Notes under the pieces: model-generated
Seen by the model: only the letters and a program-made list of their open reading frames with translations
Told to the model about the DNA's origin: nothing
The model's database searches: none
Assembly (NCBI GenBank): GCA_937921775.1
Contig: CAKZUK010000102.1
Coordinates: 1 to 64,000 of the forward strand
DNA length: 64,000 nt
DNA from: an uncultured Saprospiraceae bacterium
GTDB taxonomy: Bacteria > Bacteroidota > Bacteroidia > Chitinophagales > Saprospiraceae
Reading direction: 5' to 3'
Made by a program: the position numbers and the translations under genes
Part shown: positions 1-64,000 of the stretch, one piece after another
Layout of the letters: every line of letters starts with the position of its first letter
Position numbering within the stretch: the first letter of the stretch is position 1

Positions 1-477
1 TCCGTTTTGAATGCTTCTTTTGAAATTACTTTTCGTTAGAAATTCTTTAAATAGCTAAGGCTATTCGCGAAATTTATAACTCAATTAATTCCAAAATAAC
101 CTATTCAAAATCGGACGAAACTTAATTTCCAGTGCACTTAGAGGAATGTAATGGGCCGCAATCGATGATCATTCTTTACGAAGATTTAAAGATCAGATAT
201 GAATTCTAGCTAAGAAAAGTGATTATTGAGCCTAGCTAAAGACTTGACATGCGGAGCTATGATCGAGTGAAAACTGCCAATGTAAATCCCATTTCCACTT
301 TAAATGAAGAATTTCATCGCTTAGTCTAAAATACTTGTTTATTCGCCCATGAATTTGATACTTTGCACTAAATAAGCAGTTCGTCAAATCGATTTTGCCA
401 TAAATATCGCTCAAGGCATTAGCTAATGTAATTTGAGAACGGCCTAACTAGATTGTAAAACTCGAAAATTCATAGTC
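1..477. other. Intergenic region with repeat, no gene
   Basis: I see no convincing gene here. The 60-codon minus-strand ORF at 232-414 lacks any recognisable motif or signal peptide and I treat it as chance. The stretch at about 60-130 is a reverse-orientation copy of a dispersed repeat found again at 17540 (see the repeat entry). The remainder is AT-rich and probably holds the promoter for the peptidase gene starting at 478. Confidence 0.5.
60..130 (-). repeat. Dispersed palindromic repeat, family B, partial copy
   Basis: Read on the minus strand, bases 130-108 are identical over 23 bases to 17540-17562, and weaker similarity continues for about 50 bases. The shared core contains TTTCGTCCGATTT. 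Only this end of the element is recognisable here, so the copy is partial or diverged. Confidence 0.5.
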
Positions 478-1176
478 ATGAAAAACAACATTCTCCTTCG
501 AATCCTTCTGATTCTGGCGATATATCTGGGGCTCAAATACTTCGGTGGCGAATATGGCCGAATCATTTTATATCCTTTCACTTTACTCGTTACTTTTTTA
601 CATGAGTTTGGTCATGCATTGGGTGCATTGATCACTGGTGGTTCTGTAGAGGGCATCACCATCAATCCTAATGGCAGTGGACTCACTACTTCTAGAGGAG
701 GCTCCTTGTCTGTGATATTAATGGGCGGATATCTAGGCTCTGCTATTTTGGGCAACCTACTTTTTTATATCGGTGCTAGAAAACCAAAGTGGTCTGGAAT
801 AACCTTAAATATAATGGCGGTCTTGATGATCATCACAGGACTTTACTGGTTTGATACACTTTATACAACACTCTTTCTAGGGCTTTTCGCAATAGCCTTA
901 TTTTTCATTGCCAACAAAACAAACTTTGATCGAGAAGTGCTCATGTTTATGGGCTTGGCAAGTATCCTCTATATCATTCAGGACTTTAATGTAGGACCAA
1001 GTTCTGATTTGCAGAAATACGCTGAGATATTTGTAGTAGTACCAGTTTCAGTTTGGATGTATCTCTGGTTGGCGATCGCCGTGATTTTATTTATTTGGAA
1101 TATCCGTATGATCTTTCGAGGAGGTATTCATGATGAAGGATCAATTGATGACCGTGCTCTGGATGATCTTGCTTAA
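478..1176 (+). CDS. M50-like membrane metallopeptidase family protein
   Basis: The protein has 232 residues and is strongly hydrophobic, with about six or seven predicted membrane segments. Near residues 41-50 it carries an HExxH zinc-binding motif (LHEFGHALGALITGG), and the following Gly-rich segment fits the M50B-like peptidase family, whose members cleave membrane proteins within the bilayer. Family members usually have a second motif supplying the third zinc ligand; I cannot place it with certainty, so catalytic activity is inferred. It stands alone, upstream of the convergent ndk. There is no Shine-Dalgarno sequence before the ATG, as for most genes here. The substrate is unknown. Confidence 0.75.
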   Translation: MKNNILLRILLILAIYLGLKYFGGEYGRIILYPFTLLVTFLHEFGHALGALITGGSVEGITINPNGSGLTTSRGGSLSVILMGGYLGSAILGNLLFYIGARKPKWSGITLNIMAVLMIITGLYWFDTLYTTLFLGLFAIALFFIANKTNFDREVLMFMGLASILYIIQDFNVGPSSDLQKYAEIFVVVPVSVWMYLWLAIAVILFIWNIRMIFRGGIHDEGSIDDRALDDLA

Positions 1177-1354
1177 AAGAAGAGAGCAATTTTTATTTTT
1201 GGAAAGTGTGAAGATGAGGGCTGTTTGAATTATCAGACTATTCTGCTTGGTGTTTTACAAAGCTCTGTAATTCCTATGATTACAATCTGGATAGTAGACT
1301 CCCAATAGATCTATATCTTTACCAAGAAGCCAAGCTATTTCCCCAAAAAAAAGA

Positions 1355-1384
1355 CAGGTAAGCGGAACGATGTCCGCTTACCTG
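1355..1384 (-). terminator. Rho-independent terminator of ndk
   Basis: A perfect 12-bp stem (CAGGTAAGCGGA with TCCGCTTACCTG) and a 6-base loop are followed on the minus strand by a run of eight T. It lies about 110 bases after the ndk stop codon and points in the same direction, so it most likely ends the ndk transcript. Confidence 0.85.
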
Positions 1385-1493
1385 ATGTCAAATGAGATTA
1401 TAATTTGCAATTCCTTATAAAGGTACAAAATATATATTGAAAATTTCAATTCATCTGAAAGATGTATTAAAAAATATTATCATTTGAAATTAC

Positions 1494-1913
1494 TTAAAAC
1501 ATTTCAGTACCAGCAAAGTGGAAGTTTCCTTCAATGTTTGCATTTTCGTCTGAGTCAGCACCGTGTACTGCATTCTCGCCAATGCTCTTAGCAAAAAGCG
1601 CTCGGATAGTTCCAGGAGCAGCATCTGCAGGGTTAGTAGCACCAATTAATTTACGGAAATCTTCAACGGCATTGTCTTTTTCTAAAATAGCAGCTACGAT
1701 AGGACCTGAAGACATAAATTCAACTAATTCGCCATAAAAAGGACGTTCTTTGTGTATTGCGTAAAACTCACCAGCCTTCTCAGGAGATAAATGAGTTTTC
1801 TTCATTGCAACAATTCTAAAGCCACCCTCGTTCATCTTGGCTAGAATAGCACCGGTATTTCCAGCTTTTACTGCATCCGGTTTGATCATTGTGAAAGTTC
1901 TGTTAGTTGCCAT
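1494..1913 (-). CDS. ndk: Nucleoside diphosphate kinase
   Basis: NDK transfers the gamma phosphate of ATP to nucleoside diphosphates through a phosphohistidine and balances the (d)NTP pools in the cytoplasm. At 139 residues it has the usual bacterial length. It begins with the family hallmark [11 protein letters not shown], contains the active-site segment [10 protein letters not shown] with the catalytic histidine at about residue 117, and has the nucleotide-binding stretch [14 protein letters not shown]. It is a single gene with its own strong terminator downstream and a good Bacteroidota-type -7 box about 95 bases upstream. The overlapping plus-strand ORF 1534-1737 is a shadow. Confidence 0.97.
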
Positions 1914-2007
1914 TTTTTGTATTAATTTTATGGTTAATAAGTTTATATATAGTTGTTTTCAACTACCTTCTATATCAAAGATTCGAAAGAATGTTTCGAA
2001 AACGGTG

Positions 2008-2015
2008 CAAAAGTA
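2008..2015 (-). promoter_or_regulatory. Possible ndk promoter -7 box
   Basis: On the minus strand this reads TACTTTTG, an exact match to the Bacteroidota -7 consensus TAnnTTTG. It lies about 95 bases upstream of the ndk start. No clear TTTG -33 element is present at the right distance, so the call rests on the -7 box alone. Confidence 0.4.
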
Positions 2016-2087
2016 GCTAAGTAGACGCTATTTATTTTGTTTTGATGTATATTTTTTTCAATTTCGTGTTTCATTTTAAAAGACTCA

Positions 2088-3098
2088 ATGACGAATCTGC
2101 TCCAACTACAAGAATTACTCAATATCCCAAAGGATATTACCATTACATCTCATCGCAACCCTGATGGAGATGCGATAGGCTCATCATTAGCACTTTACCA
2201 CTTTCTGATAAAGAATGGCCACCATGTTAAGGTCATCTTTCCTTCTGAGTATCCAGCTTTTGTTGCATGGATGCCTGGAGCGGACAAGATATTAATACAT
2301 GATATAGAACCAGATGATTGCGAAGCAGCTCTGAAGAACTCTGATTTCATCTTTTGTCTAGACTATAACTCATTGAGTCGAGTAGATAAGATGGGGGATT
2401 ATATCGAATCTCTTGAAGAAAAAGAGTTGGTTATGATTGATCATCACCTTTATCCTGACATTCAATCTGATTATATATATACCAAGCCGGAGGCAAGCTC
2501 TACTTGTGAAATGATTTATGACTTTATCCATATGCTTGGAAAGCCTCTGGATATTGACATAGATATTGCTGAAGCCATACTTACTGGAATCTTGACCGAC
2601 ACTGGTTCATTCAAATACAACACCACATCACATTTGTTTAAGGTGGTTGCGGGGCTTATTGAAATTGGCGCGGATGATTATAAAGTACAGGACCTTATAT
2701 TTAACAGTATGAATGAAAAGCAGTTGCGATTGCTAGGTCATTGCCTTACCAACAGAATGGAGATCATCGACGAATACAAGACAGGTATCATTGCACTGAC
2801 TCGTAAGGATTATGAATTCTATGACATCCAACGAGGAGATACTGAAGGTATCGTGAATTTCCTTTTGAAAATGAAGCATATCAAAACGGCTGCTTTCATT
2901 ACAGAGCAACCCACTGTTGTGAAACTATCTCTCCGCTCAAAAGGTGATATCTCCGTTCAAGAAATTGCTACTAAACATTTCAAAGGAGGTGGTCATAAAA
3001 ATGCATCCGGAGGCTATTCCTTCTCAGGATTGCGTGCTACGGTTAAGAAATTCAAAGAGATTCTTCCCGAATTTAAGGAAATGCTAACTAGTGAATAA
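2088..3098 (+). CDS. nrnA: DHH/DHHA1 phosphoesterase, NrnA-type oligoribonuclease / pAp phosphatase
   Basis: The 336-residue protein has the DHH-family metal ligands in order: RNPDGDAIGSS at about residues 23-33, an Asp in the FCLDYN strand near residue 92, and IDHH at 117-120. A C-terminal DHHA1 domain follows with GGGHKNASGG at 300-309, which binds substrate. NrnA-type enzymes degrade very short RNAs (including pGpG in some species) and/or dephosphorylate 3'-phosphoadenosine 5'-phosphate. The length fits NrnA rather than RecJ. It is divergent from ndk and is followed by the FKBP lipoprotein gene, with an AT-rich hairpin between. Which of the two activities dominates cannot be read from sequence. 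Confidence 0.88.
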   Translation: MTNLLQLQELLNIPKDITITSHRNPDGDAIGSSLALYHFLIKNGHHVKVIFPSEYPAFVAWMPGADKILIHDIEPDDCEAALKNSDFIFCLDYNSLSRVDKMGDYIESLEEKELVMIDHHLYPDIQSDYIYTKPEASSTCEMIYDFIHMLGKPLDIDIDIAEAILTGILTDTGSFKYNTTSHLFKVVAGLIEIGADDYKVQDLIFNSMNEKQLRLLGHCLTNRMEIIDEYKTGIIALTRKDYEFYDIQRGDTEGIVNFLLKMKHIKTAAFITEQPTVVKLSLRSKGDISVQEIATKHFKGGGHKNASGGYSFSGLRATVKKFKEILPEFKEMLTSE

Positions 3099-3111
3099 TT
3101 AAAATGAATAC

Positions 3112-3161
3112 TAAGATGAAAATTAAATCCTGATTTTATTGGGCACAATATTTTCATCTTA
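3112..3161 (+). terminator. AT-rich hairpin after nrnA, possible weak terminator
   Basis: TAAGATGAAAAT pairs perfectly with ATTTTCATCTTA (12 bp, 26-base loop), followed by a short T-rich stretch. It lies between the nrnA stop and the FKBP gene start. The stem is AT-rich, so termination is only a possibility. Confidence 0.35.
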
Positions 3162-3212
3162 TTTTGTGAATCCTTTTAGGTTCATAAACCAATTAGATAA
3201 CAAACAAGTTTT

Positions 3213-4190
3213 ATGAGATACATCATTGCATTGCTAAGTGTGCTTTTAATTTTTTCTGCCTGTACAGATACTGCTTCTACTAGCACTACTGCAACAGAAA
3301 GTGAAAACAAAGCGAAAAGCGGAAATAATAAAAATCTGGTAGTCGGAAAATTAATTCCTGGCGCTAAAGAAGGAAAAACGGACACTGGGTATCCATACGT
3401 TTTACATATTCAACATGAAGGACCTAAACCTGCATTGGGAGATCAGATTACTTACCACGAAATACTTTTTCTAAACGATTCATTAATGAAGTCTTCGCAC
3501 TATGGTTTTGAACCTATCAAGACCGTTATGCCAGAAGAAAGATTGGTGTCACGGCCTGCACCTCCAAGCTACGAGGCAATTAAAATGATGAGCGTCAAAG
3601 ATAGTATCACCATTTATCAGAAAGTTGATACCACTGCTGTTGGTAGTGCTAAGAAACTTCCGGAATGGTTGAAGCAAGGGGATGAATTACGTTATGAAAT
3701 AACACTTGAGTCGCTGACTCCAAGAGCGGAGGTAGAAACAGGAATTCTCAAACTGAAAGGACGTGCTGTAACCGTTGGTGACTCCTTAAATATGAGATTG
3801 GAAATGTACAAAAAAGGTGAACTTGATAATGAAATACAAACCACGGAATCTGGCTTGAAATATATAGTTCATGATCCGGGAGAAGGGGAACCTATCGTAA
3901 GTGGAAAGTTTATTCAAGTACATTACTTTGGTGCTTTAATGGATGGTACCCCTTTCGACAATAGTTTTGGAAAAGCGAAACGGTTTGCCTTCCAAGTAGG
4001 CCGTGGTCGTGTGATTCAAGGATGGGATGACGGAATTGTAAACGTAAAGAAAGGTGGTAAAATCACTATGTTTATTCCATATGCTCTTGGTTATGGTGAA
4101 GCTGGAAAACCTTCTCGTGATGGTACAACTCCGGGTATTCCAGAACGTGCTGATATTGCTTTTTATGTGGAAGTCGTTGATGTCAGATAG
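3213..4190 (+). CDS. FKBP-type peptidyl-prolyl isomerase lipoprotein, GldI-like
   Basis: The 325-residue protein starts with a lipoprotein signal peptide (lipobox FSAC, cysteine near residue 17). The C-terminal 110 residues are a typical FKBP domain: VHYFGALMDGTPFDNSF, GRVIQGWDDGI and the final beta strand DIAFYVEVVDVR. The middle region (residues about 60-190) looks like a second, degenerate FKBP-like domain lacking the active-site residues. Such proteins assist folding of exported proteins; Flavobacterium GldI is a related lipoprotein needed for gliding. Whether this copy serves gliding cannot be decided, since the gld locus lies 20 kb away. It ends at a strong bidirectional terminator. Confidence 0.88.
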   Translation: MRYIIALLSVLLIFSACTDTASTSTTATESENKAKSGNNKNLVVGKLIPGAKEGKTDTGYPYVLHIQHEGPKPALGDQITYHEILFLNDSLMKSSHYGFEPIKTVMPEERLVSRPAPPSYEAIKMMSVKDSITIYQKVDTTAVGSAKKLPEWLKQGDELRYEITLESLTPRAEVETGILKLKGRAVTVGDSLNMRLEMYKKGELDNEIQTTESGLKYIVHDPGEGEPIVSGKFIQVHYFGALMDGTPFDNSFGKAKRFAFQVGRGRVIQGWDDGIVNVKKGGKITMFIPYALGYGEAGKPSRDGTTPGIPERADIAFYVEVVDVR

Positions 4191-4210
4191 GCATCTTTAT
4201 TTATGAAAAT

Positions 4211-4257
4211 AAAAGACCCTCTAACGGATGATTGTAAATCTCGTTAGAGGGTCTTTT
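4211..4257. terminator. Strong bidirectional terminator
   Basis: A 16-bp perfect inverted repeat (AAAAGACCCTCTAACG with its complement) has A-runs on one side and T-runs on the other, so it can work on either strand. It lies 20 bases after the FKBP gene stop. Confidence 0.88.
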
Positions 4258-4267
4258 AATTTAATTT

Positions 4268-4622
4268 AGAAATCCACCTCTTTGGAGGTGGCTACGTTCT
4301 GAGAGCTTTGCATTCACGTTCTCATAATTGTGACTTGTGTGGAGAGTCTAGCGATGAGGGCAATGCCATTGAAATAGGGAGAATCTTGTTGAGGAATTTT
4401 GAACCTGTTGGAGCCGCCAGATTCAAAATTCAAAATTCAACGATTCAAAATTCAACGATTCATTATTCTGCCTGGCGGCTTGTCTAGCTAGCCAGATAAA
4501 CCTGTCTAGTTAGCCAGATAAACTCGGCAGGTTCAAAGTTTCTCTATGACCATGACATTGGTATTGAGGCTTAGATGGCTATGCCTTCAGAAATTGTTAA
4601 ACCACCTTCTTAGAAGGTGGTA
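4268..4622. repeat. Structured repeat region between convergent genes
   Basis: Two similar hairpins bracket the region: CCACCTC/GAGGTGG at 4274-4291 and CCACCTTC/GAAGGTGG at 4603-4620. Inside are a short tandem array of GATTCAAAATTCAAC-like units (about 4430-4465) and two adjacent copies of a TCTAGTTAGCCAGATAAAC-like unit (about 4482-4523). It fills the gap between the FKBP gene and the convergent protease gene. I see no coding potential. Confidence 0.5.
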
Positions 4623-4644
4623 GTTGGTTTTTTAGTTCAACTAT

Positions 4645-7600
4645 TTACTCTTTCACCACCTTTTCTACCCATCGATCAACTCCATTCGATATAGCAATAA
4701 AATAAATTCCTGAGGGTTTTTCTTTTAGCGAAAGCTCAACAGAACTTACATTCGAAAACTGATATGTCTCTATCTTTTTTCCAGAAATGTGATAAACTTC
4801 AACGTTCAGTTCCTTCATTGAAGTATTCGCTAATTCGATTGTTATTAAATCAGAAAAAGGATTAGGAAAAACAAGAGGGCCTTTCTTTACCCTTGTAGAT
4901 GTTGTGTTTGTAACGCATTCTGCAGTGAAATATAAGTCAGCACTATACATACTTAATCCCGTATCGCATATCGTACGTACCTGATAAACATAATCTTGAC
5001 AAGGAGTTAGGTTTGTTAGATTGTAAAAGGTGTTGTTACCGGTTATGGTATTCCAATCTAGACTAGAAGCATTGACTTCCTTATATTTAAATTGATAAGA
5101 GATTGCCGAAGGATGCTCAGACCATTCTATAAGGGCAGTGGTCTCTGTTAGCTCACTCAGAATAATATTAGTCGGCGAACTACACAACTGCGAAGGACTA
5201 CTATAAACGTTGATGCAATAATCTTGAATCTCTCCATAGAAAGCACCTTCACAAGCAATCGGAGCATTTTGGTACTTCATGCTTAGTCGCAGTCGAGTAG
5301 CACCCTGTAATGAAAATGTAGGTACAGTAAATTGACCAAAAATAGAACTATTCGTAGTGGCAGTCTCACTATCAAAAACTTTCTCAGAGATATCAGTAAA
5401 GGTCCCATCGCGGTTGTAATCAATCCAGATGCAATAATGTTCTTCATATAAATCACCAGCAAAACCAGGTTGAATATTGAAGTTATAGGTTTCACCTTGA
5501 ATTAAATCGGTTGTAGCTCCAGTAAAATGATAACCTTCACTTTCTGAATAATGCTGGATTTCATTTAATTCAAAATAGGAAATCCATTCGAAGATAGAAC
5601 TAGCAGCTGGTGGTTCGCAATAATCCATGTCAAGGCAAGCACCACATCCAATGGTAGAAAAGTATTGAGTGGGAGAGTAGTCACTAGTCTCACCTGCACA
5701 AACACTTTGTACCTGTAGCTCGTAATCAGTACAAGAGGTCAACATTTGAATAGTTAGATAATGCAAGCTGGTGGAGAGGTAATTCCAATCCTGAATTCCA
5801 GCTTCTCTATAACGGATATTATAGCTATCGGTCACCAAACTTCCTGGCCAGCTAATGACAAGATTATTTGTACCTGGAAGAAGCGAATAGCCAAAAGGTG
5901 TAAGGCATTCATCTTGTGCAACAATGTTGACGCAGTAATCTTCAACTTCACCCGCTGTGGAGAGAGAATCACAAGGTGCTATGATTAGAGGTGAGCCTAT
6001 TATTCGCATTCGGGTATTACCCAAAAGCGCATTAGGTGGAATATTAAAACTGCCACTTATTTCTGAAACAGCGGTATTGGTTTGAAATGCTAAATCGTTT
6101 CCAGTAAATAGTCCATCTTGATTGTAATCAACCCAGATTTGTATAAACAAAGGTATTTGAACAAAGTCGTAATCCGTTTCAATCGTAAAATTATGAAAGT
6201 AACCTTGCAAAAGATTAGCGGAACTTGTAGTGAAGTCAGTATAGCCATTTACTGAATTTTCAGAAATATTATCAAGATCATTTATGTTAACTCGACTTAG
6301 CCAAGAGAGCGCAGTGCCGATTCCTGCAACCGAACAGTAATCTCCTTCAAGGCAATAACTACAGCCAGTAGTTTCAAATATTAAAAGGGGGGAATACTCA
6401 GTGGCTGATCCACTCTGACATAAGGTACTGATTTGTATTTCATAGCTAGAACAGGCTTCAAGGTCGTCGATCGTAAGTTCATTGCTGCTGCAAACCAATT
6501 CAATCCATGCCTGTCCTACAGGTCGGTAGCGAACATAATAACTTAAGGCTACCGTTTGATCTGGCCAGCTAATGAAAACTGAAGAGGAAGATAGATTCTC
6601 GATTGTAATTGGATCAGGAGCATTACAGCAGCCATCTGTTTTGAAGGTATGTATTGGAGAGATTGGAGAAACACCGCTACCACAGATCGACTGTAAGGTG
6701 TATTCGTATTCTGTACAAGCCAATAAAGTAGTAAGTGAATATGGTGATTGAATAGCACTTGCATTTATCCAATTAAGCGCACCAACTTCGCGATATTTTA
6801 AATTAACACTGATGATATTACTACCGGCCAACCAGTCAATTGTTGCATTTTCCAATCCAATGGAAGAAGTAGAAATCAAGGAAGGAGGAAAACAAGCGGT
6901 AAATGCACAATTGTCCATCAGCAACTCCATACTATTATTAAGGTTGAGTCGACCACCTGATTTTACGAGATTTGATAGGTTGGCGTTTTGAGTAGCACCT
7001 TCCATCAAATAATTTTTCATTAGAAGTGCAGTCGCATCGGGAGCATTTTTAGCGAGCCAACTAATATCAGGGCAGGGACTTGAATATAGTAAGGCAATGG
7101 CACCTGCTACCTGTGGTGCTGCTGCGGATGTTCCTGCAAAAGCACCATAGGAATTGTTTTTCTTTATCGTCCAAATATCAGTTCCAAAAGCTCCGATGTC
7201 AATAGTTTCTAAACCATAACCAGCATTTGGATTTTTTACATCATTGTGGTTGATATTGGTTACGCTAACTAAAAAATCACTTGGACAAGAGGTTGGAAGA
7301 TCATCAAATTGATCGACGTCAAAATTTCCATTAATGGTAGCTGCTGCATCCAAAATTCCTACAGTCCCCAAAGAGTCATAAAAAGCACACCATAATGGAG
7401 CGTCCTCTGGTTGCCCAAAATCAATTCCCCAAGATGTGTTGGTGGCCACTACAAATGAACCCTCATCACCATTGGTTTCGTTATATCTTTTTCGTTGTTG
7501 GAACGGATAAGAATAGGCAGCTATGGTTTGTGCTTCAGTAATACCTCTTACCACTACCATGATTTTTACATTCCAGTTGATACCAGTAACGCCTAAGTTG

Positions 7601-8322
7601 TTATTTCCTTTAGCACCAATGATACCAGCAACCGGAGTTCCGTGCCAACCAGCATTATTCCCTGAAGTCAAATCATCATTCATATTGACAACATTCCAGC
7701 CGTAGTAATCATCAACATAGCCATTGTTGTCATCATCTATTTCATTGTCTGGAATCTCATTATAGTTTCTCCAAATGTTTTGATGTAAATCTTCATGGTA
7801 AGGATCAACGCCTTCGTCTATGATACAAACTACAATCGTATCTCCATCAGTAGTAAGGCCTCCGGTGGAAATGGACCAGGCAAATTCAGCATCTAAATCT
7901 GCGTTTGAGGTACCACCAGACTGTCCTGTATTGATGTACTGCCACTGGTTATCAAATTGAGGATCATCAGGGATATTTCTGTTTGACACAAAATGATTGA
8001 ACTGAGCCAATCTGACATTTCTGTTTTGGCGCAAGCCAGTCAATAATTGAAATTCATTGATAGTTACATGATCAAAGCGAAGAGACCAAATATTAACAGG
8101 AGCAGAACTAATTTGTTGAATTTGAAATTTGTCGGACGAATATTGATCACTAAGTTCAGTAAGGAGTATTTGCGATTGAGTCTGATCTTCGAATTGGATC
8201 AAACATTCACCTAGCACATGATCCAGATGTTGACCAGATAAAGTTGGTAAAAAAAGGACTAACAAGATAGTTAGCCTAAATGCTTTTCGCAAATGTAGTT
8301 TTATAGTGTTATTACTATTCAT
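4645..8322 (-). CDS. Secreted subtilisin-family (S8) protease with Fn3, GEVED and T9SS sorting domains
   Basis: This 1225-residue protein has a signal peptide, then a peptidase S8 domain (about residues 120-470). The triad is visible as Asp169 in CIIDEGVD, His227 in WHGTPVAG and Ser399 in FAGTSAAAPQ; Asn295 in TNTSWG is the likely oxyanion residue. The usual D(T/S)G is DEG here. After it come several fibronectin type III-like modules, alternating with two Cys-rich GEVED-type modules (AGEVEDYCVN and GEIQDYCINV). The last ~75 residues are a T9SS type A sorting domain starting near VFPNPFSDLI and ending in Lys-Val-Val-Lys-Glu. It is therefore predicted to be exported by T9SS and anchored or released outside the cell. 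Natural substrates are unknown. Confidence 0.92.
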   Translation of the reverse strand: MNSNNTIKLHLRKAFRLTILLVLFLPTLSGQHLDHVLGECLIQFEDQTQSQILLTELSDQYSSDKFQIQQISSAPVNIWSLRFDHVTINEFQLLTGLRQNRNVRLAQFNHFVSNRNIPDDPQFDNQWQYINTGQSGGTSNADLDAEFAWSISTGGLTTDGDTIVVCIIDEGVDPYHEDLHQNIWRNYNEIPDNEIDDDNNGYVDDYYGWNVVNMNDDLTSGNNAGWHGTPVAGIIGAKGNNNLGVTGINWNVKIMVVVRGITEAQTIAAYSYPFQQRKRYNETNGDEGSFVVATNTSWGIDFGQPEDAPLWCAFYDSLGTVGILDAAATINGNFDVDQFDDLPTSCPSDFLVSVTNINHNDVKNPNAGYGLETIDIGAFGTDIWTIKKNNSYGAFAGTSAAAPQVAGAIALLYSSPCPDISWLAKNAPDATALLMKNYLMEGATQNANLSNLVKSGGRLNLNNSMELLMDNCAFTACFPPSLISTSSIGLENATIDWLAGSNIISVNLKYREVGALNWINASAIQSPYSLTTLLACTEYEYTLQSICGSGVSPISPIHTFKTDGCCNAPDPITIENLSSSSVFISWPDQTVALSYYVRYRPVGQAWIELVCSSNELTIDDLEACSSYEIQISTLCQSGSATEYSPLLIFETTGCSYCLEGDYCSVAGIGTALSWLSRVNINDLDNISENSVNGYTDFTTSSANLLQGYFHNFTIETDYDFVQIPLFIQIWVDYNQDGLFTGNDLAFQTNTAVSEISGSFNIPPNALLGNTRMRIIGSPLIIAPCDSLSTAGEVEDYCVNIVAQDECLTPFGYSLLPGTNNLVISWPGSLVTDSYNIRYREAGIQDWNYLSTSLHYLTIQMLTSCTDYELQVQSVCAGETSDYSPTQYFSTIGCGACLDMDYCEPPAASSIFEWISYFELNEIQHYSESEGYHFTGATTDLIQGETYNFNIQPGFAGDLYEEHYCIWIDYNRDGTFTDISEKVFDSETATTNSSIFGQFTVPTFSLQGATRLRLSMKYQNAPIACEGAFYGEIQDYCINVYSSPSQLCSSPTNIILSELTETTALIEWSEHPSAISYQFKYKEVNASSLDWNTITGNNTFYNLTNLTPCQDYVYQVRTICDTGLSMYSADLYFTAECVTNTTSTRVKKGPLVFPNPFSDLITIELANTSMKELNVEVYHISGKKIETYQFSNVSSVELSLKEKPSGIYFIAISNGVDRWVEKVVKE

Positions 8323-8401
8323 TATAGGATCAATAGCTATTGAAATCTTAGTTAATTAAAATTGTTAATCTTTATCGTTTCAATATTTGCAAAGCCTAAA
8401 G

Positions 8402-8515
8402 GTGCCGTTTTTTTACTGTTTCTCTATATTTCACTAGAAGATTGGCTGATAGGTAATTAGCCTGTAAATTTACAAAAACTCTAAGAGTGACAAGTAAAAT
8501 AATTCTAAAAGCTAG
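8402..8515 (+). repeat. Dispersed palindromic repeat, family A, diverged copy
   Basis: GCTGATAGGTAATTAGCCTG followed by TAAATTTACAAAAA aligns with the central part of the 54708-54829 element (GACCGATAGGGAATAAGCTTG and GAATTTATAAAAA), and the AATAATTC end is shared. The left terminal repeat is not recognisable. The gap 8323-8867 holds no gene; apart from this repeat and the prfB promoter I see nothing in it. Confidence 0.4.
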
Positions 8516-8812
8516 TTAAATGGCTGCTTATTACATGCAATTTGCAAATCATTTGATTAATATATTGAAGTTGAACGGACAAAAACGGAAATATATGTTA
8601 CAGAGTATAAAGCTTTTTTCAAATTTGACTACCAGTTGCTCCTTTGGGAGAACGAAATAAGACCTATAATAATCAAGTGATTTAGAATACGCTTCTTTCG
8701 GGAACTCCGCGTTTTAGGAAAAATTCTAATTCTAAGTCTAGTTCACGTTCTAATTCTCGACTTTGGAGAAGATTTTAATCAATGCATTCCTAGCTTTAAT
8801 CAAAGGGTTTGT

Positions 8813-8820
8813 TAGCTTTG
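8813..8820 (+). promoter_or_regulatory. Likely prfB promoter -7 box
   Basis: TAGCTTTG matches the Bacteroidota -7 consensus TAnnTTTG exactly. It lies 48 bases before the prfB ATG, giving a leader of about 40 bases. No clear -33 box is seen. Confidence 0.45.
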
Positions 8821-8867
8821 CAATTCTTTGATAGGTACTATTTTTTTTGAAATAAAATTTTTACAAA

Positions 8868-9948
8868 ATGACAATAGAGCAACTAAAAAAGCTCAAGACC
8901 CGCGTGGATTCTCTAAGGAGGTATCTTTGACGTCGAGAACCGACTTGAACGCATAGCTGAAAATAAATTAAAAGCTCAAGATCCAGATTTTTGGAATAAG
9001 CAAGATGTTGCCAAGGCACTCATGAAAGCTACCAAAATGGATGAGAACTGGGTGAAGGGATATAAGAAGGTCAACGAATCTGTTGAAGACCTTGAAGTAC
9101 TCTTTGATTTCTCAAAAGAAGGAGAAGCTACGGAAGATGAGGTAAATGCTAAGTACGACACTACTTTAGCAGAAATCGAAGACGTCGAATTTCGCTCCAC
9201 ACTTAATAAGCCGGAAGATGAATTATCTTGCCTCCTCGAAATTAACGCTGGGGCTGGTGGTACAGAAAGTAATGACTGGGCAGAGATGCTCTTGCGCATG
9301 TACACGATGTATGCTGACAAGAATAAATTCAAATGGTCGCAACTCAATCGAGTAGACGGAGATGTGGCAGGTATTAAATCTGCTGTAATCGAAATTACAG
9401 GAGACTATGCTTATGGCTTTTTGAAAGGAGAAAATGGGGTGCACCGACTGGTGCGCATCAGTCCTTTTAATGCACAAGGAAAGCGACAAACATCCTTTGC
9501 CTCTGTATTTGTACATCCAATGGTGGATGACTCTATAGATATCGAAATTAATCCAGCTGATATTGATTGGGATACCTTCCGAGCATCTGGTGCCGGTGGA
9601 CAGCACGTCAACAAAACGGAATCTGCTGTACGTGTACGTCACGCACCATCTGGATTAGTTGTTGAATGTCAAGAAGAACGATCACAGCATTTGAATAAAG
9701 AAAAGGCATTAAAGATGTTGAAGTCCAGATTATATGATTTGGAAATCAAGAAGCAACATGCTGAACGTGATAAGGTAGAAGCTGGTAAAACAAAAATAGA
9801 GTGGGGGGCGCAGATCCGATCTTATGTATTGGACGACCGTCGGGTGAAGGACCACCGATCTAATTATCAGACCAGTCAAACGGATGCTGTTTTGGATGGT
9901 GATCTTGGAGCTTTTATCAAAGCGTTTTTGATGATTGGCTCACAGTAG
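8868..9948 (+). CDS. prfB: Peptide chain release factor 2, with programmed +1 frameshift
   Basis: RF2 terminates translation at UGA and UAA. The ORF track shows only the 3' part (9022-9948), but the gene starts at ATG 8868. A 20-codon first frame reaches an in-frame TGA at 8928, preceded by AGGAGGTATCTTTGAC, the conserved RF2 frameshift signal: an internal Shine-Dalgarno-like element, CTT slippery codon and TGA C. Slipping forward one base gives a continuous protein of about 359 residues. Domain 2 has the SPF anticodon-like motif (RISPFNAQGKR) that marks RF2 rather than RF1; domain 3 has the catalytic GGQ loop (GAGGQHVNKTES). Low RF2 lets ribosomes shift and make more RF2, so the site is autoregulatory. 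Confidence 0.97.
8916..8931 (+). promoter_or_regulatory. prfB recoding site
   Basis: AGGAGGTATCTTTGAC contains the internal Shine-Dalgarno-like AGGAGG three bases before the CTT slippery codon and the in-frame TGA followed by C, the arrangement known from E. coli prfB. It differs from the E. coli stimulator (AGGGGG) by one base. It is notable in a window where almost no gene start has a Shine-Dalgarno sequence. Confidence 0.95.
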
Positions 9949-9953
9949 AAAGA

Positions 9954-10054
9954 TCAAAATCAAAATTTTCCCTCTAGCGCAAAACAAGATGAATTATTCT
10001 AAATTCAACAAGTAAGTGCTCGATGTTGTGCTCAAGGGAAAATTTTGATTGCGA
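9954..10054. terminator. Long imperfect hairpin between prfB and cutA
   Basis: Two arms of about 30 bases, sharing the perfect core AATCAAAATTTTCCCT / AGGGAAAATTTTGATT, face each other across a loop of about 40 bases. It sits between convergent prfB and cutA and overlaps neither. It could stop transcription in both directions, or be a remnant of a mobile palindromic repeat. Confidence 0.5.
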
Positions 10055-10073
10055 TTATCTCTTTAGTTTTGAT

Positions 10074-10388
10074 TTAAAAATCAGCTACCTGCTCCCGAAC
10101 CCAATTCTCATAACTTTCATTGGCAGACACTTCCATTTTCATAATACAAGGAACCTCGTAAGGATGCGTTCGTTCTACCAACTCCACTACTTTTTCCCAC
10201 CTTTCTGCAACAGTTTTTACAATTGCCACAAACTCATTATCGCTTTGAATTTCCTGCTGCCACCAATAAGCACTGGCGATTGGAAATAGGTTGTAACAGG
10301 CAACTAAGCGTTTTTCAATTAAGCCGTAACAGATTTCTTTTGCAGATTCTTCTGAATCGAATGTGATATAAATTGCTATAAAAGGCAT
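10074..10388 (-). CDS. cutA: CutA-family divalent cation tolerance protein
   Basis: The 104-residue protein is the normal size for CutA, a small trimeric cytoplasmic protein with a ferredoxin-like fold. Typical family segments are visible: IYITFDSEESAKEI near the N-terminus, KRLVACYNLFPIASAYWW in the middle and HPYEVPCIMKMEV near the C-terminus. CutA was named for copper tolerance in E. coli, but its true role is unclear in most bacteria. It is convergent with prfB and appears to be a single gene. The plus-strand ORF 10023-10289 is its shadow. Confidence 0.93.
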   Translation of the reverse strand: MPFIAIYITFDSEESAKEICYGLIEKRLVACYNLFPIASAYWWQQEIQSDNEFVAIVKTVAERWEKVVELVERTHPYEVPCIMKMEVSANESYENWVREQVADF

Positions 10389-10503
10389 GCTTAATGAATC
10401 GAATTTTTAATTTTGACGTAATGAACTAAGCTTATGGATTGAACACTACTTTTCAAACATCCATGCTAAAGTGCTCAATAAGCATGTTCAAATTTAACAA
10501 ATA

Positions 10504-11433
10504 ATGTCTGACAAACAGCGAAATATAATCTTGATTCTACTGCAGGCAGCAACTATTGCTGTATTTGTAGGACGTGCATGGCAGCATTGGTTTTGGGATG
10601 CCCCCTTTCGGACTTTGCTATGGGATGAAACTTGGATGAAAAGCATTGTGGAAGGTGGTTTTGGAATGAGCTGGCAATCTTACATCACGAGTATGGAAAT
10701 GGATGCTCTGATTCAAAATTTGGTAAAAGGAACGGGCGTGTTTTATATCATATGTGCGGTATTGGCGCTCTTCATTCGAATCGTACCAAAGTTGATCGGG
10801 AATATTTTATTGCTTGGAGCAATAAGCTTGTTGATATTGGCTGCTTTGTATTGTAAAGAGAAGTTTTTTAGTATCGGACAATTCTTTGAATATGCCTTGC
10901 AGGTGAGTAGTCCAATTTTCCTGTATATGGTAGTTTTTCAAAAAGTAGATTGGAAAAGTTTACTGCTTTATATGAAAATCGCAACGGCACTAACTTTTGT
11001 TTGCCATGGATTGTACGCCATTAATTTTTATCCGCGTCCTGGTTTATTTGTTGAGATGTTTCTCAATACGCTTGGGACTGAGGAAGATACAGCTTATACG
11101 ATGTTAAAGGTGGCCGGCGTGCTAGATTTTGTGATGAGTGCTGCATTATTTTTGCCAGTGAAGTTTGCAAGACCTGCTGCCTTATATTGTGTTTTGTGGG
11201 GATTGGCAACAGCACTTGCACGGATCACTTCTTTTTTTGATGCTTCGTATGCATTGGAAAGTATGCACCAGTGGATGCATGAAACAGTGTTTCGATTTCC
11301 ACACTTTTTGATTCCCTTGGCACTGTTGTTATTGATGCGTTATTTGTACAACAATGTGGAGTATGGCGAAAGCTTAGGAAATGGCTTAGTCGTTTTGAAA
11401 CGAAATAGGAAGGGGGAAAATCTGGAAATTTAA
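10504..11433 (+). CDS. Uncharacterised multi-pass membrane protein
   Basis: I do not recognise a characterised family. The 309-residue protein has about seven to eight hydrophobic membrane segments. An N-terminal extracytoplasmic-looking part is rich in aromatic residues (GRAWQHWFWDAPFRTLLWDE), and a short charged tail follows residue 290. Similar aromatic-rich membrane proteins of unknown role occur in other Bacteroidota, as far as I recall. It has no operon partner: cutA is divergent upstream and the esterase gene convergent downstream. The ORF is long and its composition looks coding, so I am sure it is a gene, but not of its function. Confidence 0.8.
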   Translation: MSDKQRNIILILLQAATIAVFVGRAWQHWFWDAPFRTLLWDETWMKSIVEGGFGMSWQSYITSMEMDALIQNLVKGTGVFYIICAVLALFIRIVPKLIGNILLLGAISLLILAALYCKEKFFSIGQFFEYALQVSSPIFLYMVVFQKVDWKSLLLYMKIATALTFVCHGLYAINFYPRPGLFVEMFLNTLGTEEDTAYTMLKVAGVLDFVMSAALFLPVKFARPAALYCVLWGLATALARITSFFDASYALESMHQWMHETVFRFPHFLIPLALLLLMRYLYNNVEYGESLGNGLVVLKRNRKGENLEI

Positions 11434-11493
11434 TTAAGGAAGAAGGGCTCATCTTTTTAGTAGGAAACTAGTCTCAGAAAATATGGGTTCCAA

Positions 11494-11540
11494 TAAGACA
11501 ACCTCTTCGATTTTCGTATTCCCTCGAAGAGGCTGTCTTA
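11494..11540. terminator. Bidirectional hairpin terminator
   Basis: TAAGACAACCTCTTCGA pairs with TCGAAGAGGCTGTCTTA with one mismatch (17 bp, 13-base loop). It lies between the convergent membrane-protein and esterase genes, the expected place for a shared terminator, although no long T-run follows. Confidence 0.7.
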
Positions 11541-11622
11541 ATCATGCGATAGAAAAATGCTAAGCTCAATTATCAGTATCAAAGAAGCCTTTGGGATTCA
11601 ATTTGCTCTACTACGGATGAGT

Positions 11623-12639
11623 TTAGTTGAACAAAACCAAACTCCGACTCCAAATAAAACCCTCAGCCATTTCAACCTGTAAGTAATAAACACCTGGATT
11701 CAAGTTAGCATGCTTCAAAGAAAGATTTAAACTACTATTCCCTTCCTGCAAGTCCCTTGTCCATCGCTGAATCTTTTTTCCATGTTGATCCAAAAGTGTA
11801 AAGTCATAAGAATTACTTTTAGGAAGGTCTTTTATAGCAAGCAAAATATCTTGACCAATTTGTAAAGGATTTGGATTAATAGTAAAGGAAGCATTCGCAA
11901 ATGCAGGATCAATGAGCGCAGTTGTTTGTAAAGAAGCACAATGCACTGAGTCAACCCAATGAAAGGCAGTATTCAATATTTGGTTTCTATTTGGAAAGTT
12001 GATAGTGTGGCCAACTCCTGTCATTAGTAAAGAATTGACAATAGCCTCATTGTCTTCAAGTGCTTGAAGGATGGGGAAAAAACGTGAGTTCGGATTATCG
12101 TTATTTCCATGCACAAGATAGAATGGTTTTCCAGTCGAATTTTGAATAATGTTGCTTACTTGAGAAGTTCCAGTAATTGCTGCTCCAATTGGAATGAATC
12201 CTTTTAATCTAGAAATGTTATTGAGTCCATAGGTGTAAGTGGTACGAGCACCCCAAGAAAAGCCCATGGCATATACTTTAGCTGTATCTACGGAATACCA
12301 AGCTTCCATAGAGTCCAACAATACGCTTGTGAAAGCAATATCAATTGGATCATCAACCGCTCCGTCCGAGCCTCCGTCAGGGCAAATCAAAAGTAGTTGA
12401 TTTGCTTCTGCAAATACAATTAAGGTATCGCACCAAGCTTTTGCATCCCAGGCACCTGGATTTAAAGGATGTAAACCCAGCATTAACTTATTAGGAGAAC
12501 CGTCATATTCAGACGGGACATAGATGGAGTATTTTTTCTCAGGATCGGTTTGAAATTCGAATGAGCTGTCGATTCTTTGTTGACCAAAAGTGATTAAGGT
12601 CAGCGCAAGGAAGGATAAAGTGGTAAATAATTTTTTCAT
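11623..12639 (-). CDS. Secreted alpha/beta hydrolase (esterase/PHB depolymerase-like) with T9SS sorting domain
   Basis: I prefer the start at 12639 (MKKLFTTLSFLALTLITFGQ), which gives a clean signal peptide; the track's earlier ATG adds 31 implausible residues. The mature part resembles the LpqC/feruloyl-esterase/poly(3-hydroxybutyrate) depolymerase branch of alpha/beta hydrolases. It has the nucleophile elbow GFSWGARTT, an Asp-rich DGGSDGA segment and a likely catalytic His in GVGHTINFP. The last ~75 residues form a T9SS type A sorting domain (INPNPLQIGQ ... GVYYLQVEMAEGF). It is thus an extracellular ester hydrolase; the substrate could be a plant-type ester or a polyester and cannot be told from sequence. 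It is divergent from the next gene. Confidence 0.87.
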   Translation of the reverse strand: MKKLFTTLSFLALTLITFGQQRIDSSFEFQTDPEKKYSIYVPSEYDGSPNKLMLGLHPLNPGAWDAKAWCDTLIVFAEANQLLLICPDGGSDGAVDDPIDIAFTSVLLDSMEAWYSVDTAKVYAMGFSWGARTTYTYGLNNISRLKGFIPIGAAITGTSQVSNIIQNSTGKPFYLVHGNNDNPNSRFFPILQALEDNEAIVNSLLMTGVGHTINFPNRNQILNTAFHWVDSVHCASLQTTALIDPAFANASFTINPNPLQIGQDILLAIKDLPKSNSYDFTLLDQHGKKIQRWTRDLQEGNSSLNLSLKHANLNPGVYYLQVEMAEGFIWSRSLVLFN

Positions 12640-12836
12640 AAATTTGCTTTTTCGGACTTTGTTATTCGCCAAAGGTACTTTTTTGTTTGAACTTACTTTT
12701 GATATTAACTTGTGATGTCTTTGACTTGACATGATCCCATTTGGAAACCTGACTTTTGAAAATATTTAGGCATTTGGCCAATCAATAAATAACTATCTTA
12801 GAGAGGAAGTAAGTACTACTAATAAATGATCTAGCA

Positions 12837-14141
12837 ATGAAGTCAACGATTATTCTACTCCTTTTTTTTCTACTTTCACTAAATACCTATGCTCAACAAG
12901 ACAGTAGCTTTCTCCTTAGAGGTAGGATAGTAGACGCCGCTACACAACTTCCAATGGAGTCTGTCAACGTATTTAGTTTAACTGAACTCAATGGAATTAG
13001 TACAAAGGAAGACGGTACCTTTGAACTCAAAATAGAAAGCCTTCCCAATCAAATTCAATTTTCTTATATTGGTTATGAAACACTGGCCATTTGGATGGAT
13101 GAAAAAGGAGAAAAGTGGCTAGACATACAATTGCATCAATATTATTCTAGGCTACCTGATGTGGTGGTGTCGGCTAAGCCTAAAATCGAAGAAATCACTC
13201 ATAAAGCCTATACGGTCAGAGATTTTATATTTTATGAAAATGATATCTTAATCATGACGTACCCAGGCATGCAGGATGGGAATATGTTGGTCTTAATTGA
13301 TATTGAAGGAAAAGCCAAAGACAGCCTCTCTATAAAAGGGATCAAGCGCATTGAATTTCTAAAAAAGAGTTGCTTGGGAAATGTACATTTGGTAACAGAA
13401 GCCCATGATTACCAAATTGGCATTGATAGTTCAGGTATAAAAATAATCAGCGAAGATAGTCGTAAAGTATACAGTCGAATACTAGAACCTTGTGTTGCTG
13501 CAACTGAACGACATCTTTATTATCGATTCCGATTTTGTTTGGGTCAGGTATTAAAATTTGAAGGCTATGAGAAAGAGAGTGAACATCAATTTACGATAAG
13601 TGAAGTTGTAAACGGTGAGAATATGGAACGACGATACGAGGAAGAAGTCGCAGAAGAAGTAGGGTATATCGACTACCTTGATTTAAGTTGGGAAGAAAAA
13701 CAAAACGTCTTACAAAGACATCTACAAGGCAATGCAAAACTAGCCAGTTTGATCCATCTTTTTTATCAACCTATTTATGTTCCTATGATCAATGTCGGTA
13801 GTCAATTATGTATTTTTAATCATGTAAATGATGTGTTGGAGTTGTATGATTCCAATGGTTCATTTCAACGAAAGGTGCCCATTAATTATCATAAAATTGA
13901 AAAGTGGGATACTCGGATTTTGCATGATGAGTTTACGGGGAAAGTTTACACGCTTTTTGATCACCCAAAGGGAAAGGTACTACGTTTACTTGATTTAGAA
14001 AACGGCACTCTAGGCTCACCTGTTTTAATTGATTGTGTTTATATCGAAAAGATGAAAGTTCGGGATGGGGTATTATTTTATCTTGAATCTGGAGCTAGCT
14101 TGTCAGCGGCTAATCGAATTTTGCATAAGGTGCGTATTTGA
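12837..14141 (+). CDS. Carboxypeptidase-regulatory-like domain protein, secreted
   Basis: The 434-residue protein has a signal peptide (cleavage near NTYAQQDSS). A carboxypeptidase D regulatory-like beta-sandwich follows at about residues 25-105 (LRGRIVDAATQLPMESVNVF, then SYIGYET). Such domains are usually fused to TonB-dependent receptors; here no receptor barrel follows. The remaining ~320 residues contain repeated short beta strands that could form a propeller-like fold, but I recognise no family. It is probably periplasmic or surface-exposed. It stands alone between a divergent esterase gene and the convergent pfkA. Confidence 0.75.
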   Translation: MKSTIILLLFFLLSLNTYAQQDSSFLLRGRIVDAATQLPMESVNVFSLTELNGISTKEDGTFELKIESLPNQIQFSYIGYETLAIWMDEKGEKWLDIQLHQYYSRLPDVVVSAKPKIEEITHKAYTVRDFIFYENDILIMTYPGMQDGNMLVLIDIEGKAKDSLSIKGIKRIEFLKKSCLGNVHLVTEAHDYQIGIDSSGIKIISEDSRKVYSRILEPCVAATERHLYYRFRFCLGQVLKFEGYEKESEHQFTISEVVNGENMERRYEEEVAEEVGYIDYLDLSWEEKQNVLQRHLQGNAKLASLIHLFYQPIYVPMINVGSQLCIFNHVNDVLELYDSNGSFQRKVPINYHKIEKWDTRILHDEFTGKVYTLFDHPKGKVLRLLDLENGTLGSPVLIDCVYIEKMKVRDGVLFYLESGASLSAANRILHKVRI

Positions 14142-14214
14142 AACTTGGTGATAGTAAATACTGCCAATAGTTGCTACTTTAGATACTAAGCTGTTTTAGA
14201 ACCATTTGGTCTGC

Positions 14215-14253
14215 TAGGCATATGAAATTCAAATATCGAGCTTCATATGCCTA
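14215..14253. terminator. Hairpin between convergent genes
   Basis: TAGGCATATGAA pairs perfectly with TTCATATGCCTA around a 15-base loop, between the stop of the 12837 gene and the end of pfkA. No T-run follows on either strand, so this may be a processed or Rho-assisted end. Confidence 0.45.
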
Positions 14254-14382
14254 AGTCTGGGATAGAAAGAAAAATAGAGTGGAGAGCTCGACGGCATTTC
14301 CACAAAACAACAAAGACAAAGTTTTCGAAAAAGCCAAATTTTGTCATCATCGCAATGGCCACTAGTTCCCTTAGCTTTAAAT

Positions 14383-15366
14383 TTACATTCCAAGTACTTC
14401 AGCCATATGAATTAAATCTGCATCCGGAGTTTTGGTATTCTTAATCGCTTTTTTGAAAGGAGTATACACGACCTTGTTGTTGGCCACCCCAGCCATTACG
14501 TTAGTTTTACCATCCATTAAAGCCTCCACCGCTGAAAAGCCCAATCGACTTGCGAGCATACGATCTGCAGCAGTAGGAGAGCCTCCACGTTGAAGGTGAC
14601 CGATGATCGCAACTTTGATGTCATAAAAGTCCGTTTGGGCTTTGACCAATTCTGCAATTTCCATGGCATTTCCCAATTTGTTGCCTTCAGCAACAATGGC
14701 CAAGCTAAAGAGTTTCTTTCGTTTGACACCTTTCTTCAATTGTTTGATTAAGCCATCAATAGTAGAAGCTCGCTCAGGAATCATGATATTACTTGCACCA
14801 CTACCAATACCGGTATTCAATGCAATGAAACCAGCATTTCGGCCCATCACCTCAATGAAGAATAAACGATTGTGACTATCGGCTGTATCTCTAATTTTGT
14901 CAACGGCCTCAATCGCTGTGTTTACAGCAGTATCAAAACCAATGGTATTGTCAGTACCAAATAAGTCATTGTCAATTGTGCCTGGAATTCCAATAAATGG
15001 AATGTCAAACTCTTTATTAAAAACGGAAGCACCAGTGAATGTTCCGTTTCCTCCAATAGCAATGCAAGCATCAATATCATGTGCCATCAAAGATTCGTGT
15101 GCCTGTTGGCGACCTTCTTTAGTCATGAATCGCTTGCTACGGGCTGTTTTTAGGATAGTCCCACCACGGTGAATGATATTACCTACATCACGTGTTTCCA
15201 ATCGTTTGATATCACCATCAATCATACCTTCGTAGCCTCGGTAAATACCATAGACGTGAAGATCCTTGTGGGTTGCATTTCTTACTACAGCTCTGACTGC
15301 TGCATTCATTCCTGGTGCATCGCCACCTGAGGTGAACACTGCAATTCTTTTAATATTGGTACTCAT
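14383..15366 (-). CDS. pfkA: ATP-dependent 6-phosphofructokinase
   Basis: PfkA phosphorylates fructose 6-phosphate to the 1,6-bisphosphate, the committed step of glycolysis. The 327 residues match the usual ~320. The family segments TSGGDAPGMNAAVR, PGTIDNDLFGTDNTIGFD (catalytic Asp132, equal to E. coli Asp127) and GHLQRGGSPTAADR are intact, and PGTIDND marks the ATP-type rather than PPi-type enzymes. One oddity: the ATP/Mg-binding motif that is normally GGDG reads GGNG (Asn107 for E. coli Asp103, which contacts Mg-ATP). The gene follows the GlcNAc-kinase-like gene by 43 bases on the same strand, so the two are probably cotranscribed. Confidence 0.95.
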   Translation of the reverse strand: MSTNIKRIAVFTSGGDAPGMNAAVRAVVRNATHKDLHVYGIYRGYEGMIDGDIKRLETRDVGNIIHRGGTILKTARSKRFMTKEGRQQAHESLMAHDIDACIAIGGNGTFTGASVFNKEFDIPFIGIPGTIDNDLFGTDNTIGFDTAVNTAIEAVDKIRDTADSHNRLFFIEVMGRNAGFIALNTGIGSGASNIMIPERASTIDGLIKQLKKGVKRKKLFSLAIVAEGNKLGNAMEIAELVKAQTDFYDIKVAIIGHLQRGGSPTAADRMLASRLGFSAVEALMDGKTNVMAGVANNKVVYTPFKKAIKNTKTPDADLIHMAEVLGM

Positions 15367-15409
15367 TGATTTTTATCTCGATTTTTGTCCAGACACTTTA
15401 ATACATGTA

Positions 15410-16276
15410 TTACGCTTCGACAGGAACAAAAGATGCACCTTCTAAATGATAATTAACTAAGTTGTCGATTGGTTTTTTTAAAACAATCCCCATCTTCATT
15501 CCTCTTTCCTGCAGGCAAATTTGCAGAATATTTTTGAAATGAAAGGCAACTGAACCAACAAAATTTATAGGCAAGGTGTCATGACCTTTGTATTTTCTTA
15601 CATGCCGGTTAATAAACTCGTCAAAGCATTGACTTACCATTGTCTGAATATAGAAATGGTCTTTGTGATCAGAAATGAATTTTGCAAAAGAAGCAAGGTA
15701 CACATTTGGCTTGTCTTTATTGTAGAGCTGATTTAGAATGGCTCTTTCCCCCATAGGATAGACTTTTTCGAAGGCAAGTTTGATTTCTTCTGGTAACTCA
15801 CGATAGAAATAAGCTCGTAGAAGTTGCTTACCTAAGTGGCCACCACTTCCTTCGTCACCCACCAGATAACCGAGGTTGGTAACATGATCAGAAATTTTTT
15901 CGCCATCGTATAAGCAGGTATTAGAACCCGTACCAATTATACAGGCAATTCCAGCTTGGTGTCCACAGCAAGCTTTAGCACAGGCTATGGTATCATGATC
16001 CACCACAACTTTGGCGTTTTTGAAAATTGCTCGTAGGGCTATTGCTACAATCTCACATCTATAATCATCAGAGCAACCTGCACCATAGAAGTAGATTTCT
16101 TTGAAACCATCTCGGTCCAAGTCTTCATCCAACTCTCCTAGTAAACCTTTCTCAATTTGATCGGAATCAACGATAAAAGGATTGTAACCTACTGTGCTCA
16201 GGTTAAATTGTTCTCCGTTATCTCGGATGACTCTCCAGTCTGCTTTGGTAGAGCCGCTGTCAATTATGGCTATCAT
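15410..16276 (-). CDS. BadF/BadG-type ATPase, N-acetylglucosamine kinase-like
   Basis: The 288-residue protein belongs to the ASKHA sugar kinase/ATPase fold: phosphate-1 motif IDSGSTKADWRV at the N-terminus, the phosphate-2/connect region IGTGSNTCLYDG and the glycine-rich GDEGSGGHLGK. This combination is typical of Bacteroidota proteins annotated as N-acetylglucosamine kinases, which feed amino sugars into murein recycling or glycolysis. Its position just upstream of pfkA and divergent from a glucosaminidase gene supports an amino-sugar role. The exact sugar is inferred, since related proteins act on glucosamine or on activated acyl groups. Confidence 0.85.
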   Translation of the reverse strand: MIAIIDSGSTKADWRVIRDNGEQFNLSTVGYNPFIVDSDQIEKGLLGELDEDLDRDGFKEIYFYGAGCSDDYRCEIVAIALRAIFKNAKVVVDHDTIACAKACCGHQAGIACIIGTGSNTCLYDGEKISDHVTNLGYLVGDEGSGGHLGKQLLRAYFYRELPEEIKLAFEKVYPMGERAILNQLYNKDKPNVYLASFAKFISDHKDHFYIQTMVSQCFDEFINRHVRKYKGHDTLPINFVGSVAFHFKNILQICLQERGMKMGIVLKKPIDNLVNYHLEGASFVPVEA

Positions 16277-16391
16277 ATTTATTTTTTTTCGTTTCGTTGT
16301 AAAGGTAGTGTATTTTGAACACTAAGCACTTGTGAGAAGCATAATTTTTTGGCTTTGATATTAAAAAATGTCATAAGGTTTCAAAATAAAT

Positions 16392-16437
16392 ACAAAATGT
16401 TTTAAATAATGTTTTTTAAAACAAACAAAATGTTTTA
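16392..16437 (+). promoter_or_regulatory. Paired 13-bp direct repeats, possible operator
   Basis: ACAAAATGTTTTA occurs at 16392-16404 and again at 16425-16437, exactly 33 bases apart (about three helical turns). The second copy overlaps a -7-like box TATATTTG at 16436-16443. The pair lies in the divergent region between the kinase-like gene and the glucosaminidase gene, where a dimeric regulator could bind. No regulator is known. Confidence 0.35.
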
Positions 16438-16443
16438 TATTTG
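16436..16443 (+). promoter_or_regulatory. Possible promoter -7 box for the glucosaminidase gene
   Basis: TATATTTG fits the Bacteroidota consensus TAnnTTTG and lies about 50 bases before the ATG at 16496. No convincing -33 box is visible. Confidence 0.4.
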
Positions 16444-16495
16444 ATTTCAATCGTGTAACAAAACTTGAATTTAATTTCAAAATAAATAGTAGATC

Positions 16496-17533
16496 ATGCT
16501 TAACACAAGACTGCGGAGCCAAATGGCCTTAGAACAAATTCGCAAAACAGAAATTTATAAAGCTGTCAAACAGAATTGGATGCAAGCTTTAGTAATTGTT
16601 GGTTTGTGTTTCATTATTTTAAAAAAGGATATTCAAATCCAATTAAATTTATCAAATGCCAATACTGGGCAAGCTATAGAACAGGAGGTAAGTCAGCAAA
16701 GTCAAAGTAGCAATGAGAATAATTCTGTAAAAAAGCCTTTGTCGAAATCAAAAGTTGATCATTCTGGAAAAATGGGAGCTGCTCAAACTTCTGAATCTGA
16801 GCAGGTAAATCAATTGGCAATCATTAGCCCCAGTCAATTGTGGTCTATGCTGAGAGAAACAGTTATTGAGAAGGAAGAATTAGCCTCAATTCCTGATCAA
16901 GAAAGCAAGCTAGGTCCTGCGTCAGCGCCTAAAGTTGCGGATACATATGCTGATAAAAAACCGCTGAGGAAAAAAGCGAAAAAGCTTGGTGCCGCCTCAG
17001 TGGGGAATAATTACTCCTATCTCACTTTTGTGCTTAGTCCCACTTATGCTCAGCGAAAAGGTATACCACAAAGTGTTGTTGATGAAAAACTAGGGGCTTG
17101 TCAGGATTACATCAAACGTTTTGCACCGGTTGCTATTTCCGAGCGAAAGAAATATGGGATACCGGCAAGTATAAAATTGGCTCAGGCACTTTTAGAAAGT
17201 AACTCAGGTGAAAGTCGTTTAGCACAACAGAATAATAATCATTTTGGAATCAAATGCTTTTTGAAAAATTGTAAGGAAGGTCATTGTCGAAACTTTAAAG
17301 ACGATAGTCACAAAGATTTTTTCCGTAATTATCCAAATAACTGGGAAAGCTATCGAGCGCATTCTTTATTTCTTCAAGGAGACCGATATAAAGGTTTGCA
17401 ACAAATAGATATAAGAGATTATAAAGGCTGGGCGCATGGTTTGAAAAAAGCGGGATACGCTACAGATAAGAAGTATGCAGAGAAGCTAATTCGGATTATT
17501 GAGTTTTTTAATTTGGATGAATTTGATGCTTAG
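16496..17533 (+). CDS. Membrane-anchored glucosaminidase (peptidoglycan hydrolase)
   Basis: The 345-residue protein has a short cytoplasmic N-terminus and one membrane segment (ALVIVGLCFIILK, about residues 31-43). A linker of about 140 residues rich in Ser, Gln and Lys is followed by a C-terminal glucosaminidase domain (GH73-like, about residues 195-340). The domain shows KLAQALLESNSGESRLAQ with the likely catalytic Glu, then NNNHFGIKC. Such enzymes cleave the N-acetylglucosaminyl bond of peptidoglycan during growth or division. As a type II membrane protein it would act in the periplasm while tethered to the inner membrane. No LysM or other wall-binding repeat is seen. Confidence 0.9.
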   Translation: MLNTRLRSQMALEQIRKTEIYKAVKQNWMQALVIVGLCFIILKKDIQIQLNLSNANTGQAIEQEVSQQSQSSNENNSVKKPLSKSKVDHSGKMGAAQTSESEQVNQLAIISPSQLWSMLRETVIEKEELASIPDQESKLGPASAPKVADTYADKKPLRKKAKKLGAASVGNNYSYLTFVLSPTYAQRKGIPQSVVDEKLGACQDYIKRFAPVAISERKKYGIPASIKLAQALLESNSGESRLAQQNNNHFGIKCFLKNCKEGHCRNFKDDSHKDFFRNYPNNWESYRAHSLFLQGDRYKGLQQIDIRDYKGWAHGLKKAGYATDKKYAEKLIRIIEFFNLDEFDA

Positions 17534-17539
17534 TGCAGT

Positions 17540-17690
17540 GGAAATTAAGTTTCGTCCGATTTGAGAGGTAAACATTGAGCTATATTTCTCGAAAAAGCCT
17601 CGTCATAGCTCGCTATGCCTACGTTTTTTCGATCATCTAGCTCAATATTTACGATCTCAAATGGGACAGTTATTTAATCCTTATCCCTTA
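17540..17690 (+). repeat. Dispersed palindromic repeat, family B, full-length copy
   Basis: About 150 bases with long imperfect inverted arms: CCGATTTGAGAGGTAAACAT and TTGAGCTA on the left; TAGCTCAA and TATTTACGATCTCAAATGGG on the right. The centre holds a perfect CATAGC/GCTATG palindrome and a CGAAAAA/TTTTTTCG pair. The right end (ATTTAATCCTTATCCC) recurs at 22327-22374 and the left end at 60-130. The gap 17534-17828 holds no gene. Confidence 0.6.
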
Positions 17691-17828
17691 ATAGGAGGGG
17701 AGATCGGAGTTTAGATTTTTTTACTTACGCGGAATTTATCTGGCGCTCGGTCTGGCCGCTGGACAGACTAAACAGGCTCCATGATCGAGTGTACCTTCAA
17801 GTTTCAACTGATCTAAGTAATTGAGCAC

Positions 17829-18761
17829 TTACTTGTACTCATAAAAAAAGATAGAAAATTCTCCAATCTCACGCGACTTCATTGGGATGCTCCAATTGCC
17901 GGTATACTTGACAAATTCCGGAACGTAGAGATCTTGATGTTTCTTTAGTTTGACGTCAATCGTTACATCAAAGTCGACGATAGGAGTGTAGTACTTCATT
18001 TGGTAATTTCTAGCAATGACATTGAAATTGCTTTTGTCAAAATAAGTTTGAAAATCTTTGATAACAGTCTTGCTTTCTTTTTTAGTGAGGTATTCTGGTT
18101 TGACCTTGGCGGAAAAAATGTAGCAATCAATTTCGTTGTTGTACATCGCTGAGGTAATTGAGTAGTTGTAGTATTTGGCGAGCTTACCATCGAAGATTGC
18201 CATTTTTTTTCCGACTACAGGAACATCAACTTTTTCACCAGGTTGGAACATCAACTTTTTTAGCTCTGCATAATGTTTATCAATGCCTCTCGGATTTTTG
18301 GGTTCTACTATTTTGGACTCACAGATGCGACCATGCGTTAAAAAAACTTGATCAAACATGCGGGCTGTATAGTAGCGAAACTTCTTTTTTCGTTTGTAAT
18401 AGTTACCAGTGGTTTGTTCATCTAAGGTTTCCATCGTGCGACAATCACCATCTGAATATTGTTGGATCGTGCTAGTATAGCTTGCTTTCCTTTTGCCTCT
18501 TTTATTTACAAAAGCTAGTTTATTATCTGACTTGTAGTTGAGTTTACGAATGTTATCAAAACTTTCGAAAAAGGAGGAATCGGTTCTTACCATTTCAATA
18601 AACTCCTCCGTATTGAAGTTGGCTCGCGAGGCAGTTACCACAAAAGAGTCCAGAAAGATCATTCCGAAATGACTGTAAATAGAGTCAGTCTGAGCTTTCA
18701 ATACATTTCCAGTCAAGGAAAAGAACATAATGAAAGGGAGAATTAGAGATAGGTTTTTCAT
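17829..18761 (-). CDS. Secreted protein of unknown function
   Basis: The 310-residue protein has a signal peptide (SLTGNVLKAQTDS cleavage region) and no membrane segment afterwards. The segment just after it, LDSFVVTASRANFN, resembles the plug-entry sequence of TonB-linked proteins but no receptor follows. The central part is rich in Lys, Tyr and Phe, and the C-terminal third is predicted beta-rich. I do not recognise a characterised family, although similar periplasmic proteins occur across Bacteroidota. It lies 17 bases downstream of fmt on the same strand and may be cotranscribed with it, without an obvious functional link. Confidence 0.72.
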   Translation of the reverse strand: MKNLSLILPFIMFFSLTGNVLKAQTDSIYSHFGMIFLDSFVVTASRANFNTEEFIEMVRTDSSFFESFDNIRKLNYKSDNKLAFVNKRGKRKASYTSTIQQYSDGDCRTMETLDEQTTGNYYKRKKKFRYYTARMFDQVFLTHGRICESKIVEPKNPRGIDKHYAELKKLMFQPGEKVDVPVVGKKMAIFDGKLAKYYNYSITSAMYNNEIDCYIFSAKVKPEYLTKKESKTVIKDFQTYFDKSNFNVIARNYQMKYYTPIVDFDVTIDVKLKKHQDLYVPEFVKYTGNWSIPMKSREIGEFSIFFYEYK

Positions 18762-18778
18762 TTTATTGAAATAAAAAT

Positions 18779-19735
18779 TTACTCAGACGTAATATTCTTT
18801 ACAATATAATTTAACGAATTCGCAAATTTATAACCATTTAAGAAATCTTTAACGGCCATTTTTCGCTTGCCAGCTAATTTGATCTCTAATGCTTGGATGA
18901 ATCCGTCTTTTGTTGCAAATTTCATATACGACTTGGTATCTGTTACTAGTTGACCTACAGTATATTGGTGCTCAATTATTTCTTTTTCTGAAAGAAAAAT
19001 TTTCAATTCAGTTTCATCAATTATAGTCCAAGCAGCAGGAAATGGGCTCAGCCCACGTATGAAGTTATGAACGACCTGAGTTTCTTGGTCAAAGTTGATT
19101 TCACAGGTCTCATGGAAGATTTTTGGAGCCTTACTCACCTGCGAATTATCCTGAGGTTTAAGTTCGTAATCTCCTTTCTCAATGGTTTGAACGCTCTTAA
19201 GAACGACTTTTGCGCCAAGCGCCATCATCTTATCATGAACCATACCTGTTGTATCGTTTTCGCCAATTGGAAGATTATCGCTGATTAAGATATCCCCGGT
19301 GTCAATGGCATGTTGTAAAAAGAAGGTCGTTACACCTGTTTCTTTCTCGCCATTTATCACTGCCCAATGAATTGGGGCCGCCCCTCTGTACTTGGGGAGT
19401 AGGGAGCCGTGCAAGTTAATAGTGCCAATTGGAGGCATATCCCAAACTACGACAGGAAGCATTCTAAATGCTACAACTACTTGTAAATCAGCCTTTAAGC
19501 TTTGTAGCTCTTCAATGAAATCAGGATTTTTCAGGTTTTTAGGTTGTAGAACTTTAAGACCTTTCTCAACTGCATATTTCTTTACAGCCGATTGAAGCAC
19601 TTTTTTACCACCACGTCCGCCCATTTTGTCAGTAGAGGTAATGACACCAACTACATTGTATCCATTCTCAACTAGTGCGTCTAAAGTAGGGACTGCGAAA
19701 TCAGGCGTTCCCATAAAAACTATTCTTAAACTCAT
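18779..19735 (-). CDS. fmt: Methionyl-tRNA formyltransferase
   Basis: Fmt formylates initiator Met-tRNA with 10-formyl-tetrahydrofolate, preparing it for translation initiation. The 318 residues are the expected size. The N-terminal catalytic domain opens with RIVFMGTPDFAVPTLDAL and contains the signature INLHGSLLPKYRGAAPIHWA, with the catalytic Asn and His, and the DTGDIL segment with the Asp. The C-terminal OB-like tRNA-binding domain begins around residue 205. The gene is divergent from the OmpA-family gene and probably leads a two-gene transcript with the downstream secreted protein. Confidence 0.96.
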   Translation of the reverse strand: MSLRIVFMGTPDFAVPTLDALVENGYNVVGVITSTDKMGGRGGKKVLQSAVKKYAVEKGLKVLQPKNLKNPDFIEELQSLKADLQVVVAFRMLPVVVWDMPPIGTINLHGSLLPKYRGAAPIHWAVINGEKETGVTTFFLQHAIDTGDILISDNLPIGENDTTGMVHDKMMALGAKVVLKSVQTIEKGDYELKPQDNSQVSKAPKIFHETCEINFDQETQVVHNFIRGLSPFPAAWTIIDETELKIFLSEKEIIEHQYTVGQLVTDTKSYMKFATKDGFIQALEIKLAGKRKMAVKDFLNGYKFANSLNYIVKNITSE

Positions 19736-20133
19736 ATGTAATGCTTTGTTCTTTTGTTTAAAGTTGATGCTTAATGCTTAAGGTAAATCTGTAGGATTTT
19801 ATTCAAAATATAGAGACTGCAAATTTGCTATTATGTTTTAAATAACCTGCTATTTAAGCAAATCTTATTTAATGCAAAGATGAAGGCTTTGAAGTGACAC
19901 AACAATAGAATATAGAAAAAAGTTATAGTTTCGGTTGAAATCTATAGTGATATAGGAAGACTTAAAGTTCTAAATTCCTATTTTTGCACGCAACCTATAA
20001 GCTTTAAAATTCTACTACATAAGTGTAAGAAGTCTTGTAAAGCGTTAAACATAGAAGTTTTTTTGAAAATAGATGTGAATGTGCTCAGTCAGAAAATTGA
20101 CAGCCAGTACTTTAACTTTTGACATCATCTTAA
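19736..20133. promoter_or_regulatory. Divergent promoter region between fmt and the OmpA-like gene
   Basis: No gene is seen in these 398 bases. TATTTTTG at 19979-19986 fits the -7 consensus and could serve the OmpA-like gene with a leader of about 140 bases. The rest is AT-rich without strong hairpins. Confidence 0.35.
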
Positions 20134-22050
20134 ATGAACTTCATAAACAACAAACTAAAAATGGTTCTTGAAATGAGAAAACAACTTATCCTTACTCTTG
20201 CCCTTTTATTTCCTTTTTTATTGATGAGTCAAACTGTCATGGTTGAAGGATACGTATTTGAAACGGGTAACAGAGGATACCTCCAACAGGCGACGGTTAC
20301 TATTTTGGATAATGCGACCAAAGCTGTCAAAGGAGAAGTATTTACTGATGAAGCTGGGGTTTTTAAAATGGGTCTACCGGCTGGAAAAGAATATTTGATA
20401 CGCGTAGCAAAGAAACCATTCGAAACGATGGAAAAGATTGTTTCTACTGCTGGTAAAAGCGAAAGTGAAAAGGTCTTTGTTAAATATGAAATGAAGCGTA
20501 TGCCCGGTTATAACTTTGAGGTAACGCTTGCACCTACTCGTACTGATGAAGATGTGGTAGTCGACGCGATTATTGGTGCTCGAATTGAGGTGTACAACAA
20601 TACCACAGACAAGGAAGTAATGACGATTGAAAAAAGTACACAACACGTCTTCAATGTTCGATTTGAACAAGGGAATCACTATACTATTTTGATCAGAAAA
20701 GATCGATACTTTCACAAACGTCTGGAGGCTTACGTAAATGTAAAAGGATGTATTTTATGTTTTGATGGAGTAGGGGATGTGAAGCCTGGTGTAGCAGATG
20801 TATTGACGGAAGGTTTTGAAATGGGGACACTTTTGGCCAACGTAGAGTTAGTGCCAATTGAGCTCAATAAAGAAATTACAATTGAAAACATTTACTACGA
20901 CTATAACAGTGCTCGTATCAAAACGGCTGCTAAAAAAGAGTTAGATAAACTGGTTGTTTTATTGAAAGATAACAATAACTTATTGGTTGAAATTGGATCG
21001 CATACCGACTCACGTGGTGATACTAAATACAATCAAAAATTATCTCAGAAAAGAGCAGAGTCTGTTGTAAGTTACTTGTCATCAAGAGGTGTCATCAAGC
21101 AAAATCTAATAGCAAGAGGATACGGTGAATCTAAGCTTGTGAACCGTTGTGGGAATGGAAAAGATTGTTCAGAAAAACAACATCAAAAAAACAGACGTAC
21201 AGAATTGAAGGTAGTTGGCTTCGTAAATAAAAACGAGGTGGATAATCGATCGCTAGTAAAAATGAAAGAAGAAGAAAAATTCGATCGAATGCTAGCTGAA
21301 CTGGAAGGTTCCGAAATTAAAGTAAAAGAAGGAGATGATATTCCTGATGAGATTAAAAATCAAAAAAATAATAAAGATAAAATTGAAGAAAAGGTAGAGA
21401 AAATCAAAGAGAACATTGAGGAAAAAGACATTCAAAAGCCTGCACAGAAAATAAAAGAAACTACAAGTATTTCTACTCCTGACGTTCAGCGACCTTCTGG
21501 TAGCAATGTTCAAAAACCTACAGCCAACAAACCAACGGTTGCAAAGATTGATACAAGATTACCAAAGCCAACGAAGGATAAGGAAATTGTTGTTCACAAT
21601 CCTATGCCTTCTAAAAAAGAGGAAGTTGCTACTAAGATTGAAAAAGTGAAGACTAAGGTTGATGCTTCTAAAACAGAGCTTATACCAGATGATTCATCTG
21701 AAGAATTTGATGGTTCTGATACCGTAGCAGAGGATGACCCTAGAATCGTTTCTGATCTAGATGTGACTTCGTCTAGAGAATTGAAAAAGCCAAAAAAACT
21801 TGATAAAACGTACACAGGATATCGTGTTGAATTCACGACTTCTATGTCTGAGTTACCAGTGAGTCACCAGATATTTTCTCGTCACGGCAACATTATTGTT
21901 GAAGAAAATAAGGACGGGAATTTCGCATATCTTCTTGGTGATTTCGATGATGAAGAAGATGCAAATGACTTTTTAAATAACATTCTGATTAAGCGATATC
22001 CAGGAGCTAGAGTGATTCGATATTCGAAAGGGCGTCGCGTGATGCGATAG
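20134..22050 (+). CDS. OmpA-family envelope protein with SPOR-like C-terminus
   Basis: The 638-residue protein carries a signal peptide; the third in-frame ATG (20173, MRKQLILTLALLFPFLLMSQ) gives a cleaner signal peptide and may be the true start. Residues about 35-240 hold two carboxypeptidase-regulatory-like beta sandwiches. Residues about 250-350 form an OmpA/MotB peptidoglycan-binding domain (NIYYDYNSARI, GSHTDSRGD, NRRTELKVVG), with a small Cys-containing insertion (NRCGNGKDCSEK). A charged, Lys/Glu/Pro-rich linker of about 190 residues follows. The final ~75 residues (TGYRVEFTTSMSELPVSH ... GDFDDEEDANDFLN) resemble a SPOR domain, which would bind peptidoglycan. It probably links outer membrane and wall. 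A terminator follows directly. Confidence 0.88.
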   Translation: MNFINNKLKMVLEMRKQLILTLALLFPFLLMSQTVMVEGYVFETGNRGYLQQATVTILDNATKAVKGEVFTDEAGVFKMGLPAGKEYLIRVAKKPFETMEKIVSTAGKSESEKVFVKYEMKRMPGYNFEVTLAPTRTDEDVVVDAIIGARIEVYNNTTDKEVMTIEKSTQHVFNVRFEQGNHYTILIRKDRYFHKRLEAYVNVKGCILCFDGVGDVKPGVADVLTEGFEMGTLLANVELVPIELNKEITIENIYYDYNSARIKTAAKKELDKLVVLLKDNNNLLVEIGSHTDSRGDTKYNQKLSQKRAESVVSYLSSRGVIKQNLIARGYGESKLVNRCGNGKDCSEKQHQKNRRTELKVVGFVNKNEVDNRSLVKMKEEEKFDRMLAELEGSEIKVKEGDDIPDEIKNQKNNKDKIEEKVEKIKENIEEKDIQKPAQKIKETTSISTPDVQRPSGSNVQKPTANKPTVAKIDTRLPKPTKDKEIVVHNPMPSKKEEVATKIEKVKTKVDASKTELIPDDSSEEFDGSDTVAEDDPRIVSDLDVTSSRELKKPKKLDKTYTGYRVEFTTSMSELPVSHQIFSRHGNIIVEENKDGNFAYLLGDFDDEEDANDFLNNILIKRYPGARVIRYSKGRRVMR

Positions 22051-22052
22051 CT

Positions 22053-22103
22053 CCAAATAAAAAAGATTTTTTTGTTCGTGACAAAAAGATCTTTTTTATT
22101 TGG
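22053..22103 (+). terminator. Terminator after the OmpA-like gene
   Basis: A 23-bp stem with one mismatch (CCAAATAAAAAAGAT with ATCTTTTTTATTTGG at the base) begins three bases after the stop codon. Its position and T-rich descending arm fit Rho-independent termination. Confidence 0.75.
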
Positions 22104-22326
22104 CGTGGTAATTAGAGCGGTAGTTACCGTTTTTTACACGACGATAAATTCTTATACCTATTCTCTCCTGTTATTGAACTTTTATCATCCCTATTACGAA
22201 CTCGTTAAAGCTAGTGATCCGCCGCTTAAATGATTGAACAGTATGTTGCTGCATTTCGAGTGTAAAAACCGAAGAAATACTGCTCAATTATTTCGGACTA
22301 GTCGCACTAGTAGGCTAATTCTAGTT

Positions 22327-22374
22327 CAAATGTTTACCTCTCAAATCGGACATTTATTTAATCCTTATCCCTAA
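22327..22374 (+). repeat. Dispersed palindromic repeat, family B, right-end copy
   Basis: ATGTTTACCTCTCAAATCGGACATTTATTTAATCCTTATCCCT-type sequence matches the right part of the 17540-17690 element, and its first half is the complement of that element's left arm. The rest of the gap 22104-22413 contains no gene; a CAGTAT/ATACTG inverted pair near 22240-22290 may be a diverged inner part of the same element. Confidence 0.5.
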
Positions 22375-22413
22375 CGCAACAATCTAACTACCAACCACAG
22401 TTCCGCCGCAGCG

Positions 22414-23634
22414 CTACTCATTCAAATCCCAATTGTATTCCATGTACTTTACCTTTGCTTTGTTTGTTGCTTTAGTAGAAGCATACTTATTGACATAGCT
22501 AACAATGTCACCAAAGTCAACAGCATACCATTCGAATATTTTAGAAATTTCGATCTCGCTAGCGCCTACCTTATTGTAAGCCTTATTGTTGATAAAAGAT
22601 TTAGCTTGACCTTCAAAATTTGATTCCAAATTTCTGGAAGTCCATGCTTTGTTCAAAAGTGGCGGACATGATTTTGCCGCACAGTTGACTGCAAAGTGAA
22701 TTCTAGCATCTTTATAAGTTGGACGGAGAATGTCATTTTCAATGTTGTTTAAAGAATAGGTTTTGCTACCGAGTTTAATCCATTTTTTATCCCAAGGTTT
22801 TCCATTCTCTAAGTCAGTGATACTTTTAACAGGATAATTATTTACAATTAATTTCACAGTAAATGCATTGTAAGCATTTATCCAATAGGCCATTTTTTCT
22901 CCTTTTGACCATGAGTTTTCAATTGGATTATCTGCAAGGGTTTTTAAGTAATTATCCAATTTCGCAACATCACTTTTAAAACCTTTATAGTTTACTTTTC
23001 CACTAGAACTAACATGCCTACTAAGGAGCCCATTCCAATCACTGTGTTTGTGAATTGGATTAGCCTGAATTTCTTTTGCTTTGGAATCCATTTTTTCCAA
23101 TACTTTATCAGATCCAGATCCAGATGTCTTCACGGGGGGGGTAATAATTGGAGGTTTTGTTGAGTTTGGTTTCGGTGGTGGTGGCGCGGTGTTACTAGTG
23201 CTGACAGTCTTGCCGGAAGGTCTAGGAGGCTTGTTGACTTCCACATCCTGTACAGAAGGCTTTTGTTTTTGCTCTACGTTTCTAGCAGTTTCCTTTAGCT
23301 CCGCTGCTTTGTCTATCGCGGTTTTAGCAGCCTTGGAGCTGGTTTTATCAGCTACGTCTTTCATTTTTTTACTAATGTCTTCCTTCTTGTCGGATACCGC
23401 AGTAACGGATTCGTTGATTCCTTCAGCCATACCTTTCGTCATTTCCTCTACTTTAATCTGGGCTGAGCTGGCCTCATTCGCTACTTGTTCAGCAGCAGGT
23501 GCAATAAGCTCGGCAGGATTAATAAGGGTTGTAGCATCGGTTTCAGTTGAATTTTGCGAACTAGTATCTGATCCACAAGCAATAAAACTGGCAATACTGA
23601 GAGCAAATAAGGTGATTAATGTGAGATTTTTCAT
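22414..23634 (-). CDS. DUF547-domain lipoprotein
   Basis: The 406-residue protein has a lipoprotein signal (ASFIACGSD, cysteine near residue 20). A low-complexity region (residues about 25-190) is rich in Lys, Ala, Ser and Pro, with a heptad-like helical part and a Pro-rich stretch. A C-terminal DUF547 domain (about residues 215-400) follows, with the typical segments GEKMAYWINAYNAFTVKLIV and IHFAVNCAAKSCPPLLNKAW. DUF547 has a papain/transglutaminase-like fold according to general family knowledge; its function is unknown. The protein is probably anchored in the envelope. No same-strand neighbour is close; gldA is divergent upstream. Confidence 0.87.
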   Translation of the reverse strand: MKNLTLITLFALSIASFIACGSDTSSQNSTETDATTLINPAELIAPAAEQVANEASSAQIKVEEMTKGMAEGINESVTAVSDKKEDISKKMKDVADKTSSKAAKTAIDKAAELKETARNVEQKQKPSVQDVEVNKPPRPSGKTVSTSNTAPPPPKPNSTKPPIITPPVKTSGSGSDKVLEKMDSKAKEIQANPIHKHSDWNGLLSRHVSSSGKVNYKGFKSDVAKLDNYLKTLADNPIENSWSKGEKMAYWINAYNAFTVKLIVNNYPVKSITDLENGKPWDKKWIKLGSKTYSLNNIENDILRPTYKDARIHFAVNCAAKSCPPLLNKAWTSRNLESNFEGQAKSFINNKAYNKVGASEIEISKIFEWYAVDFGDIVSYVNKYASTKATNKAKVKYMEYNWDLNE

Positions 23635-23919
23635 GTTTTGAAATATTTTGTAATCCTATTTATTAGAAATTTGGTACTAGACTTTGGTGTAATCTTTCCA
23701 AATGCTGTAAGTAAATTACCAATCTAGACCCATTTAAAACAGCTATCCAAATCAATATGTTGTAAAATCCTCAGGGCTTTGTTCAGAATCGGACATTTTA
23801 GCAAACTTTTTAATTCAAATCAATAATGTGCAAAAAAGTGCTTTTACTGTGTAGATCTTCCACTTGATCAAATGATTGAACTGTTTGACTTTTTACAAAA
23901 AATAAGAGTAAAAATAGGC

Positions 23920-23950
23920 TTTGGACATGCTATGAAATTTATTACTTTTA
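23920..23950 (+). promoter_or_regulatory. Likely promoter of the gld operon
   Basis: TTTG at 23920-23923 and TACTTTTA at 23943-23950 are separated by 19 bases, matching the Bacteroidota -33/-7 arrangement with one deviation at the last base. It lies about 80 bases upstream of gldA. The 23635-24030 gap holds no gene. Confidence 0.5.
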
Positions 23951-24030
23951 CACACGTTTTAGTTCTGTACTTTTTTAATTAAACTTACAAGCAATACGAT
24001 TTTAAATAACGAATGTTGAATGATTGAAAT

Positions 24031-24939
24031 ATGTCTGTAAAGGTAGAACAATTAACGAAAATATACGGTGAGCAAAAGGCAATCGATTCTATTAGTTTTG
24101 AAGCTAATAAGGGAGAGGTTTTGGGCTTTCTTGGACCTAATGGTGCAGGGAAGACAACCACGATGAAGATCGTTACCTGTTTTATCCCCCAGTCTAGTGG
24201 AAAAGCTACGGTCTGTGGCTACGATACCGAGAAACATCCAATAGAAGTACGCAGGGAGATTGGCTATTTGCCAGAACATAATCCGCTATATAAAGAGATG
24301 TACGTCAAGGAATACTTGAATTTTATTGCAGGTGTTCACAAACTTTCTAATAAACGAAAGCGAATTGACGAGATGATTGAACGAACGGGGCTCGGATTAG
24401 AACAAAAAAAGAAGATTGGAGCACTTTCCAAAGGCTATCGTCAGCGGGTTGGTTTGGCGCAAGCCATGCTACATGATCCATCGGTATTGATTTTGGATGA
24501 ACCAACTTCAGGACTTGATCCGAATCAACTCATTGAAATCAGAAACTTAATTAAATCCTTTGGAAAGGAAAAAACGGTGATTTTCTCGACCCACATCATG
24601 CAAGAGGTACAAGCAATCTGTGATCGAGTATTGATCATCAATCGAGGAAAAATTGTGGCAGATGATCCGATCGAAAACTTACAACAACGGGTTAGAGGAG
24701 AAGCAATCGTGACGGTCGAATTTATGCAAAAGACAACAATGGCTAAACTCGAATCACTCCAAGGTGTTGAGCGGGTTGAATCCATCGGAGATAATAAATG
24801 GAAGTTGATCGCTGAGGCTAAACATGATATACGGCCTGAGATATTCAACTTTGCAGTAAAAGAAAAATTAATCTTGTTGGGAATGAGCAAAGATCTATTT
24901 AGTGTGGAAGATGTGTTCCAGCAGTTGACTAGAGAGTAG
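24031..24939 (+). CDS. gldA: Gliding motility-associated ABC transporter ATPase GldA
   Basis: The 302-residue ATPase has Walker A GPNGAGKTTT, signature LSKGYRQRVGLAQAM, Walker B VLILDEPTSGLDPNQ and the H-loop STHIM. The C-terminal ~80 residues are the extension seen in GldA. In Flavobacterium johnsoniae, GldA with GldF and GldG forms an ABC transporter required for gliding in some assays; related species keep it without obvious motility, so its transported substrate is unsettled. The following gldF and gldG genes in the same direction support this assignment over a generic exporter ATPase. Confidence 0.93.
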   Translation: MSVKVEQLTKIYGEQKAIDSISFEANKGEVLGFLGPNGAGKTTTMKIVTCFIPQSSGKATVCGYDTEKHPIEVRREIGYLPEHNPLYKEMYVKEYLNFIAGVHKLSNKRKRIDEMIERTGLGLEQKKKIGALSKGYRQRVGLAQAMLHDPSVLILDEPTSGLDPNQLIEIRNLIKSFGKEKTVIFSTHIMQEVQAICDRVLIINRGKIVADDPIENLQQRVRGEAIVTVEFMQKTTMAKLESLQGVERVESIGDNKWKLIAEAKHDIRPEIFNFAVKEKLILLGMSKDLFSVEDVFQQLTRE

Positions 24940-25068
24940 AAAGAGGATGAAGTTAGAAGAGGGAAGTTTTTCCGCGGCATTCGATTTTGAGCTGACTACG
25001 ATATACGGATTTACGATAGAGGGAAACTTCGGACTCCGGTCTTCGGTTTTCCGACTTAAAAAAAACAT

Positions 25069-25800
25069 ATGTACAGTATTTTTCAAAAAGAAGTAAAAGC
25101 ATTTTTTTCCTCAATGGTAGGATACGTAGTGATCGGAGTTTTTCTGGTGCTACTCGGATTGGTGATGTGGGTTTTTGAAGACACATCAGTTTTGAGTTAT
25201 AACTATGCCACTATGGATACCTTATTTACCATGGCGCCTATGATTTTTATGTTTCTAATCCCAGCCATTACCATGCGTTCCTTTGCGGAAGAAAAGCAAA
25301 CAGGAACTATTGAGTTGCTCACTACACGGCCTTTAAGCGACTTGGAAATCATTTTAGGGAAGTACTTTGCAAATGTATTGTTACTTTTATTTGCACTGAT
25401 TCCAACTATCCTGTATTACTATACGATTTACGAGTTGGGTTCTCCTAAAGGAAATATTGACTCAGGAGCAACTATCGGATCTTACTTAGGTTTATTTTTA
25501 TTGGGAGGTGCTTTTATAGCAATAGGTTTATTTGCATCCTCGCTTTCTAGTAATCAAATTACTTCATTTATACTAGCAACCTTTCTTTGCTTCTTTATTC
25601 ATTGGGGATTTTTTTACTTAAGTAAAATGCCCAGTTTTATAGGAAGCATTGACGACGTTATCCAACGAATTGGAATGGAATATCATTACCTATCTATTAG
25701 TCGTGGTTTGATTGACAGTCGCAATGTCATTTACTTTTTATCTGTCATTGCTTTTTTTCTAGGCTGTACACATGTTTCTTTAGGAAGTAGAAAATGGTAG
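25069..25800 (+). CDS. gldF: Gliding motility-associated ABC transporter permease GldF
   Basis: The 243-residue membrane protein has six predicted membrane segments and the ABC-2 permease pattern. The N-terminus is MYSIFQKEVKAFFSSMVGYV, with the conserved segment KQTGTIELLTTRPLSDLEII between segments 2 and 3. This is typical of GldF, which pairs with GldA. It lies 129 bases after gldA and 183 bases before gldG. The gldA-gldF gap is longer than usual within an operon but I see no terminator in it. Confidence 0.93.
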   Translation: MYSIFQKEVKAFFSSMVGYVVIGVFLVLLGLVMWVFEDTSVLSYNYATMDTLFTMAPMIFMFLIPAITMRSFAEEKQTGTIELLTTRPLSDLEIILGKYFANVLLLLFALIPTILYYYTIYELGSPKGNIDSGATIGSYLGLFLLGGAFIAIGLFASSLSSNQITSFILATFLCFFIHWGFFYLSKMPSFIGSIDDVIQRIGMEYHYLSISRGLIDSRNVIYFLSVIAFFLGCTHVSLGSRKW

Positions 25801-25983
25801 CTAAACGCGAATACTTGTATGGGCTACTGCAAACCTTAGTTAAAAGTCAAAGGATATAATGAGCAGAGTTCAGCTAGAAGTTTGAGTATATAGTCAAGCA
25901 AATTATTTTTTGTGTAATACAAATTGAGCAGTCAAGAAATTTAAGATTTAAAACTTATTTCTGATAACTCAAAAATTGAACAA

Positions 25984-27684
25984 ATGGGAAAGAATAAAAA
26001 AAATCAATCTTTAATACAGCTCGCTCTCTTCTTGGGGATACTCGTGTTTATCAATATACTGTCAAGTTATGTTTACAAAAGTGCTGACTTGACAGAAGAA
26101 GGTCGTTTTACTTTAACACAACCTACCAAAGACTTGATGAACGAGATTGATGATGTCCTTTACATACAGGTGCTTTTGGAAGGGGACTTCCCTGCAGGTT
26201 TCAAACGTTTACAAACTGCTACAAAAGAATTGTTGGATGATATGAGATCGGTAAATGGGAACATAGAATATGAATTCTTAAATCCAGGAGAAGGATCTGT
26301 TCAAGAAATAAATGAAAGAAGAGAGGTATTAGCTAAAGATGGAATCGTTCCGACTAATCTTCGAGTAAAGGATGTAGACGAAACGAAGGAGTTACTAATT
26401 TTCCCTTGGGCAATTATTAATTACAAAGGTCGAAGTGTTAATGTTAACTTGCTGGAAAGTGAAGTGCTTGGAATGTCAGGTGAGGTAACTTTGAACAATT
26501 CGGTTAGTCTTCTGGAATACAAATTAACTTCAGGTATTCAACGCATACGAACCACTAAGAAAAAGGCAGTCTTGTTTACTACCGGTCATGGTGAGTTAGA
26601 AACCATTCAATTGCTCGATATCCAACGAGCGATTTATAAAAAATACAACGTCGGACAAATTAACCTCGATAGCATCATTAGTCTTTCCGACGAAATAGGT
26701 GCTTTAGTTATCGCCAAGCCAAAAACGGCATTCTCATCTCGTGACAAATTTTTGATCGATCAATATGCTATGCGAGGAGGAAGAGTAATGTGGCTCATTG
26801 ATCAACTAGGTGTCAATCTGGATAGCCTTCGGATGGTCCCACGTTTTATGCCGAGAGAAAATAATCTCGCACTAGAAGATATGCTTTTTAACTATGGTGT
26901 AAAAGTAAAATCAAATTTGATACTCGATTTAGAATGTACTCAAATTCCTTTGGTCACCGGACAACTAGGTGATGGCCCCCAATATGATTTCTTCCCTTGG
27001 TATTATCATCCGGTTGTTGCTCCAACTTCAACACATCCAATCGTTAAAAACCTAGAACGGGTTAATTTCCTGTTCCCAAGTTCTATTGATACTTTCAGAA
27101 CCAAAACGCCGATCAAGAAGACTGTGTTACTATCTTCTTCAAAATATTCTAAGATACAGCGAATACCAATTGAATTGAATTTTGAAGTTTTACGCCAGAA
27201 ACCAAAGCAGGAGTTTTTTAATAAACCTGCACAACCAATAGCCGTTTTGCTGGAAGGAATATTTCCATCTCTCTATGAAAATAGAGTGCCTCAAGGAATG
27301 TTGGATGGTCTTGAAAGTTTAAACCTTCAGTACCTTCCCAAAAGTAGTCCAACCAAAATGATCGTAGTGTCAGATGGAGATTTAGCAAGAAATTTAATTG
27401 TTGATGTTGAAGCACAAAAAGTAAAAACTTTAGGATTCAATCCATACGATAAACGGATTTATGGCAATAAGAATTTTTTAATTAATGCAATAGAATACTT
27501 GGTTGACGACTCTGGAGTCATGGAATCACGATCAAAAGAAGTTAAGTTAAGAATGCTTGATACCACAAGAGCAAGGGCAGAAAAAACGAAATGGCAGATG
27601 GTAAATATCATTTTGCCGATCCTGTTCTTATTGCTTTTTGGCTTCTTGTATAATTATAATCGACGACGCAAATACGCGGCATAG
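25984..27684 (+). CDS. gldG: Gliding motility-associated ABC transporter component GldG
   Basis: The 566-residue protein has one membrane segment near the N-terminus (about residues 12-30), a long periplasmic region and a C-terminal membrane anchor (MVNIILPILFLLLFGFLYNY). The periplasmic part contains the family segments TTGHGELE and SRDKFLIDQYAMRGGRVMWL, the latter followed by an inactive glutamine amidotransferase-like fold typical of GldG / ABC_transp_aux proteins. It is thought to be the substrate-handling partner of GldA and GldF. Gene order A-F-G on one strand matches this role. Confidence 0.93.
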   Translation: MGKNKKNQSLIQLALFLGILVFINILSSYVYKSADLTEEGRFTLTQPTKDLMNEIDDVLYIQVLLEGDFPAGFKRLQTATKELLDDMRSVNGNIEYEFLNPGEGSVQEINERREVLAKDGIVPTNLRVKDVDETKELLIFPWAIINYKGRSVNVNLLESEVLGMSGEVTLNNSVSLLEYKLTSGIQRIRTTKKKAVLFTTGHGELETIQLLDIQRAIYKKYNVGQINLDSIISLSDEIGALVIAKPKTAFSSRDKFLIDQYAMRGGRVMWLIDQLGVNLDSLRMVPRFMPRENNLALEDMLFNYGVKVKSNLILDLECTQIPLVTGQLGDGPQYDFFPWYYHPVVAPTSTHPIVKNLERVNFLFPSSIDTFRTKTPIKKTVLLSSSKYSKIQRIPIELNFEVLRQKPKQEFFNKPAQPIAVLLEGIFPSLYENRVPQGMLDGLESLNLQYLPKSSPTKMIVVSDGDLARNLIVDVEAQKVKTLGFNPYDKRIYGNKNFLINAIEYLVDDSGVMESRSKEVKLRMLDTTRARAEKTKWQMVNIILPILFLLLFGFLYNYNRRRKYAA

Positions 27685-27816
27685 GAAGCTGGGTACTTGG
27701 AAGAAGGATTGAGAAATTTCACTCGGGTGCAGAGCCAGCTTAGAACTAGATCAATTCTGCAATTTGAAATTTTTACCAGTTGCCATTTTCAAGTCCAACT
27801 TTGTAAATAAAATTTT

Positions 27817-28833
27817 ATGAAAAAGACATTAGTATTATTATTAGTTTTCGTTTTATTGGGTGGAGGTGTATATTGGTTCACTCAAGAATCGAAAGGTCCT
27901 ATTACGACTGTTAAAGCAGGTGATCGAGATTTTGCGGTAAAAAATACGGACCAAATTGGGAAGATATTTATTGCAGATAGAACGGGATTGGAATCCACCT
28001 TAGATAGAAAAGATGGCGGCTGGATTTACAACAACTCTTATAAGGTTCGTCAAGATGCTGTCGGAAATTTATTGCAAACCATTAGTGAATTGGAAGTTAA
28101 ATTTATTCCACCTAACAAAGGAATTCCTGTCATCGTCAAAACATTGGCTGCACATGGAGTGAAAGTGGAGATTTACGATTTGCAAGGGGAAATGATGAAA
28201 ACCTATTACGTTGGTGGAACGACCAATGATGAGCGCGCTACTTACATGATCATGGATGAGGCAGAACAACCTTACGCCATGCACATCCCTACGATGGAAG
28301 GAAACCTAAGGCTGCGATATCGAATTGATGGAGATGATTGGAGAGATCGTGCTGTTTTTAGCGACAAGCCAGCTGATATTGATTTTGTATCTATTGAGTA
28401 TCCTAAGCAAAAGAACAAATCATTTATAATAGAAAGAAAAGATAGCGGTTATGAAGTTTCACCTTTTTACGATGTGACTCCGACTATTACCAAATCATTC
28501 AGAAAAGGATATGATGAAAAATTCTTTAAAGAATTTACAGGGCTTATCGCTGAAAGTTTTCAGAATGACAAACCAGATAAAGAAGCTATTTTGTCGATGG
28601 TGCCTTTTGCTATCGTTACCGTAAAAAATAAAAAAGGACAAGAGACCTCAGCCAAATTTCACGCAGTTCGACATCTTGATTCCGACGGATCGAAGATGGA
28701 CAATGCAGATTTAAATGCGAAATCAGCTATTGAACGGTATAATGTAGCCCATAGTAGTGGCGACTTTATGTTGGCTCAACAACTTCTTTTCGGTAAAATA
28801 TTTTGGTCATATGAATCATTTTTTGAAATCTAG
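27817..28833 (+). CDS. DUF4340-domain protein
   Basis: The 338-residue protein has an N-terminal signal anchor (TLVLLLVFVLLGGGVYW) followed by a beta-rich periplasmic domain of the DUF4340 type. It shows the typical opening strand set around FAVKNTDQIGKIFI and the GGWIYNNSYKVRQDAV segment. DUF4340 proteins are often encoded next to GldG-like ABC transporter genes, as here (132 bases after gldG), which suggests a role as an accessory periplasmic part. This is inferred from context. Its last 23 bases overlap the start of the next gene in another frame, pointing to translational coupling. Confidence 0.82.
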   Translation: MKKTLVLLLVFVLLGGGVYWFTQESKGPITTVKAGDRDFAVKNTDQIGKIFIADRTGLESTLDRKDGGWIYNNSYKVRQDAVGNLLQTISELEVKFIPPNKGIPVIVKTLAAHGVKVEIYDLQGEMMKTYYVGGTTNDERATYMIMDEAEQPYAMHIPTMEGNLRLRYRIDGDDWRDRAVFSDKPADIDFVSIEYPKQKNKSFIIERKDSGYEVSPFYDVTPTITKSFRKGYDEKFFKEFTGLIAESFQNDKPDKEAILSMVPFAIVTVKNKKGQETSAKFHAVRHLDSDGSKMDNADLNAKSAIERYNVAHSSGDFMLAQQLLFGKIFWSYESFFEI

Positions 28834-30091
28834 TATTTTTCTATTACTGGTATTGATTACCGGTAGCTCTTTTGTTGCTTACAGTCCGGATTGGGGATTC
28901 TTCGGCCATCGACGTATCAATCGCATGGCTGTGTTTACCTTGCCGGAAGATATTTTTGGTTTTTACAAAAAGCATATTGAATTTGTAACGGAGCATGCGG
29001 TTGATCCCGATAAGCGACGTTATGCCACCAAGCATGAGGCGGTTCGTCATTATATTGATATCGATCATTGGGGAACCTTTCCTTTTGATGATGTACCTCG
29101 TGACTGGACCTCTGCTTTAGTGAAGTATACGGAAGTAAGTATGCTTGGCCCAAAAGGAGATACTATTCAATTGTTTGGAGACAAGGCAGTGGAATTGGTA
29201 GACGATGAATTTCTAAAAGTTACCAGAAAATCAAGCCTTCGAAAACTAAAGAAGGAAAATATCCTAATCGATAAAAAGAAATACCGAACGTTTTTCAAAG
29301 ATCAGATTCAGCCCAATTTTTATGAAGAAGATTGGTTGATTGATACGAAGGCATTTAAAGCATTTTATTTTGAGGAGACCGGGATAGATTTGAAAACCAA
29401 AACCGTTTTTGCGGTAGATCACTTTTCAGAATACGGAATTTTGCCCTACAATTTGATCAGTATGCAAAATCGGTTGACCAAAGCTTTCGAAAAGAAAAAC
29501 ATCAAGTACATTCTAAGCCTCTCTGCTGATTTTGGTCATTATATAGGTGATGCACATGTACCTTTGCACACCACAGAAAATTATAATGGACAACTGACCG
29601 ATCAGCTTGGTATTCACGCCTTTTGGGAAAGCCGACTCCCCGAACTTTTCGCAGATACAGAATATGACTTTTTCGTTGGGAAAGCCAATTACATTTCAGA
29701 CCCTCAAGAATTTTACTGGGACATCGTTTTGAAAAGCCATTCCTATTTGGATAGTGTCTTGTTGATTGAAAAATCACTTAGTCTAACTGTAGCTGAAGAT
29801 AAACAATTTTGTTTTGAAGACCGTTTAGGACGAACTATTTACACTCAATGTGAGGACTATGCAAAAATCTATAGCAACCGTTTGGACGGTATGGTAGAGG
29901 ATCGAATGCGTGCCTCTGTCTATGCCTTGGGTTGCGCTTGGTACACCGCTTGGGTTGATGCCGGTAAGCCAAACCTTGAGGGACTCGACCGATTCAAACC
30001 GGACGAGGCTTTTCAAAAACAGATTGAACAGGAAGAGGCATCGTTTAAGAAAGGAGAGGCTAAGGGGCGGAAGCATGGAGGGGCGAATTGA
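28811..30091 (+). CDS. Zinc-dependent phospholipase C / S1-P1 nuclease-like secreted protein
   Basis: I choose the ATG at 28811 (MNHFLKSSIFLLLVLITGSS) because it gives a proper signal peptide; the track start at 28757 adds 18 residues without sense. The mature protein of about 400 residues has PDWGFFGHRRINRMAV, where the Trp and His match the N-terminal zinc ligands of the phospholipase C / S1-P1 nuclease superfamily. It also has DFGHYIGDAHVPLHTTENY and GIHAFWESR, the other ligand-bearing helices. The family hydrolyses phosphodiesters; which substrate applies here is open. It overlaps the DUF4340 gene by 23 bases and so probably belongs to the gld transcript. The C-terminus is highly charged. 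Confidence 0.82.
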   Translation: MNHFLKSSIFLLLVLITGSSFVAYSPDWGFFGHRRINRMAVFTLPEDIFGFYKKHIEFVTEHAVDPDKRRYATKHEAVRHYIDIDHWGTFPFDDVPRDWTSALVKYTEVSMLGPKGDTIQLFGDKAVELVDDEFLKVTRKSSLRKLKKENILIDKKKYRTFFKDQIQPNFYEEDWLIDTKAFKAFYFEETGIDLKTKTVFAVDHFSEYGILPYNLISMQNRLTKAFEKKNIKYILSLSADFGHYIGDAHVPLHTTENYNGQLTDQLGIHAFWESRLPELFADTEYDFFVGKANYISDPQEFYWDIVLKSHSYLDSVLLIEKSLSLTVAEDKQFCFEDRLGRTIYTQCEDYAKIYSNRLDGMVEDRMRASVYALGCAWYTAWVDAGKPNLEGLDRFKPDEAFQKQIEQEEASFKKGEAKGRKHGGAN

Positions 30092-30272
30092 AATCACAAT
30101 TTCAATTATAGTAAAGTTTCAATGGCAGTTGCAGTGAAGTATCAGTTGTAATTTCAGCGGCACTGAGAGTAGTAATTTCAGTTTTCACTCGATGTTTGGG
30201 ATTTTGGCTGGTGTGCATTTTAATTTCGACCAGTCTGGCACCTGACAGGTTCCAATTCTAATTCCTTTTCCT

Positions 30273-30280
30273 TACATTTG
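30273..30280 (+). promoter_or_regulatory. Promoter-like box immediately before the DUF368 gene
   Basis: TACATTTG is an exact TAnnTTTG match but ends only four bases before the ATG at 30285. If used, transcription would start at or next to the start codon, giving an essentially leaderless mRNA. No clear -33 element is present, so chance is possible. Confidence 0.3.
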
Positions 30281-30284
30281 CCAC

Positions 30285-31253
30285 ATGGAAAATCGCTTAG
30301 GAATAGCCTTTAAGGGCATGGCCATGGGAATGGCTGAAGTTATACCCGGAGTATCGGGAGGAACCATAGCTTTCATCACGGGCATCTATGAAAAGTTGCT
30401 GAATTCGATAAAGGCATTTGGCCCATCATTAATTAGCACATTTCGCAAGGACGGATTTGCAGGTGCCTGGAATACCATCAATGGAAATTTCTTAGTTTTT
30501 CTATTGGGAGGTATGGTTTTAGGAATCGTAGTTGGTGTCTTTGGAATTTCATTTCTATTGGAAACATATCCGCCAGCAGTATGGGCATTCTTTTTCGGAT
30601 TGATCATCGCTTCTGCTATTTATGTAGGGAAGCAGATTGAAAAATGGCGTTGGCAGGAAGTGATCGCATTGATTATAGGTACTGCTGTTGCCTATGCCAT
30701 TACAGTGATCAGCCCTGCAGAAGGGTCTTCCTCTTATTTCTTTGTCTTTATCTCTGGAATGATTGCCATCTCTGCTTTAATTTTGCCAGGAATATCGGGG
30801 AGTTTTATTCTGCTTTTGATGGGAATGTATTCCTTCATTATTACAGATACTTTGAAGCCAGCTTTGAAGACGCTTGATCCTGATAAGTTAGTCATCATGT
30901 TTGTATTTGCTTTGGGATGTCTGACTGGATTGATGACGGTATCTCGTTTATTGTCTTGGACTTTTAAGCATTTTCGATCCGTCACACTCGCTATTCTAAC
31001 AGGCTTTATGCTTGGTTCACTCAACAAAATCTGGCCTTGGCGAAACGCAACCAAGTGGATGACTGAAGAAGGTGGCATCATTGATTCACTAGCCGGGGGT
31101 GTCATTCCCAAAAAAATATTGATGGAGCAGAATGTTTTACCATCAGGATATACTGCTGGAGAACCTTTGGTACTAGCTGTTGTTATCTGTGCGATATTAG
31201 GTTTCGCTGCTGTGTTTTTATTAGAACGATTTGGCAGTGAGTCTAAGCATTAG
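30285..31253 (+). CDS. DUF368 family membrane protein, probable polyprenyl-phosphate translocase
   Basis: The 322-residue protein has about eight to ten membrane segments. It carries the DUF368 hallmark near the N-terminus, AEVIPGVSGGTIAFITGIYE, and a second copy-like motif ILPGISGSFILLLMGMY in the middle, as in the family's inverted-repeat architecture. DUF368 proteins (PopT type) have been shown in other bacteria to recycle undecaprenyl phosphate across the cytoplasmic membrane for wall and surface polysaccharide synthesis. A role as such a translocase is inferred by family. It is a single gene; the preceding gap has only short AT-rich inverted repeats. Confidence 0.9.
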   Translation: MENRLGIAFKGMAMGMAEVIPGVSGGTIAFITGIYEKLLNSIKAFGPSLISTFRKDGFAGAWNTINGNFLVFLLGGMVLGIVVGVFGISFLLETYPPAVWAFFFGLIIASAIYVGKQIEKWRWQEVIALIIGTAVAYAITVISPAEGSSSYFFVFISGMIAISALILPGISGSFILLLMGMYSFIITDTLKPALKTLDPDKLVIMFVFALGCLTGLMTVSRLLSWTFKHFRSVTLAILTGFMLGSLNKIWPWRNATKWMTEEGGIIDSLAGGVIPKKILMEQNVLPSGYTAGEPLVLAVVICAILGFAAVFLLERFGSESKH

Positions 31254-31314
31254 AATTTTAAAATCAGGACAAATTTAGACTCAGTTCAGTAAAACACCTC
31301 AAATGTAAACTAAG

Positions 31315-31999
31315 ATGTCAACTCAAAAGAAGAGCTTCATTTTATCGGCAATAAAAGAAATTATTTTCCTAGTAATCGGAATACTGATAGCAGTATCTAT
31401 CAACAATTGGAATGAGGCTAGAAAAGACAAGATAGAATTGCGAAAAATACTAATTGCAGTAAGTGAAGATTTGAAAAATGATATCAAAGAAGTTGATGAA
31501 GTGCTAGGGTTTTACAACAAAGCAGAAAAAAAACTTTGTTAAAATTTTAAATGATTCTATAACAAGAAAAGACTATGAAGAAGATCCCCGAATCGCATAT
31601 TTGATTTTGGGGTTTCCCGAAATATCGTTTGACAGTAGAGGTATCAATCTTTTGAAAGAATACAACACAGGAAGTCAAATGTCAAATGATACCTTGGTCA
31701 ATGAGATCATTGATTTTTATACAGAAAGAATGCTAGAAATCGAAGTTGATGATAAAATGAGAGCTGATGACTTTAAAGACAATTATAAGCATTGGAAAAA
31801 AAATTATCATTGGTGGGCTAATTACTTATATAAAAGGGAAATGTCTGGTTTTGTAGAATATGCATTGACAGACAAGGATTATAAAAATCGAGTTGCAACT
31901 GTACACTTCCTTGCATATCTAGTTTTCTTGCCAGAGATCAAACGGTTTAAAGAAGAGGCAGAAATAATTATAAGTAAGATCCACGAAAACAAAAATTGA
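31315..31999 (+). pseudogene. Small membrane protein (DUF6090-like), frameshifted in an A-run
   Basis: The first frame (31315-31542) begins MSTQKKSFILSAIKEIIF, with one membrane segment (IIFLVIGILIAVSINNW) and the short EARKDKIELRKIL tract common to DUF6090-type proteins. It stops just after eight A at 31526-31533. Removing one A joins it without a gap to the second frame (NFVKILNDSITRK, then the 31601-31999 ORF), giving about 227 residues. The whole reads as one ordinary protein, so this is either a recent mutation, a sequencing error in the homopolymer, or slippage expression. Function is unknown. Confidence 0.78.
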
Positions 32000-32067
32000 A
32001 AAAGTGGGTTATGATTTATGATAATCCAGTAATCTAAATTTTATCATACAAGTTTAGTCATTTTAAT

Positions 32068-32811
32068 TTGAAGCAATACGCATTAATAGGCAATCCACTC
32101 ACACATTCCTTTTCCAAAAGGTACTTTACCAATAAGTTTGAAGTAGAGCAAATCGCCGATTGCGAATATGAGCTCCATCAACTGGCTTCTATTGATGAGT
32201 TTCCTGAATTGCTAAAAGCACATGCTAATCTGCACGGAATCAACGTAACCATACCTTACAAAGAATCGGTCATACCCTTCCTAGACGAACTTTCAGAAGA
32301 TGCTGCAGAAATTGGAGCGGTCAATACTATTTCCATCAATAATGGAATTCTCAAAGGCTATAATACTGATGTCTTAGGGTTTAGAGATTCCCTTTTTTCT
32401 TGGTTGAAGGAAAAGCCGAAAGGAGCTTTGATTCTAGGCACAGGAGGCGCCTCAAAAGGAATCGCATATGTTTTGCGAAAGGCAGAAATTCCATTCTTAA
32501 AAGTATCCAGAACCTTAGAAAAAGGAAACTTAACTTATGCTGATTTGGACGGTAGTATTTTAACTAATTATTCCTTGATTATCAACACCACGCCACTGGG
32601 CACCTTCCCCAATGTTGAGCGGGCACCAGATATTCCATATAATTTACTTACAAAGCGGAATAGCCTCTATGATTTGGTGTATAATCCGGAAAAAACTGTA
32701 TTTTTGAACAGTGGAGATTCCAAAGGCTGTCAAGTGAAAAATGGTTTGGAGATGCTAGTCGCACAAGCGGAATATGCCTGGGATATTTGGAATAAAAGTG
32801 ACCTGTCATAG
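32068..32811 (+). CDS. aroE: Shikimate dehydrogenase
   Basis: AroE reduces 3-dehydroshikimate to shikimate with NADPH, step four of the shikimate pathway to aromatic amino acids. The 247-residue protein starts at TTG 32068, which the alignment-like N-terminus KQYALIGNPLTHSFSKRYF requires. The catalytic Lys is in NVTIPYKESV and the substrate-binding Asp in GYNTDVLGFRDSL. GAVNTISI precedes the dinucleotide-binding loop LGTGGASKGIAYVL, and the usual NTTPLGTFP is present. At 247 residues it is slightly shorter than E. coli AroE, as is common in Bacteroidota. It is upstream of proline dehydrogenase on the same strand. Confidence 0.95.
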   Translation: MKQYALIGNPLTHSFSKRYFTNKFEVEQIADCEYELHQLASIDEFPELLKAHANLHGINVTIPYKESVIPFLDELSEDAAEIGAVNTISINNGILKGYNTDVLGFRDSLFSWLKEKPKGALILGTGGASKGIAYVLRKAEIPFLKVSRTLEKGNLTYADLDGSILTNYSLIINTTPLGTFPNVERAPDIPYNLLTKRNSLYDLVYNPEKTVFLNSGDSKGCQVKNGLEMLVAQAEYAWDIWNKSDLS

Positions 32812-32871
32812 CGATGCTAAAACAGGGACTTAAATTAAACTAACGAGGAAACTCATAAAATAATAATATAG

Positions 32872-34059
32872 ATGGGAGCTGCCAAGGAAGCCATCGATTT
32901 CTCGAATACAGAAATTGCATTTTCAAGCAAATCAAATAAAGAACTAAAAAAATCGGCCTGGTTATTCAACTTAATGAATAAGCAATGGTTGGTGGACTCT
33001 ATGTCTTCGCTGGGTTTAGTTGCATTAAAAATGCGCCTGCCTTTCGTCAACAAAGTCATCAAAGAAACGATCTTTCTGCAATTTGTAGGTGGACGTACTT
33101 TGCTCGAATCTCAACCTGCAATTTCTAGACTATACGAATCTAATATTCAATCTATTTTGGATTATGGTGCTGAGGCGAAAACCGAAGAAAAAGATTTCAA
33201 CTTCACCATGAACGAAAATATGCGAGCTATTGAATTTGCATTTACCAATGCCAGCGTACCTGTCATTAGTACCAAGATTACTGGGCTCGCTAGTTTTGCT
33301 TTACTCGAAGGTATCCAAAAAGGAGAAGCCTTGACCCGCGAAACTCGTTCCGAATATCGAAATGTATTAAAGCGGATCGATGCCATCTGTCATCTCGCTC
33401 ATGAAAGAAAAGTAGGTGTCTTTTTTGATGCGGAAGAAAGCTGGATCCAAGATACAATCGACCACCTCGTACGCTTAATGATGAAGCGATACAACAAAGA
33501 TGAGGTCATCGTTTACAACACTTTTCAAATGTATCGCCACGATCGACTCCAATATCTAATCGACTCGTTTTCTCTTTCGCAAAACGAAGGCTACATGTTA
33601 GGTGCCAAATTAGTTCGTGGAGCTTACATGGAAAAAGAACGTGAACGAGCGGATGAAATGGATTACCCATCACCCATTCAAAAAAGCAAAAAAGCTACCG
33701 ACGATGCCTATGATACAGGTATTCGTTTTTGCCTTGACAATTATCAAGAAATTGGTTTTTGTAATGCCACCCACAATCAGGAAAGTGTTCGTCTCATGGC
33801 AGAATTAATCAAGGAACGCAAAATTCCAATATCACATCCTCATGTCAGCTTTTGTCAACTTTATGGTATGAGCGACAATCTATCATTCAATCTTGCTAAT
33901 GCTGGATATAATGTTGCGAAGTATTTGCCTTATGGTCAGATAAAAGAAGTGGTACCTTATTTGATTCGTCGCGCTAAAGAGAATACAGCGGTGTCTGGTG
34001 ATATGAGTCGGGAGTATTCCTTTATAAAAGAGGAGTTGGATCGACGAAAGATGGGCTAG
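32872..34059 (+). CDS. Proline dehydrogenase
   Basis: The enzyme oxidises proline to pyrroline-5-carboxylate with FAD and passes electrons to quinone. The 395-residue protein is monofunctional: no P5C dehydrogenase domain follows. The barrel core carries the signature GAKLVRGAYMEKERERA (FAD and substrate binding) and the C-terminal YLIRRAKENTAVSGDMSRE, both diagnostic for PRODH. The start ATG at 32872 has no Shine-Dalgarno sequence. It lies 60 bases after aroE and may be cotranscribed, though the two pathways are unrelated. It converges with the pnt genes, only 17 bases apart. Confidence 0.94.
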   Translation: MGAAKEAIDFSNTEIAFSSKSNKELKKSAWLFNLMNKQWLVDSMSSLGLVALKMRLPFVNKVIKETIFLQFVGGRTLLESQPAISRLYESNIQSILDYGAEAKTEEKDFNFTMNENMRAIEFAFTNASVPVISTKITGLASFALLEGIQKGEALTRETRSEYRNVLKRIDAICHLAHERKVGVFFDAEESWIQDTIDHLVRLMMKRYNKDEVIVYNTFQMYRHDRLQYLIDSFSLSQNEGYMLGAKLVRGAYMEKERERADEMDYPSPIQKSKKATDDAYDTGIRFCLDNYQEIGFCNATHNQESVRLMAELIKERKIPISHPHVSFCQLYGMSDNLSFNLANAGYNVAKYLPYGQIKEVVPYLIRRAKENTAVSGDMSREYSFIKEELDRRKMG

Positions 34060-34076
34060 GCTTAACAAAATAAATA

Positions 34077-35471
34077 CTACAACTCTTTCAACTCTCCAAT
34101 CAATTTACCCAAAGAGTCTTTAGCATCTCCAAACAGCATCCGACTTTTATTACGGAAAAACAAATCATTCTCAATTCCTGCATAACCTTTTCCCATACTT
34201 CGTTTCATGATAATCACATTGTTAGCATTCGAAACTTGAATGATCGGCATACCATAAATAGGAGAGGAGGGATCTTCTTCCGCCGCGGGATTTACCACGT
34301 CATTGGCACCAACAACAATACAAACGTCCGTATTTGGTAACATCGGATTTACATCATCCATTTCCAACATTTTTGGATAATCAACATCGGCTTCAGCCAA
34401 CAATACGTTCATATGCCCCGGCATGCGACCTGCCACGGGATGAATGGCATAAATGACTTCAACGCCACGTTGTGCTAGTTGTTTTTCAAATTCATGACAA
34501 GTATGTTGTGCCTGAGCAACAGCTAATCCATAACCAGGAACAATACAAACCTTATTAGCATAAGCACAAAGAATGGCAGCATCTGTTGCATTTATTTCCT
34601 TTGCTACTTTATCTCCATCCGCACTAGTCGCGGCACCAGCAGCAGCACCAAAGGAACCCACAATAACATTCATCAAAGAACGATTCATCGCCTTACACAT
34701 AAGTACCGTTAAAATAGTACCAGCGGAACCTACTAAGATACCACCCGTCAACATCACTTGGTTTCCATATAGAAATCCACCCAGTGCCGCAGCAACTCCT
34801 GTGAACGAATTTAGTAAGGAAATAACAACTGGCATATCTGCACCACCAATCGGCAATACAAACAAAACACCATATAGTAAAGAGGCGGCTAGCAATATCC
34901 AAATCAATGAATGTCCAAACATATCTGGATTAAACACCCCAATACCAATCAAGATCGCTAGCCCAAGTAGAAATAAATTATTGATGTAGACAAACATATT
35001 TCCTCTTGCATCTTTGACTTTGCCATCTAACTTTCCATAGGCCACCATACTACCACTGAATGAAACCGCTCCAATCGCTAATCCTAAAAACACAATGGCC
35101 AAAAATCCTTTTTCAGGATGTCCTGAGTGGGCATTAAATTCTACGATCGAAATGATCGCAGCACAGGCACCTCCCATTCCATTAAAAAATGAAACCATCT
35201 GAGGCATCGCGGTCATCTTGACTTTCATCGCCATCATATAACCTATGACGGTACCAATGACCATCGCTGCCAATATCCACGGAATATTACCAATGCCTTG
35301 TCCTTCACTATTCTTATACAAAAATATGGTACCTGCAATGGCAATGAGCATTCCGATACCTGCATAGATATTTCCACGTCTGGCAGTTTCTGGATGACTC
35401 AACATTTTCAATCCTACAATAAATGAAATAGAACCAATTAGATAAGATATTTCTAGTATAAATGGAGACAT
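34077..35471 (-). CDS. pntB: NAD(P) transhydrogenase subunit beta
   Basis: PntB carries the NADP(H)-binding domain and most membrane helices of the proton-translocating transhydrogenase, which uses the proton gradient to drive hydride transfer from NADH to NADP+. The 464 residues match the usual length. About eight or nine membrane segments occupy the first 270 residues; the NADP domain follows with PGYGLAVAQAQH, IHPVAGRMPGHMNVLLAEA and VGANDVVNPAA. It is the last gene of a three-gene set (pntAA, pntAB, pntB) on the minus strand. Confidence 0.97.
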   Translation of the reverse strand: MSPFILEISYLIGSISFIVGLKMLSHPETARRGNIYAGIGMLIAIAGTIFLYKNSEGQGIGNIPWILAAMVIGTVIGYMMAMKVKMTAMPQMVSFFNGMGGACAAIISIVEFNAHSGHPEKGFLAIVFLGLAIGAVSFSGSMVAYGKLDGKVKDARGNMFVYINNLFLLGLAILIGIGVFNPDMFGHSLIWILLAASLLYGVLFVLPIGGADMPVVISLLNSFTGVAAALGGFLYGNQVMLTGGILVGSAGTILTVLMCKAMNRSLMNVIVGSFGAAAGAATSADGDKVAKEINATDAAILCAYANKVCIVPGYGLAVAQAQHTCHEFEKQLAQRGVEVIYAIHPVAGRMPGHMNVLLAEADVDYPKMLEMDDVNPMLPNTDVCIVVGANDVVNPAAEEDPSSPIYGMPIIQVSNANNVIIMKRSMGKGYAGIENDLFFRNKSRMLFGDAKDSLGKLIGELKEL

Positions 35472-35589
35472 GCTTGATTTGGTTTTCCTGTTATTTAATG
35501 CACTTAGGCTTAGACTTGGAAGATGAGACTAGGATGTAGAAAATTTCACCTACTCACATGGCACATATTTACGTCCAACTTCCCACTTT

Positions 35590-35895
35590 TCATTTCCTTT
35601 TCTTAAACATTTCCAGCATTCGATTAGTGACCACAAATCCGCCTACCACATTCAATGTTCCCATTACAACAGCTAGAAATCCAAGTCCTAAAGCGAGATA
35701 ATCGTTAGGATCGGCAAGCCCCATTACGATGATTGCGCCAATAATGACAACGCCATGTATGGCATTCGCTCCTGACATTAGGGGCGTATGTAACACTGCT
35801 GGTACATTTGAAATCATTTCTACTCCTAAGAAAATACTCAGGATGACAACGTAAATAAATTCTTTGTTTTGGATGAAAAAATCTGCGATATCCAT
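35590..35895 (-). CDS. pntAB: NAD(P) transhydrogenase subunit alpha, membrane part
   Basis: This 101-residue protein has three or four membrane helices and is the split-off C-terminal membrane part of the alpha subunit. The hallmark LGVEMISNVPAVLHTPLMSG and the following NAIHGVVIIGA are conserved in the family. In E. coli this region is fused to the NAD domain; here it is a separate gene, the split arrangement common in many bacteria. It lies 47 bases after the NAD-domain gene and 118 bases before pntB. Confidence 0.95.
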   Translation of the reverse strand: MDIADFFIQNKEFIYVVILSIFLGVEMISNVPAVLHTPLMSGANAIHGVVIIGAIIVMGLADPNDYLALGLGFLAVVMGTLNVVGGFVVTNRMLEMFKKRK

Positions 35896-35942
35896 GTTGA
35901 TTATGTTTAATTAAATTTTTATAATGGTTTTTTTCAAACGAT

Positions 35943-37076
35943 TTACGCTTTAGCAGTCATTACTCTTTTGACTCTTTCGCTGTGGATGTTTCCCTGATGA
36001 GCAATACAAGTTCCCGTAATTAAATCGTCTTCAAAATTATATTCAACTTCGCCATCTTTGAGTAATATTTTCAAGAAATTGATAATATTTTTAGAATACA
36101 TATTACTAGTGTCAGAAGGAATGCTCGCAGGTAAATTAGATTCACCAATAATATTGACCTGATGATATTGAATTGTTTTTCCATTTTCAGTCACTTCGCA
36201 ATTACCGCCAGTAGAGGCAGCTAGATCGACAATCACAGAACCAGGTTTCATAGCTTCCACTGTTGCTTTTTCAATTAGTAAAGGTGCTCGTCTTCCTGGA
36301 ATTTGAGCTGTACAAATCACTACGTCGGATTGCTTACAATGCGTTTGAATTAATGCAGCCTGCCGTTTTTTGAAATCATCTGTTTGCTCAATGGCATAAC
36401 CTCCTGCGCTTTTATCTTCGACAGCGCCTTCCACTTCCACAAACTTAGCCCCAAGGCTCAAAACCTCCTCTTTGGCTGCAGAACGTACATCAAATGCTTC
36501 AACTACACCGCCCAATCGACGTGCCGTTGCAATGGCCTGTAAGCCCGCCACGCCTGCTCCAAGTATCAAAACTTTGGCAGGTTTTATCGTACCTGCTGCA
36601 GTCATAAACATGGGAAAAAAGCGTGGTAGCAATGTTGCTGCTCTTAAAATAGCCTGATAACCGGAGGCTGTAGCCATTGATGACAAAACATCCATTGCTT
36701 GTGCACGAGTGGTTCGCGGAATGGTATCCAAACTAAATGCACTCAGGTTTTTATTTAATAAGGCCTCTACAAAATCTGTATTTTGAAGAGGATTAAATTG
36801 TCCCAATAGTGCTTGTGAAGGACTAAGCTGTTCTAGCTCTGAATTTTCGAGTGGATGGATACAGAGGATGAGATGTGCTTCTTTGAGTATACTTGCCCTA
36901 TCGGAGATGATAGCTCCTTTATCGGTGTAAGTTTGGTCGTTGAAGTAGGCAGCAAGTCCGGCACCGGTTTCTACCAATATTTTTCCGATCTTTAATTTTT
37001 CTAGTGCTGCGATGCTGCCGGGTGCCATAGCAACACGACTTTCAAGAGCGGGTTCTTTAAGTATGCCAAGGATCAT
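35943..37076 (-). CDS. pntAA: NAD(P) transhydrogenase subunit alpha, NAD-binding part
   Basis: The 377-residue soluble part of the alpha subunit binds NAD(H). It opens with ILGILKEPALESRVAMAPGS, like alanine dehydrogenases, to which it is related. The dinucleotide-binding loop is LILGAGVAGLQAIATARRLG, followed by VVEAFDVR, and the mobile-loop region appears near ESNLPASIPSDTS. It is the first gene of the pnt set, and the promoter must lie in the 281-base divergent gap shared with the sterol-desaturase-family gene. I could not find an exact -7 consensus there. Confidence 0.96.
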   Translation of the reverse strand: MILGILKEPALESRVAMAPGSIAALEKLKIGKILVETGAGLAAYFNDQTYTDKGAIISDRASILKEAHLILCIHPLENSELEQLSPSQALLGQFNPLQNTDFVEALLNKNLSAFSLDTIPRTTRAQAMDVLSSMATASGYQAILRAATLLPRFFPMFMTAAGTIKPAKVLILGAGVAGLQAIATARRLGGVVEAFDVRSAAKEEVLSLGAKFVEVEGAVEDKSAGGYAIEQTDDFKKRQAALIQTHCKQSDVVICTAQIPGRRAPLLIEKATVEAMKPGSVIVDLAASTGGNCEVTENGKTIQYHQVNIIGESNLPASIPSDTSNMYSKNIINFLKILLKDGEVEYNFEDDLITGTCIAHQGNIHSERVKRVMTAKA

Positions 37077-37357
37077 TCTTTAATAATTATATTTTGGTCG
37101 TTTTATAAACAAATCGCGGAACTTAGTAGTAAATTTAATTCGGTACATTAGTCAAATAAAGCGATGAATATACGAATTAGTTGCTAAATTGCAATTTAAA
37201 ATTAGAATAATACATTGTAAAATGTTTAAAATGTAAAATAATAAATGGCATGAGGTTTAAAAAGTAGAATATATACGCTTTAAATTGAAAAATTGTAAGA
37301 TTTAATTTGAGCTCTGATTTTGAGCAAACTTTTTAATAAAATATCTGTTTAACAATA

Positions 37358-38362
37358 ATGACCTATTTCGATACATTCAAAAATGCATATGAAAGTTATG
37401 CCGGATACTTAGTTCGGGAAATAACTTTTCAGTCAGAACCTTGGTTTCACAACTATTTCCTTTGGTTGGTTTTGATCTCTGCTTTCTTTTTTGGATTGGA
37501 GTGGATCGCTCCTTGGCGAAAAGATCAAGCTAGATTTCGTAAGGACTTTTGGTTGGATTTCTTCTATATGTTTTTCAACTTTTTTCTTTTCTCTCTGATT
37601 ATTTACAATGCAGCTTCAGATGTTGTTGTTCAGTTATTTAAAGATATGATGGGCGCCGCTGGGATTCGAAATCTGGTGGCTTTTGAGGTGGCATCTTGGC
37701 CATTGTGGGGGCATCTGTTGTTAGGTTTTTTAGTTCGGGATTTTGTGCAGTGGTGGATACACCGTTTGTTACACGCCTCGCCTTTTTTGTGGGAGTATCA
37801 TAAAGTGCATCATTCGGTGGAACAAATGGGCTTTGCAGCGCATTTGCGCTATCACTGGATGGAGAATGTCGTTTATCGAACCATAGAATATATTCCTTTG
37901 GCAATGATTGGAATTGGCTTAAATGACTTTTTTGTGATTCATATTTTTACATTGGCAGTTGGTCATTACAATCATTCTAACATTAGTATTGACGGGAGAA
38001 TAACAGGTGGCGTATTTGGTGCTTTGATCGGTTTAGTATTGATGAGTACCTATGGTTCTGCGATTGACTATGCTTTTATTTTTCCGGTAGTTGTAGGCTT
38101 GATTGCTGCTTTTGCATTAGGGCCATTTATGAAATATATCTTCAATAGTCCAGAGATGCATATCTGGCATCATAGTTATGACTTGCCGGCTGATCGCCAA
38201 AATGGAATCAACTTTGGACTGAGCTTGAGCGTCTGGGATTGGTTGTTTGGTACGGCTTACATTCCACATGACGGTCGTGATATTCGCTTGGGTTTTCCTG
38301 GGGTGGAAGAATTTCCTGAGGGCTTTGTTGGGCAAGAAATGCATGGTATTGGAAAGAGGTGA
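37358..38362 (+). CDS. Sterol desaturase / fatty acid hydroxylase family protein
   Basis: The 334-residue membrane protein has about six hydrophobic segments and the di-iron histidine clusters of the fatty acid hydroxylase superfamily: HRLLH, then HKVHHS, and near the C-terminus HIWHHS. These enzymes use O2 and two irons to hydroxylate or desaturate lipids, such as fatty acids, carotenoids or sterols. Bacteroidota members are often linked to carotenoid or hydroxy-lipid synthesis, but nothing in the neighbourhood supports a specific substrate. It is divergent from the pnt genes. Confidence 0.9.
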   Translation: MTYFDTFKNAYESYAGYLVREITFQSEPWFHNYFLWLVLISAFFFGLEWIAPWRKDQARFRKDFWLDFFYMFFNFFLFSLIIYNAASDVVVQLFKDMMGAAGIRNLVAFEVASWPLWGHLLLGFLVRDFVQWWIHRLLHASPFLWEYHKVHHSVEQMGFAAHLRYHWMENVVYRTIEYIPLAMIGIGLNDFFVIHIFTLAVGHYNHSNISIDGRITGGVFGALIGLVLMSTYGSAIDYAFIFPVVVGLIAAFALGPFMKYIFNSPEMHIWHHSYDLPADRQNGINFGLSLSVWDWLFGTAYIPHDGRDIRLGFPGVEEFPEGFVGQEMHGIGKR

Positions 38363-38866
38363 GAAACACTCAATATTACAAATAAAAACATGGCTCATGG
38401 CCAAATCTAGTGGGTGTAGCTTTTGCTTGTGCAAAATCCAAAGGTCTTACAGGTTTTTATCAAAATAGCTATAAATAGAGATGCATATTACTTATGCTTA
38501 ATCAAGTTATATCGGTAGATATTTTTTTCTCATTTTCTCCTTCTCCAAACTTTATCGGATACGCTATAGCACAAGGTCAAAGTTTTCCACCTAATGACTC
38601 CCTATACCTATATATGGATGTCCCAACTTTTAAATCCACATCTAATAAACGCTCAGTTTATACCTTCAATTTGTCTTGTAAATAATCGAATAAATTTTAT
38701 AAACCCAATTATTTCAGAGAGTGAGTTTGTGAGTTTAGCTAATTAAATAGCGGGTTAAAAATTTGAATTACCAATTGGCTAAGGCACAGTATAGGGGCAA
38801 GACCCTACTGAACTCCTAGGCAGACCCTATTTTATAGCCTCTTAGTTATGAGTAATTTTGTAGTAC

Positions 38867-39045
38867 AATCTTGAAAAGAACAATAAGCTGTTTCAATACA
38901 ACAAAAAACCAAATGAATTATTTTTATAAAAAATCAAGTGAATTAGATGCGTCAATAAACCAAATGAATACGCTTCACATTTTTTATTTTTTAAATGGTG
39001 TAATGTCCATTTAATTTAAGCCTGAGCATTTGCTCAGGCTTTTTC
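38867..39045 (+). ncRNA. Possible small RNA ending at an orphan terminator
   Basis: A TAATTTTG box (38853-38860, -7 consensus) and a strong terminator (39018-39045) bracket about 180 bases without an ORF. The interval has a perfect short hairpin AAATGG/CCATTT at 38993-39012, a GCGT/ACGC pair at 38949-38973, and two copies of AACCAAATGAAT. The nearest upstream plus-strand gene ends 650 bases earlier. I could not match it to a known RNA family. Confidence 0.3.
39018..39045 (+). terminator. Strong terminator without an obvious gene
   Basis: AAGCCTGAGCA and TGCTCAGGCTT form an 11-bp perfect stem with a 2-base loop (effectively a tetraloop), followed by a run of T on the plus strand. No annotated plus-strand gene ends within 600 bases upstream. 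Confidence 0.8.
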
Positions 39046-39100
39046 AATTTCAATCGAGCGCAGAATTTTCATCTCCAATAAGTAACGAGACCAAATTTTT

Positions 39101-39120
39101 TAAATAATTCCGTTAAACTA
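39101..39120 (+). repeat. Family A repeat, right-end fragment
   Basis: AAATAATTCCGTTAAACTA matches the right end of the 54708-54829 element with one substitution. No left half is visible, so it is a fragment. Confidence 0.4.
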
Positions 39121-39235
39121 ATTAGATGAGATTAATGAAAATATATTTACTAGAATAAGTAAATAAAACTTACGTGTTAAATGAGTTTCGGGCCGGCTAG
39201 TGAGTACTGGGCGGTCTTTTTTATTGGTAATAGAT

Positions 39236-39628
39236 ATGAACGTTTTCACCGAATGGAACGAATTCTTCTTTAAGGACGGTTACACATACAACAAGTCTTA
39301 TCTGTGGTATCACTGATATTTCTACTGAAACAAATAGCGCTATTTGCATCGAAACTCTAGTCAGTTTTCCTGAAAAGGGAAAAACAATAATATTTAAAAT
39401 CAACGAAGAGGTACAAATTTAAATTACCATCCAAAATGGCTAGCATACGGATTTATTTTAGAATCAGAACTAGCTAGTCAAACCCTCGAATTCCAAGAAG
39501 GAGCGGATACGAATAGCGAACACTATCGTTACAGCTCCTTTAAGAATTGGATAGAGCGCAAAGGAAAATTCTCTGACTCCGAAATCACAAAGTTTATTGA
39601 ATTAGTAGAACTCGATCCTGATCAAGGG
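39236..39628 (+). pseudogene. Decayed 5' part of the downstream hypothetical gene
   Basis: Three open pieces in two frames follow one another. ATG 39236 gives 26 residues (MNVFTEWNEFFFKDGYTYNK...). A frame open at 39240-39419 encodes ITDISTETNSAICIETLVSF and ends KINEEVQI. A third piece is open from 39398 and runs without a start codon straight into the 39629 ORF (YHPKWLAYGFILESELASQ). One inserted base in the AAATTTAAATT stretch near 39417 would join the last two smoothly. I read this as one gene broken by two frameshifts. Confidence 0.4.
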
Positions 39629-40105
39629 ATGGCTTCAGCTGCACTCATTGACTTGTTTTATTGTGAAAAATTGACTGTTCCTCAATATGTTAAAGTGAAG
39701 TTTAAATTACTTTCTTTCGGTGATTGGACCAAAAAAATAATTGATAAAAGAGAGCATTGGAACCATGGGACTTTTAATCAAAGCTTCTGTGTTCATTTAG
39801 AATATTACTTAGGTACCGCACTTACTAACTTGAAGCGTGAAGACCTCAATGGATTCTGGTGTGATGGAATAGCGCAACATTATATTTCAAAAAAGGATTT
39901 AAACGATAAGCGCAAAATTGAAACGATCGCTTGGTTAGGGAAAAGTGGTCAAGTCGTTTATCAAATGACGATCTACTTGGGTAAATATGCACTGAGAAGA
40001 TGCGCAAGAGGAACCGATATGTTAGACTGTATTCCGGATATGGAAGCGACAGATTGGATTGAGATTAATCCAAAGGAGCGAACTATTGCTATTCATTTGA
40101 AGTGA
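39629..40105 (+). CDS. Hypothetical protein, probably 5'-truncated
   Basis: The 158-residue ORF has no recognised family. It is soluble, rich in Trp and Lys, with segments such as SFGDWTKKIIDKREHWNHG and DLNGFWCDGIAQHYISKK. The frame stays open for another 231 bases upstream without any ATG, GTG or TTG, and that stretch also looks coding, so the internal ATG at 39629 is unlikely to be the original start. The gene probably survives only as a fragment (see the preceding entry). The surroundings, 38.4-40.5 kb, are gene-poor and repeat-containing, as expected for a decaying accessory region. Confidence 0.55.
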   Translation: MASAALIDLFYCEKLTVPQYVKVKFKLLSFGDWTKKIIDKREHWNHGTFNQSFCVHLEYYLGTALTNLKREDLNGFWCDGIAQHYISKKDLNDKRKIETIAWLGKSGQVVYQMTIYLGKYALRRCARGTDMLDCIPDMEATDWIEINPKERTIAIHLK

Positions 40106-40267
40106 AGTTTTAGTCTTTGATTTGAGATTAAGTTGTTATATTGTTGAATGGAATAACTGGTCAAACTAAAGGCTGTTAGTGTAAGAGGTTTGAGGACTAA
40201 TTTTTTGTAAAAAAAATAATCATTGGAAAGCTTTCAATAAACTTTTGTATAAATACATTTTTCTAAG

Positions 40268-40389
40268 TGATGGAACAAAATTATTTGATGTTTTCTTATT
40301 TTTTATAAATTGCTAAACAGCTGACTCATAGTGAGTTAGTGTGTTATTGTCTTTAAGAAATGCAAAAAAAGCGACAAGTATTTCCATCA
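40268..40389 (+). repeat. Dispersed palindromic repeat, family A, 122-bp copy
   Basis: The element runs from TGATGGAACAAAATTATTTG to TATTTCCATCA with TGATGG/CCATCA terminal inverted repeats. It is exactly 122 bases long, as is the copy at 54708-54829; the left ~35 bases are nearly identical (AAAATTATTTGATGTTTT). The 40106-40528 gap contains no gene. Confidence 0.6.
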
Positions 40390-40528
40390 AACAAATTAAG
40401 TGCTAGGCCAAAATTAATTTACAGTTTAATCGCTGAGTCTTTTCAGCCTACTCTTCCTAATTTTTAGGCTACAGCCAAAAGGATGAAGCCCAAAAAATAT
40501 ATAATTCCCAAATAAAATAAATAAAACA

Positions 40529-41608
40529 ATGAAAAAACTAATTGTCCTAATTTTACTAGCATCTCAAATCACTTTCGCACAATCCTCCATTGTCACCGAA
40601 ACAATAAACGAAATAGAATTTGAGCAAGACAGCATTAAATCTATTTTTGACTGGTTGTCTAACAACATAAAATACGACGTCAAAAAGATGAAACAAATTG
40701 AGAATGGATCCATTGCGAAGAAGCATGCAGAATTTAGAACATCCAAAGAATACGAAAATTATTTGTTGCAAACTGTAATCAAACGAAAGAAAGGAGTTTG
40801 TGAAGACTACGCATTGTTATTTGATGCAATAGTAAACGAACTGGGTTACGAATCTTATGTGGTACAAGGCTACACCAAAACAAGCAAAGGCAAGCTAAAT
40901 CGAAAAATTGGTCATGCTTGGAATGCGATAAAAGTAAATGGAACTTGGAAGTTATACGACGCCACTTGGGGAGCTGGCTATGTAGAAGATGGTCGAAAAT
41001 TTGTACAATTATATGGCGAACAATGGTATGATGTCTCATCAGAAGAAATGCTGAAAAACCATATGCCTTACGATCCGATTTGGCAATTATCAACTAAGCC
41101 AATCACTTATTCTGATTTTGAAAACAATACTGAACCTGCTAAATCTGATGCCGATTTCAACTATGAATCGCTAATCACAGCATATATAGATAAAAGTGAA
41201 AAAGAGCGAATGAAAGAAAAGGTGAGCCGATCAGAAGATTTAGGTGATGGGATTCGACTTATCGCAAAATGGAGAAAAAATACAACGAAGAATGCCAATC
41301 TATACGATCTACATAGTCAACCTGATTTGATGGATCAAACATTTAAAAAGTTTAATAATTCAGTAGATCTGTTCAATGATTACATCAAGGCAAAAAATAA
41401 AAAGTTTAAGGGAAGGAAATGGACGGCAGATTATGCAAAACAAAATTTGAAAAAAGCAGAAACTCAAATGACAGATGTCGTTACTGTTTTTAAAAGTGTG
41501 AACGTGGAAGATAAAAAGGCAAATAGATCATTGGGCAAAGGGCTTAGAGATGCGGATAAATTATTGAAGCGGATCGGGGAGGAGTTGGAATTTTTGGAGA
41601 AGTTGTGA
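40529..41608 (+). CDS. Secreted transglutaminase-like domain protein
   Basis: The 359-residue protein has a signal peptide (LLASQITFAQSS). A transglutaminase/protease-like core follows with Cys in KKGVCEDYALLFDAI, His in GHAWNAIKV and Asp in LYDATWGAG, the full triad of the transglutaminase-like superfamily in correct order. Bacterial members are proteases, amidases or cross-linkers, and some act on peptidoglycan peptides. The C-terminal 180 residues are Lys-rich and predicted mostly helical, without a known domain. The gene lies between a family A repeat and an uncharacterised gene; no partner is obvious. Confidence 0.85.
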   Translation: MKKLIVLILLASQITFAQSSIVTETINEIEFEQDSIKSIFDWLSNNIKYDVKKMKQIENGSIAKKHAEFRTSKEYENYLLQTVIKRKKGVCEDYALLFDAIVNELGYESYVVQGYTKTSKGKLNRKIGHAWNAIKVNGTWKLYDATWGAGYVEDGRKFVQLYGEQWYDVSSEEMLKNHMPYDPIWQLSTKPITYSDFENNTEPAKSDADFNYESLITAYIDKSEKERMKEKVSRSEDLGDGIRLIAKWRKNTTKNANLYDLHSQPDLMDQTFKKFNNSVDLFNDYIKAKNKKFKGRKWTADYAKQNLKKAETQMTDVVTVFKSVNVEDKKANRSLGKGLRDADKLLKRIGEELEFLEKL

Positions 41609-41702
41609 GATCGTATTTCTACGAGCAAATTCTATAGAATATTTTTTTGTGTAGATATTTAAAATAATATACTTTTTCTGAGGCTGTTGAGATAAATACC
41701 GG

Positions 41703-42476
41703 ATGAAAATAATTTCAAAATATAAAGATTATTATGATGGCGTTCAATCATTGGGATTGGATAACTCAACTATCTACAAAAGACAAACTCATGTTATAGA
41801 AGTTCCAAAACTAAACGATACGGAAAATAAATTAGACGAGCTGCTTGGTTACGGGAAAGTAATTAAATTAAGGCCAAGCTCAAAAAATATTACTAGAGAT
41901 TTGTACTTGGTCGATTTCCTAATCGGGTTTTGTGGCAAAATATATACCTGTAAATGTGCTTTAGAGAACTTGCATACCGCAAAGAATCCGGAACTTAGTT
42001 TTTTCTATTCTAAAGATGATCTAAGACGTTTTCTAAAAAGCAGAGAGAAAGAATACTCTATGGATGAGCTGAAGTATGAACTTATTGGAAATTGGAAAAA
42101 ACGAAAAGAGCTTTACTGGGAAGATGCTTTGATGGAATTTAATAGTCCACAAGAAAAATTAAGCTATCTATTTCACGAAATAGGACAACCAATATTCTTA
42201 TACCCAAGTTATATTTTTGATTTTGACTTGGTAGAAATTTCATCTTGGACAGGATCCGTCCGTAGACCAATAGAAGACCTTATTGTCAATCCAAATTTAA
42301 AGAATATTGGCTTCCACAAAGTTAAAGATGCTTTTCAATGTTACCAAGAAATAGAACAATATCTTAACGGAGTTTTGGGGAATACTGAATCAACAATAGA
42401 TGAAAGGACCGATGTAGATAAAATAAAATCTCATGGCTTTGATTTGAAATATGGTTTCCGGAAGCGGAAAAAATAA
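41703..42476 (+). CDS. Conserved hypothetical protein (MKIISKYKDYYD-type)
   Basis: The 257-residue soluble protein begins MKIISKYKDYYDGVQSLGLD. I recall this opening from a widespread uncharacterised family found in bacterial accessory regions and phages. Other visible segments are LIGFCGKIYTCKCA, with a possible metal-binding Cys pair, and the C-terminal KSHGFDLKYGFRKRKK basic tail. No catalytic motif is recognisable. The next gene begins 72 bases downstream on the same strand, so they may form a pair. The function is unknown. Confidence 0.68.
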   Translation: MKIISKYKDYYDGVQSLGLDNSTIYKRQTHVIEVPKLNDTENKLDELLGYGKVIKLRPSSKNITRDLYLVDFLIGFCGKIYTCKCALENLHTAKNPELSFFYSKDDLRRFLKSREKEYSMDELKYELIGNWKKRKELYWEDALMEFNSPQEKLSYLFHEIGQPIFLYPSYIFDFDLVEISSWTGSVRRPIEDLIVNPNLKNIGFHKVKDAFQCYQEIEQYLNGVLGNTESTIDERTDVDKIKSHGFDLKYGFRKRKK

Positions 42477-42548
42477 ACAATGAAGTAAAGAATGAAATAA
42501 GTGATGAAGCCAATGAATAATTGAAATAACGAAACAAGGTAAGCAACA

Positions 42549-43289
42549 GTGAATAACAACCTGCAACTACTAATCAAACATCTAAAACAAGAAAAACTAA
42601 ACTTAGAAAGTGAAGTTAATAAATGCGTAGAGCAAAAGGACTTTCAATCAGCTCAATATTTTTCGGATGGACTCGATCTGGTAAATAGTAAACTTCATGT
42701 ATTGGCTGAATTAGATCATACGAATAGACTTAAGATAGAGCGACAAAAAGAAAGCCTTGAGCAGTATGAGGAAAGACTCAAGACTGTGAAATATGATGCT
42801 CCCCAACTGAGAAATAAGAATAGCAATCAAGGCTTTTTAGAAAACTACCTTGAACGACAAAAGAATGAAATCTTAAAGAAAAAAAGAGAACACATTGAGA
42901 AACTTGAATCTGAACCAATAAAGGAATATTTGGACGGAGAAGTAATTGACGAGCTGATTTCTAATTTGGCTGCTGATGAAATAAAGTCGTTTAGGCTTAA
43001 GCTAAGAAGTGATGAGAGCTTATTTATTGATTTTGAAAAGTCTTTAGGGGAGACCTTAGTTATTAAATTCCCCGATGATAAAAAAATAATAGATCGATAT
43101 TTTAAAAGTAAGCATGTTGATGGTAAGTTAAAAGCCCTTGGTTTTAAATCAGTAAATAATCGTTTGCAAATCGAAATTCAAACTATTTCAAACAGCATAA
43201 AAGTCAAAGAGCTTCTCGCAATAATATTTTTTGAGGTATATTTTTATAAGCATTTTGATGAAGAGATTACTATTGAGATTCAAGAATGA
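42549..43289 (+). CDS. Hypothetical coiled-coil protein with UVR-like motif, GTG start
   Basis: The 246-residue ORF starts with GTG. The N-terminal 115 residues are strongly charged and helical. They contain CVEQKDFQSAQYFSDGLDLV, which resembles the UVR motif of UvrB/UvrC and McsA (a short helical hairpin for protein contacts), followed by a coiled coil (DHTNRLKIERQKESLEQYEE). The C-terminal half is alpha/beta with no recognised domain. It lies 72 bases after the MKIISK-type gene and before an AAA ATPase gene. I infer a scaffold or partner role, but there is no direct evidence. Confidence 0.62.
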   Translation: MNNNLQLLIKHLKQEKLNLESEVNKCVEQKDFQSAQYFSDGLDLVNSKLHVLAELDHTNRLKIERQKESLEQYEERLKTVKYDAPQLRNKNSNQGFLENYLERQKNEILKKKREHIEKLESEPIKEYLDGEVIDELISNLAADEIKSFRLKLRSDESLFIDFEKSLGETLVIKFPDDKKIIDRYFKSKHVDGKLKALGFKSVNNRLQIEIQTISNSIKVKELLAIIFFEVYFYKHFDEEITIEIQE

Positions 43290-43584
43290 AATTTTCAACT
43301 TTGATTGAAATAAGCAGGTAGTCAATTTAAACTATATAATAATTTCTGTGTCTTTCAGATTTATACTTCTCCAATTTCCTGCGGCAATAGCGAAGATTAA
43401 GTGACCTAAGTGCTGTGGTAAATGGAAATATTATTAGAGTGACATTGAATGAAGAACTTGCAATTGACAAGAGGGGAGAGCTGCTGTAGGGAACGCTACA
43501 ATTGACTTTGATCTACGAGATTAAGATGTATATTGTGCATCAATAATATAGTAGAGCCTATTGACCTACAAACAAATTGATAAC

Positions 43585-44400
43585 ATGATTATTTCGACAC
43601 TAAGACTAAGAAACTATCCAGAAGACCAAGCCAACGAATTTCCATACAACCTTCCTCTCGTCAAAAACTTAGAAGAACTACAATTCGAAAAGAACATCTC
43701 TTTTTTCGTAGGTGAAAACGGTAGCGGAAAATCAACCATACTAGAAGCCATCGCAGCATATACCGAAGTCCCTTTGGCAGGTTCATTCCGATTAGAAGAT
43801 GACGAATCTTTAGCTGCGGCAAATAAGTTAGCGAACTATCTAAGCATCCGCTACACAGAAAAAACACGCCACGGGTTTTTCGTAAGAGCGGAGGACTTCA
43901 TCGGCTTCGCCAGAAACATCAGAAACGAAATAAAAGAACTAGAGAAAGAAATAGAAGATGTAAAAGAAACCTTCACCGGTGGTGATATCAAACTAACCCT
44001 TGGTGCGCTAGAAGGCGAAAAAAATGCCTTCATCAAACGCTACACCGCCAATATGGAGGAGCTTTCCCACGGCGAAGGTTTCCTAAAGTTCTTCACTTCT
44101 CGTATCACTGCCAAGGGCCTCTACCTCATCGACGAACCAGAAGCAGCGCTATCACCCACTCGCCAACTCAGCCTCCTAGCACTCATCATAGAAAAAGTAA
44201 AAACCACTGGAGCGCACTTTATCATCGCGACCCATTCGCCCATCATCATGTCTGTACCAGACTCCGAAGTCTTTTATTTTGAAGACGGAAAAATCACAAA
44301 GAAGGACTATAAAGAAACAGAACACTATCAATTGACAAAATCTATATTAGAAGCTCCTGAGCTGGTGTTCAGATACTTAGGAACTGAAGAGGAGGAATAG
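43585..44400 (+). CDS. AAA family ATPase (AAA_21/RecF-like)
   Basis: I prefer the ATG at 43585 (MIISTLRLRNYP), as family members start this way; the track's TTG start at 43561 adds eight residues. The 271-residue protein has Walker A FVGENGSGKSTILEAIA, an ABC-like signature region EELSHGEGFL, Walker B LYLIDEPEAALSP and the switch His in IATHSPIIM. This compact single-domain ATPase is widespread and mostly uncharacterised; it lacks a TOPRIM domain, so it is not an OLD nuclease. Its codons favour C at third positions far more than the AT-rich genes before it, hinting at separate acquisition. Confidence 0.87.
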   Translation: MIISTLRLRNYPEDQANEFPYNLPLVKNLEELQFEKNISFFVGENGSGKSTILEAIAAYTEVPLAGSFRLEDDESLAAANKLANYLSIRYTEKTRHGFFVRAEDFIGFARNIRNEIKELEKEIEDVKETFTGGDIKLTLGALEGEKNAFIKRYTANMEELSHGEGFLKFFTSRITAKGLYLIDEPEAALSPTRQLSLLALIIEKVKTTGAHFIIATHSPIIMSVPDSEVFYFEDGKITKKDYKETEHYQLTKSILEAPELVFRYLGTEEEE

Positions 44401-44686
44401 GAATGGGAACTTAGCTGTCTGGAAGCGAGGTGCCGGTGAAGTGACCAAAGCAAGTAAAATACGGCTATTGCCTTCATCATTAGGACCTTAATTCAAAAGG
44501 AAAAAAGGCCAATGCTAAGGCAAGATCTAAATTTTTTCAAAAAAGATCCATCTCTTTCAAGCGTTTTCCATTGCTCAGGTGTAATATCATTGTAACGTTG
44601 ATCAACCCATTAAAAAACTAAAATGATTTTCAAGGAATTTAGGTGGCAATCTAAGTCAATGAAATGACTAACAAAATAAAATTACA

Positions 44687-46000
44687 ATGAAATATATTAA
44701 TCTAAGTTTTCTAATCATCGCATTATTCTTGACCGCTTGTCAAAATGAAGACACCATTAGCAGCGATGTAATTTTACCCACACCAATCGCAGTGACGGTT
44801 GTTGATATGGAAATAGTAGGAGGAGTAAACGAACCAGGAAGCCTATCTCATTGGACACTTCGTAACCAAGTATTACACAATGTATCTGTAAAGTTAATGT
44901 TTGATGGTGTTGCTATTGACGAAGTGAATACGGATGAAAGAGGCTGGTTTAAATTTAATGAACAAGCTGTCCCTGTAGAAGGAGCTTATCTATTGTTTGA
45001 GTCATCGGAATACTACAATAATGTTGTAAAAGTAGATACCATCACCGGAACTCCGTTTAGCACAAACCTTATCAGAAATAACTTTCCCGAAGTTACAGGC
45101 GAAGCAGTTAGTGGAGGTGGACCATACATTAAATTGAAGGCCACCTTACAGGATAACCTGTCAGGAGTGAAATACTTTTACATCACTAATGCTAGTGACG
45201 AATTAATCGGAACAGCTCAGTCTTATAATGATTTTGCTGGTTTTGAAATAACAACATTGGCGAATGAACCCTTATTCCTTCATTATGTGATTGATTGCTT
45301 TGATATCGGAACAATAGACTTGGGATCATTTTCTCAAGACACAGACCTTGGAATTTTATTGGATCAGTCTTATAATTTTGATAGAGACTTGGGCGGTGAA
45401 TTTTTTACGGCTTATGATTGTAGCGGAACACAATTGGATGATATTTCTATCTTTTTCCAAATTGATGGTATGACCATACATTCTTGGGGAAATGCAGGAT
45501 TTGGACATTGGAATTGCAACTTTGAAATAGATCCGGCTATGGTTGTTACAGTTGCTACTCAGAACCCAAGAAAATATGGTGAAGTCCTTATCAATTATGT
45601 TGCTGGACAAGATAACCTTTCAGACATTACAGTTTGCCAAGATGATGACACCTATTTGAATTATAGCATCGGAGGTGGAGCTACAATTGAACCAGATATA
45701 TTTACCTACGCCAATATTTTATCGGATGGTAGATTGCTATTGAAACAAAAAGATAAGGACTATGATAATGGTACAGATATCTCTTTTGAAATATCGGATG
45801 CAAATGTAGGAACCAACATACTGGGAGACGCAATTTGGTATGGTGCTCAAGGGGTCATCCTTGGTGGACCAAACCTAAGCATTAGCATCACCTTAAACGA
45901 TGGCGACTTCATAGAAGGAACCTTCAACGGAACGGCCTACAATCCTTTTGAAACCTCATTAGGGAACCTAAGCGGATCATTCAGAGCAAGACTTCAGTAA
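44687..46000 (+). CDS. Secreted lipoprotein of unknown function
   Basis: The 437-residue protein has a lipoprotein signal peptide (LFLTACQNEDT, cysteine near residue 18) followed by acidic residues. The acidic residues after the lipidated cysteine are compatible with export to the cell surface in Bacteroidota. Residues about 35-130 look like a carboxypeptidase-regulatory-like beta sandwich (DGVAIDEVNTDERGWFKFNE); the rest is beta-rich with many Gly, Asn and Asp and no recognised domain. A strong terminator follows, so it is transcribed separately from the sigma factor gene. The preceding 286-base gap holds nothing I can name. Confidence 0.75.
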   Translation: MKYINLSFLIIALFLTACQNEDTISSDVILPTPIAVTVVDMEIVGGVNEPGSLSHWTLRNQVLHNVSVKLMFDGVAIDEVNTDERGWFKFNEQAVPVEGAYLLFESSEYYNNVVKVDTITGTPFSTNLIRNNFPEVTGEAVSGGGPYIKLKATLQDNLSGVKYFYITNASDELIGTAQSYNDFAGFEITTLANEPLFLHYVIDCFDIGTIDLGSFSQDTDLGILLDQSYNFDRDLGGEFFTAYDCSGTQLDDISIFFQIDGMTIHSWGNAGFGHWNCNFEIDPAMVVTVATQNPRKYGEVLINYVAGQDNLSDITVCQDDDTYLNYSIGGGATIEPDIFTYANILSDGRLLLKQKDKDYDNGTDISFEISDANVGTNILGDAIWYGAQGVILGGPNLSISITLNDGDFIEGTFNGTAYNPFETSLGNLSGSFRARLQ

Positions 46001-46106
46001 GCCCCTAATGGCCGGTAAAGCTGTCCGGACAATCTGTTTAGCCAGAGAAACTAGCAGAGTACTTCGCAAGAACAGTCAGTGATTGTTAAGCTGAGTTAAT
46101 ACTAAA

Positions 46107-46149
46107 AAGAAGCGCAGAGATTAATGTAAATAAAAACTCTGCGCTTCTT
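46107..46149 (+). terminator. Terminator between the lipoprotein and sigma factor genes
   Basis: AAGAAGCGCAGAG and CTCTGCGCTTCTT form a 13-bp perfect stem with a 17-base A/T loop. It ends about 25 bases before the sigma factor start, so it may also act as an attenuator for that gene. Confidence 0.75.
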
Positions 46150-46173
46150 AAAACGAAAAGACAAAAAACAAAC

Positions 46174-46752
46174 TTGACCAACAAAGACAACATACGAATC
46201 CTAATCGCAGCAGCAAAGAAAGGAACCTGGTCCGCTCAGAAAGAGCTATACCTTACCTATGCTGATGATATGATGTCGATCGCCATCCGGTATACAAAGG
46301 ATCAATCGGCAGCAAAGGATTTAGTCCAAGATAGTTTTATAAAGTTTTTTGAAAAGATTGAACAATTTGATATTGAAAAAGGAATGCCTGGCCCTTGGAT
46401 TAGCAGAATTCTAATTAATAAAGCGCTGCAAAATTACAAGAAAGAAAACAGATTAAGTTTTGAAACGGAAACGATTTTTGCACAAGAACCATCAAGAGAA
46501 ACATCCATCATTGAAACATTGGAGGCAGAAGATATTTTGAATCTCTTACAAGAACTTCCAGAAGGATGTCGGGTTATTTTCAACTTGAATGTTGTAGAAG
46601 GCTATAAGCATGAGGAAATTGGCAAAATGCTTGGAATTACTGCAAGTGCATCTCGTTCTCAACTTACACGGTCAAAGAAACTACTACGTAAACTAATAGA
46701 GAAAAATATAGGAATACAGGACGATCGAAAAACTGGACTAAAAGCAGGTTGA
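46174..46752 (+). CDS. ECF-type RNA polymerase sigma factor
   Basis: The 192-residue protein begins with TTG at 46174 (TNKDNIRILIAAAKKG). Region 2 is visible as DQSAAKDLVQDSFIKFFEKI, which contacts core polymerase and the -10 element. Region 4 is LPEGCRVIFNLNVVEGYKHE with the helix-turn-helix EIGKMLGITASASRSQL, which reads the -35 element. No region 3 lies between them, as expected for ECF (group 4) sigma factors. The next gene starts 29 bases downstream and encodes a membrane-spanning protein whose cytoplasmic part may be the anti-sigma element. Confidence 0.95.
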   Translation: MTNKDNIRILIAAAKKGTWSAQKELYLTYADDMMSIAIRYTKDQSAAKDLVQDSFIKFFEKIEQFDIEKGMPGPWISRILINKALQNYKKENRLSFETETIFAQEPSRETSIIETLEAEDILNLLQELPEGCRVIFNLNVVEGYKHEEIGKMLGITASASRSQLTRSKKLLRKLIEKNIGIQDDRKTGLKAG

Positions 46753-46781
46753 TTTTGGTAAGGTTCCTAAATAAGAATAAA

Positions 46782-48284
46782 ATGGAAAAACATTTCAAAA
46801 ATAAACTGAAGCAACATAAGGTCGACTGGGACAAGGAAGATCTATTGGTTGGCTTGGAGGCAACGCTTTCCAAAAAGGAATCTCCTTCGAAATGGAAGTG
46901 GTTGTTCTTCCTACTTCCTTTATTATTGATGGTGACTTGCTGGGGTGTTTACAAAAATGACTTGACGGAGACTACTTTAGGCGATTTAGCTACTGCTAAA
47001 AACATTGATGAAAATACAGCACAAAAGGAAAAAGAAAACGCAATAACGAATATGGGCCTTTTGCCAAAAAATAACACGGACAATGCAAATGAACTAAGTG
47101 GACATTCAATCACACAGTCAACTGAATCAGTATCTAAAACAACAAGTGATACGAAAAACCATAATCAAAAAAAGGATTTTCCTGAAGCCTCAAATTATGC
47201 TGGAAAATCAAGTTCAACAAATATTAATTCTGACAAAGAAAATAAAGTACCAACTAATTTAATCCTCAATATGGATTCAATTAATCAACTTGCAACAGTT
47301 CCTAGAGCGAGCACAGCTATTCCTGAAACTATAATCAAAAATACAGAGACAAGATCCGAAAATCTTAGTACAGAAAGTTTAATCTTAAAACAAACACTAG
47401 TTGAGCAAATTTCAAAAGATAAAACAAAGCAAGCAATTATAACAAGACTTTTTGTAAACTCAGAAAATTTCCTTTTCCAAGAATTAAAAACAGATATAAC
47501 TAAAAATGGTATTGAAGTAGAAAGCAAATACAAGAAAAAGGATTCAGAGCCTAAGAAATATACATTCTACGCGGAACCAAGTTTTGTGGCTGGTTTGCCA
47601 CAACGGAAAACGAAGTACACCAACTCAGATCCAACAGTCAATGCTCAATTGGAAGCAAACAAGAACATGGAAACGCCGAAAATATACAGTGCTATAAGTC
47701 TAGAATTTGGCCTAGCAATAAAAGAAAAGTGGATGATACAAATAGGTGTTGAATACCAAGGGGTCAGAGAATTATTTAAATATGATGGTTTCTACAGATC
47801 AGATACAACGATTGCCGAATATGATAAATCCTCCTACTTCTTAGATGCCGCTATGGACACGGTGTTTTTTGCAGGCATGCGACCTTACATAGAAAATAAA
47901 GATAGAAAAATACGACATTGGAATACTTTTCAATATTATAGTATCCCACTAAATATAGGCCGACGTTTTCAATTTAACAAAACAGCTATTAATACTTCAG
48001 TCGGTATTTCATATGCCTTCGGACACGATTTCTTTGGCCGCAATAATATCATCAAATATGATGGTACCAACCAGATAATAGATAATACCGTTTTTGATAT
48101 AAAAAGCAGATTCGGTTTCCAAGTCGGAATAGGCGGGGAGTACCAACTTTCCGAACGCAAACAACTGTTCTTAAAAGCAAGCTTACGTCGATCCCCAACG
48201 TTTATCCAAGAAGGCTATGAGCAAGTCTACTGGACTTATTCACTAGGATTCGGTATGCGGTATTTTCTTGGAGATCACTATTGA
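46782..48284 (+). CDS. Inner-membrane-anchored protein with outer-membrane beta-barrel-like C-terminus, putative anti-sigma partner
   Basis: I start at ATG 46782 (MEKHFKNKLKQHKVDWD); the track's TTG start overlaps the sigma gene. The 500-residue protein has a charged cytoplasmic N-terminus of about 35 residues and one membrane helix (WLFFLLPLLLMVTCWGVY). A low-complexity, Asn/Thr/Ser/Lys-rich linker of about 190 residues follows. The C-terminal ~230 residues are alternating beta strands that look like a small outer-membrane barrel (FYAEPSFVAGLP, TSVGISYAFGHDF, and the terminal YSLGFGMRYFLG). The order, 29 bases after an ECF sigma gene, suggests an anti-sigma or sensor protein. The fused topology is my inference; the barrel-like part could instead be a periplasmic beta domain. 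Confidence 0.72.
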   Translation: MEKHFKNKLKQHKVDWDKEDLLVGLEATLSKKESPSKWKWLFFLLPLLLMVTCWGVYKNDLTETTLGDLATAKNIDENTAQKEKENAITNMGLLPKNNTDNANELSGHSITQSTESVSKTTSDTKNHNQKKDFPEASNYAGKSSSTNINSDKENKVPTNLILNMDSINQLATVPRASTAIPETIIKNTETRSENLSTESLILKQTLVEQISKDKTKQAIITRLFVNSENFLFQELKTDITKNGIEVESKYKKKDSEPKKYTFYAEPSFVAGLPQRKTKYTNSDPTVNAQLEANKNMETPKIYSAISLEFGLAIKEKWMIQIGVEYQGVRELFKYDGFYRSDTTIAEYDKSSYFLDAAMDTVFFAGMRPYIENKDRKIRHWNTFQYYSIPLNIGRRFQFNKTAINTSVGISYAFGHDFFGRNNIIKYDGTNQIIDNTVFDIKSRFGFQVGIGGEYQLSERKQLFLKASLRRSPTFIQEGYEQVYWTYSLGFGMRYFLGDHY

Positions 48285-48997
48285 TAGTATTAGAAAAATT
48301 GTAACGGATCAGCTGCTCGGTCATCGGACTTTACAGGTCGACCGAGAATACAGTTGCTTGAATATTTTGGCTGCATCACTCTTAGAAATGTTTTTAAATC
48401 TGTCTGTCTAGCTGCCAGGTAGAGTCGAAGTATGATACAGTTAACAATTAGGCGGAAGCCATAATAATGATCGCCTCAAACATCTACATTCGCTTCTAGA
48501 CAGTGAATAAATAAACTTAAGAAAAATATCTCTAATCCCAAATAAAACAAGTCAAACCCAGGCCCTCCCAAACTTCTAAAAATGTCCCCCATCTCTTTCG
48601 AAGACAAACTGAAATCTCCACAAATCAAAATTCGAAAAATCCTACTAGCAAACCCAGTTGACAAAACACGACCAAAGCCAAAAAAATCCCAACAACATTC
48701 CCCAAAAAATCGTATTTTTAAGCATCCCATTACAGGTCTCAGCGCCCTACACATCCGCCTAAACAAGCTGAGCAACAGCAGTTTAACGTAAGTTTAACGG
48801 CCACATCCAACTTTAATACAATATATCATCACCAAAAACAATTAATATTGCGGCCCATTTACCTTGTCGTACTATGACTTGCATTTGGCTTTCAGGCAGC
48901 TAAAAGTAAGTTACAAGCATCTTCAAGCTAGGACCAAACGTTATAAAACAAAACAACAACTAATAGTTAGGAAACAATTTTAAGCAATTCTCCCGAT
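48285..48997. other. 713-base intergenic region, no clear gene
   Basis: Two overlapping ORFs (48476-48775 minus, 48582-48791 plus) exist but neither has a start context, motif or composition that persuades me. The region carries AT-rich tracts before 48998 and probably the promoter of the adhesin gene. I see no long hairpin. Confidence 0.45.
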
Positions 48998-51900
48998 ATG
49001 AAACAACACCAAAACCCTCACGGAAATATTATTCATACCACTCTGTTTCTCATTGGATTTTTATTCCTCATAAATCCTCTGAAAGCTCAGTTAACACTCG
49101 AAGTCACCATCAACAGTGGGCAGGTCACCACAACATGTACCGATAACTTCGGTGATCCCGACCCGAGATTTAGAGTAAGTGTAGCAGGAAACGCACTCGT
49201 CACTTATCCGGCAACCGACTTCTGTTTTACGGATCTTCCAAATACACAATATGTCAACACACAAGCTTGTGGTAATGCTATTCCAACTGTCGTTGAAATA
49301 TGTCTAAGAGCATTTGAGGATGATGGTAGCTTTTGCAATATCAGTCCCGACTGTCAAGAAGAAATTTGTCAGGACTTCATAGTTCCTGCTCCAAACACAT
49401 CAGTCGATTATACTTTAACGATGCCTACAGGCTTGTCCTCTTGGGGCGAAGTCAATTTTACCTTGGACCTAAGTGGAACTTATTTCGGTGCACCAAATGA
49501 TTTGATTTGTGATGCGATTAATATGGGAGTTCTCACAAATGGTGGCGTACTTGGTGATGCAACTACTAGCAACTATGTCAACTATTGCGCAACAGGCGTC
49601 AACGAACCAAATACCGCTTTTAGTAACGAACAGTCCGTTTGGTTTTCCTTTACAACTTCTCCTGATCCTGTTTCTACAACAATCAATCTGACTTCTGATC
49701 CATCAGGATATGGTGATCCAATAGCATTGCAATTTGGAATTTACGAATCAGATGACGGTACCTGCAATGGGAATATGACTGGAGTATTCTTTTCTTCTGA
49801 TACAGGAACACCAGATGAAATGAGAATCATAGAATGCTTGGAACCAAATACAAATTATTTTATGATGATAGATGGTGGCGCAACAGTTGCCGGTGGAGTA
49901 GAAGGTTTCTTTGGTGTTGAAATTTCTGATCTTGATGCAACTTCCGCCGGTGATGTAATGTGTGAGGCTGAAAACTTAGGCGCTGTTCCTGACGGCGGGC
50001 TCATTTCGGTGACCAACCAATCCAACATTTGTTCTGACTATACTTTCAACGAACCATGGACTTCTGCTTTTGTACCGCAACGAACAGTTTGGTATCAATT
50101 CACAATTCCAGCATCAGGTCATATCATCATTGATGCAATGAGTAACCCTGACAACCCAATCGGTATTCAGTTGGCTTTGTTTACTTCTAATAATGATCAA
50201 TGTACCGGCTTCTTTTCAGAAATAGGAACAAACTATACTTTCCAAGATCTAGATGAATCACTGGAAATGCAATGTCTTGAACCTGGAGAAATAGTCTGGT
50301 TATTAATAGACGGTGATGGAACATCTACTACCGGGGTTTTCGATATGAATATTATTGATGGTGGAGATATTGCACCGCAGTCAACTACTCAAATAAACGA
50401 AGTCATTTGCGCAGGTCAAACAATTACGATAGGAGGCGAAGTCTTTGATGCTAGTTCCGTCGTGGACATCACTGTACCTGCTTGGAATAATTGCGATAGT
50501 TTAATTACTGGGACAGTGACCGTTTTACCTCCGCTTTCATCCATCATTGACACTACTATTTGTTTTGGACAATCCGTAACGGTAGGGGGAACCGATTATG
50601 CTGTTGCAGGAATTTACAGTCCAACATTAATCACTGCAGATGGTTGTGATTCTGTTGTCAACCTAAGTTTGGCAATCATAGATGATATGACAGCTACTGC
50701 TGCTCAAACTCTTGAGGCTACAGGATATCAAACACCTGATGGAGAGGCCACCGTTGTTGGTACTGGAGGAGCAGGTAATTTTACTTATGAATGGTCTGAC
50801 GGTCAGACAAGTCAAAACGCTACAAATCTAATTGGTGGTCAAAATTATTGCGTCACCATTACTGATGGAATTGGATGTACGGCTGAAGATTGTGTATTGG
50901 TTTTATTCCCAAGTAATATCCTCACGTCTTTAAATGATGTTACTTTAAATTGCCCTGGTGACGAAGATGGTTCTTTAAATCTATCTATATCAAACGGTGC
51001 AGCTCCCTACGATTATTCATGGGAAAATCTTGACGATGCAAGCATGAATGGTAGCGGAACTATTGCGACTGAAGGAGGAAATAATTCAATTGATAATTTA
51101 CCCGCAGGTTCTTACAGCTTTACCATTTCTGATGCCTTTGGAATTACCATTGCCATTGGTGATATAATTGAACCTGCTGCTATATTTACGAACATTGACA
51201 CCACGCTTTGTGCTGGCGAAACGCTGACTGTAGGTGCGACAGTATTCAATGTAACTAGTCCGATCAATGTTGTCCTGCCTTCTTATTTAGGTTGTGATTC
51301 GACTATTGTCGGAAACGTAGAAATACTAACGCCGATAGAAACAGTATTGGATGAAACCTTATGTTTCGGAGAGGTACTAGTAGTCGGCTCTGTGGTTTAT
51401 AATACTTCCGGTCCGATCAATGAAGTGCTTACAAGTTATACAACTTGTGATAGTATCGTTACAGGTAGTTTAGTTGTCCTTTCGGAAAATATAACAACGA
51501 TTGATACTACAATCTGTTTTGGTGAAACCATCATTATTGGCGGCGCACTTTATAACACGACAGGTGTTTGGACGGATACAGAAACTGCTTTCAATACTTG
51601 TGATAGTACCATTGTTGCCAACCTAATCGTTTTAGATGAATTAGTCGTGTCAGCAGATATAACTAGCTCTGCTACTGGACCTGGAATTCCGGATGGAGAA
51701 ATCACCGCCAACCTAGTCGGCGGGCAAGGGCCATTTACTTATTTATGGTCTGACAGTCAAACGTCACAGACGGCTATCAACCTGATTGGTGGTCAAAATT
51801 ACTGCGTAACGGTAACAGACAATATTGGTTGTATCGGGATAGATTGCGTCACTGTCGACTTTCCAAGTAACGTGGAAGTGAGCATGTCAGATATCAATTT

Positions 51901-53587
51901 ATCTTGTAATGGAGATACAAATGGTTCACTTACCATTGATATAAATTTAGGACAAGCACCTTATGGCTTCGTTTGGCAAAATCAAGATAACTCCTTAAAC
52001 GGAGTTGGCTCAGTGCTCGTGCAAAATGGTGATGGTGTTATCAATAACCTGCCTCCTGGGACCTACTACGTAACGGTAACGGATGTATGGGGACAGGCGG
52101 ATGCAACTGCCTTGGTCATCGAGCCTGAGGAATTAACTGCAACTGTAAATGAAACAGCTACTTCTTGCTTTGGCGAATGTGATGGCTCCGTTGGTTTTAC
52201 GGTAACTGGAGGTACGCCACCCTACCAATTCGCATGGCCAACTGGTCAAACAGGACCTGCAGTAAATAATTTATGCGCTGGGATATATTTGGTAACGGTA
52301 TCAGATGCCAATAATTGTGAAGCGATTATGTCAACGGTTGTTTTAGAGCCAGACGAAGTCATTGCAACTGCAGTAGAAGTCAACCCAGTTTCTTGTTTTA
52401 ATGGTTCAGATGGAGCAGCTACGGTGAGCATCAACGGAACGGCCCAATCTTATCTTTGGGATAATGGAGAGACGACTCAAGAAGCGACTAATCTTGATGC
52501 TGGTGTACATACTGTTGTGGTAATTGATGCAAATGCTTGTTCTTCAACCGCAAGTATTACGATCAACCAACCCGCAGATGCAGTGGCTGTGCTGGTAACA
52601 ATAGAATCAGAGATTGCTTGTTTTAATGGGACTGATGGGGCTTTACTTGCCACGGCGACTGGAGGTAGTGGTGGTTACACTTATGAGTGGAGTAGTGGTG
52701 ACTTAAATGCCATTGCCAATACCTTGACGGTTGGACAATATATCGTTACGGTAACGGACATCACAGGTTGTACTACGGTAGCTTCTGGAACCTTGACAGA
52801 GCCCAATGAGATATTCGCTGATCTGACAACTTTCCCGGTTACCTGTCCCGAAGGTATCAGTAGTGGTACCATTAATGTTGATACCGCTTTTGGAGGAATG
52901 AGTGATGGCTATACCTATTCATTAGATGGCATTTATTATGGAACGGATACCGTCTTTAATGAATTGATAGCAGGGATCTATAATGTTTTTGTACAAGATC
53001 TTAGTGGCTGTGCTCAATCTTTTGAAGTTGAAGTCGATGCACCTGAAGAAATTCTTTTAGAATTGAATGAGGATCAATCAATTAGGCTTGGAGAAAGTAC
53101 AGAGATAGAATCCTACGTTTTTAATTCAAATATCATTTATGACTGGACGGCAAACAGTCTGCCAATTGACTGTCCTGATTGTGATGAAATAGAAGTTACT
53201 CCAGTTGAAAATACCCTATATCAGCTCACCGTTTTAGACACGCTAAGCGGCTGTACAGCTACAGCAGAAACCTCCGTTGAAGTCATCTTAGAAAGGAACG
53301 TATTTATGCCAAATGCATTTTCTCCAAACGGAGACGGCGTGAATGATCTTTACTTTTTGAACGCAGGTCCTGAAGTTCAACAGATTAATTATTTACGAAT
53401 TTTTAATCGATGGGGAGCTCTGGTGTATGAGAGTAGAGAAGCAGAGCCGAATGACTCCCGTGAAGGATGGAATGGACAATTTAAGGGCAAGGCTGTAGCG
53501 ACGGGTGTTTATATTGTTATGGCTCAGGTGGAGTTCATTGATGGCGAGGTTTTGATTTACGAGGGAGATGTTTCTGTCCTGCGCTAA
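48998..53587 (+). CDS. Giant secreted adhesin-like protein with SprB-type repeats and gliding-associated (T9SS type B) C-terminus
   Basis: The 1529-residue protein has a signal peptide (ends near NPLKAQ). Residues about 165-460 hold two related beta domains (DLICDAINMG..., then MCEAENLGAVPDG...), each with a WF/WY-Q-F-T core. Residues about 465-900 contain repeated ~55-residue units marked by TICFGETIIIGGALYNT-like and CDS(T/V)IV sequences. Several SprB-type repeats with YTYEWSSGD-, GSDGAATV- and GVHTVVVIDANAC-like strands follow. The last ~90 residues are the gliding-associated C-terminal domain (NAFSPNGDGVNDLYF ... GVYIVMAQVEF). It is predicted to pass the outer membrane by T9SS and act as a surface adhesin. 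Confidence 0.92.
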   Translation: MKQHQNPHGNIIHTTLFLIGFLFLINPLKAQLTLEVTINSGQVTTTCTDNFGDPDPRFRVSVAGNALVTYPATDFCFTDLPNTQYVNTQACGNAIPTVVEICLRAFEDDGSFCNISPDCQEEICQDFIVPAPNTSVDYTLTMPTGLSSWGEVNFTLDLSGTYFGAPNDLICDAINMGVLTNGGVLGDATTSNYVNYCATGVNEPNTAFSNEQSVWFSFTTSPDPVSTTINLTSDPSGYGDPIALQFGIYESDDGTCNGNMTGVFFSSDTGTPDEMRIIECLEPNTNYFMMIDGGATVAGGVEGFFGVEISDLDATSAGDVMCEAENLGAVPDGGLISVTNQSNICSDYTFNEPWTSAFVPQRTVWYQFTIPASGHIIIDAMSNPDNPIGIQLALFTSNNDQCTGFFSEIGTNYTFQDLDESLEMQCLEPGEIVWLLIDGDGTSTTGVFDMNIIDGGDIAPQSTTQINEVICAGQTITIGGEVFDASSVVDITVPAWNNCDSLITGTVTVLPPLSSIIDTTICFGQSVTVGGTDYAVAGIYSPTLITADGCDSVVNLSLAIIDDMTATAAQTLEATGYQTPDGEATVVGTGGAGNFTYEWSDGQTSQNATNLIGGQNYCVTITDGIGCTAEDCVLVLFPSNILTSLNDVTLNCPGDEDGSLNLSISNGAAPYDYSWENLDDASMNGSGTIATEGGNNSIDNLPAGSYSFTISDAFGITIAIGDIIEPAAIFTNIDTTLCAGETLTVGATVFNVTSPINVVLPSYLGCDSTIVGNVEILTPIETVLDETLCFGEVLVVGSVVYNTSGPINEVLTSYTTCDSIVTGSLVVLSENITTIDTTICFGETIIIGGALYNTTGVWTDTETAFNTCDSTIVANLIVLDELVVSADITSSATGPGIPDGEITANLVGGQGPFTYLWSDSQTSQTAINLIGGQNYCVTVTDNIGCIGIDCVTVDFPSNVEVSMSDINLSCNGDTNGSLTIDINLGQAPYGFVWQNQDNSLNGVGSVLVQNGDGVINNLPPGTYYVTVTDVWGQADATALVIEPEELTATVNETATSCFGECDGSVGFTVTGGTPPYQFAWPTGQTGPAVNNLCAGIYLVTVSDANNCEAIMSTVVLEPDEVIATAVEVNPVSCFNGSDGAATVSINGTAQSYLWDNGETTQEATNLDAGVHTVVVIDANACSSTASITINQPADAVAVLVTIESEIACFNGTDGALLATATGGSGGYTYEWSSGDLNAIANTLTVGQYIVTVTDITGCTTVASGTLTEPNEIFADLTTFPVTCPEGISSGTINVDTAFGGMSDGYTYSLDGIYYGTDTVFNELIAGIYNVFVQDLSGCAQSFEVEVDAPEEILLELNEDQSIRLGESTEIESYVFNSNIIYDWTANSLPIDCPDCDEIEVTPVENTLYQLTVLDTLSGCTATAETSVEVILERNVFMPNAFSPNGDGVNDLYFLNAGPEVQQINYLRIFNRWGALVYESREAEPNDSREGWNGQFKGKAVATGVYIVMAQVEFIDGEVLIYEGDVSVLR

Positions 53588-53689
53588 TGGAATAATTTAA
53601 TTGTAAATAATTTAGAGATTCAGCGTGAACGGTCAAGGAAAAAAATATCGATAAAAAAGAACCGCATTCAATAGTACCAAAGTAAAACA

Positions 53690-53725
53690 AAAATGGCGAA
53701 CTTGATCAATCAAGCTCGCCATTTT
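53690..53725. terminator. Bidirectional terminator
   Basis: AAAATGGCGAACTTGAT pairs with ATCAAGCTCGCCATTTT with one mismatch, and A/T runs flank the stem on both sides. It lies between the convergent adhesin gene and the T9SS protein gene and can serve both. Confidence 0.85.
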
Positions 53726-53743
53726 AAACTAAGTAAGTTTCAT

Positions 53744-54448
53744 CTATTTCACAAAAGACAACATAGGAGAAAAACCACCATTGCCATCTGTAATGTGATA
53801 GAAGTAAATACCACTTGTATAATCTGCAACATTCAATTCTACTTGATTATTTTGCTGATCTAAAGTAACAGATTCCATTTTCATACCTACCGTGTTGTAA
53901 ACAAGCAACTGAGCATCATCCGCATCATGTGTGTATGGGATTTGTATAAAATCGTCAGCAGGATTAGGGAAAGCCTTACCAACTTCATGTACAAAATCGA
54001 CCGTACTTGTTGCCATGCATTCTGCAATATTTACAACTAAAGTCGTACTATTAGTCGGATCGTTTCTATCATAGAAAACCAAGTTCCAAGATGAGCCAAA
54101 GGTACCTGCTGGAGAAGGAGTAAACTTAAACTGATCAGAGGAGCCATTGGGGGTCAGTGTCAAGATTATTTCTCCAGTATCTCCCCAAGTAGTAGTCTCA
54201 CTAACTGAGAAAAAACAAGCCGCTCCAATACAGATTTGAATGGCAGTATTGTCACCATCCATATAGCAATCTGATTCTAGGCGCAATGCAATGTCGATTG
54301 CTTCACCGCTCAGATTAGATAAGGTGAGATCACCGTAGTTAATATAATCATCCAATTCAGCTAGGTCCATTTGATTGGAGCTCAACTCTAATTGAGCATT
54401 GCTAGAGACAAAGCAAAGCAAAAGTAAAAATGTAAAAAGTGATTTCAT
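53744..54448 (-). CDS. T9SS type A sorting domain-containing secreted protein
   Basis: The 234-residue protein has a signal peptide (LLLLCFVSSNAQLE) and a ~120-residue beta-sandwich domain with two closely spaced Cys residues (IQICIGAACFF). The C-terminal T9SS type A sorting domain is about 75 residues long (AFPNPADDFIQIPY ... GIYFYHITDG) and ends in Phe-Val-Lys. It has no catalytic motif that I can see; the small beta domain could bind carbohydrate or protein. It is convergent with the adhesin gene and stands alone. Confidence 0.85.
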   Translation of the reverse strand: MKSLFTFLLLLCFVSSNAQLELSSNQMDLAELDDYINYGDLTLSNLSGEAIDIALRLESDCYMDGDNTAIQICIGAACFFSVSETTTWGDTGEIILTLTPNGSSDQFKFTPSPAGTFGSSWNLVFYDRNDPTNSTTLVVNIAECMATSTVDFVHEVGKAFPNPADDFIQIPYTHDADDAQLLVYNTVGMKMESVTLDQQNNQVELNVADYTSGIYFYHITDGNGGFSPMLSFVK

Positions 54449-54705
54449 ACGTCTATTGATTTATAAAAGATGAGAGGAATAAATAATAATTATTGATTAA
54501 AGAAAAACAAAGAATCTTCTTATTTTAAGTGCTATACTTGAAGCTGAGAATAGGTGCAAAGTTAAATATAAGGAAAAATTAACGATTAATGACCTATATC
54601 GGACCTTAGATATACCTCCTGATCGCTTTAGCAGTAAATGTCCAATCAGTTACATTTTCAATGCATGCCTATCAAATACTCAATCAAATTGATTAAATTT
54701 ACCAA

Positions 54706-54866
54706 AGTGACGGGATAAAATTATTTGATGTTTTACTATTTTTCTAAATTTACAAAGCGTTTGACCGATAGGGAATAAGCTTGTGAATTTATAAAAATGT
54801 CAAAAGGAAAAGATCAAATAATTCCGTCAAACTATCAAGATGACGGGATAAAATAATTCCGTCAAA
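54706..54866 (+). repeat. Dispersed palindromic repeat, family A, with adjacent miniature copy
   Basis: A full 122-base element (54708-54829) starts TGACGGGATAAAATTATTTG and ends AATAATTCCGTCA; nested inner arms (AAATTTACAAAGC/GCTTGTGAATTT) let the whole fold on itself. Eleven bases later (54841-54864) TGACGGGATAAAATAATTCC continues to GTCA: the two ends joined with the centre removed. The 54449-54929 gap has no gene. Confidence 0.65.
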
Positions 54867-54929
54867 CTACACAATTATTCAATGAAGTATTTTCAAAAGC
54901 ACATCTCTCTTATAACTTAAAAATCAATC

Positions 54930-56879
54930 ATGAAAAAATCAATCTTAGTATTTGCATTCGCAATGTTTCTACATCTAAGCTTTCTGTCTGCACAGAACTG
55001 CCAGATGATGCCAGCGCATCCACAAGCTGGAGAGCGCATTAGCATCAAGTATGATCCGGCTGGCACTGACTTGGAAGGAATGGATGTATTTGCAGTAGCA
55101 TACGTTCTTGAACTTGGTGAGACCCCAAAGGCGCATGACGTAGCTATGGCGAAGTCTGACAATGGATATACCGCCAGTTTTCAAACTCCTGCCAATGCGC
55201 AAGCAGTATTTGTCAAATTCGAAAACGAAGACGGTGATAAGGTAGACAAAAATAATGGTGATGGTTACCATACTAAAATATACAAGGATGGTAAAGCTGT
55301 GAAAAATGCACATGCTGCTTCATCAGCAATCTATGGCGAGTACGCTGGATTATTTGGCATAAAGGCCAATGGTGCTAAAGCTGCTGAATCATTAGAATCA
55401 GAAATGACAAAGCCTTCTGATCGTTTTAGTATGGACTATCTCAGTTACTATGCCAACACAGTAAGATTGAATAAAGACGAAAAAGGCAAAGCTACAATTA
55501 TTGAACATCTGAATTCAACACTAGCAAAAGGAAAATTATCTGAAAAGGATATGTCTAAGCTTGCTGGCGTTGCACGTTCATTGAAAGATCAGGATTTATA
55601 CAAATCCATCAATGAAAAAATCAAAACCGATTTTCCGAAAGGTAAAATGGCTGTTTCAGAAAAATATGCTGGATTCCGAAAACTAGAAACACTGGATGAA
55701 AAAATAGCGATGTATAAAGAAGCAAAATCACTGTATGGTACGAATAAAGATCATAAAAGAATGATTGAGAATATGGCAAGCGGTATTGCTAGTGCTTACG
55801 GAAAGAAAGGCGACTTGAAAAATATGTATGCTTATGCTGAACAAGTATCAAGCAAAAGCAGTCAGGCTGGCATTTACAATAATATTGCTTGGGGATGCTC
55901 TGGCGAAAGTATTGAAGGTGAAGGACACCATATTAAAGAAGGTGCGGCAATGTCTTTGAAAAGTTTGCAATTAATCGAAGAAGAAATGGAAGTTCAGGAC
56001 GGTAAAATGGATGCTTACTCTGCTAGACAATGGAAACGCAACATGAAGTACTCTTTCGCTATGTACAGCGACACCTACGCATTGCTAGCTTACAAAACGG
56101 GCGATGTAAAAAGTGCACTTAAATACCAGAAAGTTGCCTGCGAAACTAGCGACATGGGCGATGCTACAATGAACTCACGATATGCTGTTTTTATGGAAAA
56201 AGATAAAGGGGCAAAAGAAACGATGAGCTTCCTAGAAAACATGATCACAGAAGGAAAAGCAAACGCTGCGATGAAGCAGCAATTTTCCAGACTCTTCAAA
56301 GCAAATGTTTCTGTTGATCAAGCTTCAGAGATGTACTTGGCTAGACTAGAGGAAAATGCTAAAGCACATAAGATCGAAGAGATCAAAGAAGAAATGATGA
56401 ATATGAAGGCACCAAGCTTCGCACTTAAGAATCTAAAAGGAGAAGAGGTAAGCTTGGAAAGTCTGAAAGGAAAAGTAGTCGTAGTTGACTTTTGGGCAAC
56501 TTGGTGTGGACCTTGTAAAGCATCTTTCCCAGGCATGCAAAAAGCAGTTACAAAATACGATAAGGCAGAAGATGTAGCTTTTGTATTTATTGATACTTGG
56601 GAAAGCGCAAAAAGCAAAGAAGAAAATGCTCAAAAATTTATCGACGGAAAAGGTTACACCTTCAACGTATTAATGGACAACGATAATAAGATGGTTTCTG
56701 ATTACGAAGTGAGTGGTATTCCTACTAAATTCATTCTGGATAAAGAAGGAAATATTCGCTTCAGAAGCTCTGGCTTCAATGGAAATGATGATGCTCTGGT
56801 GGATGAAATTTCTATTGTTGTAGAGATACTTCGCGGCGGTGATAGCGGCAATGGTCGCACTACCGGTGCTCAGCCTTAG
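54930..56879 (+). CDS. TlpA-like thioredoxin-fold lipo/periplasmic protein
   Basis: The 649-residue protein has a signal peptide (ends near LSFLSAQNC). The N-terminal region is beta-sandwich-like (residues about 20-125), and a long helical part (about 130-490) is rich in Lys, Glu and Ala. The C-terminal ~140 residues form a TlpA/AhpC-type thioredoxin domain with the redox motif FWATWCGPCKASFPGM and the cis-Pro segment SGIPTKFILD. Such Bacteroidota proteins are thought to reduce or isomerise disulfides of envelope proteins. The large helical insert makes it longer than simple TlpA. It is not linked to a cytochrome maturation gene here. Confidence 0.88.
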   Translation: MKKSILVFAFAMFLHLSFLSAQNCQMMPAHPQAGERISIKYDPAGTDLEGMDVFAVAYVLELGETPKAHDVAMAKSDNGYTASFQTPANAQAVFVKFENEDGDKVDKNNGDGYHTKIYKDGKAVKNAHAASSAIYGEYAGLFGIKANGAKAAESLESEMTKPSDRFSMDYLSYYANTVRLNKDEKGKATIIEHLNSTLAKGKLSEKDMSKLAGVARSLKDQDLYKSINEKIKTDFPKGKMAVSEKYAGFRKLETLDEKIAMYKEAKSLYGTNKDHKRMIENMASGIASAYGKKGDLKNMYAYAEQVSSKSSQAGIYNNIAWGCSGESIEGEGHHIKEGAAMSLKSLQLIEEEMEVQDGKMDAYSARQWKRNMKYSFAMYSDTYALLAYKTGDVKSALKYQKVACETSDMGDATMNSRYAVFMEKDKGAKETMSFLENMITEGKANAAMKQQFSRLFKANVSVDQASEMYLARLEENAKAHKIEEIKEEMMNMKAPSFALKNLKGEEVSLESLKGKVVVVDFWATWCGPCKASFPGMQKAVTKYDKAEDVAFVFIDTWESAKSKEENAQKFIDGKGYTFNVLMDNDNKMVSDYEVSGIPTKFILDKEGNIRFRSSGFNGNDDALVDEISIVVEILRGGDSGNGRTTGAQP

Positions 56880-56941
56880 TCTATTATTAGACCTACTTAG
56901 ATAAACACATAGGACAGAACAGATTTGCCAAAAAAAAGAAA

Positions 56942-57188
56942 TACCAACTCCGAATAATCGAAGTTGGTACTCAAACCCAATTTAACCTAGTTAGTATGAT
57001 ATTTCGACAGCTTTGTTTCCCTTGAAATTAAGCTGAAAAAAGTAATTTGAAAAAAGGCTCCAGAGATTTGCCCATCTTTGGAGCCTTGAACTGTATGAAA
57101 CGATAAAAAATCAATTTTGCTTTTGTACTTCTAATTCTATAAATTAGATTTTCAAATAAGGATCCCAAACAATTAGCCTGGGAGCCTT
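56942..57188 (+). terminator. Series of three hairpins after the thioredoxin-like gene
   Basis: Three stem-loops follow one another: 56942-56969 (TACCAACTCCGA/TCGAAGTTGGTA), 57054-57087 (AAGGCTCCAGAGAT/ATCTTTGGAGCCTT) and 57158-57188 (AAGGATCCCA/TGGGAGCCTT). The second and third share the arm GGAGCCTT, 101 bases apart, and each is followed by GAAACGATAAA, so they look like a tandem duplication. They probably terminate the upstream transcript. No gene lies in 56880-57373. Confidence 0.55.
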
Positions 57189-57373
57189 AATATGAAATAT
57201 GTGAAACGATAAATCTTTATTTAATAATTAATGTTTTGTTGTTGTTTGATATCATAAAAGTAATGCACCTTTGTAACATTATTTCGCTCAATTGAAATTA
57301 AAATGTTATCCTGAGTGAAGAAGATTACTACTTAATACATTGATTACTAGAGACTTAAATTTTTATTTTTGTT

Positions 57374-58906
57374 ATGCCTATCTCACAAACAGACTCTTTA
57401 TTTCAACTCATTAAATCTCTAACGAAAGGGGAGAAGCGGAATTTTCGGCTTTATGCCAAACGAAATCATAACGCTGAGTCCTTAAAATTCATTGATCTGT
57501 TTGATATTTTTGATAAACAAACGGAAGGTAATGACGATGTTATCTTTTCAAAATTGAAAGGAGTTACTAAAGTTCAGTACTCTAACCTGAAAAGACATTT
57601 GTATAGTCAAATCATTACAAGTCTTCGGATTATCCATAAAGCAAAACGAGCAAACATTCAAGTGAGAGAATATGTTGACTTTGCATATATTCTTTATGGA
57701 AAAGGTTTGTTTTTGCAAGCGCTTAAAATTTTGCAAATGGCCAAAAGGGATGCCACTAAGCATCATCTGAACTTGTTGATACTGACAATTGTTGAATTTG
57801 AAAAGTTAATTGAAACTAGACACATTACACGGAGTGGAGAAGATAAGGCTCAGCTATTAGTGGAAGAATCTACTCGATTAACCAATACGATTTCGGATGC
57901 GGTATACCTCAGTAATCTTCGTGCTGAGCTACACACCATGTATCTTAAAGATGGACATAGTCAGAGTGACAAAGATCGTGAAATGCTGAAAAAGTATTTC
58001 AATGAGAAAACTCGGGCAGTTAGTGGTAAGTCTCTAGGAGTTATGGAGCAGATCTATCTCTATCAGTCGCACGTATGGTTTAATTATATTCAAATGGATT
58101 TTGAATCTTGTCGTGAATATGCTGAACGATGGGTCCAATTACTAAAAGATAATCCTGAAATGATTCAACGTGATGTCGACCTTTTTATGAGGGGATATCA
58201 CTATGTGCTTACAGCAACTTATCACCTCAAGGACGTGGAAAGCATGACTAAAAATTTGGCAGAACTCGAAAAGTTTAGATATGCATCATATAAAAAATTG
58301 AACTCTAATTCTCAAATCATTTCCTTCCTTTACGTTCATACTGGTCGTTTGAATAACGTGATCATTAGAGGGAATTTTGAGGAAGGTCTCGATCTCATTC
58401 CAAGAACGACAAGACGAATTAATAAATATAGACTCAAGTTGGATGACCACCGCGTCCTCATGTTTTATTTCAAAATTGCTTGGATTTATTTTGGAGCAGG
58501 AAAGGTTGATCGCGCGATTTTCTATCTGAATAAAATTGTCAATAAAGACATGTTGCATCTCCGCAATGATTTGCAGTTTTATTCCAGACTGATGTTTTTG
58601 ATGTGCCACTATGAGTTGGAGAATTTTGATACAATGACTTATCTACTCAAATCCTTCCAGCCATTTTTCAATCGATTAAAAGGTAGTTCTACAACGGAAT
58701 TACAATTGATCAACCTCTTCAAGTTGCTTGCTAAAAAGCCACCACATGAGCATCGCGAAATCATGACCAATGCAATAGGAGAATTGGACTTACTCAGAAA
58801 GGATCCATTCCTGAAAAATGCCTTTGTTTATCTTGACGTAATTAGTTGGTTAAAGAGCAAGGTGACTCGTCTTTCTTTGAGCGAGGTCGTCGCAGATTTG
58901 TTGTAA
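57374..58906 (+). CDS. Helical-repeat (TPR-like) protein of unknown function
   Basis: The 510-residue protein has no signal peptide or membrane segment and appears cytoplasmic. The N-terminus LIKSLTKGEKRNFRLYAK is followed almost entirely by paired amphipathic helices. Alanine/aromatic positions (e.g. KGLFLQALKILQMAKRDA and YFGAGKVDRAIFYLNKIV) resemble TPR units without the full consensus. I recall related uncharacterised proteins in Bacteroidota that share the KGEKRNF-type start. It probably acts as a protein-binding scaffold, but this is inferred only from the repeat type. It converges with the PliI-like lipoprotein gene, 15 bases apart. Confidence 0.75.
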   Translation: MPISQTDSLFQLIKSLTKGEKRNFRLYAKRNHNAESLKFIDLFDIFDKQTEGNDDVIFSKLKGVTKVQYSNLKRHLYSQIITSLRIIHKAKRANIQVREYVDFAYILYGKGLFLQALKILQMAKRDATKHHLNLLILTIVEFEKLIETRHITRSGEDKAQLLVEESTRLTNTISDAVYLSNLRAELHTMYLKDGHSQSDKDREMLKKYFNEKTRAVSGKSLGVMEQIYLYQSHVWFNYIQMDFESCREYAERWVQLLKDNPEMIQRDVDLFMRGYHYVLTATYHLKDVESMTKNLAELEKFRYASYKKLNSNSQIISFLYVHTGRLNNVIIRGNFEEGLDLIPRTTRRINKYRLKLDDHRVLMFYFKIAWIYFGAGKVDRAIFYLNKIVNKDMLHLRNDLQFYSRLMFLMCHYELENFDTMTYLLKSFQPFFNRLKGSSTTELQLINLFKLLAKKPPHEHREIMTNAIGELDLLRKDPFLKNAFVYLDVISWLKSKVTRLSLSEVVADLL

Positions 58907-58921
58907 TTTTTGAAGGCCCCT

Positions 58922-59884
58922 TTAATGATCACTAACCTTCTCCACTTCAAAGAAAGAAGGATTACTTCCTTTAACTAGTTGGTATAATACCTCACGGGTT
59001 TTATTTGTAAGTTTCCCGTCAGCTGTATGTACAGGAAATTCCTGTATCAGCTTATTGTCTTTTAAGCTAAATTTATCCTGTCCCATATATCCTTCACTAA
59101 TCTGATCTGACTCAAAAGTATTTGGGTATTCTACTAGCGACATGGTCTTACCTTCATTTACAGAATAGGCGAGTACAGTACCCGTTTTTTTACTTTTACC
59201 TAAGTCAATAAAAAGTAACAATTCTGGCCAAGCATCACCATTCAAATCAGCAACTTGCGCCTCCGTAATAAAACCTTTAATTTCGGTCATTATTTTTTGA
59301 TTATCCTCAGTCAGACCAGAGGCTTGAATGAGCAGTGAATTACTCGAGCCGGTACTTCCAGCTTGAATCTTAAAGCTAATCCCGTTCATCGAAAGTTTCT
59401 TAACGAAACCACCTTCCAGCAATTGAGCGTCATCTAATGGCTCTGTCAGCTTAGTATAAGTTCCAGCGATACTTTTCCCTTCCACACAAAAACTTTCTAA
59501 AAAGGAAGCTTCGTTTTCTGCAGCCCCGCTAATACGCACTTGGTTTTTATCAAAAGAAAAAAGAATACTATTTTTTAAAAAGGAAGCTTCCAAGCTATTA
59601 GCGTCTTTTACGCTAGCAGTTGAAGCATAGGTACAAGTCGCTGCTTTATCATTGTCGACCCTAGAGCGAATGTTCATCTGAGCCTGATGATCGTTGATTG
59701 GTATGATAGATAGCGAACTCCAGTCTGATCCATCATCACGAGTCGTGTAGCCTTCACTTACGTAAATACCATTCATACTACTTAATGATTTGCTAAAATC
59801 TGTACTGCCAGAATTAGCCACATCTCCACAGCTTTGAAGGATGAGAATTAATGTAATACATGTAAAACAGAATTTGAAAGTCAT
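58922..59884 (-). CDS. Lipoprotein with PliI-like lysozyme-inhibitor domain
   Basis: The 320-residue protein has a lipoprotein signal (ILQSCGD, cysteine at about residue 19). The first half (to about residue 170) is a beta-rich domain with three Cys and no known family. The second half (about 180-320) resembles the periplasmic inhibitor of I-type (invertebrate) lysozyme, with NSLLIQASGLTEDN, AQVADLNGDAWPELLLFI, GYMGQDKFSLKDNKLIQEFP and LYQLVKGSNPSFFEVEKV. These match my memory of the PliI pattern. If real, it would protect peptidoglycan against animal lysozymes or bind another glycan. It follows the helicase gene, with a terminator between. Confidence 0.68.
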   Translation of the reverse strand: MTFKFCFTCITLILILQSCGDVANSGSTDFSKSLSSMNGIYVSEGYTTRDDGSDWSSLSIIPINDHQAQMNIRSRVDNDKAATCTYASTASVKDANSLEASFLKNSILFSFDKNQVRISGAAENEASFLESFCVEGKSIAGTYTKLTEPLDDAQLLEGGFVKKLSMNGISFKIQAGSTGSSNSLLIQASGLTEDNQKIMTEIKGFITEAQVADLNGDAWPELLLFIDLGKSKKTGTVLAYSVNEGKTMSLVEYPNTFESDQISEGYMGQDKFSLKDNKLIQEFPVHTADGKLTNKTREVLYQLVKGSNPSFFEVEKVSDH

Positions 59885-59934
59885 TGCAGGTAGGTTTTGT
59901 TACAAAGGCAAATATAGGAAAAGGCTGGAAATGA

Positions 59935-59973
59935 AATACGCCTGTCTACCACAAATTGGCAAACAGGCGTATT
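59935..59973 (-). terminator. Terminator after the DEAD-box helicase gene
   Basis: AATACGCCTGT and ACAGGCGTATT form an 11-bp perfect stem with a 17-base loop. On the minus strand it lies about 75 bases after the helicase stop and is followed by a short T-containing tail, so it should end that transcript. Confidence 0.7.
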
Positions 59974-60045
59974 ATATAAGGTTTAAAGGTAAAACCGCAA
60001 AAATCTAAATGGAAAATTAGCGGTCACCCTGCTAAGCTAAGGATT

Positions 60046-61650
60046 CTAAAATCGCTTCTTCTTCTTAAAGCTACCTGCACCAGACTTCTTACGTCCACCA
60101 AAGGTTTTTCTTTCCCCGTCTCCGCTACCACTACGGTCGCGATCACCACTGCGATCTCTATCATTACTACGTTCTCTATCTCCTCCTCCTGTACGACGTC
60201 TGCGATCACCATAGCCACGGCCACCGCCGCCGCCACCACCACCGCGACGGAATCCACCGCCGCCGCCGCCACCACGTCGTCTATCACCACCTCTTCCTCT
60301 TGAATCACGGCCTCCACCGCCACGCTGTTCAAAATCATTCAAGTCTTTATCACTACCAGAACCTAACTTGTCTAGTTCGCCAACCAATAACTTCTTGATC
60401 AAAGCTTCTTTAGTAAGTTCCTCAAAAAGTTCGGTTACTTTTGCCAAGACATCGTCATGTATACGTCCCTTGGTTTTTGTATTGACGATACCTTCGCACC
60501 ATCTTTCTATTCGTGATTCCGCGATAGCTTCACTACTTGGAATTCTTACTTTTGTAAATTGAATACCCAACAAACGTTCAAGCGAGTAAATTCGGTAAGT
60601 TTCACGACCACTAATAAAAGTAATTGAAATACCTTTCTTTCCAGCACGAGCAGTACGACCACTACGGTGTGTGTAATATTCGTTTTGATCGGGTAGGGTA
60701 AAGTGAAAAACGTGTGTCAAATCATCTACATCAATTCCACGAGCTGCTACATCCGTTGCAACCAAAACCTTAAGGTCATGTGCTTTGAATCGACGCATTA
60801 CACGGTCACGTTGTGCTTGTGAAAGATCACCATGCAAGGCATCAGCACGATAACCTGCCTTTACTAAATCTTCCGCTAGGTTTTGTGTATCACGCTTAGT
60901 TCGACAAAAAACAACACCACGTAAATCCTGATTCAAATCAATAAAGCGAGTCATCGCTTCCATCTTGTCATGGTTACGTACCAAAACATATTGATGCTCA
61001 ATATTTACATTTACTTCGTTCTTAGTATTCACCTTCACCTCTACAGGCTCGTCCATGTATTTCTTGACGATTCTCTTAATCTCTTTCGCCATAGTTGCTG
61101 AAAACAACCAAGTGATTTTGTCCTCAGATGCATAGCTCAAAATCTCATCAATCTCTTCTTTGAAACCCATGTTGAGCATTTCATCTGCTTCATCCAGAAT
61201 CAACATTTCCAGTTGATCTAGGTTTACAGCTTTACGTTTGATCAAGTCAATAAGACGACCAGGTGTAGCAATGATAACGTGAGTTGGCTTGCGAAGCTCT
61301 TTGATTTGATTGTAAATCGGAGTACCACCATAAACAGGAAGTATATTAACTCTAGATTGGTACTTACTGTACTTGTAAAGTTGGTCAGCAATCTGCTGTC
61401 CAAGTTCACGTGTAGGAGCGAGTACGAGAGCTTGCGTATACTTTTTGGAAGTATCAATTCGCTGAAGTAGCGGTAATCCGAAAGCAGCAGTTTTACCAGT
61501 TCCCGTCTGAGCAAGACCGATAAAATCGGTATCCTCATTGATAAGAGTCGGTATGGCTTGTGTTTGAATGTCACTTGGCTTTTCGAATCCAAGTTCGGAG
61601 ATAGCCTTCAGAATGTCATCTGAGAGGCCCAGTTCTTTAAATGTTGTCAA
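60046..61650 (-). CDS. DEAD-box RNA helicase with Arg/Gly-rich tail
   Basis: The 534-residue protein unwinds RNA duplexes using ATP. All helicase motifs are visible: Q motif FEKPSDIQTQAIP, motif I AQTGTGKTAAFG, Ia PTRELGQQ, Ib TPGRLID, II DEADEM, III SAT, V VATDVAARGIDVDD and VI HRSGRTARAG. Residues about 370-445 form a DbpA/CsdA-like extension. The last ~90 residues are an RGG-type disordered tail (RRGGGGGGGFRRGGG and Arg/Asp/Ser repeats) ending in a basic KKKKRF. Proteins of this type act in ribosome assembly and cold adaptation, and the tail probably binds RNA unspecifically. The 258-base gap upstream could hold a structured leader. Confidence 0.96.
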   Translation of the reverse strand: MTTFKELGLSDDILKAISELGFEKPSDIQTQAIPTLINEDTDFIGLAQTGTGKTAAFGLPLLQRIDTSKKYTQALVLAPTRELGQQIADQLYKYSKYQSRVNILPVYGGTPIYNQIKELRKPTHVIIATPGRLIDLIKRKAVNLDQLEMLILDEADEMLNMGFKEEIDEILSYASEDKITWLFSATMAKEIKRIVKKYMDEPVEVKVNTKNEVNVNIEHQYVLVRNHDKMEAMTRFIDLNQDLRGVVFCRTKRDTQNLAEDLVKAGYRADALHGDLSQAQRDRVMRRFKAHDLKVLVATDVAARGIDVDDLTHVFHFTLPDQNEYYTHRSGRTARAGKKGISITFISGRETYRIYSLERLLGIQFTKVRIPSSEAIAESRIERWCEGIVNTKTKGRIHDDVLAKVTELFEELTKEALIKKLLVGELDKLGSGSDKDLNDFEQRGGGGRDSRGRGGDRRRGGGGGGGFRRGGGGGGGGRGYGDRRRRTGGGDRERSNDRDRSGDRDRSGSGDGERKTFGGRKKSGAGSFKKKKRF

Positions 61651-61908
61651 AATGATAAGTTTATGATTGAAGCTTATTCAACTTCAAAATGTATCCCTGA
61701 CAATTTAATCATTTAAAGCAATTAAAGGTATTGGTTGTTCTAAAACCTGCCCGCCATTTTAGTTGCGGGGAACACTTACTTACAGCGCATGATTTCTGCC
61801 GAAGGACGTAAATTTGAGTGCAAAGGTAAGTTTATTCTATTAAAAAAGTGTCGATTATGGATTCTATTGAAAAATAATAGGTTATTTATGACGATTTAAA
61901 GGTGATTT

Positions 61909-62694
61909 TTACATACGTATATAAAAATATTTGCATAACAAATCATCAAAATCTGTCTTATTTTTTACTTTTTTGCTTTTGACAGCACTGCCTTCTGTTA
62001 TTTTCAGTGTATCTCCAGTCAAGGAAATACGACCTGTGAGTGTCGGTCTTGTAATGATGATCTTTTGAGTAAAATGTGAATCAGGACTGGTCTGCGTATA
62101 ATGACACATTTCTTCAAAGTCTGTATAGTTCATTTTGTCCTTTCTGAAAATGTATTCTGGACTAGCTATCGTATCCTCGTTCGAGATGCCATCAAGAGGC
62201 GCTACCCATTTGCTAACTTGAAGGTGAGTTTCATCATATTGGTCAATTTGGAAATTACCTTTTAGATCATGCTGTATCAAACCCAAGCTCAGGGCTAAAG
62301 GTCCCATTGCAAATGCTCCAAATCCGACATCAGAGAGATATTCATCTTCACCTAACTTTACGAGTACAGCCATATGCGCATGTTCCTTTCCATAACCAGT
62401 AGCTTCCTTGTACACCCGACAAGTAATTAGTTTGGCTTCAAAGCCTAAGGTCAATAACAATTGATAGAATAAGCCATTGAGTTCATAGCAAAATCCACCT
62501 CTTCCATTAGTAATCACTTTCGTGAAAATGCGATTGATATCTAAGCGAATCTCCGTATTATAATGAATGTCTAAATTTTCGAAAGGGATATGTAATAGAT
62601 GTGCTTTTTGTAAAAGACTAAGTGTGTCAAGGTCGACTTTTGGCTTGAGCTTAAATTTTATTCGTTTTAGATAGCTGCTTATATTTATCTCCAT
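61909..62694 (-). CDS. nat: Arylamine N-acetyltransferase
   Basis: NAT transfers acetyl from acetyl-CoA to aromatic amines and hydrazines. I use ATG 62694 (MEINISSYLKRIKFKLKP); the track's longer ORF runs through the aquaporin gene. The 261-residue protein has the full Cys-His-Asp triad: Cys in GRGGFCYELNGLFY, His in EHAHMAVLV and Asp in YLSDVGFGA. The N-terminal HIPFENLDIHY is a family marker. It lies 38 bases downstream of the aquaporin gene on the same strand, probably in one transcript with it and the arsenate-reductase-like gene. Its natural substrate is unknown. Confidence 0.93.
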   Translation of the reverse strand: MEINISSYLKRIKFKLKPKVDLDTLSLLQKAHLLHIPFENLDIHYNTEIRLDINRIFTKVITNGRGGFCYELNGLFYQLLLTLGFEAKLITCRVYKEATGYGKEHAHMAVLVKLGEDEYLSDVGFGAFAMGPLALSLGLIQHDLKGNFQIDQYDETHLQVSKWVAPLDGISNEDTIASPEYIFRKDKMNYTDFEEMCHYTQTSPDSHFTQKIIITRPTLTGRISLTGDTLKITEGSAVKSKKVKNKTDFDDLLCKYFYIRM

Positions 62695-62732
62695 ACTAAT
62701 TCTCGGTTCATAAACTCTAATGAAGTTAAGTC

Positions 62733-63368
62733 TTATTCTCGCAACAGCTTCCAAGTAAAAGTCGCCAACACCGCACCAATAATAGGTGCCGCTATATAAA
62801 GCCACAAACTGGTCAACTCCCCAGAGACCAATGCTGGTCCAATAGATCGAGCAGGGTTCATAGAAGCGCCACAAATAGGTCCCGCAAACATGGCTTCTAG
62901 CAAAACAGTACCACCTACAGCAATAGCAGTATACGGGCTGGTCTCTTTATTTTGGCTAACAAAGAGAATGACTAGCATCAGAAAAAAAGTAAGTATTATC
63001 TCCAAAACAAAAGACTGCATTTCAGAACCTTGGGGAAGTGTGGCGCCAAGGTTGGGGTGAGAAGGAAAAAGAAATTTCAGGGTAGCTGCTGCTAGAATCG
63101 CTCCTGCTAATTGTGCAATGATGTAAGGCATTAAATCTGATTTCTTAAATCGATCGGTCAGCGCAAAGCCAATGGTCACTGCTGGATTAATATGAGCGCC
63201 AGATAAACTACCAAATGAGAAAATCATTGCCATGACGATAAGCCCGAAGGTAATCGCGATTCCAACGTGACCCATAGAGCCATTTGTCAAGTCATTAATA
63301 ACTACAGCACCAGGACCACAAAATATGAGGGCATAGGTTCCGAGGGCTTCTGCAACATATCTTTTCAT
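62733..63368 (-). CDS. MIP family channel (aquaporin / aquaglyceroporin-like)
   Basis: The 211-residue protein has six membrane helices and both NPA half-helix motifs: GAHINPAVTIG at about residue 60 and GASMNPARSIGPAL at about residue 170. The Arg after the second NPA is the conserved selectivity-filter residue. Such channels move water, glycerol or small neutral solutes; in several bacteria an aquaporin in an ars cluster (AqpS) exports arsenite as As(OH)3. That role is suggested here by the neighbouring arsenate-reductase-like gene, 98 bases upstream, but cannot be read from the channel itself. Confidence 0.93.
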   Translation of the reverse strand: MKRYVAEALGTYALIFCGPGAVVINDLTNGSMGHVGIAITFGLIVMAMIFSFGSLSGAHINPAVTIGFALTDRFKKSDLMPYIIAQLAGAILAAATLKFLFPSHPNLGATLPQGSEMQSFVLEIILTFFLMLVILFVSQNKETSPYTAIAVGGTVLLEAMFAGPICGASMNPARSIGPALVSGELTSLWLYIAAPIIGAVLATFTWKLLRE

Positions 63369-63385
63369 GTCTTTTATTTAAATTT

Positions 63386-63457
63386 GAGTCTTCTTGAAGG
63401 TTTTACTATAAAATTAAACGAAGGTTCGAAGTTATTGAAAAAACTTCAAGAAGACTC
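63386..63457 (-). terminator. Inverted repeat between the reductase-like and aquaporin genes
   Basis: GAGTCTTCTTGAAG and its exact complement CTTCAAGAAGACTC lie 44 bases apart, starting just after the reductase-like gene's stop codon and ending about 18 bases before the aquaporin start on the minus strand. It may be a partial terminator or attenuator, or a regulator site. I cannot tell which. Confidence 0.4.
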
Positions 63458-63466
63458 ATGTGTTTG

Positions 63467-64000
63467 TTAAACTCTGCTAAGAACGAACAAAAACTCGCGA
63501 CCAATCTGTCGACAAGCTTCGTCATAAGTTTGAGCTTCCTTAGCTGTTCCGTCTGATGCTTTAGGGTCATTAAAAGGAATAGATAACTTAAAGTCAGCTC
63601 CCTCTACATTAGGACAGGCTGTTTCTGCATCGGTGCAAACCATGACTGCCGCAAAACCCTTCTTAGGATTTGGAGCTTCATCATACTTTTTAGAAAAAGC
63701 TTGATAAGGAACCATGCCTTCAGACCAGCTGATATCATATTTTGGATTACTAGAAGTTACTTCTGAAACACTGACGTCAAAGCCAGCTCTTTTTATTGCT
63801 TCTACTGCGTTTTTGTTGAAGGCAGTTGCTTCAGTTCCACCAGAATAGGTTTCAACTTCAGGAAGCTTATAGTAATTAGCAGCTGTGGCCATCCAAATTG
63901 CCCCGAGGTGAGATCTTCTAGAGTTGTGCGTGCAGATGACGTTAATACGGGGTGTTACTCCTTCTTCAATTTTTCCTGCAATATAATCGCTTAGCGATCG
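63467..64000 (-). CDS. Low-molecular-weight phosphatase-fold arsenate reductase-like protein, N-terminus beyond window
   Basis: The track starts at an internal Met (63892), but the frame stays open to the window edge, adding at least 36 residues (RSLSDYIAGKIEEGVTPRI...). These contain the phosphate-binding loop CTHNSRRSH (C-x5-R-S), the catalytic site of LMW tyrosine phosphatases and ArsC-type arsenate reductases. Downstream, VMVCTDAETACPN has two Cys seven residues apart, exactly as Cys82 and Cys89 of thioredoxin-coupled ArsC. This suggests arsenate reduction rather than phosphotyrosine hydrolysis. The gene heads a same-strand series with the aquaporin and NAT genes. Its start is outside the window. 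Confidence 0.85.
   Translation of the reverse strand, partial: RSLSDYIAGKIEEGVTPRINVICTHNSRRSHLGAIWMATAANYYKLPEVETYSGGTEATAFNKNAVEAIKRAGFDVSVSEVTSSNPKYDISWSEGMVPYQAFSKKYDEAPNPKKGFAAVMVCTDAETACPNVEGADFKLSIPFNDPKASDGTAKEAQTYDEACRQIGREFLFVLSRV

Follow-up and report, generated by a model that had tools for sequence, protein, structure and literature searches.

A putative arsenic-detoxification pair of an ArsC-like reductase and a NIP-like channel beside an arylamine N-acetyltransferase in an uncultured Saprospiraceae bacterium

The closest described counterparts of the locus analyzed here are the ars operon of Sinorhizobium meliloti, which includes aqpS, and the AqpS-ArsC fusion of Salinispora (PMC6205960, PMC4435449), in which an arsenate reductase is coupled to a MIP channel that replaces ArsB or ACR3. 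In a survey of MIPs encoded in ars operons, all 18 of the 18 were the sole transporter of their operon (PMC4435449). A second known arrangement is that of the arsR-(DUF6428)-reductase-ACR3 loci of Bacteroidota, present in relatives of the organism studied here. Acetyltransferases also occur in ars operons, namely ArsN1 and ArsN2, the former being close to phosphinothricin acetyltransferases and acting on arsinothricin (PMC6465285).

The present locus resembles the S. meliloti and Salinispora systems in joining a putative arsenate reductase to a MIP with no ArsB or ACR3, but differs from them: its reductase comes from a divergent family of longer ArsC-like proteins, its channel is NIP-like, and the arsR gene is on a separate contig. 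In the Bacteroidota loci a reductase of this family occupies the equivalent place, whereas here a MIP replaces ACR3 and no arsR is linked. As an arsenic-detoxification pair, the reductase and MIP are of a known kind, and the gene set is ordinary; that a Bacteroidota ArsC-like reductase pairs with a NIP-like channel instead of ACR3 means little beyond local annotation, and the pairing fits the published view that the MIPs of ars operons stand alone as transporters. The neighboring arylamine N-acetyltransferase (NAT) gene resembles ArsN1 and ArsN2 in being an acetyltransferase gene near arsenic genes, but, unlike them, it encodes a PF00797 arylamine NAT and has no conserved link to ars genes; a possible false lead, arylamine NATs as members of ars operons, is thereby removed. 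We consider it probable (approximately 0.85) that the locus holds a two-gene arsenate-detoxification pair together with a bystander NAT that became adjacent through rearrangement.

The window, that is, the whole 64,000-nucleotide stretch of DNA analyzed, corresponds to bases 1–64000 of contig C102 in a 6.28-Mb draft genome. The order noted in the preliminary description of this DNA, a reductase gene, a MIP gene, and a NAT gene with a complete triad, all on one strand and separated by 98 bp (reductase–MIP) and 38 bp (MIP–NAT), was borne out by the open reading frames, by the Pfam matches PF00230 and PF00797, and by the catalytic motifs. The features are as follows:

63467..64000, minus strand, cut by the window edge (full gene, C102:63467-64081): predicted thioredoxin-ArsC-like arsenate reductase with a phosphatase fold (motifs, alignment)
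63385..63458, no strand assigned: 27-nt inverted repeat (hairpin) in the reductase–MIP gap (RNA fold)
62733..63368, minus strand: MIP channel, 211 residues (PF00230)
62689..62721, no strand assigned: solo right arm of a MITE-like repeat in the MIP–NAT gap (repeat search)
61909..62694, minus strand: arylamine N-acetyltransferase, 261 residues, judged to lie outside the arsenic pair (PF00797)
60046..61650, minus strand: DEAD-box helicase, a conserved neighbor of the NAT in a same-genus genome, outside the arsenic pair (comparison with the relative)

The reductase gene starts with TTG, encodes 204 residues, and extends beyond the window edge to C102:64081. The protein had no Pfam match; its best NCBIfam matches were the thioredoxin-type arsenate reductase models TIGR02691 and PRK13530, both far below the curated cut-offs (40.6 versus 174.3 bits and 36 versus 215 bits, respectively). 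Its P-loop, CTHNSRRSH (CX5R(S), with the nucleophilic Cys), aligns with the Cys10 region of Bacillus subtilis ArsC, and CTDAETACP (C-x6-CP) aligns with CGDAADKCP of 1jl3, i.e., with Cys82 and Cys89 of B. subtilis ArsC, in agreement with the preliminary description of a phosphatase-fold gene carrying both elements. The P-loop and the C-x6-C motif are both kept in 57 of 58 reductase homologues. Judged from these motifs, the protein would work like ArsC yet lies outside the curated ArsC family, and it should be called ArsC-like. We infer that it most likely converts arsenate into arsenite by a three-cysteine relay, with thioredoxin as its partner.

The genes around reductase homologues were mapped at 54 Saprospiraceae-type loci obtained by whole-genome searches, which were used in place of a contig scan with the reductase that had given six loci; the identities of ACR3, ArsR, and DUF6428 were confirmed on representatives with NCBIfam and Pfam. 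ArsR was encoded at most three genes from the reductase in 20 of the 54 loci, ACR3 was near it in 13, and DUF6428 in 7; at several loci the DUF6428 gene separates arsR from the reductase. A MIP gene followed the reductase directly downstream in six loci, and MIP and ACR3 co-occurred in none of the 54. At least one of these four markers was present in 28 loci, and no recognized ars marker was found near the reductase in the relatives' other 26. One locus (L137) has the order ArsR–reductase–MIP, with ArsR immediately before the reductase, and another (L089) combines the reductase–MIP pair with DUF6428. In the pairs of the six relatives, the reading frames overlap by 1–8 bp and the two genes therefore look translationally coupled. 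The conserved context supports the arsenic reading, in which the reductase and the MIP would form a credible arsenic pair. As a separate observation, tandemly duplicated reductase genes lie between arsR and ACR3 in several relatives (L094, L142, and L122).

The MIP matched PF00230 at 2.4e-51 and contains the NPA motif twice. Its best solved relatives are the structures of rice NIP2-1 (Lsi1), ahead of AqpZ, and rice Lsi1 conducts arsenite too (PMC9510833). The window MIP is 52–71% identical to the six reductase-linked MIPs of relatives and 38% identical to the AqpZ-like paralogue of its own genome. The alignment columns that we take to be the selectivity filter read F-A-A-R in each of the seven MIPs linked to a reductase, versus F-H-T-R in the AqpZ-like paralogue. 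These properties bear on the alternative that the pair is unrelated to arsenic and consists of a protein phosphatase and a water or small-solute channel, for which the low scores of the reductase against the curated ArsC models, the lack of a nearby arsR, and the many relatives' reductases without recognized ars genes could be adduced. A NIP-like MIP without the water-selective His/Thr argues against such a pair, as do the conserved redox Cys pair, the ArsR genes next to or near 20 of the 54 homologues, the ACR3 genes at 13, and the ArsR–reductase–MIP locus, and we regard this alternative as unlikely. Under the arsenic reading, the MIP is probably the arsenite exit of its own genome, because neither ACR3 nor ArsB was detectable there; in analogy to AqpS-ArsC, the NIP-like channel most likely lets arsenite diffuse out down its gradient in place of ACR3.

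At the reductase–MIP site, where the genes overlap in relatives, the window instead carries a 27-nt inverted repeat (63385–63458; −26.3 kcal/mol, z −5.8). The hairpin has no U-run and is therefore not a clear terminator, and no further copy of its arm sequence was found within the window.

The preliminary description had proposed looking for arsR just beyond the window edge; neither arsR nor any other ars gene was found in the remaining 7 kb to the end of contig C102. The genome contains seven ArsR-type matches. One of them is closely related (57% identical) to the ars-locus ArsR and forms an arsR-DUF6428 pair on contig C212 (L176:5277-6217), unlinked to any reductase or transporter and preceded by the operator-like ATCGTAATATTGCAAT. 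Directly upstream of many relatives' arsR genes lies ATCGTAATATTGCRAT, which the present genome contains in a single exact (0-mismatch) copy, preceding the arsR gene of C212; no copy was found at the reductase–MIP–NAT locus, even with three mismatches allowed. This motif could be part of the promoter and not an operator. Because the locus has neither arsR nor the operator-like motif, arsenic induction of the reductase and MIP genes is not evident.

The NAT matched PF00797 at 8.7e-58 with the Cys-His-Asp triad present, and its catalytic motifs RGGFCYELN, HAHM, and SDVGFG align with those of solved NATs. Bacterial arylamine NATs (2bsz and others) match it over nearly the full length, catalytic motifs included, with no notable difference. 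The genome encodes a second arylamine NAT on contig C1 (L005:9824-10639), 34% identical and with no ars genes nearby; a third NAT-family match, at 40763–40978 of the window, proved to be part of a transglutaminase-like protein.

Arylamine NATs act on aromatic amines, and the preliminary description had assigned all three genes to one arsenic operon, in which the NAT could acetylate aromatic arsenicals that carry an amine, for example arsanilic acid. Adjacency on the same strand with a gap of only 38 bp and the intact catalytic motifs are consistent with this proposal. Its linkage to the reductase and the MIP, however, is not conserved in relatives. The NAT was found in 18 of 100 family genomes; of these, 11 besides the present one also encode the reductase, on a different contig in all 11. 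When 27 NAT loci of relatives across the family and order were mapped, several of them on short contigs, no reductase, MIP, or ArsR was found near any of them. Three genomes with the reductase–MIP pair (G014, G030, and G055) also carry a NAT elsewhere. In the same-genus genome G068, the helicase–NAT block is collinear with that of the window (aligned at 81% over 2.4 kb), whereas an unrelated position-mate, a lipoprotein-like gene, precedes the NAT; the reductase and the MIP are firmly absent from beside the NAT, and they were not found anywhere in G068, which is weak evidence in a genome 71% complete. A repeat at the MIP–NAT junction, the lack of arsR or the operator-like motif at the locus, and the second, unlinked NAT likewise argue against the three-gene operon. 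Moreover, the acetyltransferases known from such operons, ArsN, belong to another family, with arsinothricin as the substrate of ArsN1 (PMC6465285). No paper linking arylamine NATs with ars operons or arsanilic acid was found in the titles, abstracts, and passages covered. We regard the three-gene operon as very improbable. Two of the outcomes that the preliminary description had named as refuting it were observed: the NAT is not a conserved neighbor of the other two genes, and no ars genes lie beyond the window edge. The arsenic reading is supported for the reductase–MIP pair, with context in 28 of 54 relatives, and not for the NAT, whose suggested action on aromatic arsenicals is left unsupported; the NAT is judged from these comparisons to be an ordinary xenobiotic-type neighbor that would not be part of the arsenic pair.

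The repeat arm at 62689–62721 fills 27 of the 38 bp of the MIP–NAT gap and supplies the start codon and the second codon of the NAT, so that the extra Glu2 relative to the NAT of G068 derives from the repeat. The arm gave nine matches in the genome, two of them near contig ends, versus none for a reversed control. Three fuller copies of approximately 175 bp are non-coding and form a long hairpin with inverted ends (e.g., L101:40-216), and the dispersed repeat is therefore MITE-like. The arm coincides with the breakpoint at which the collinearity with G068 ends before the NAT. Since it makes up most of the gap, it suggests a rearrangement junction; the NAT probably became adjacent through rearrangement at this repeat, a history that we infer from the sequence comparison. 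As a trace of the event, pirin and beta-lactamase neighbors were looked for in G068; the pirin was not found there, and the beta-lactamase has no close counterpart in the present genome.

In the preferred reading of a two-gene pair and a bystander, the NAT would have no arsenic role, and it could be co-transcribed with the pair. A more specific version takes the NAT as a passenger that is co-transcribed and induced along with a real arsenic pair and has no selected function there. The shared strand and the 38-bp gap fit it, the 27-nt hairpin between the reductase and MIP genes and the lack of an operator-like motif at the locus do not, and it is possible but somewhat doubtful; it is compatible with the preferred reading and differs from it in transcription only. 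We give very little credence to a lineage-specific course of events in which rearrangement at the MITE-like repeat put the NAT under the expression of the pair and selection later favored its acetylating an aromatic arsenical.

The other side of the reductase gene also bears repeats. A shorter two-arm copy of the MITE-like repeat lies upstream of the reductase in the same orientation (~C102:65270-65380; L004:7270-7380). The intergenic regions upstream of the reductase further contain a 43-nt repeat, GAAAATATAAGCAAATAATTGCATCGAATTTTTTTGCGTACAC, in two tandem copies (L004:6634-6719) and a third copy at L004:7054-7096.
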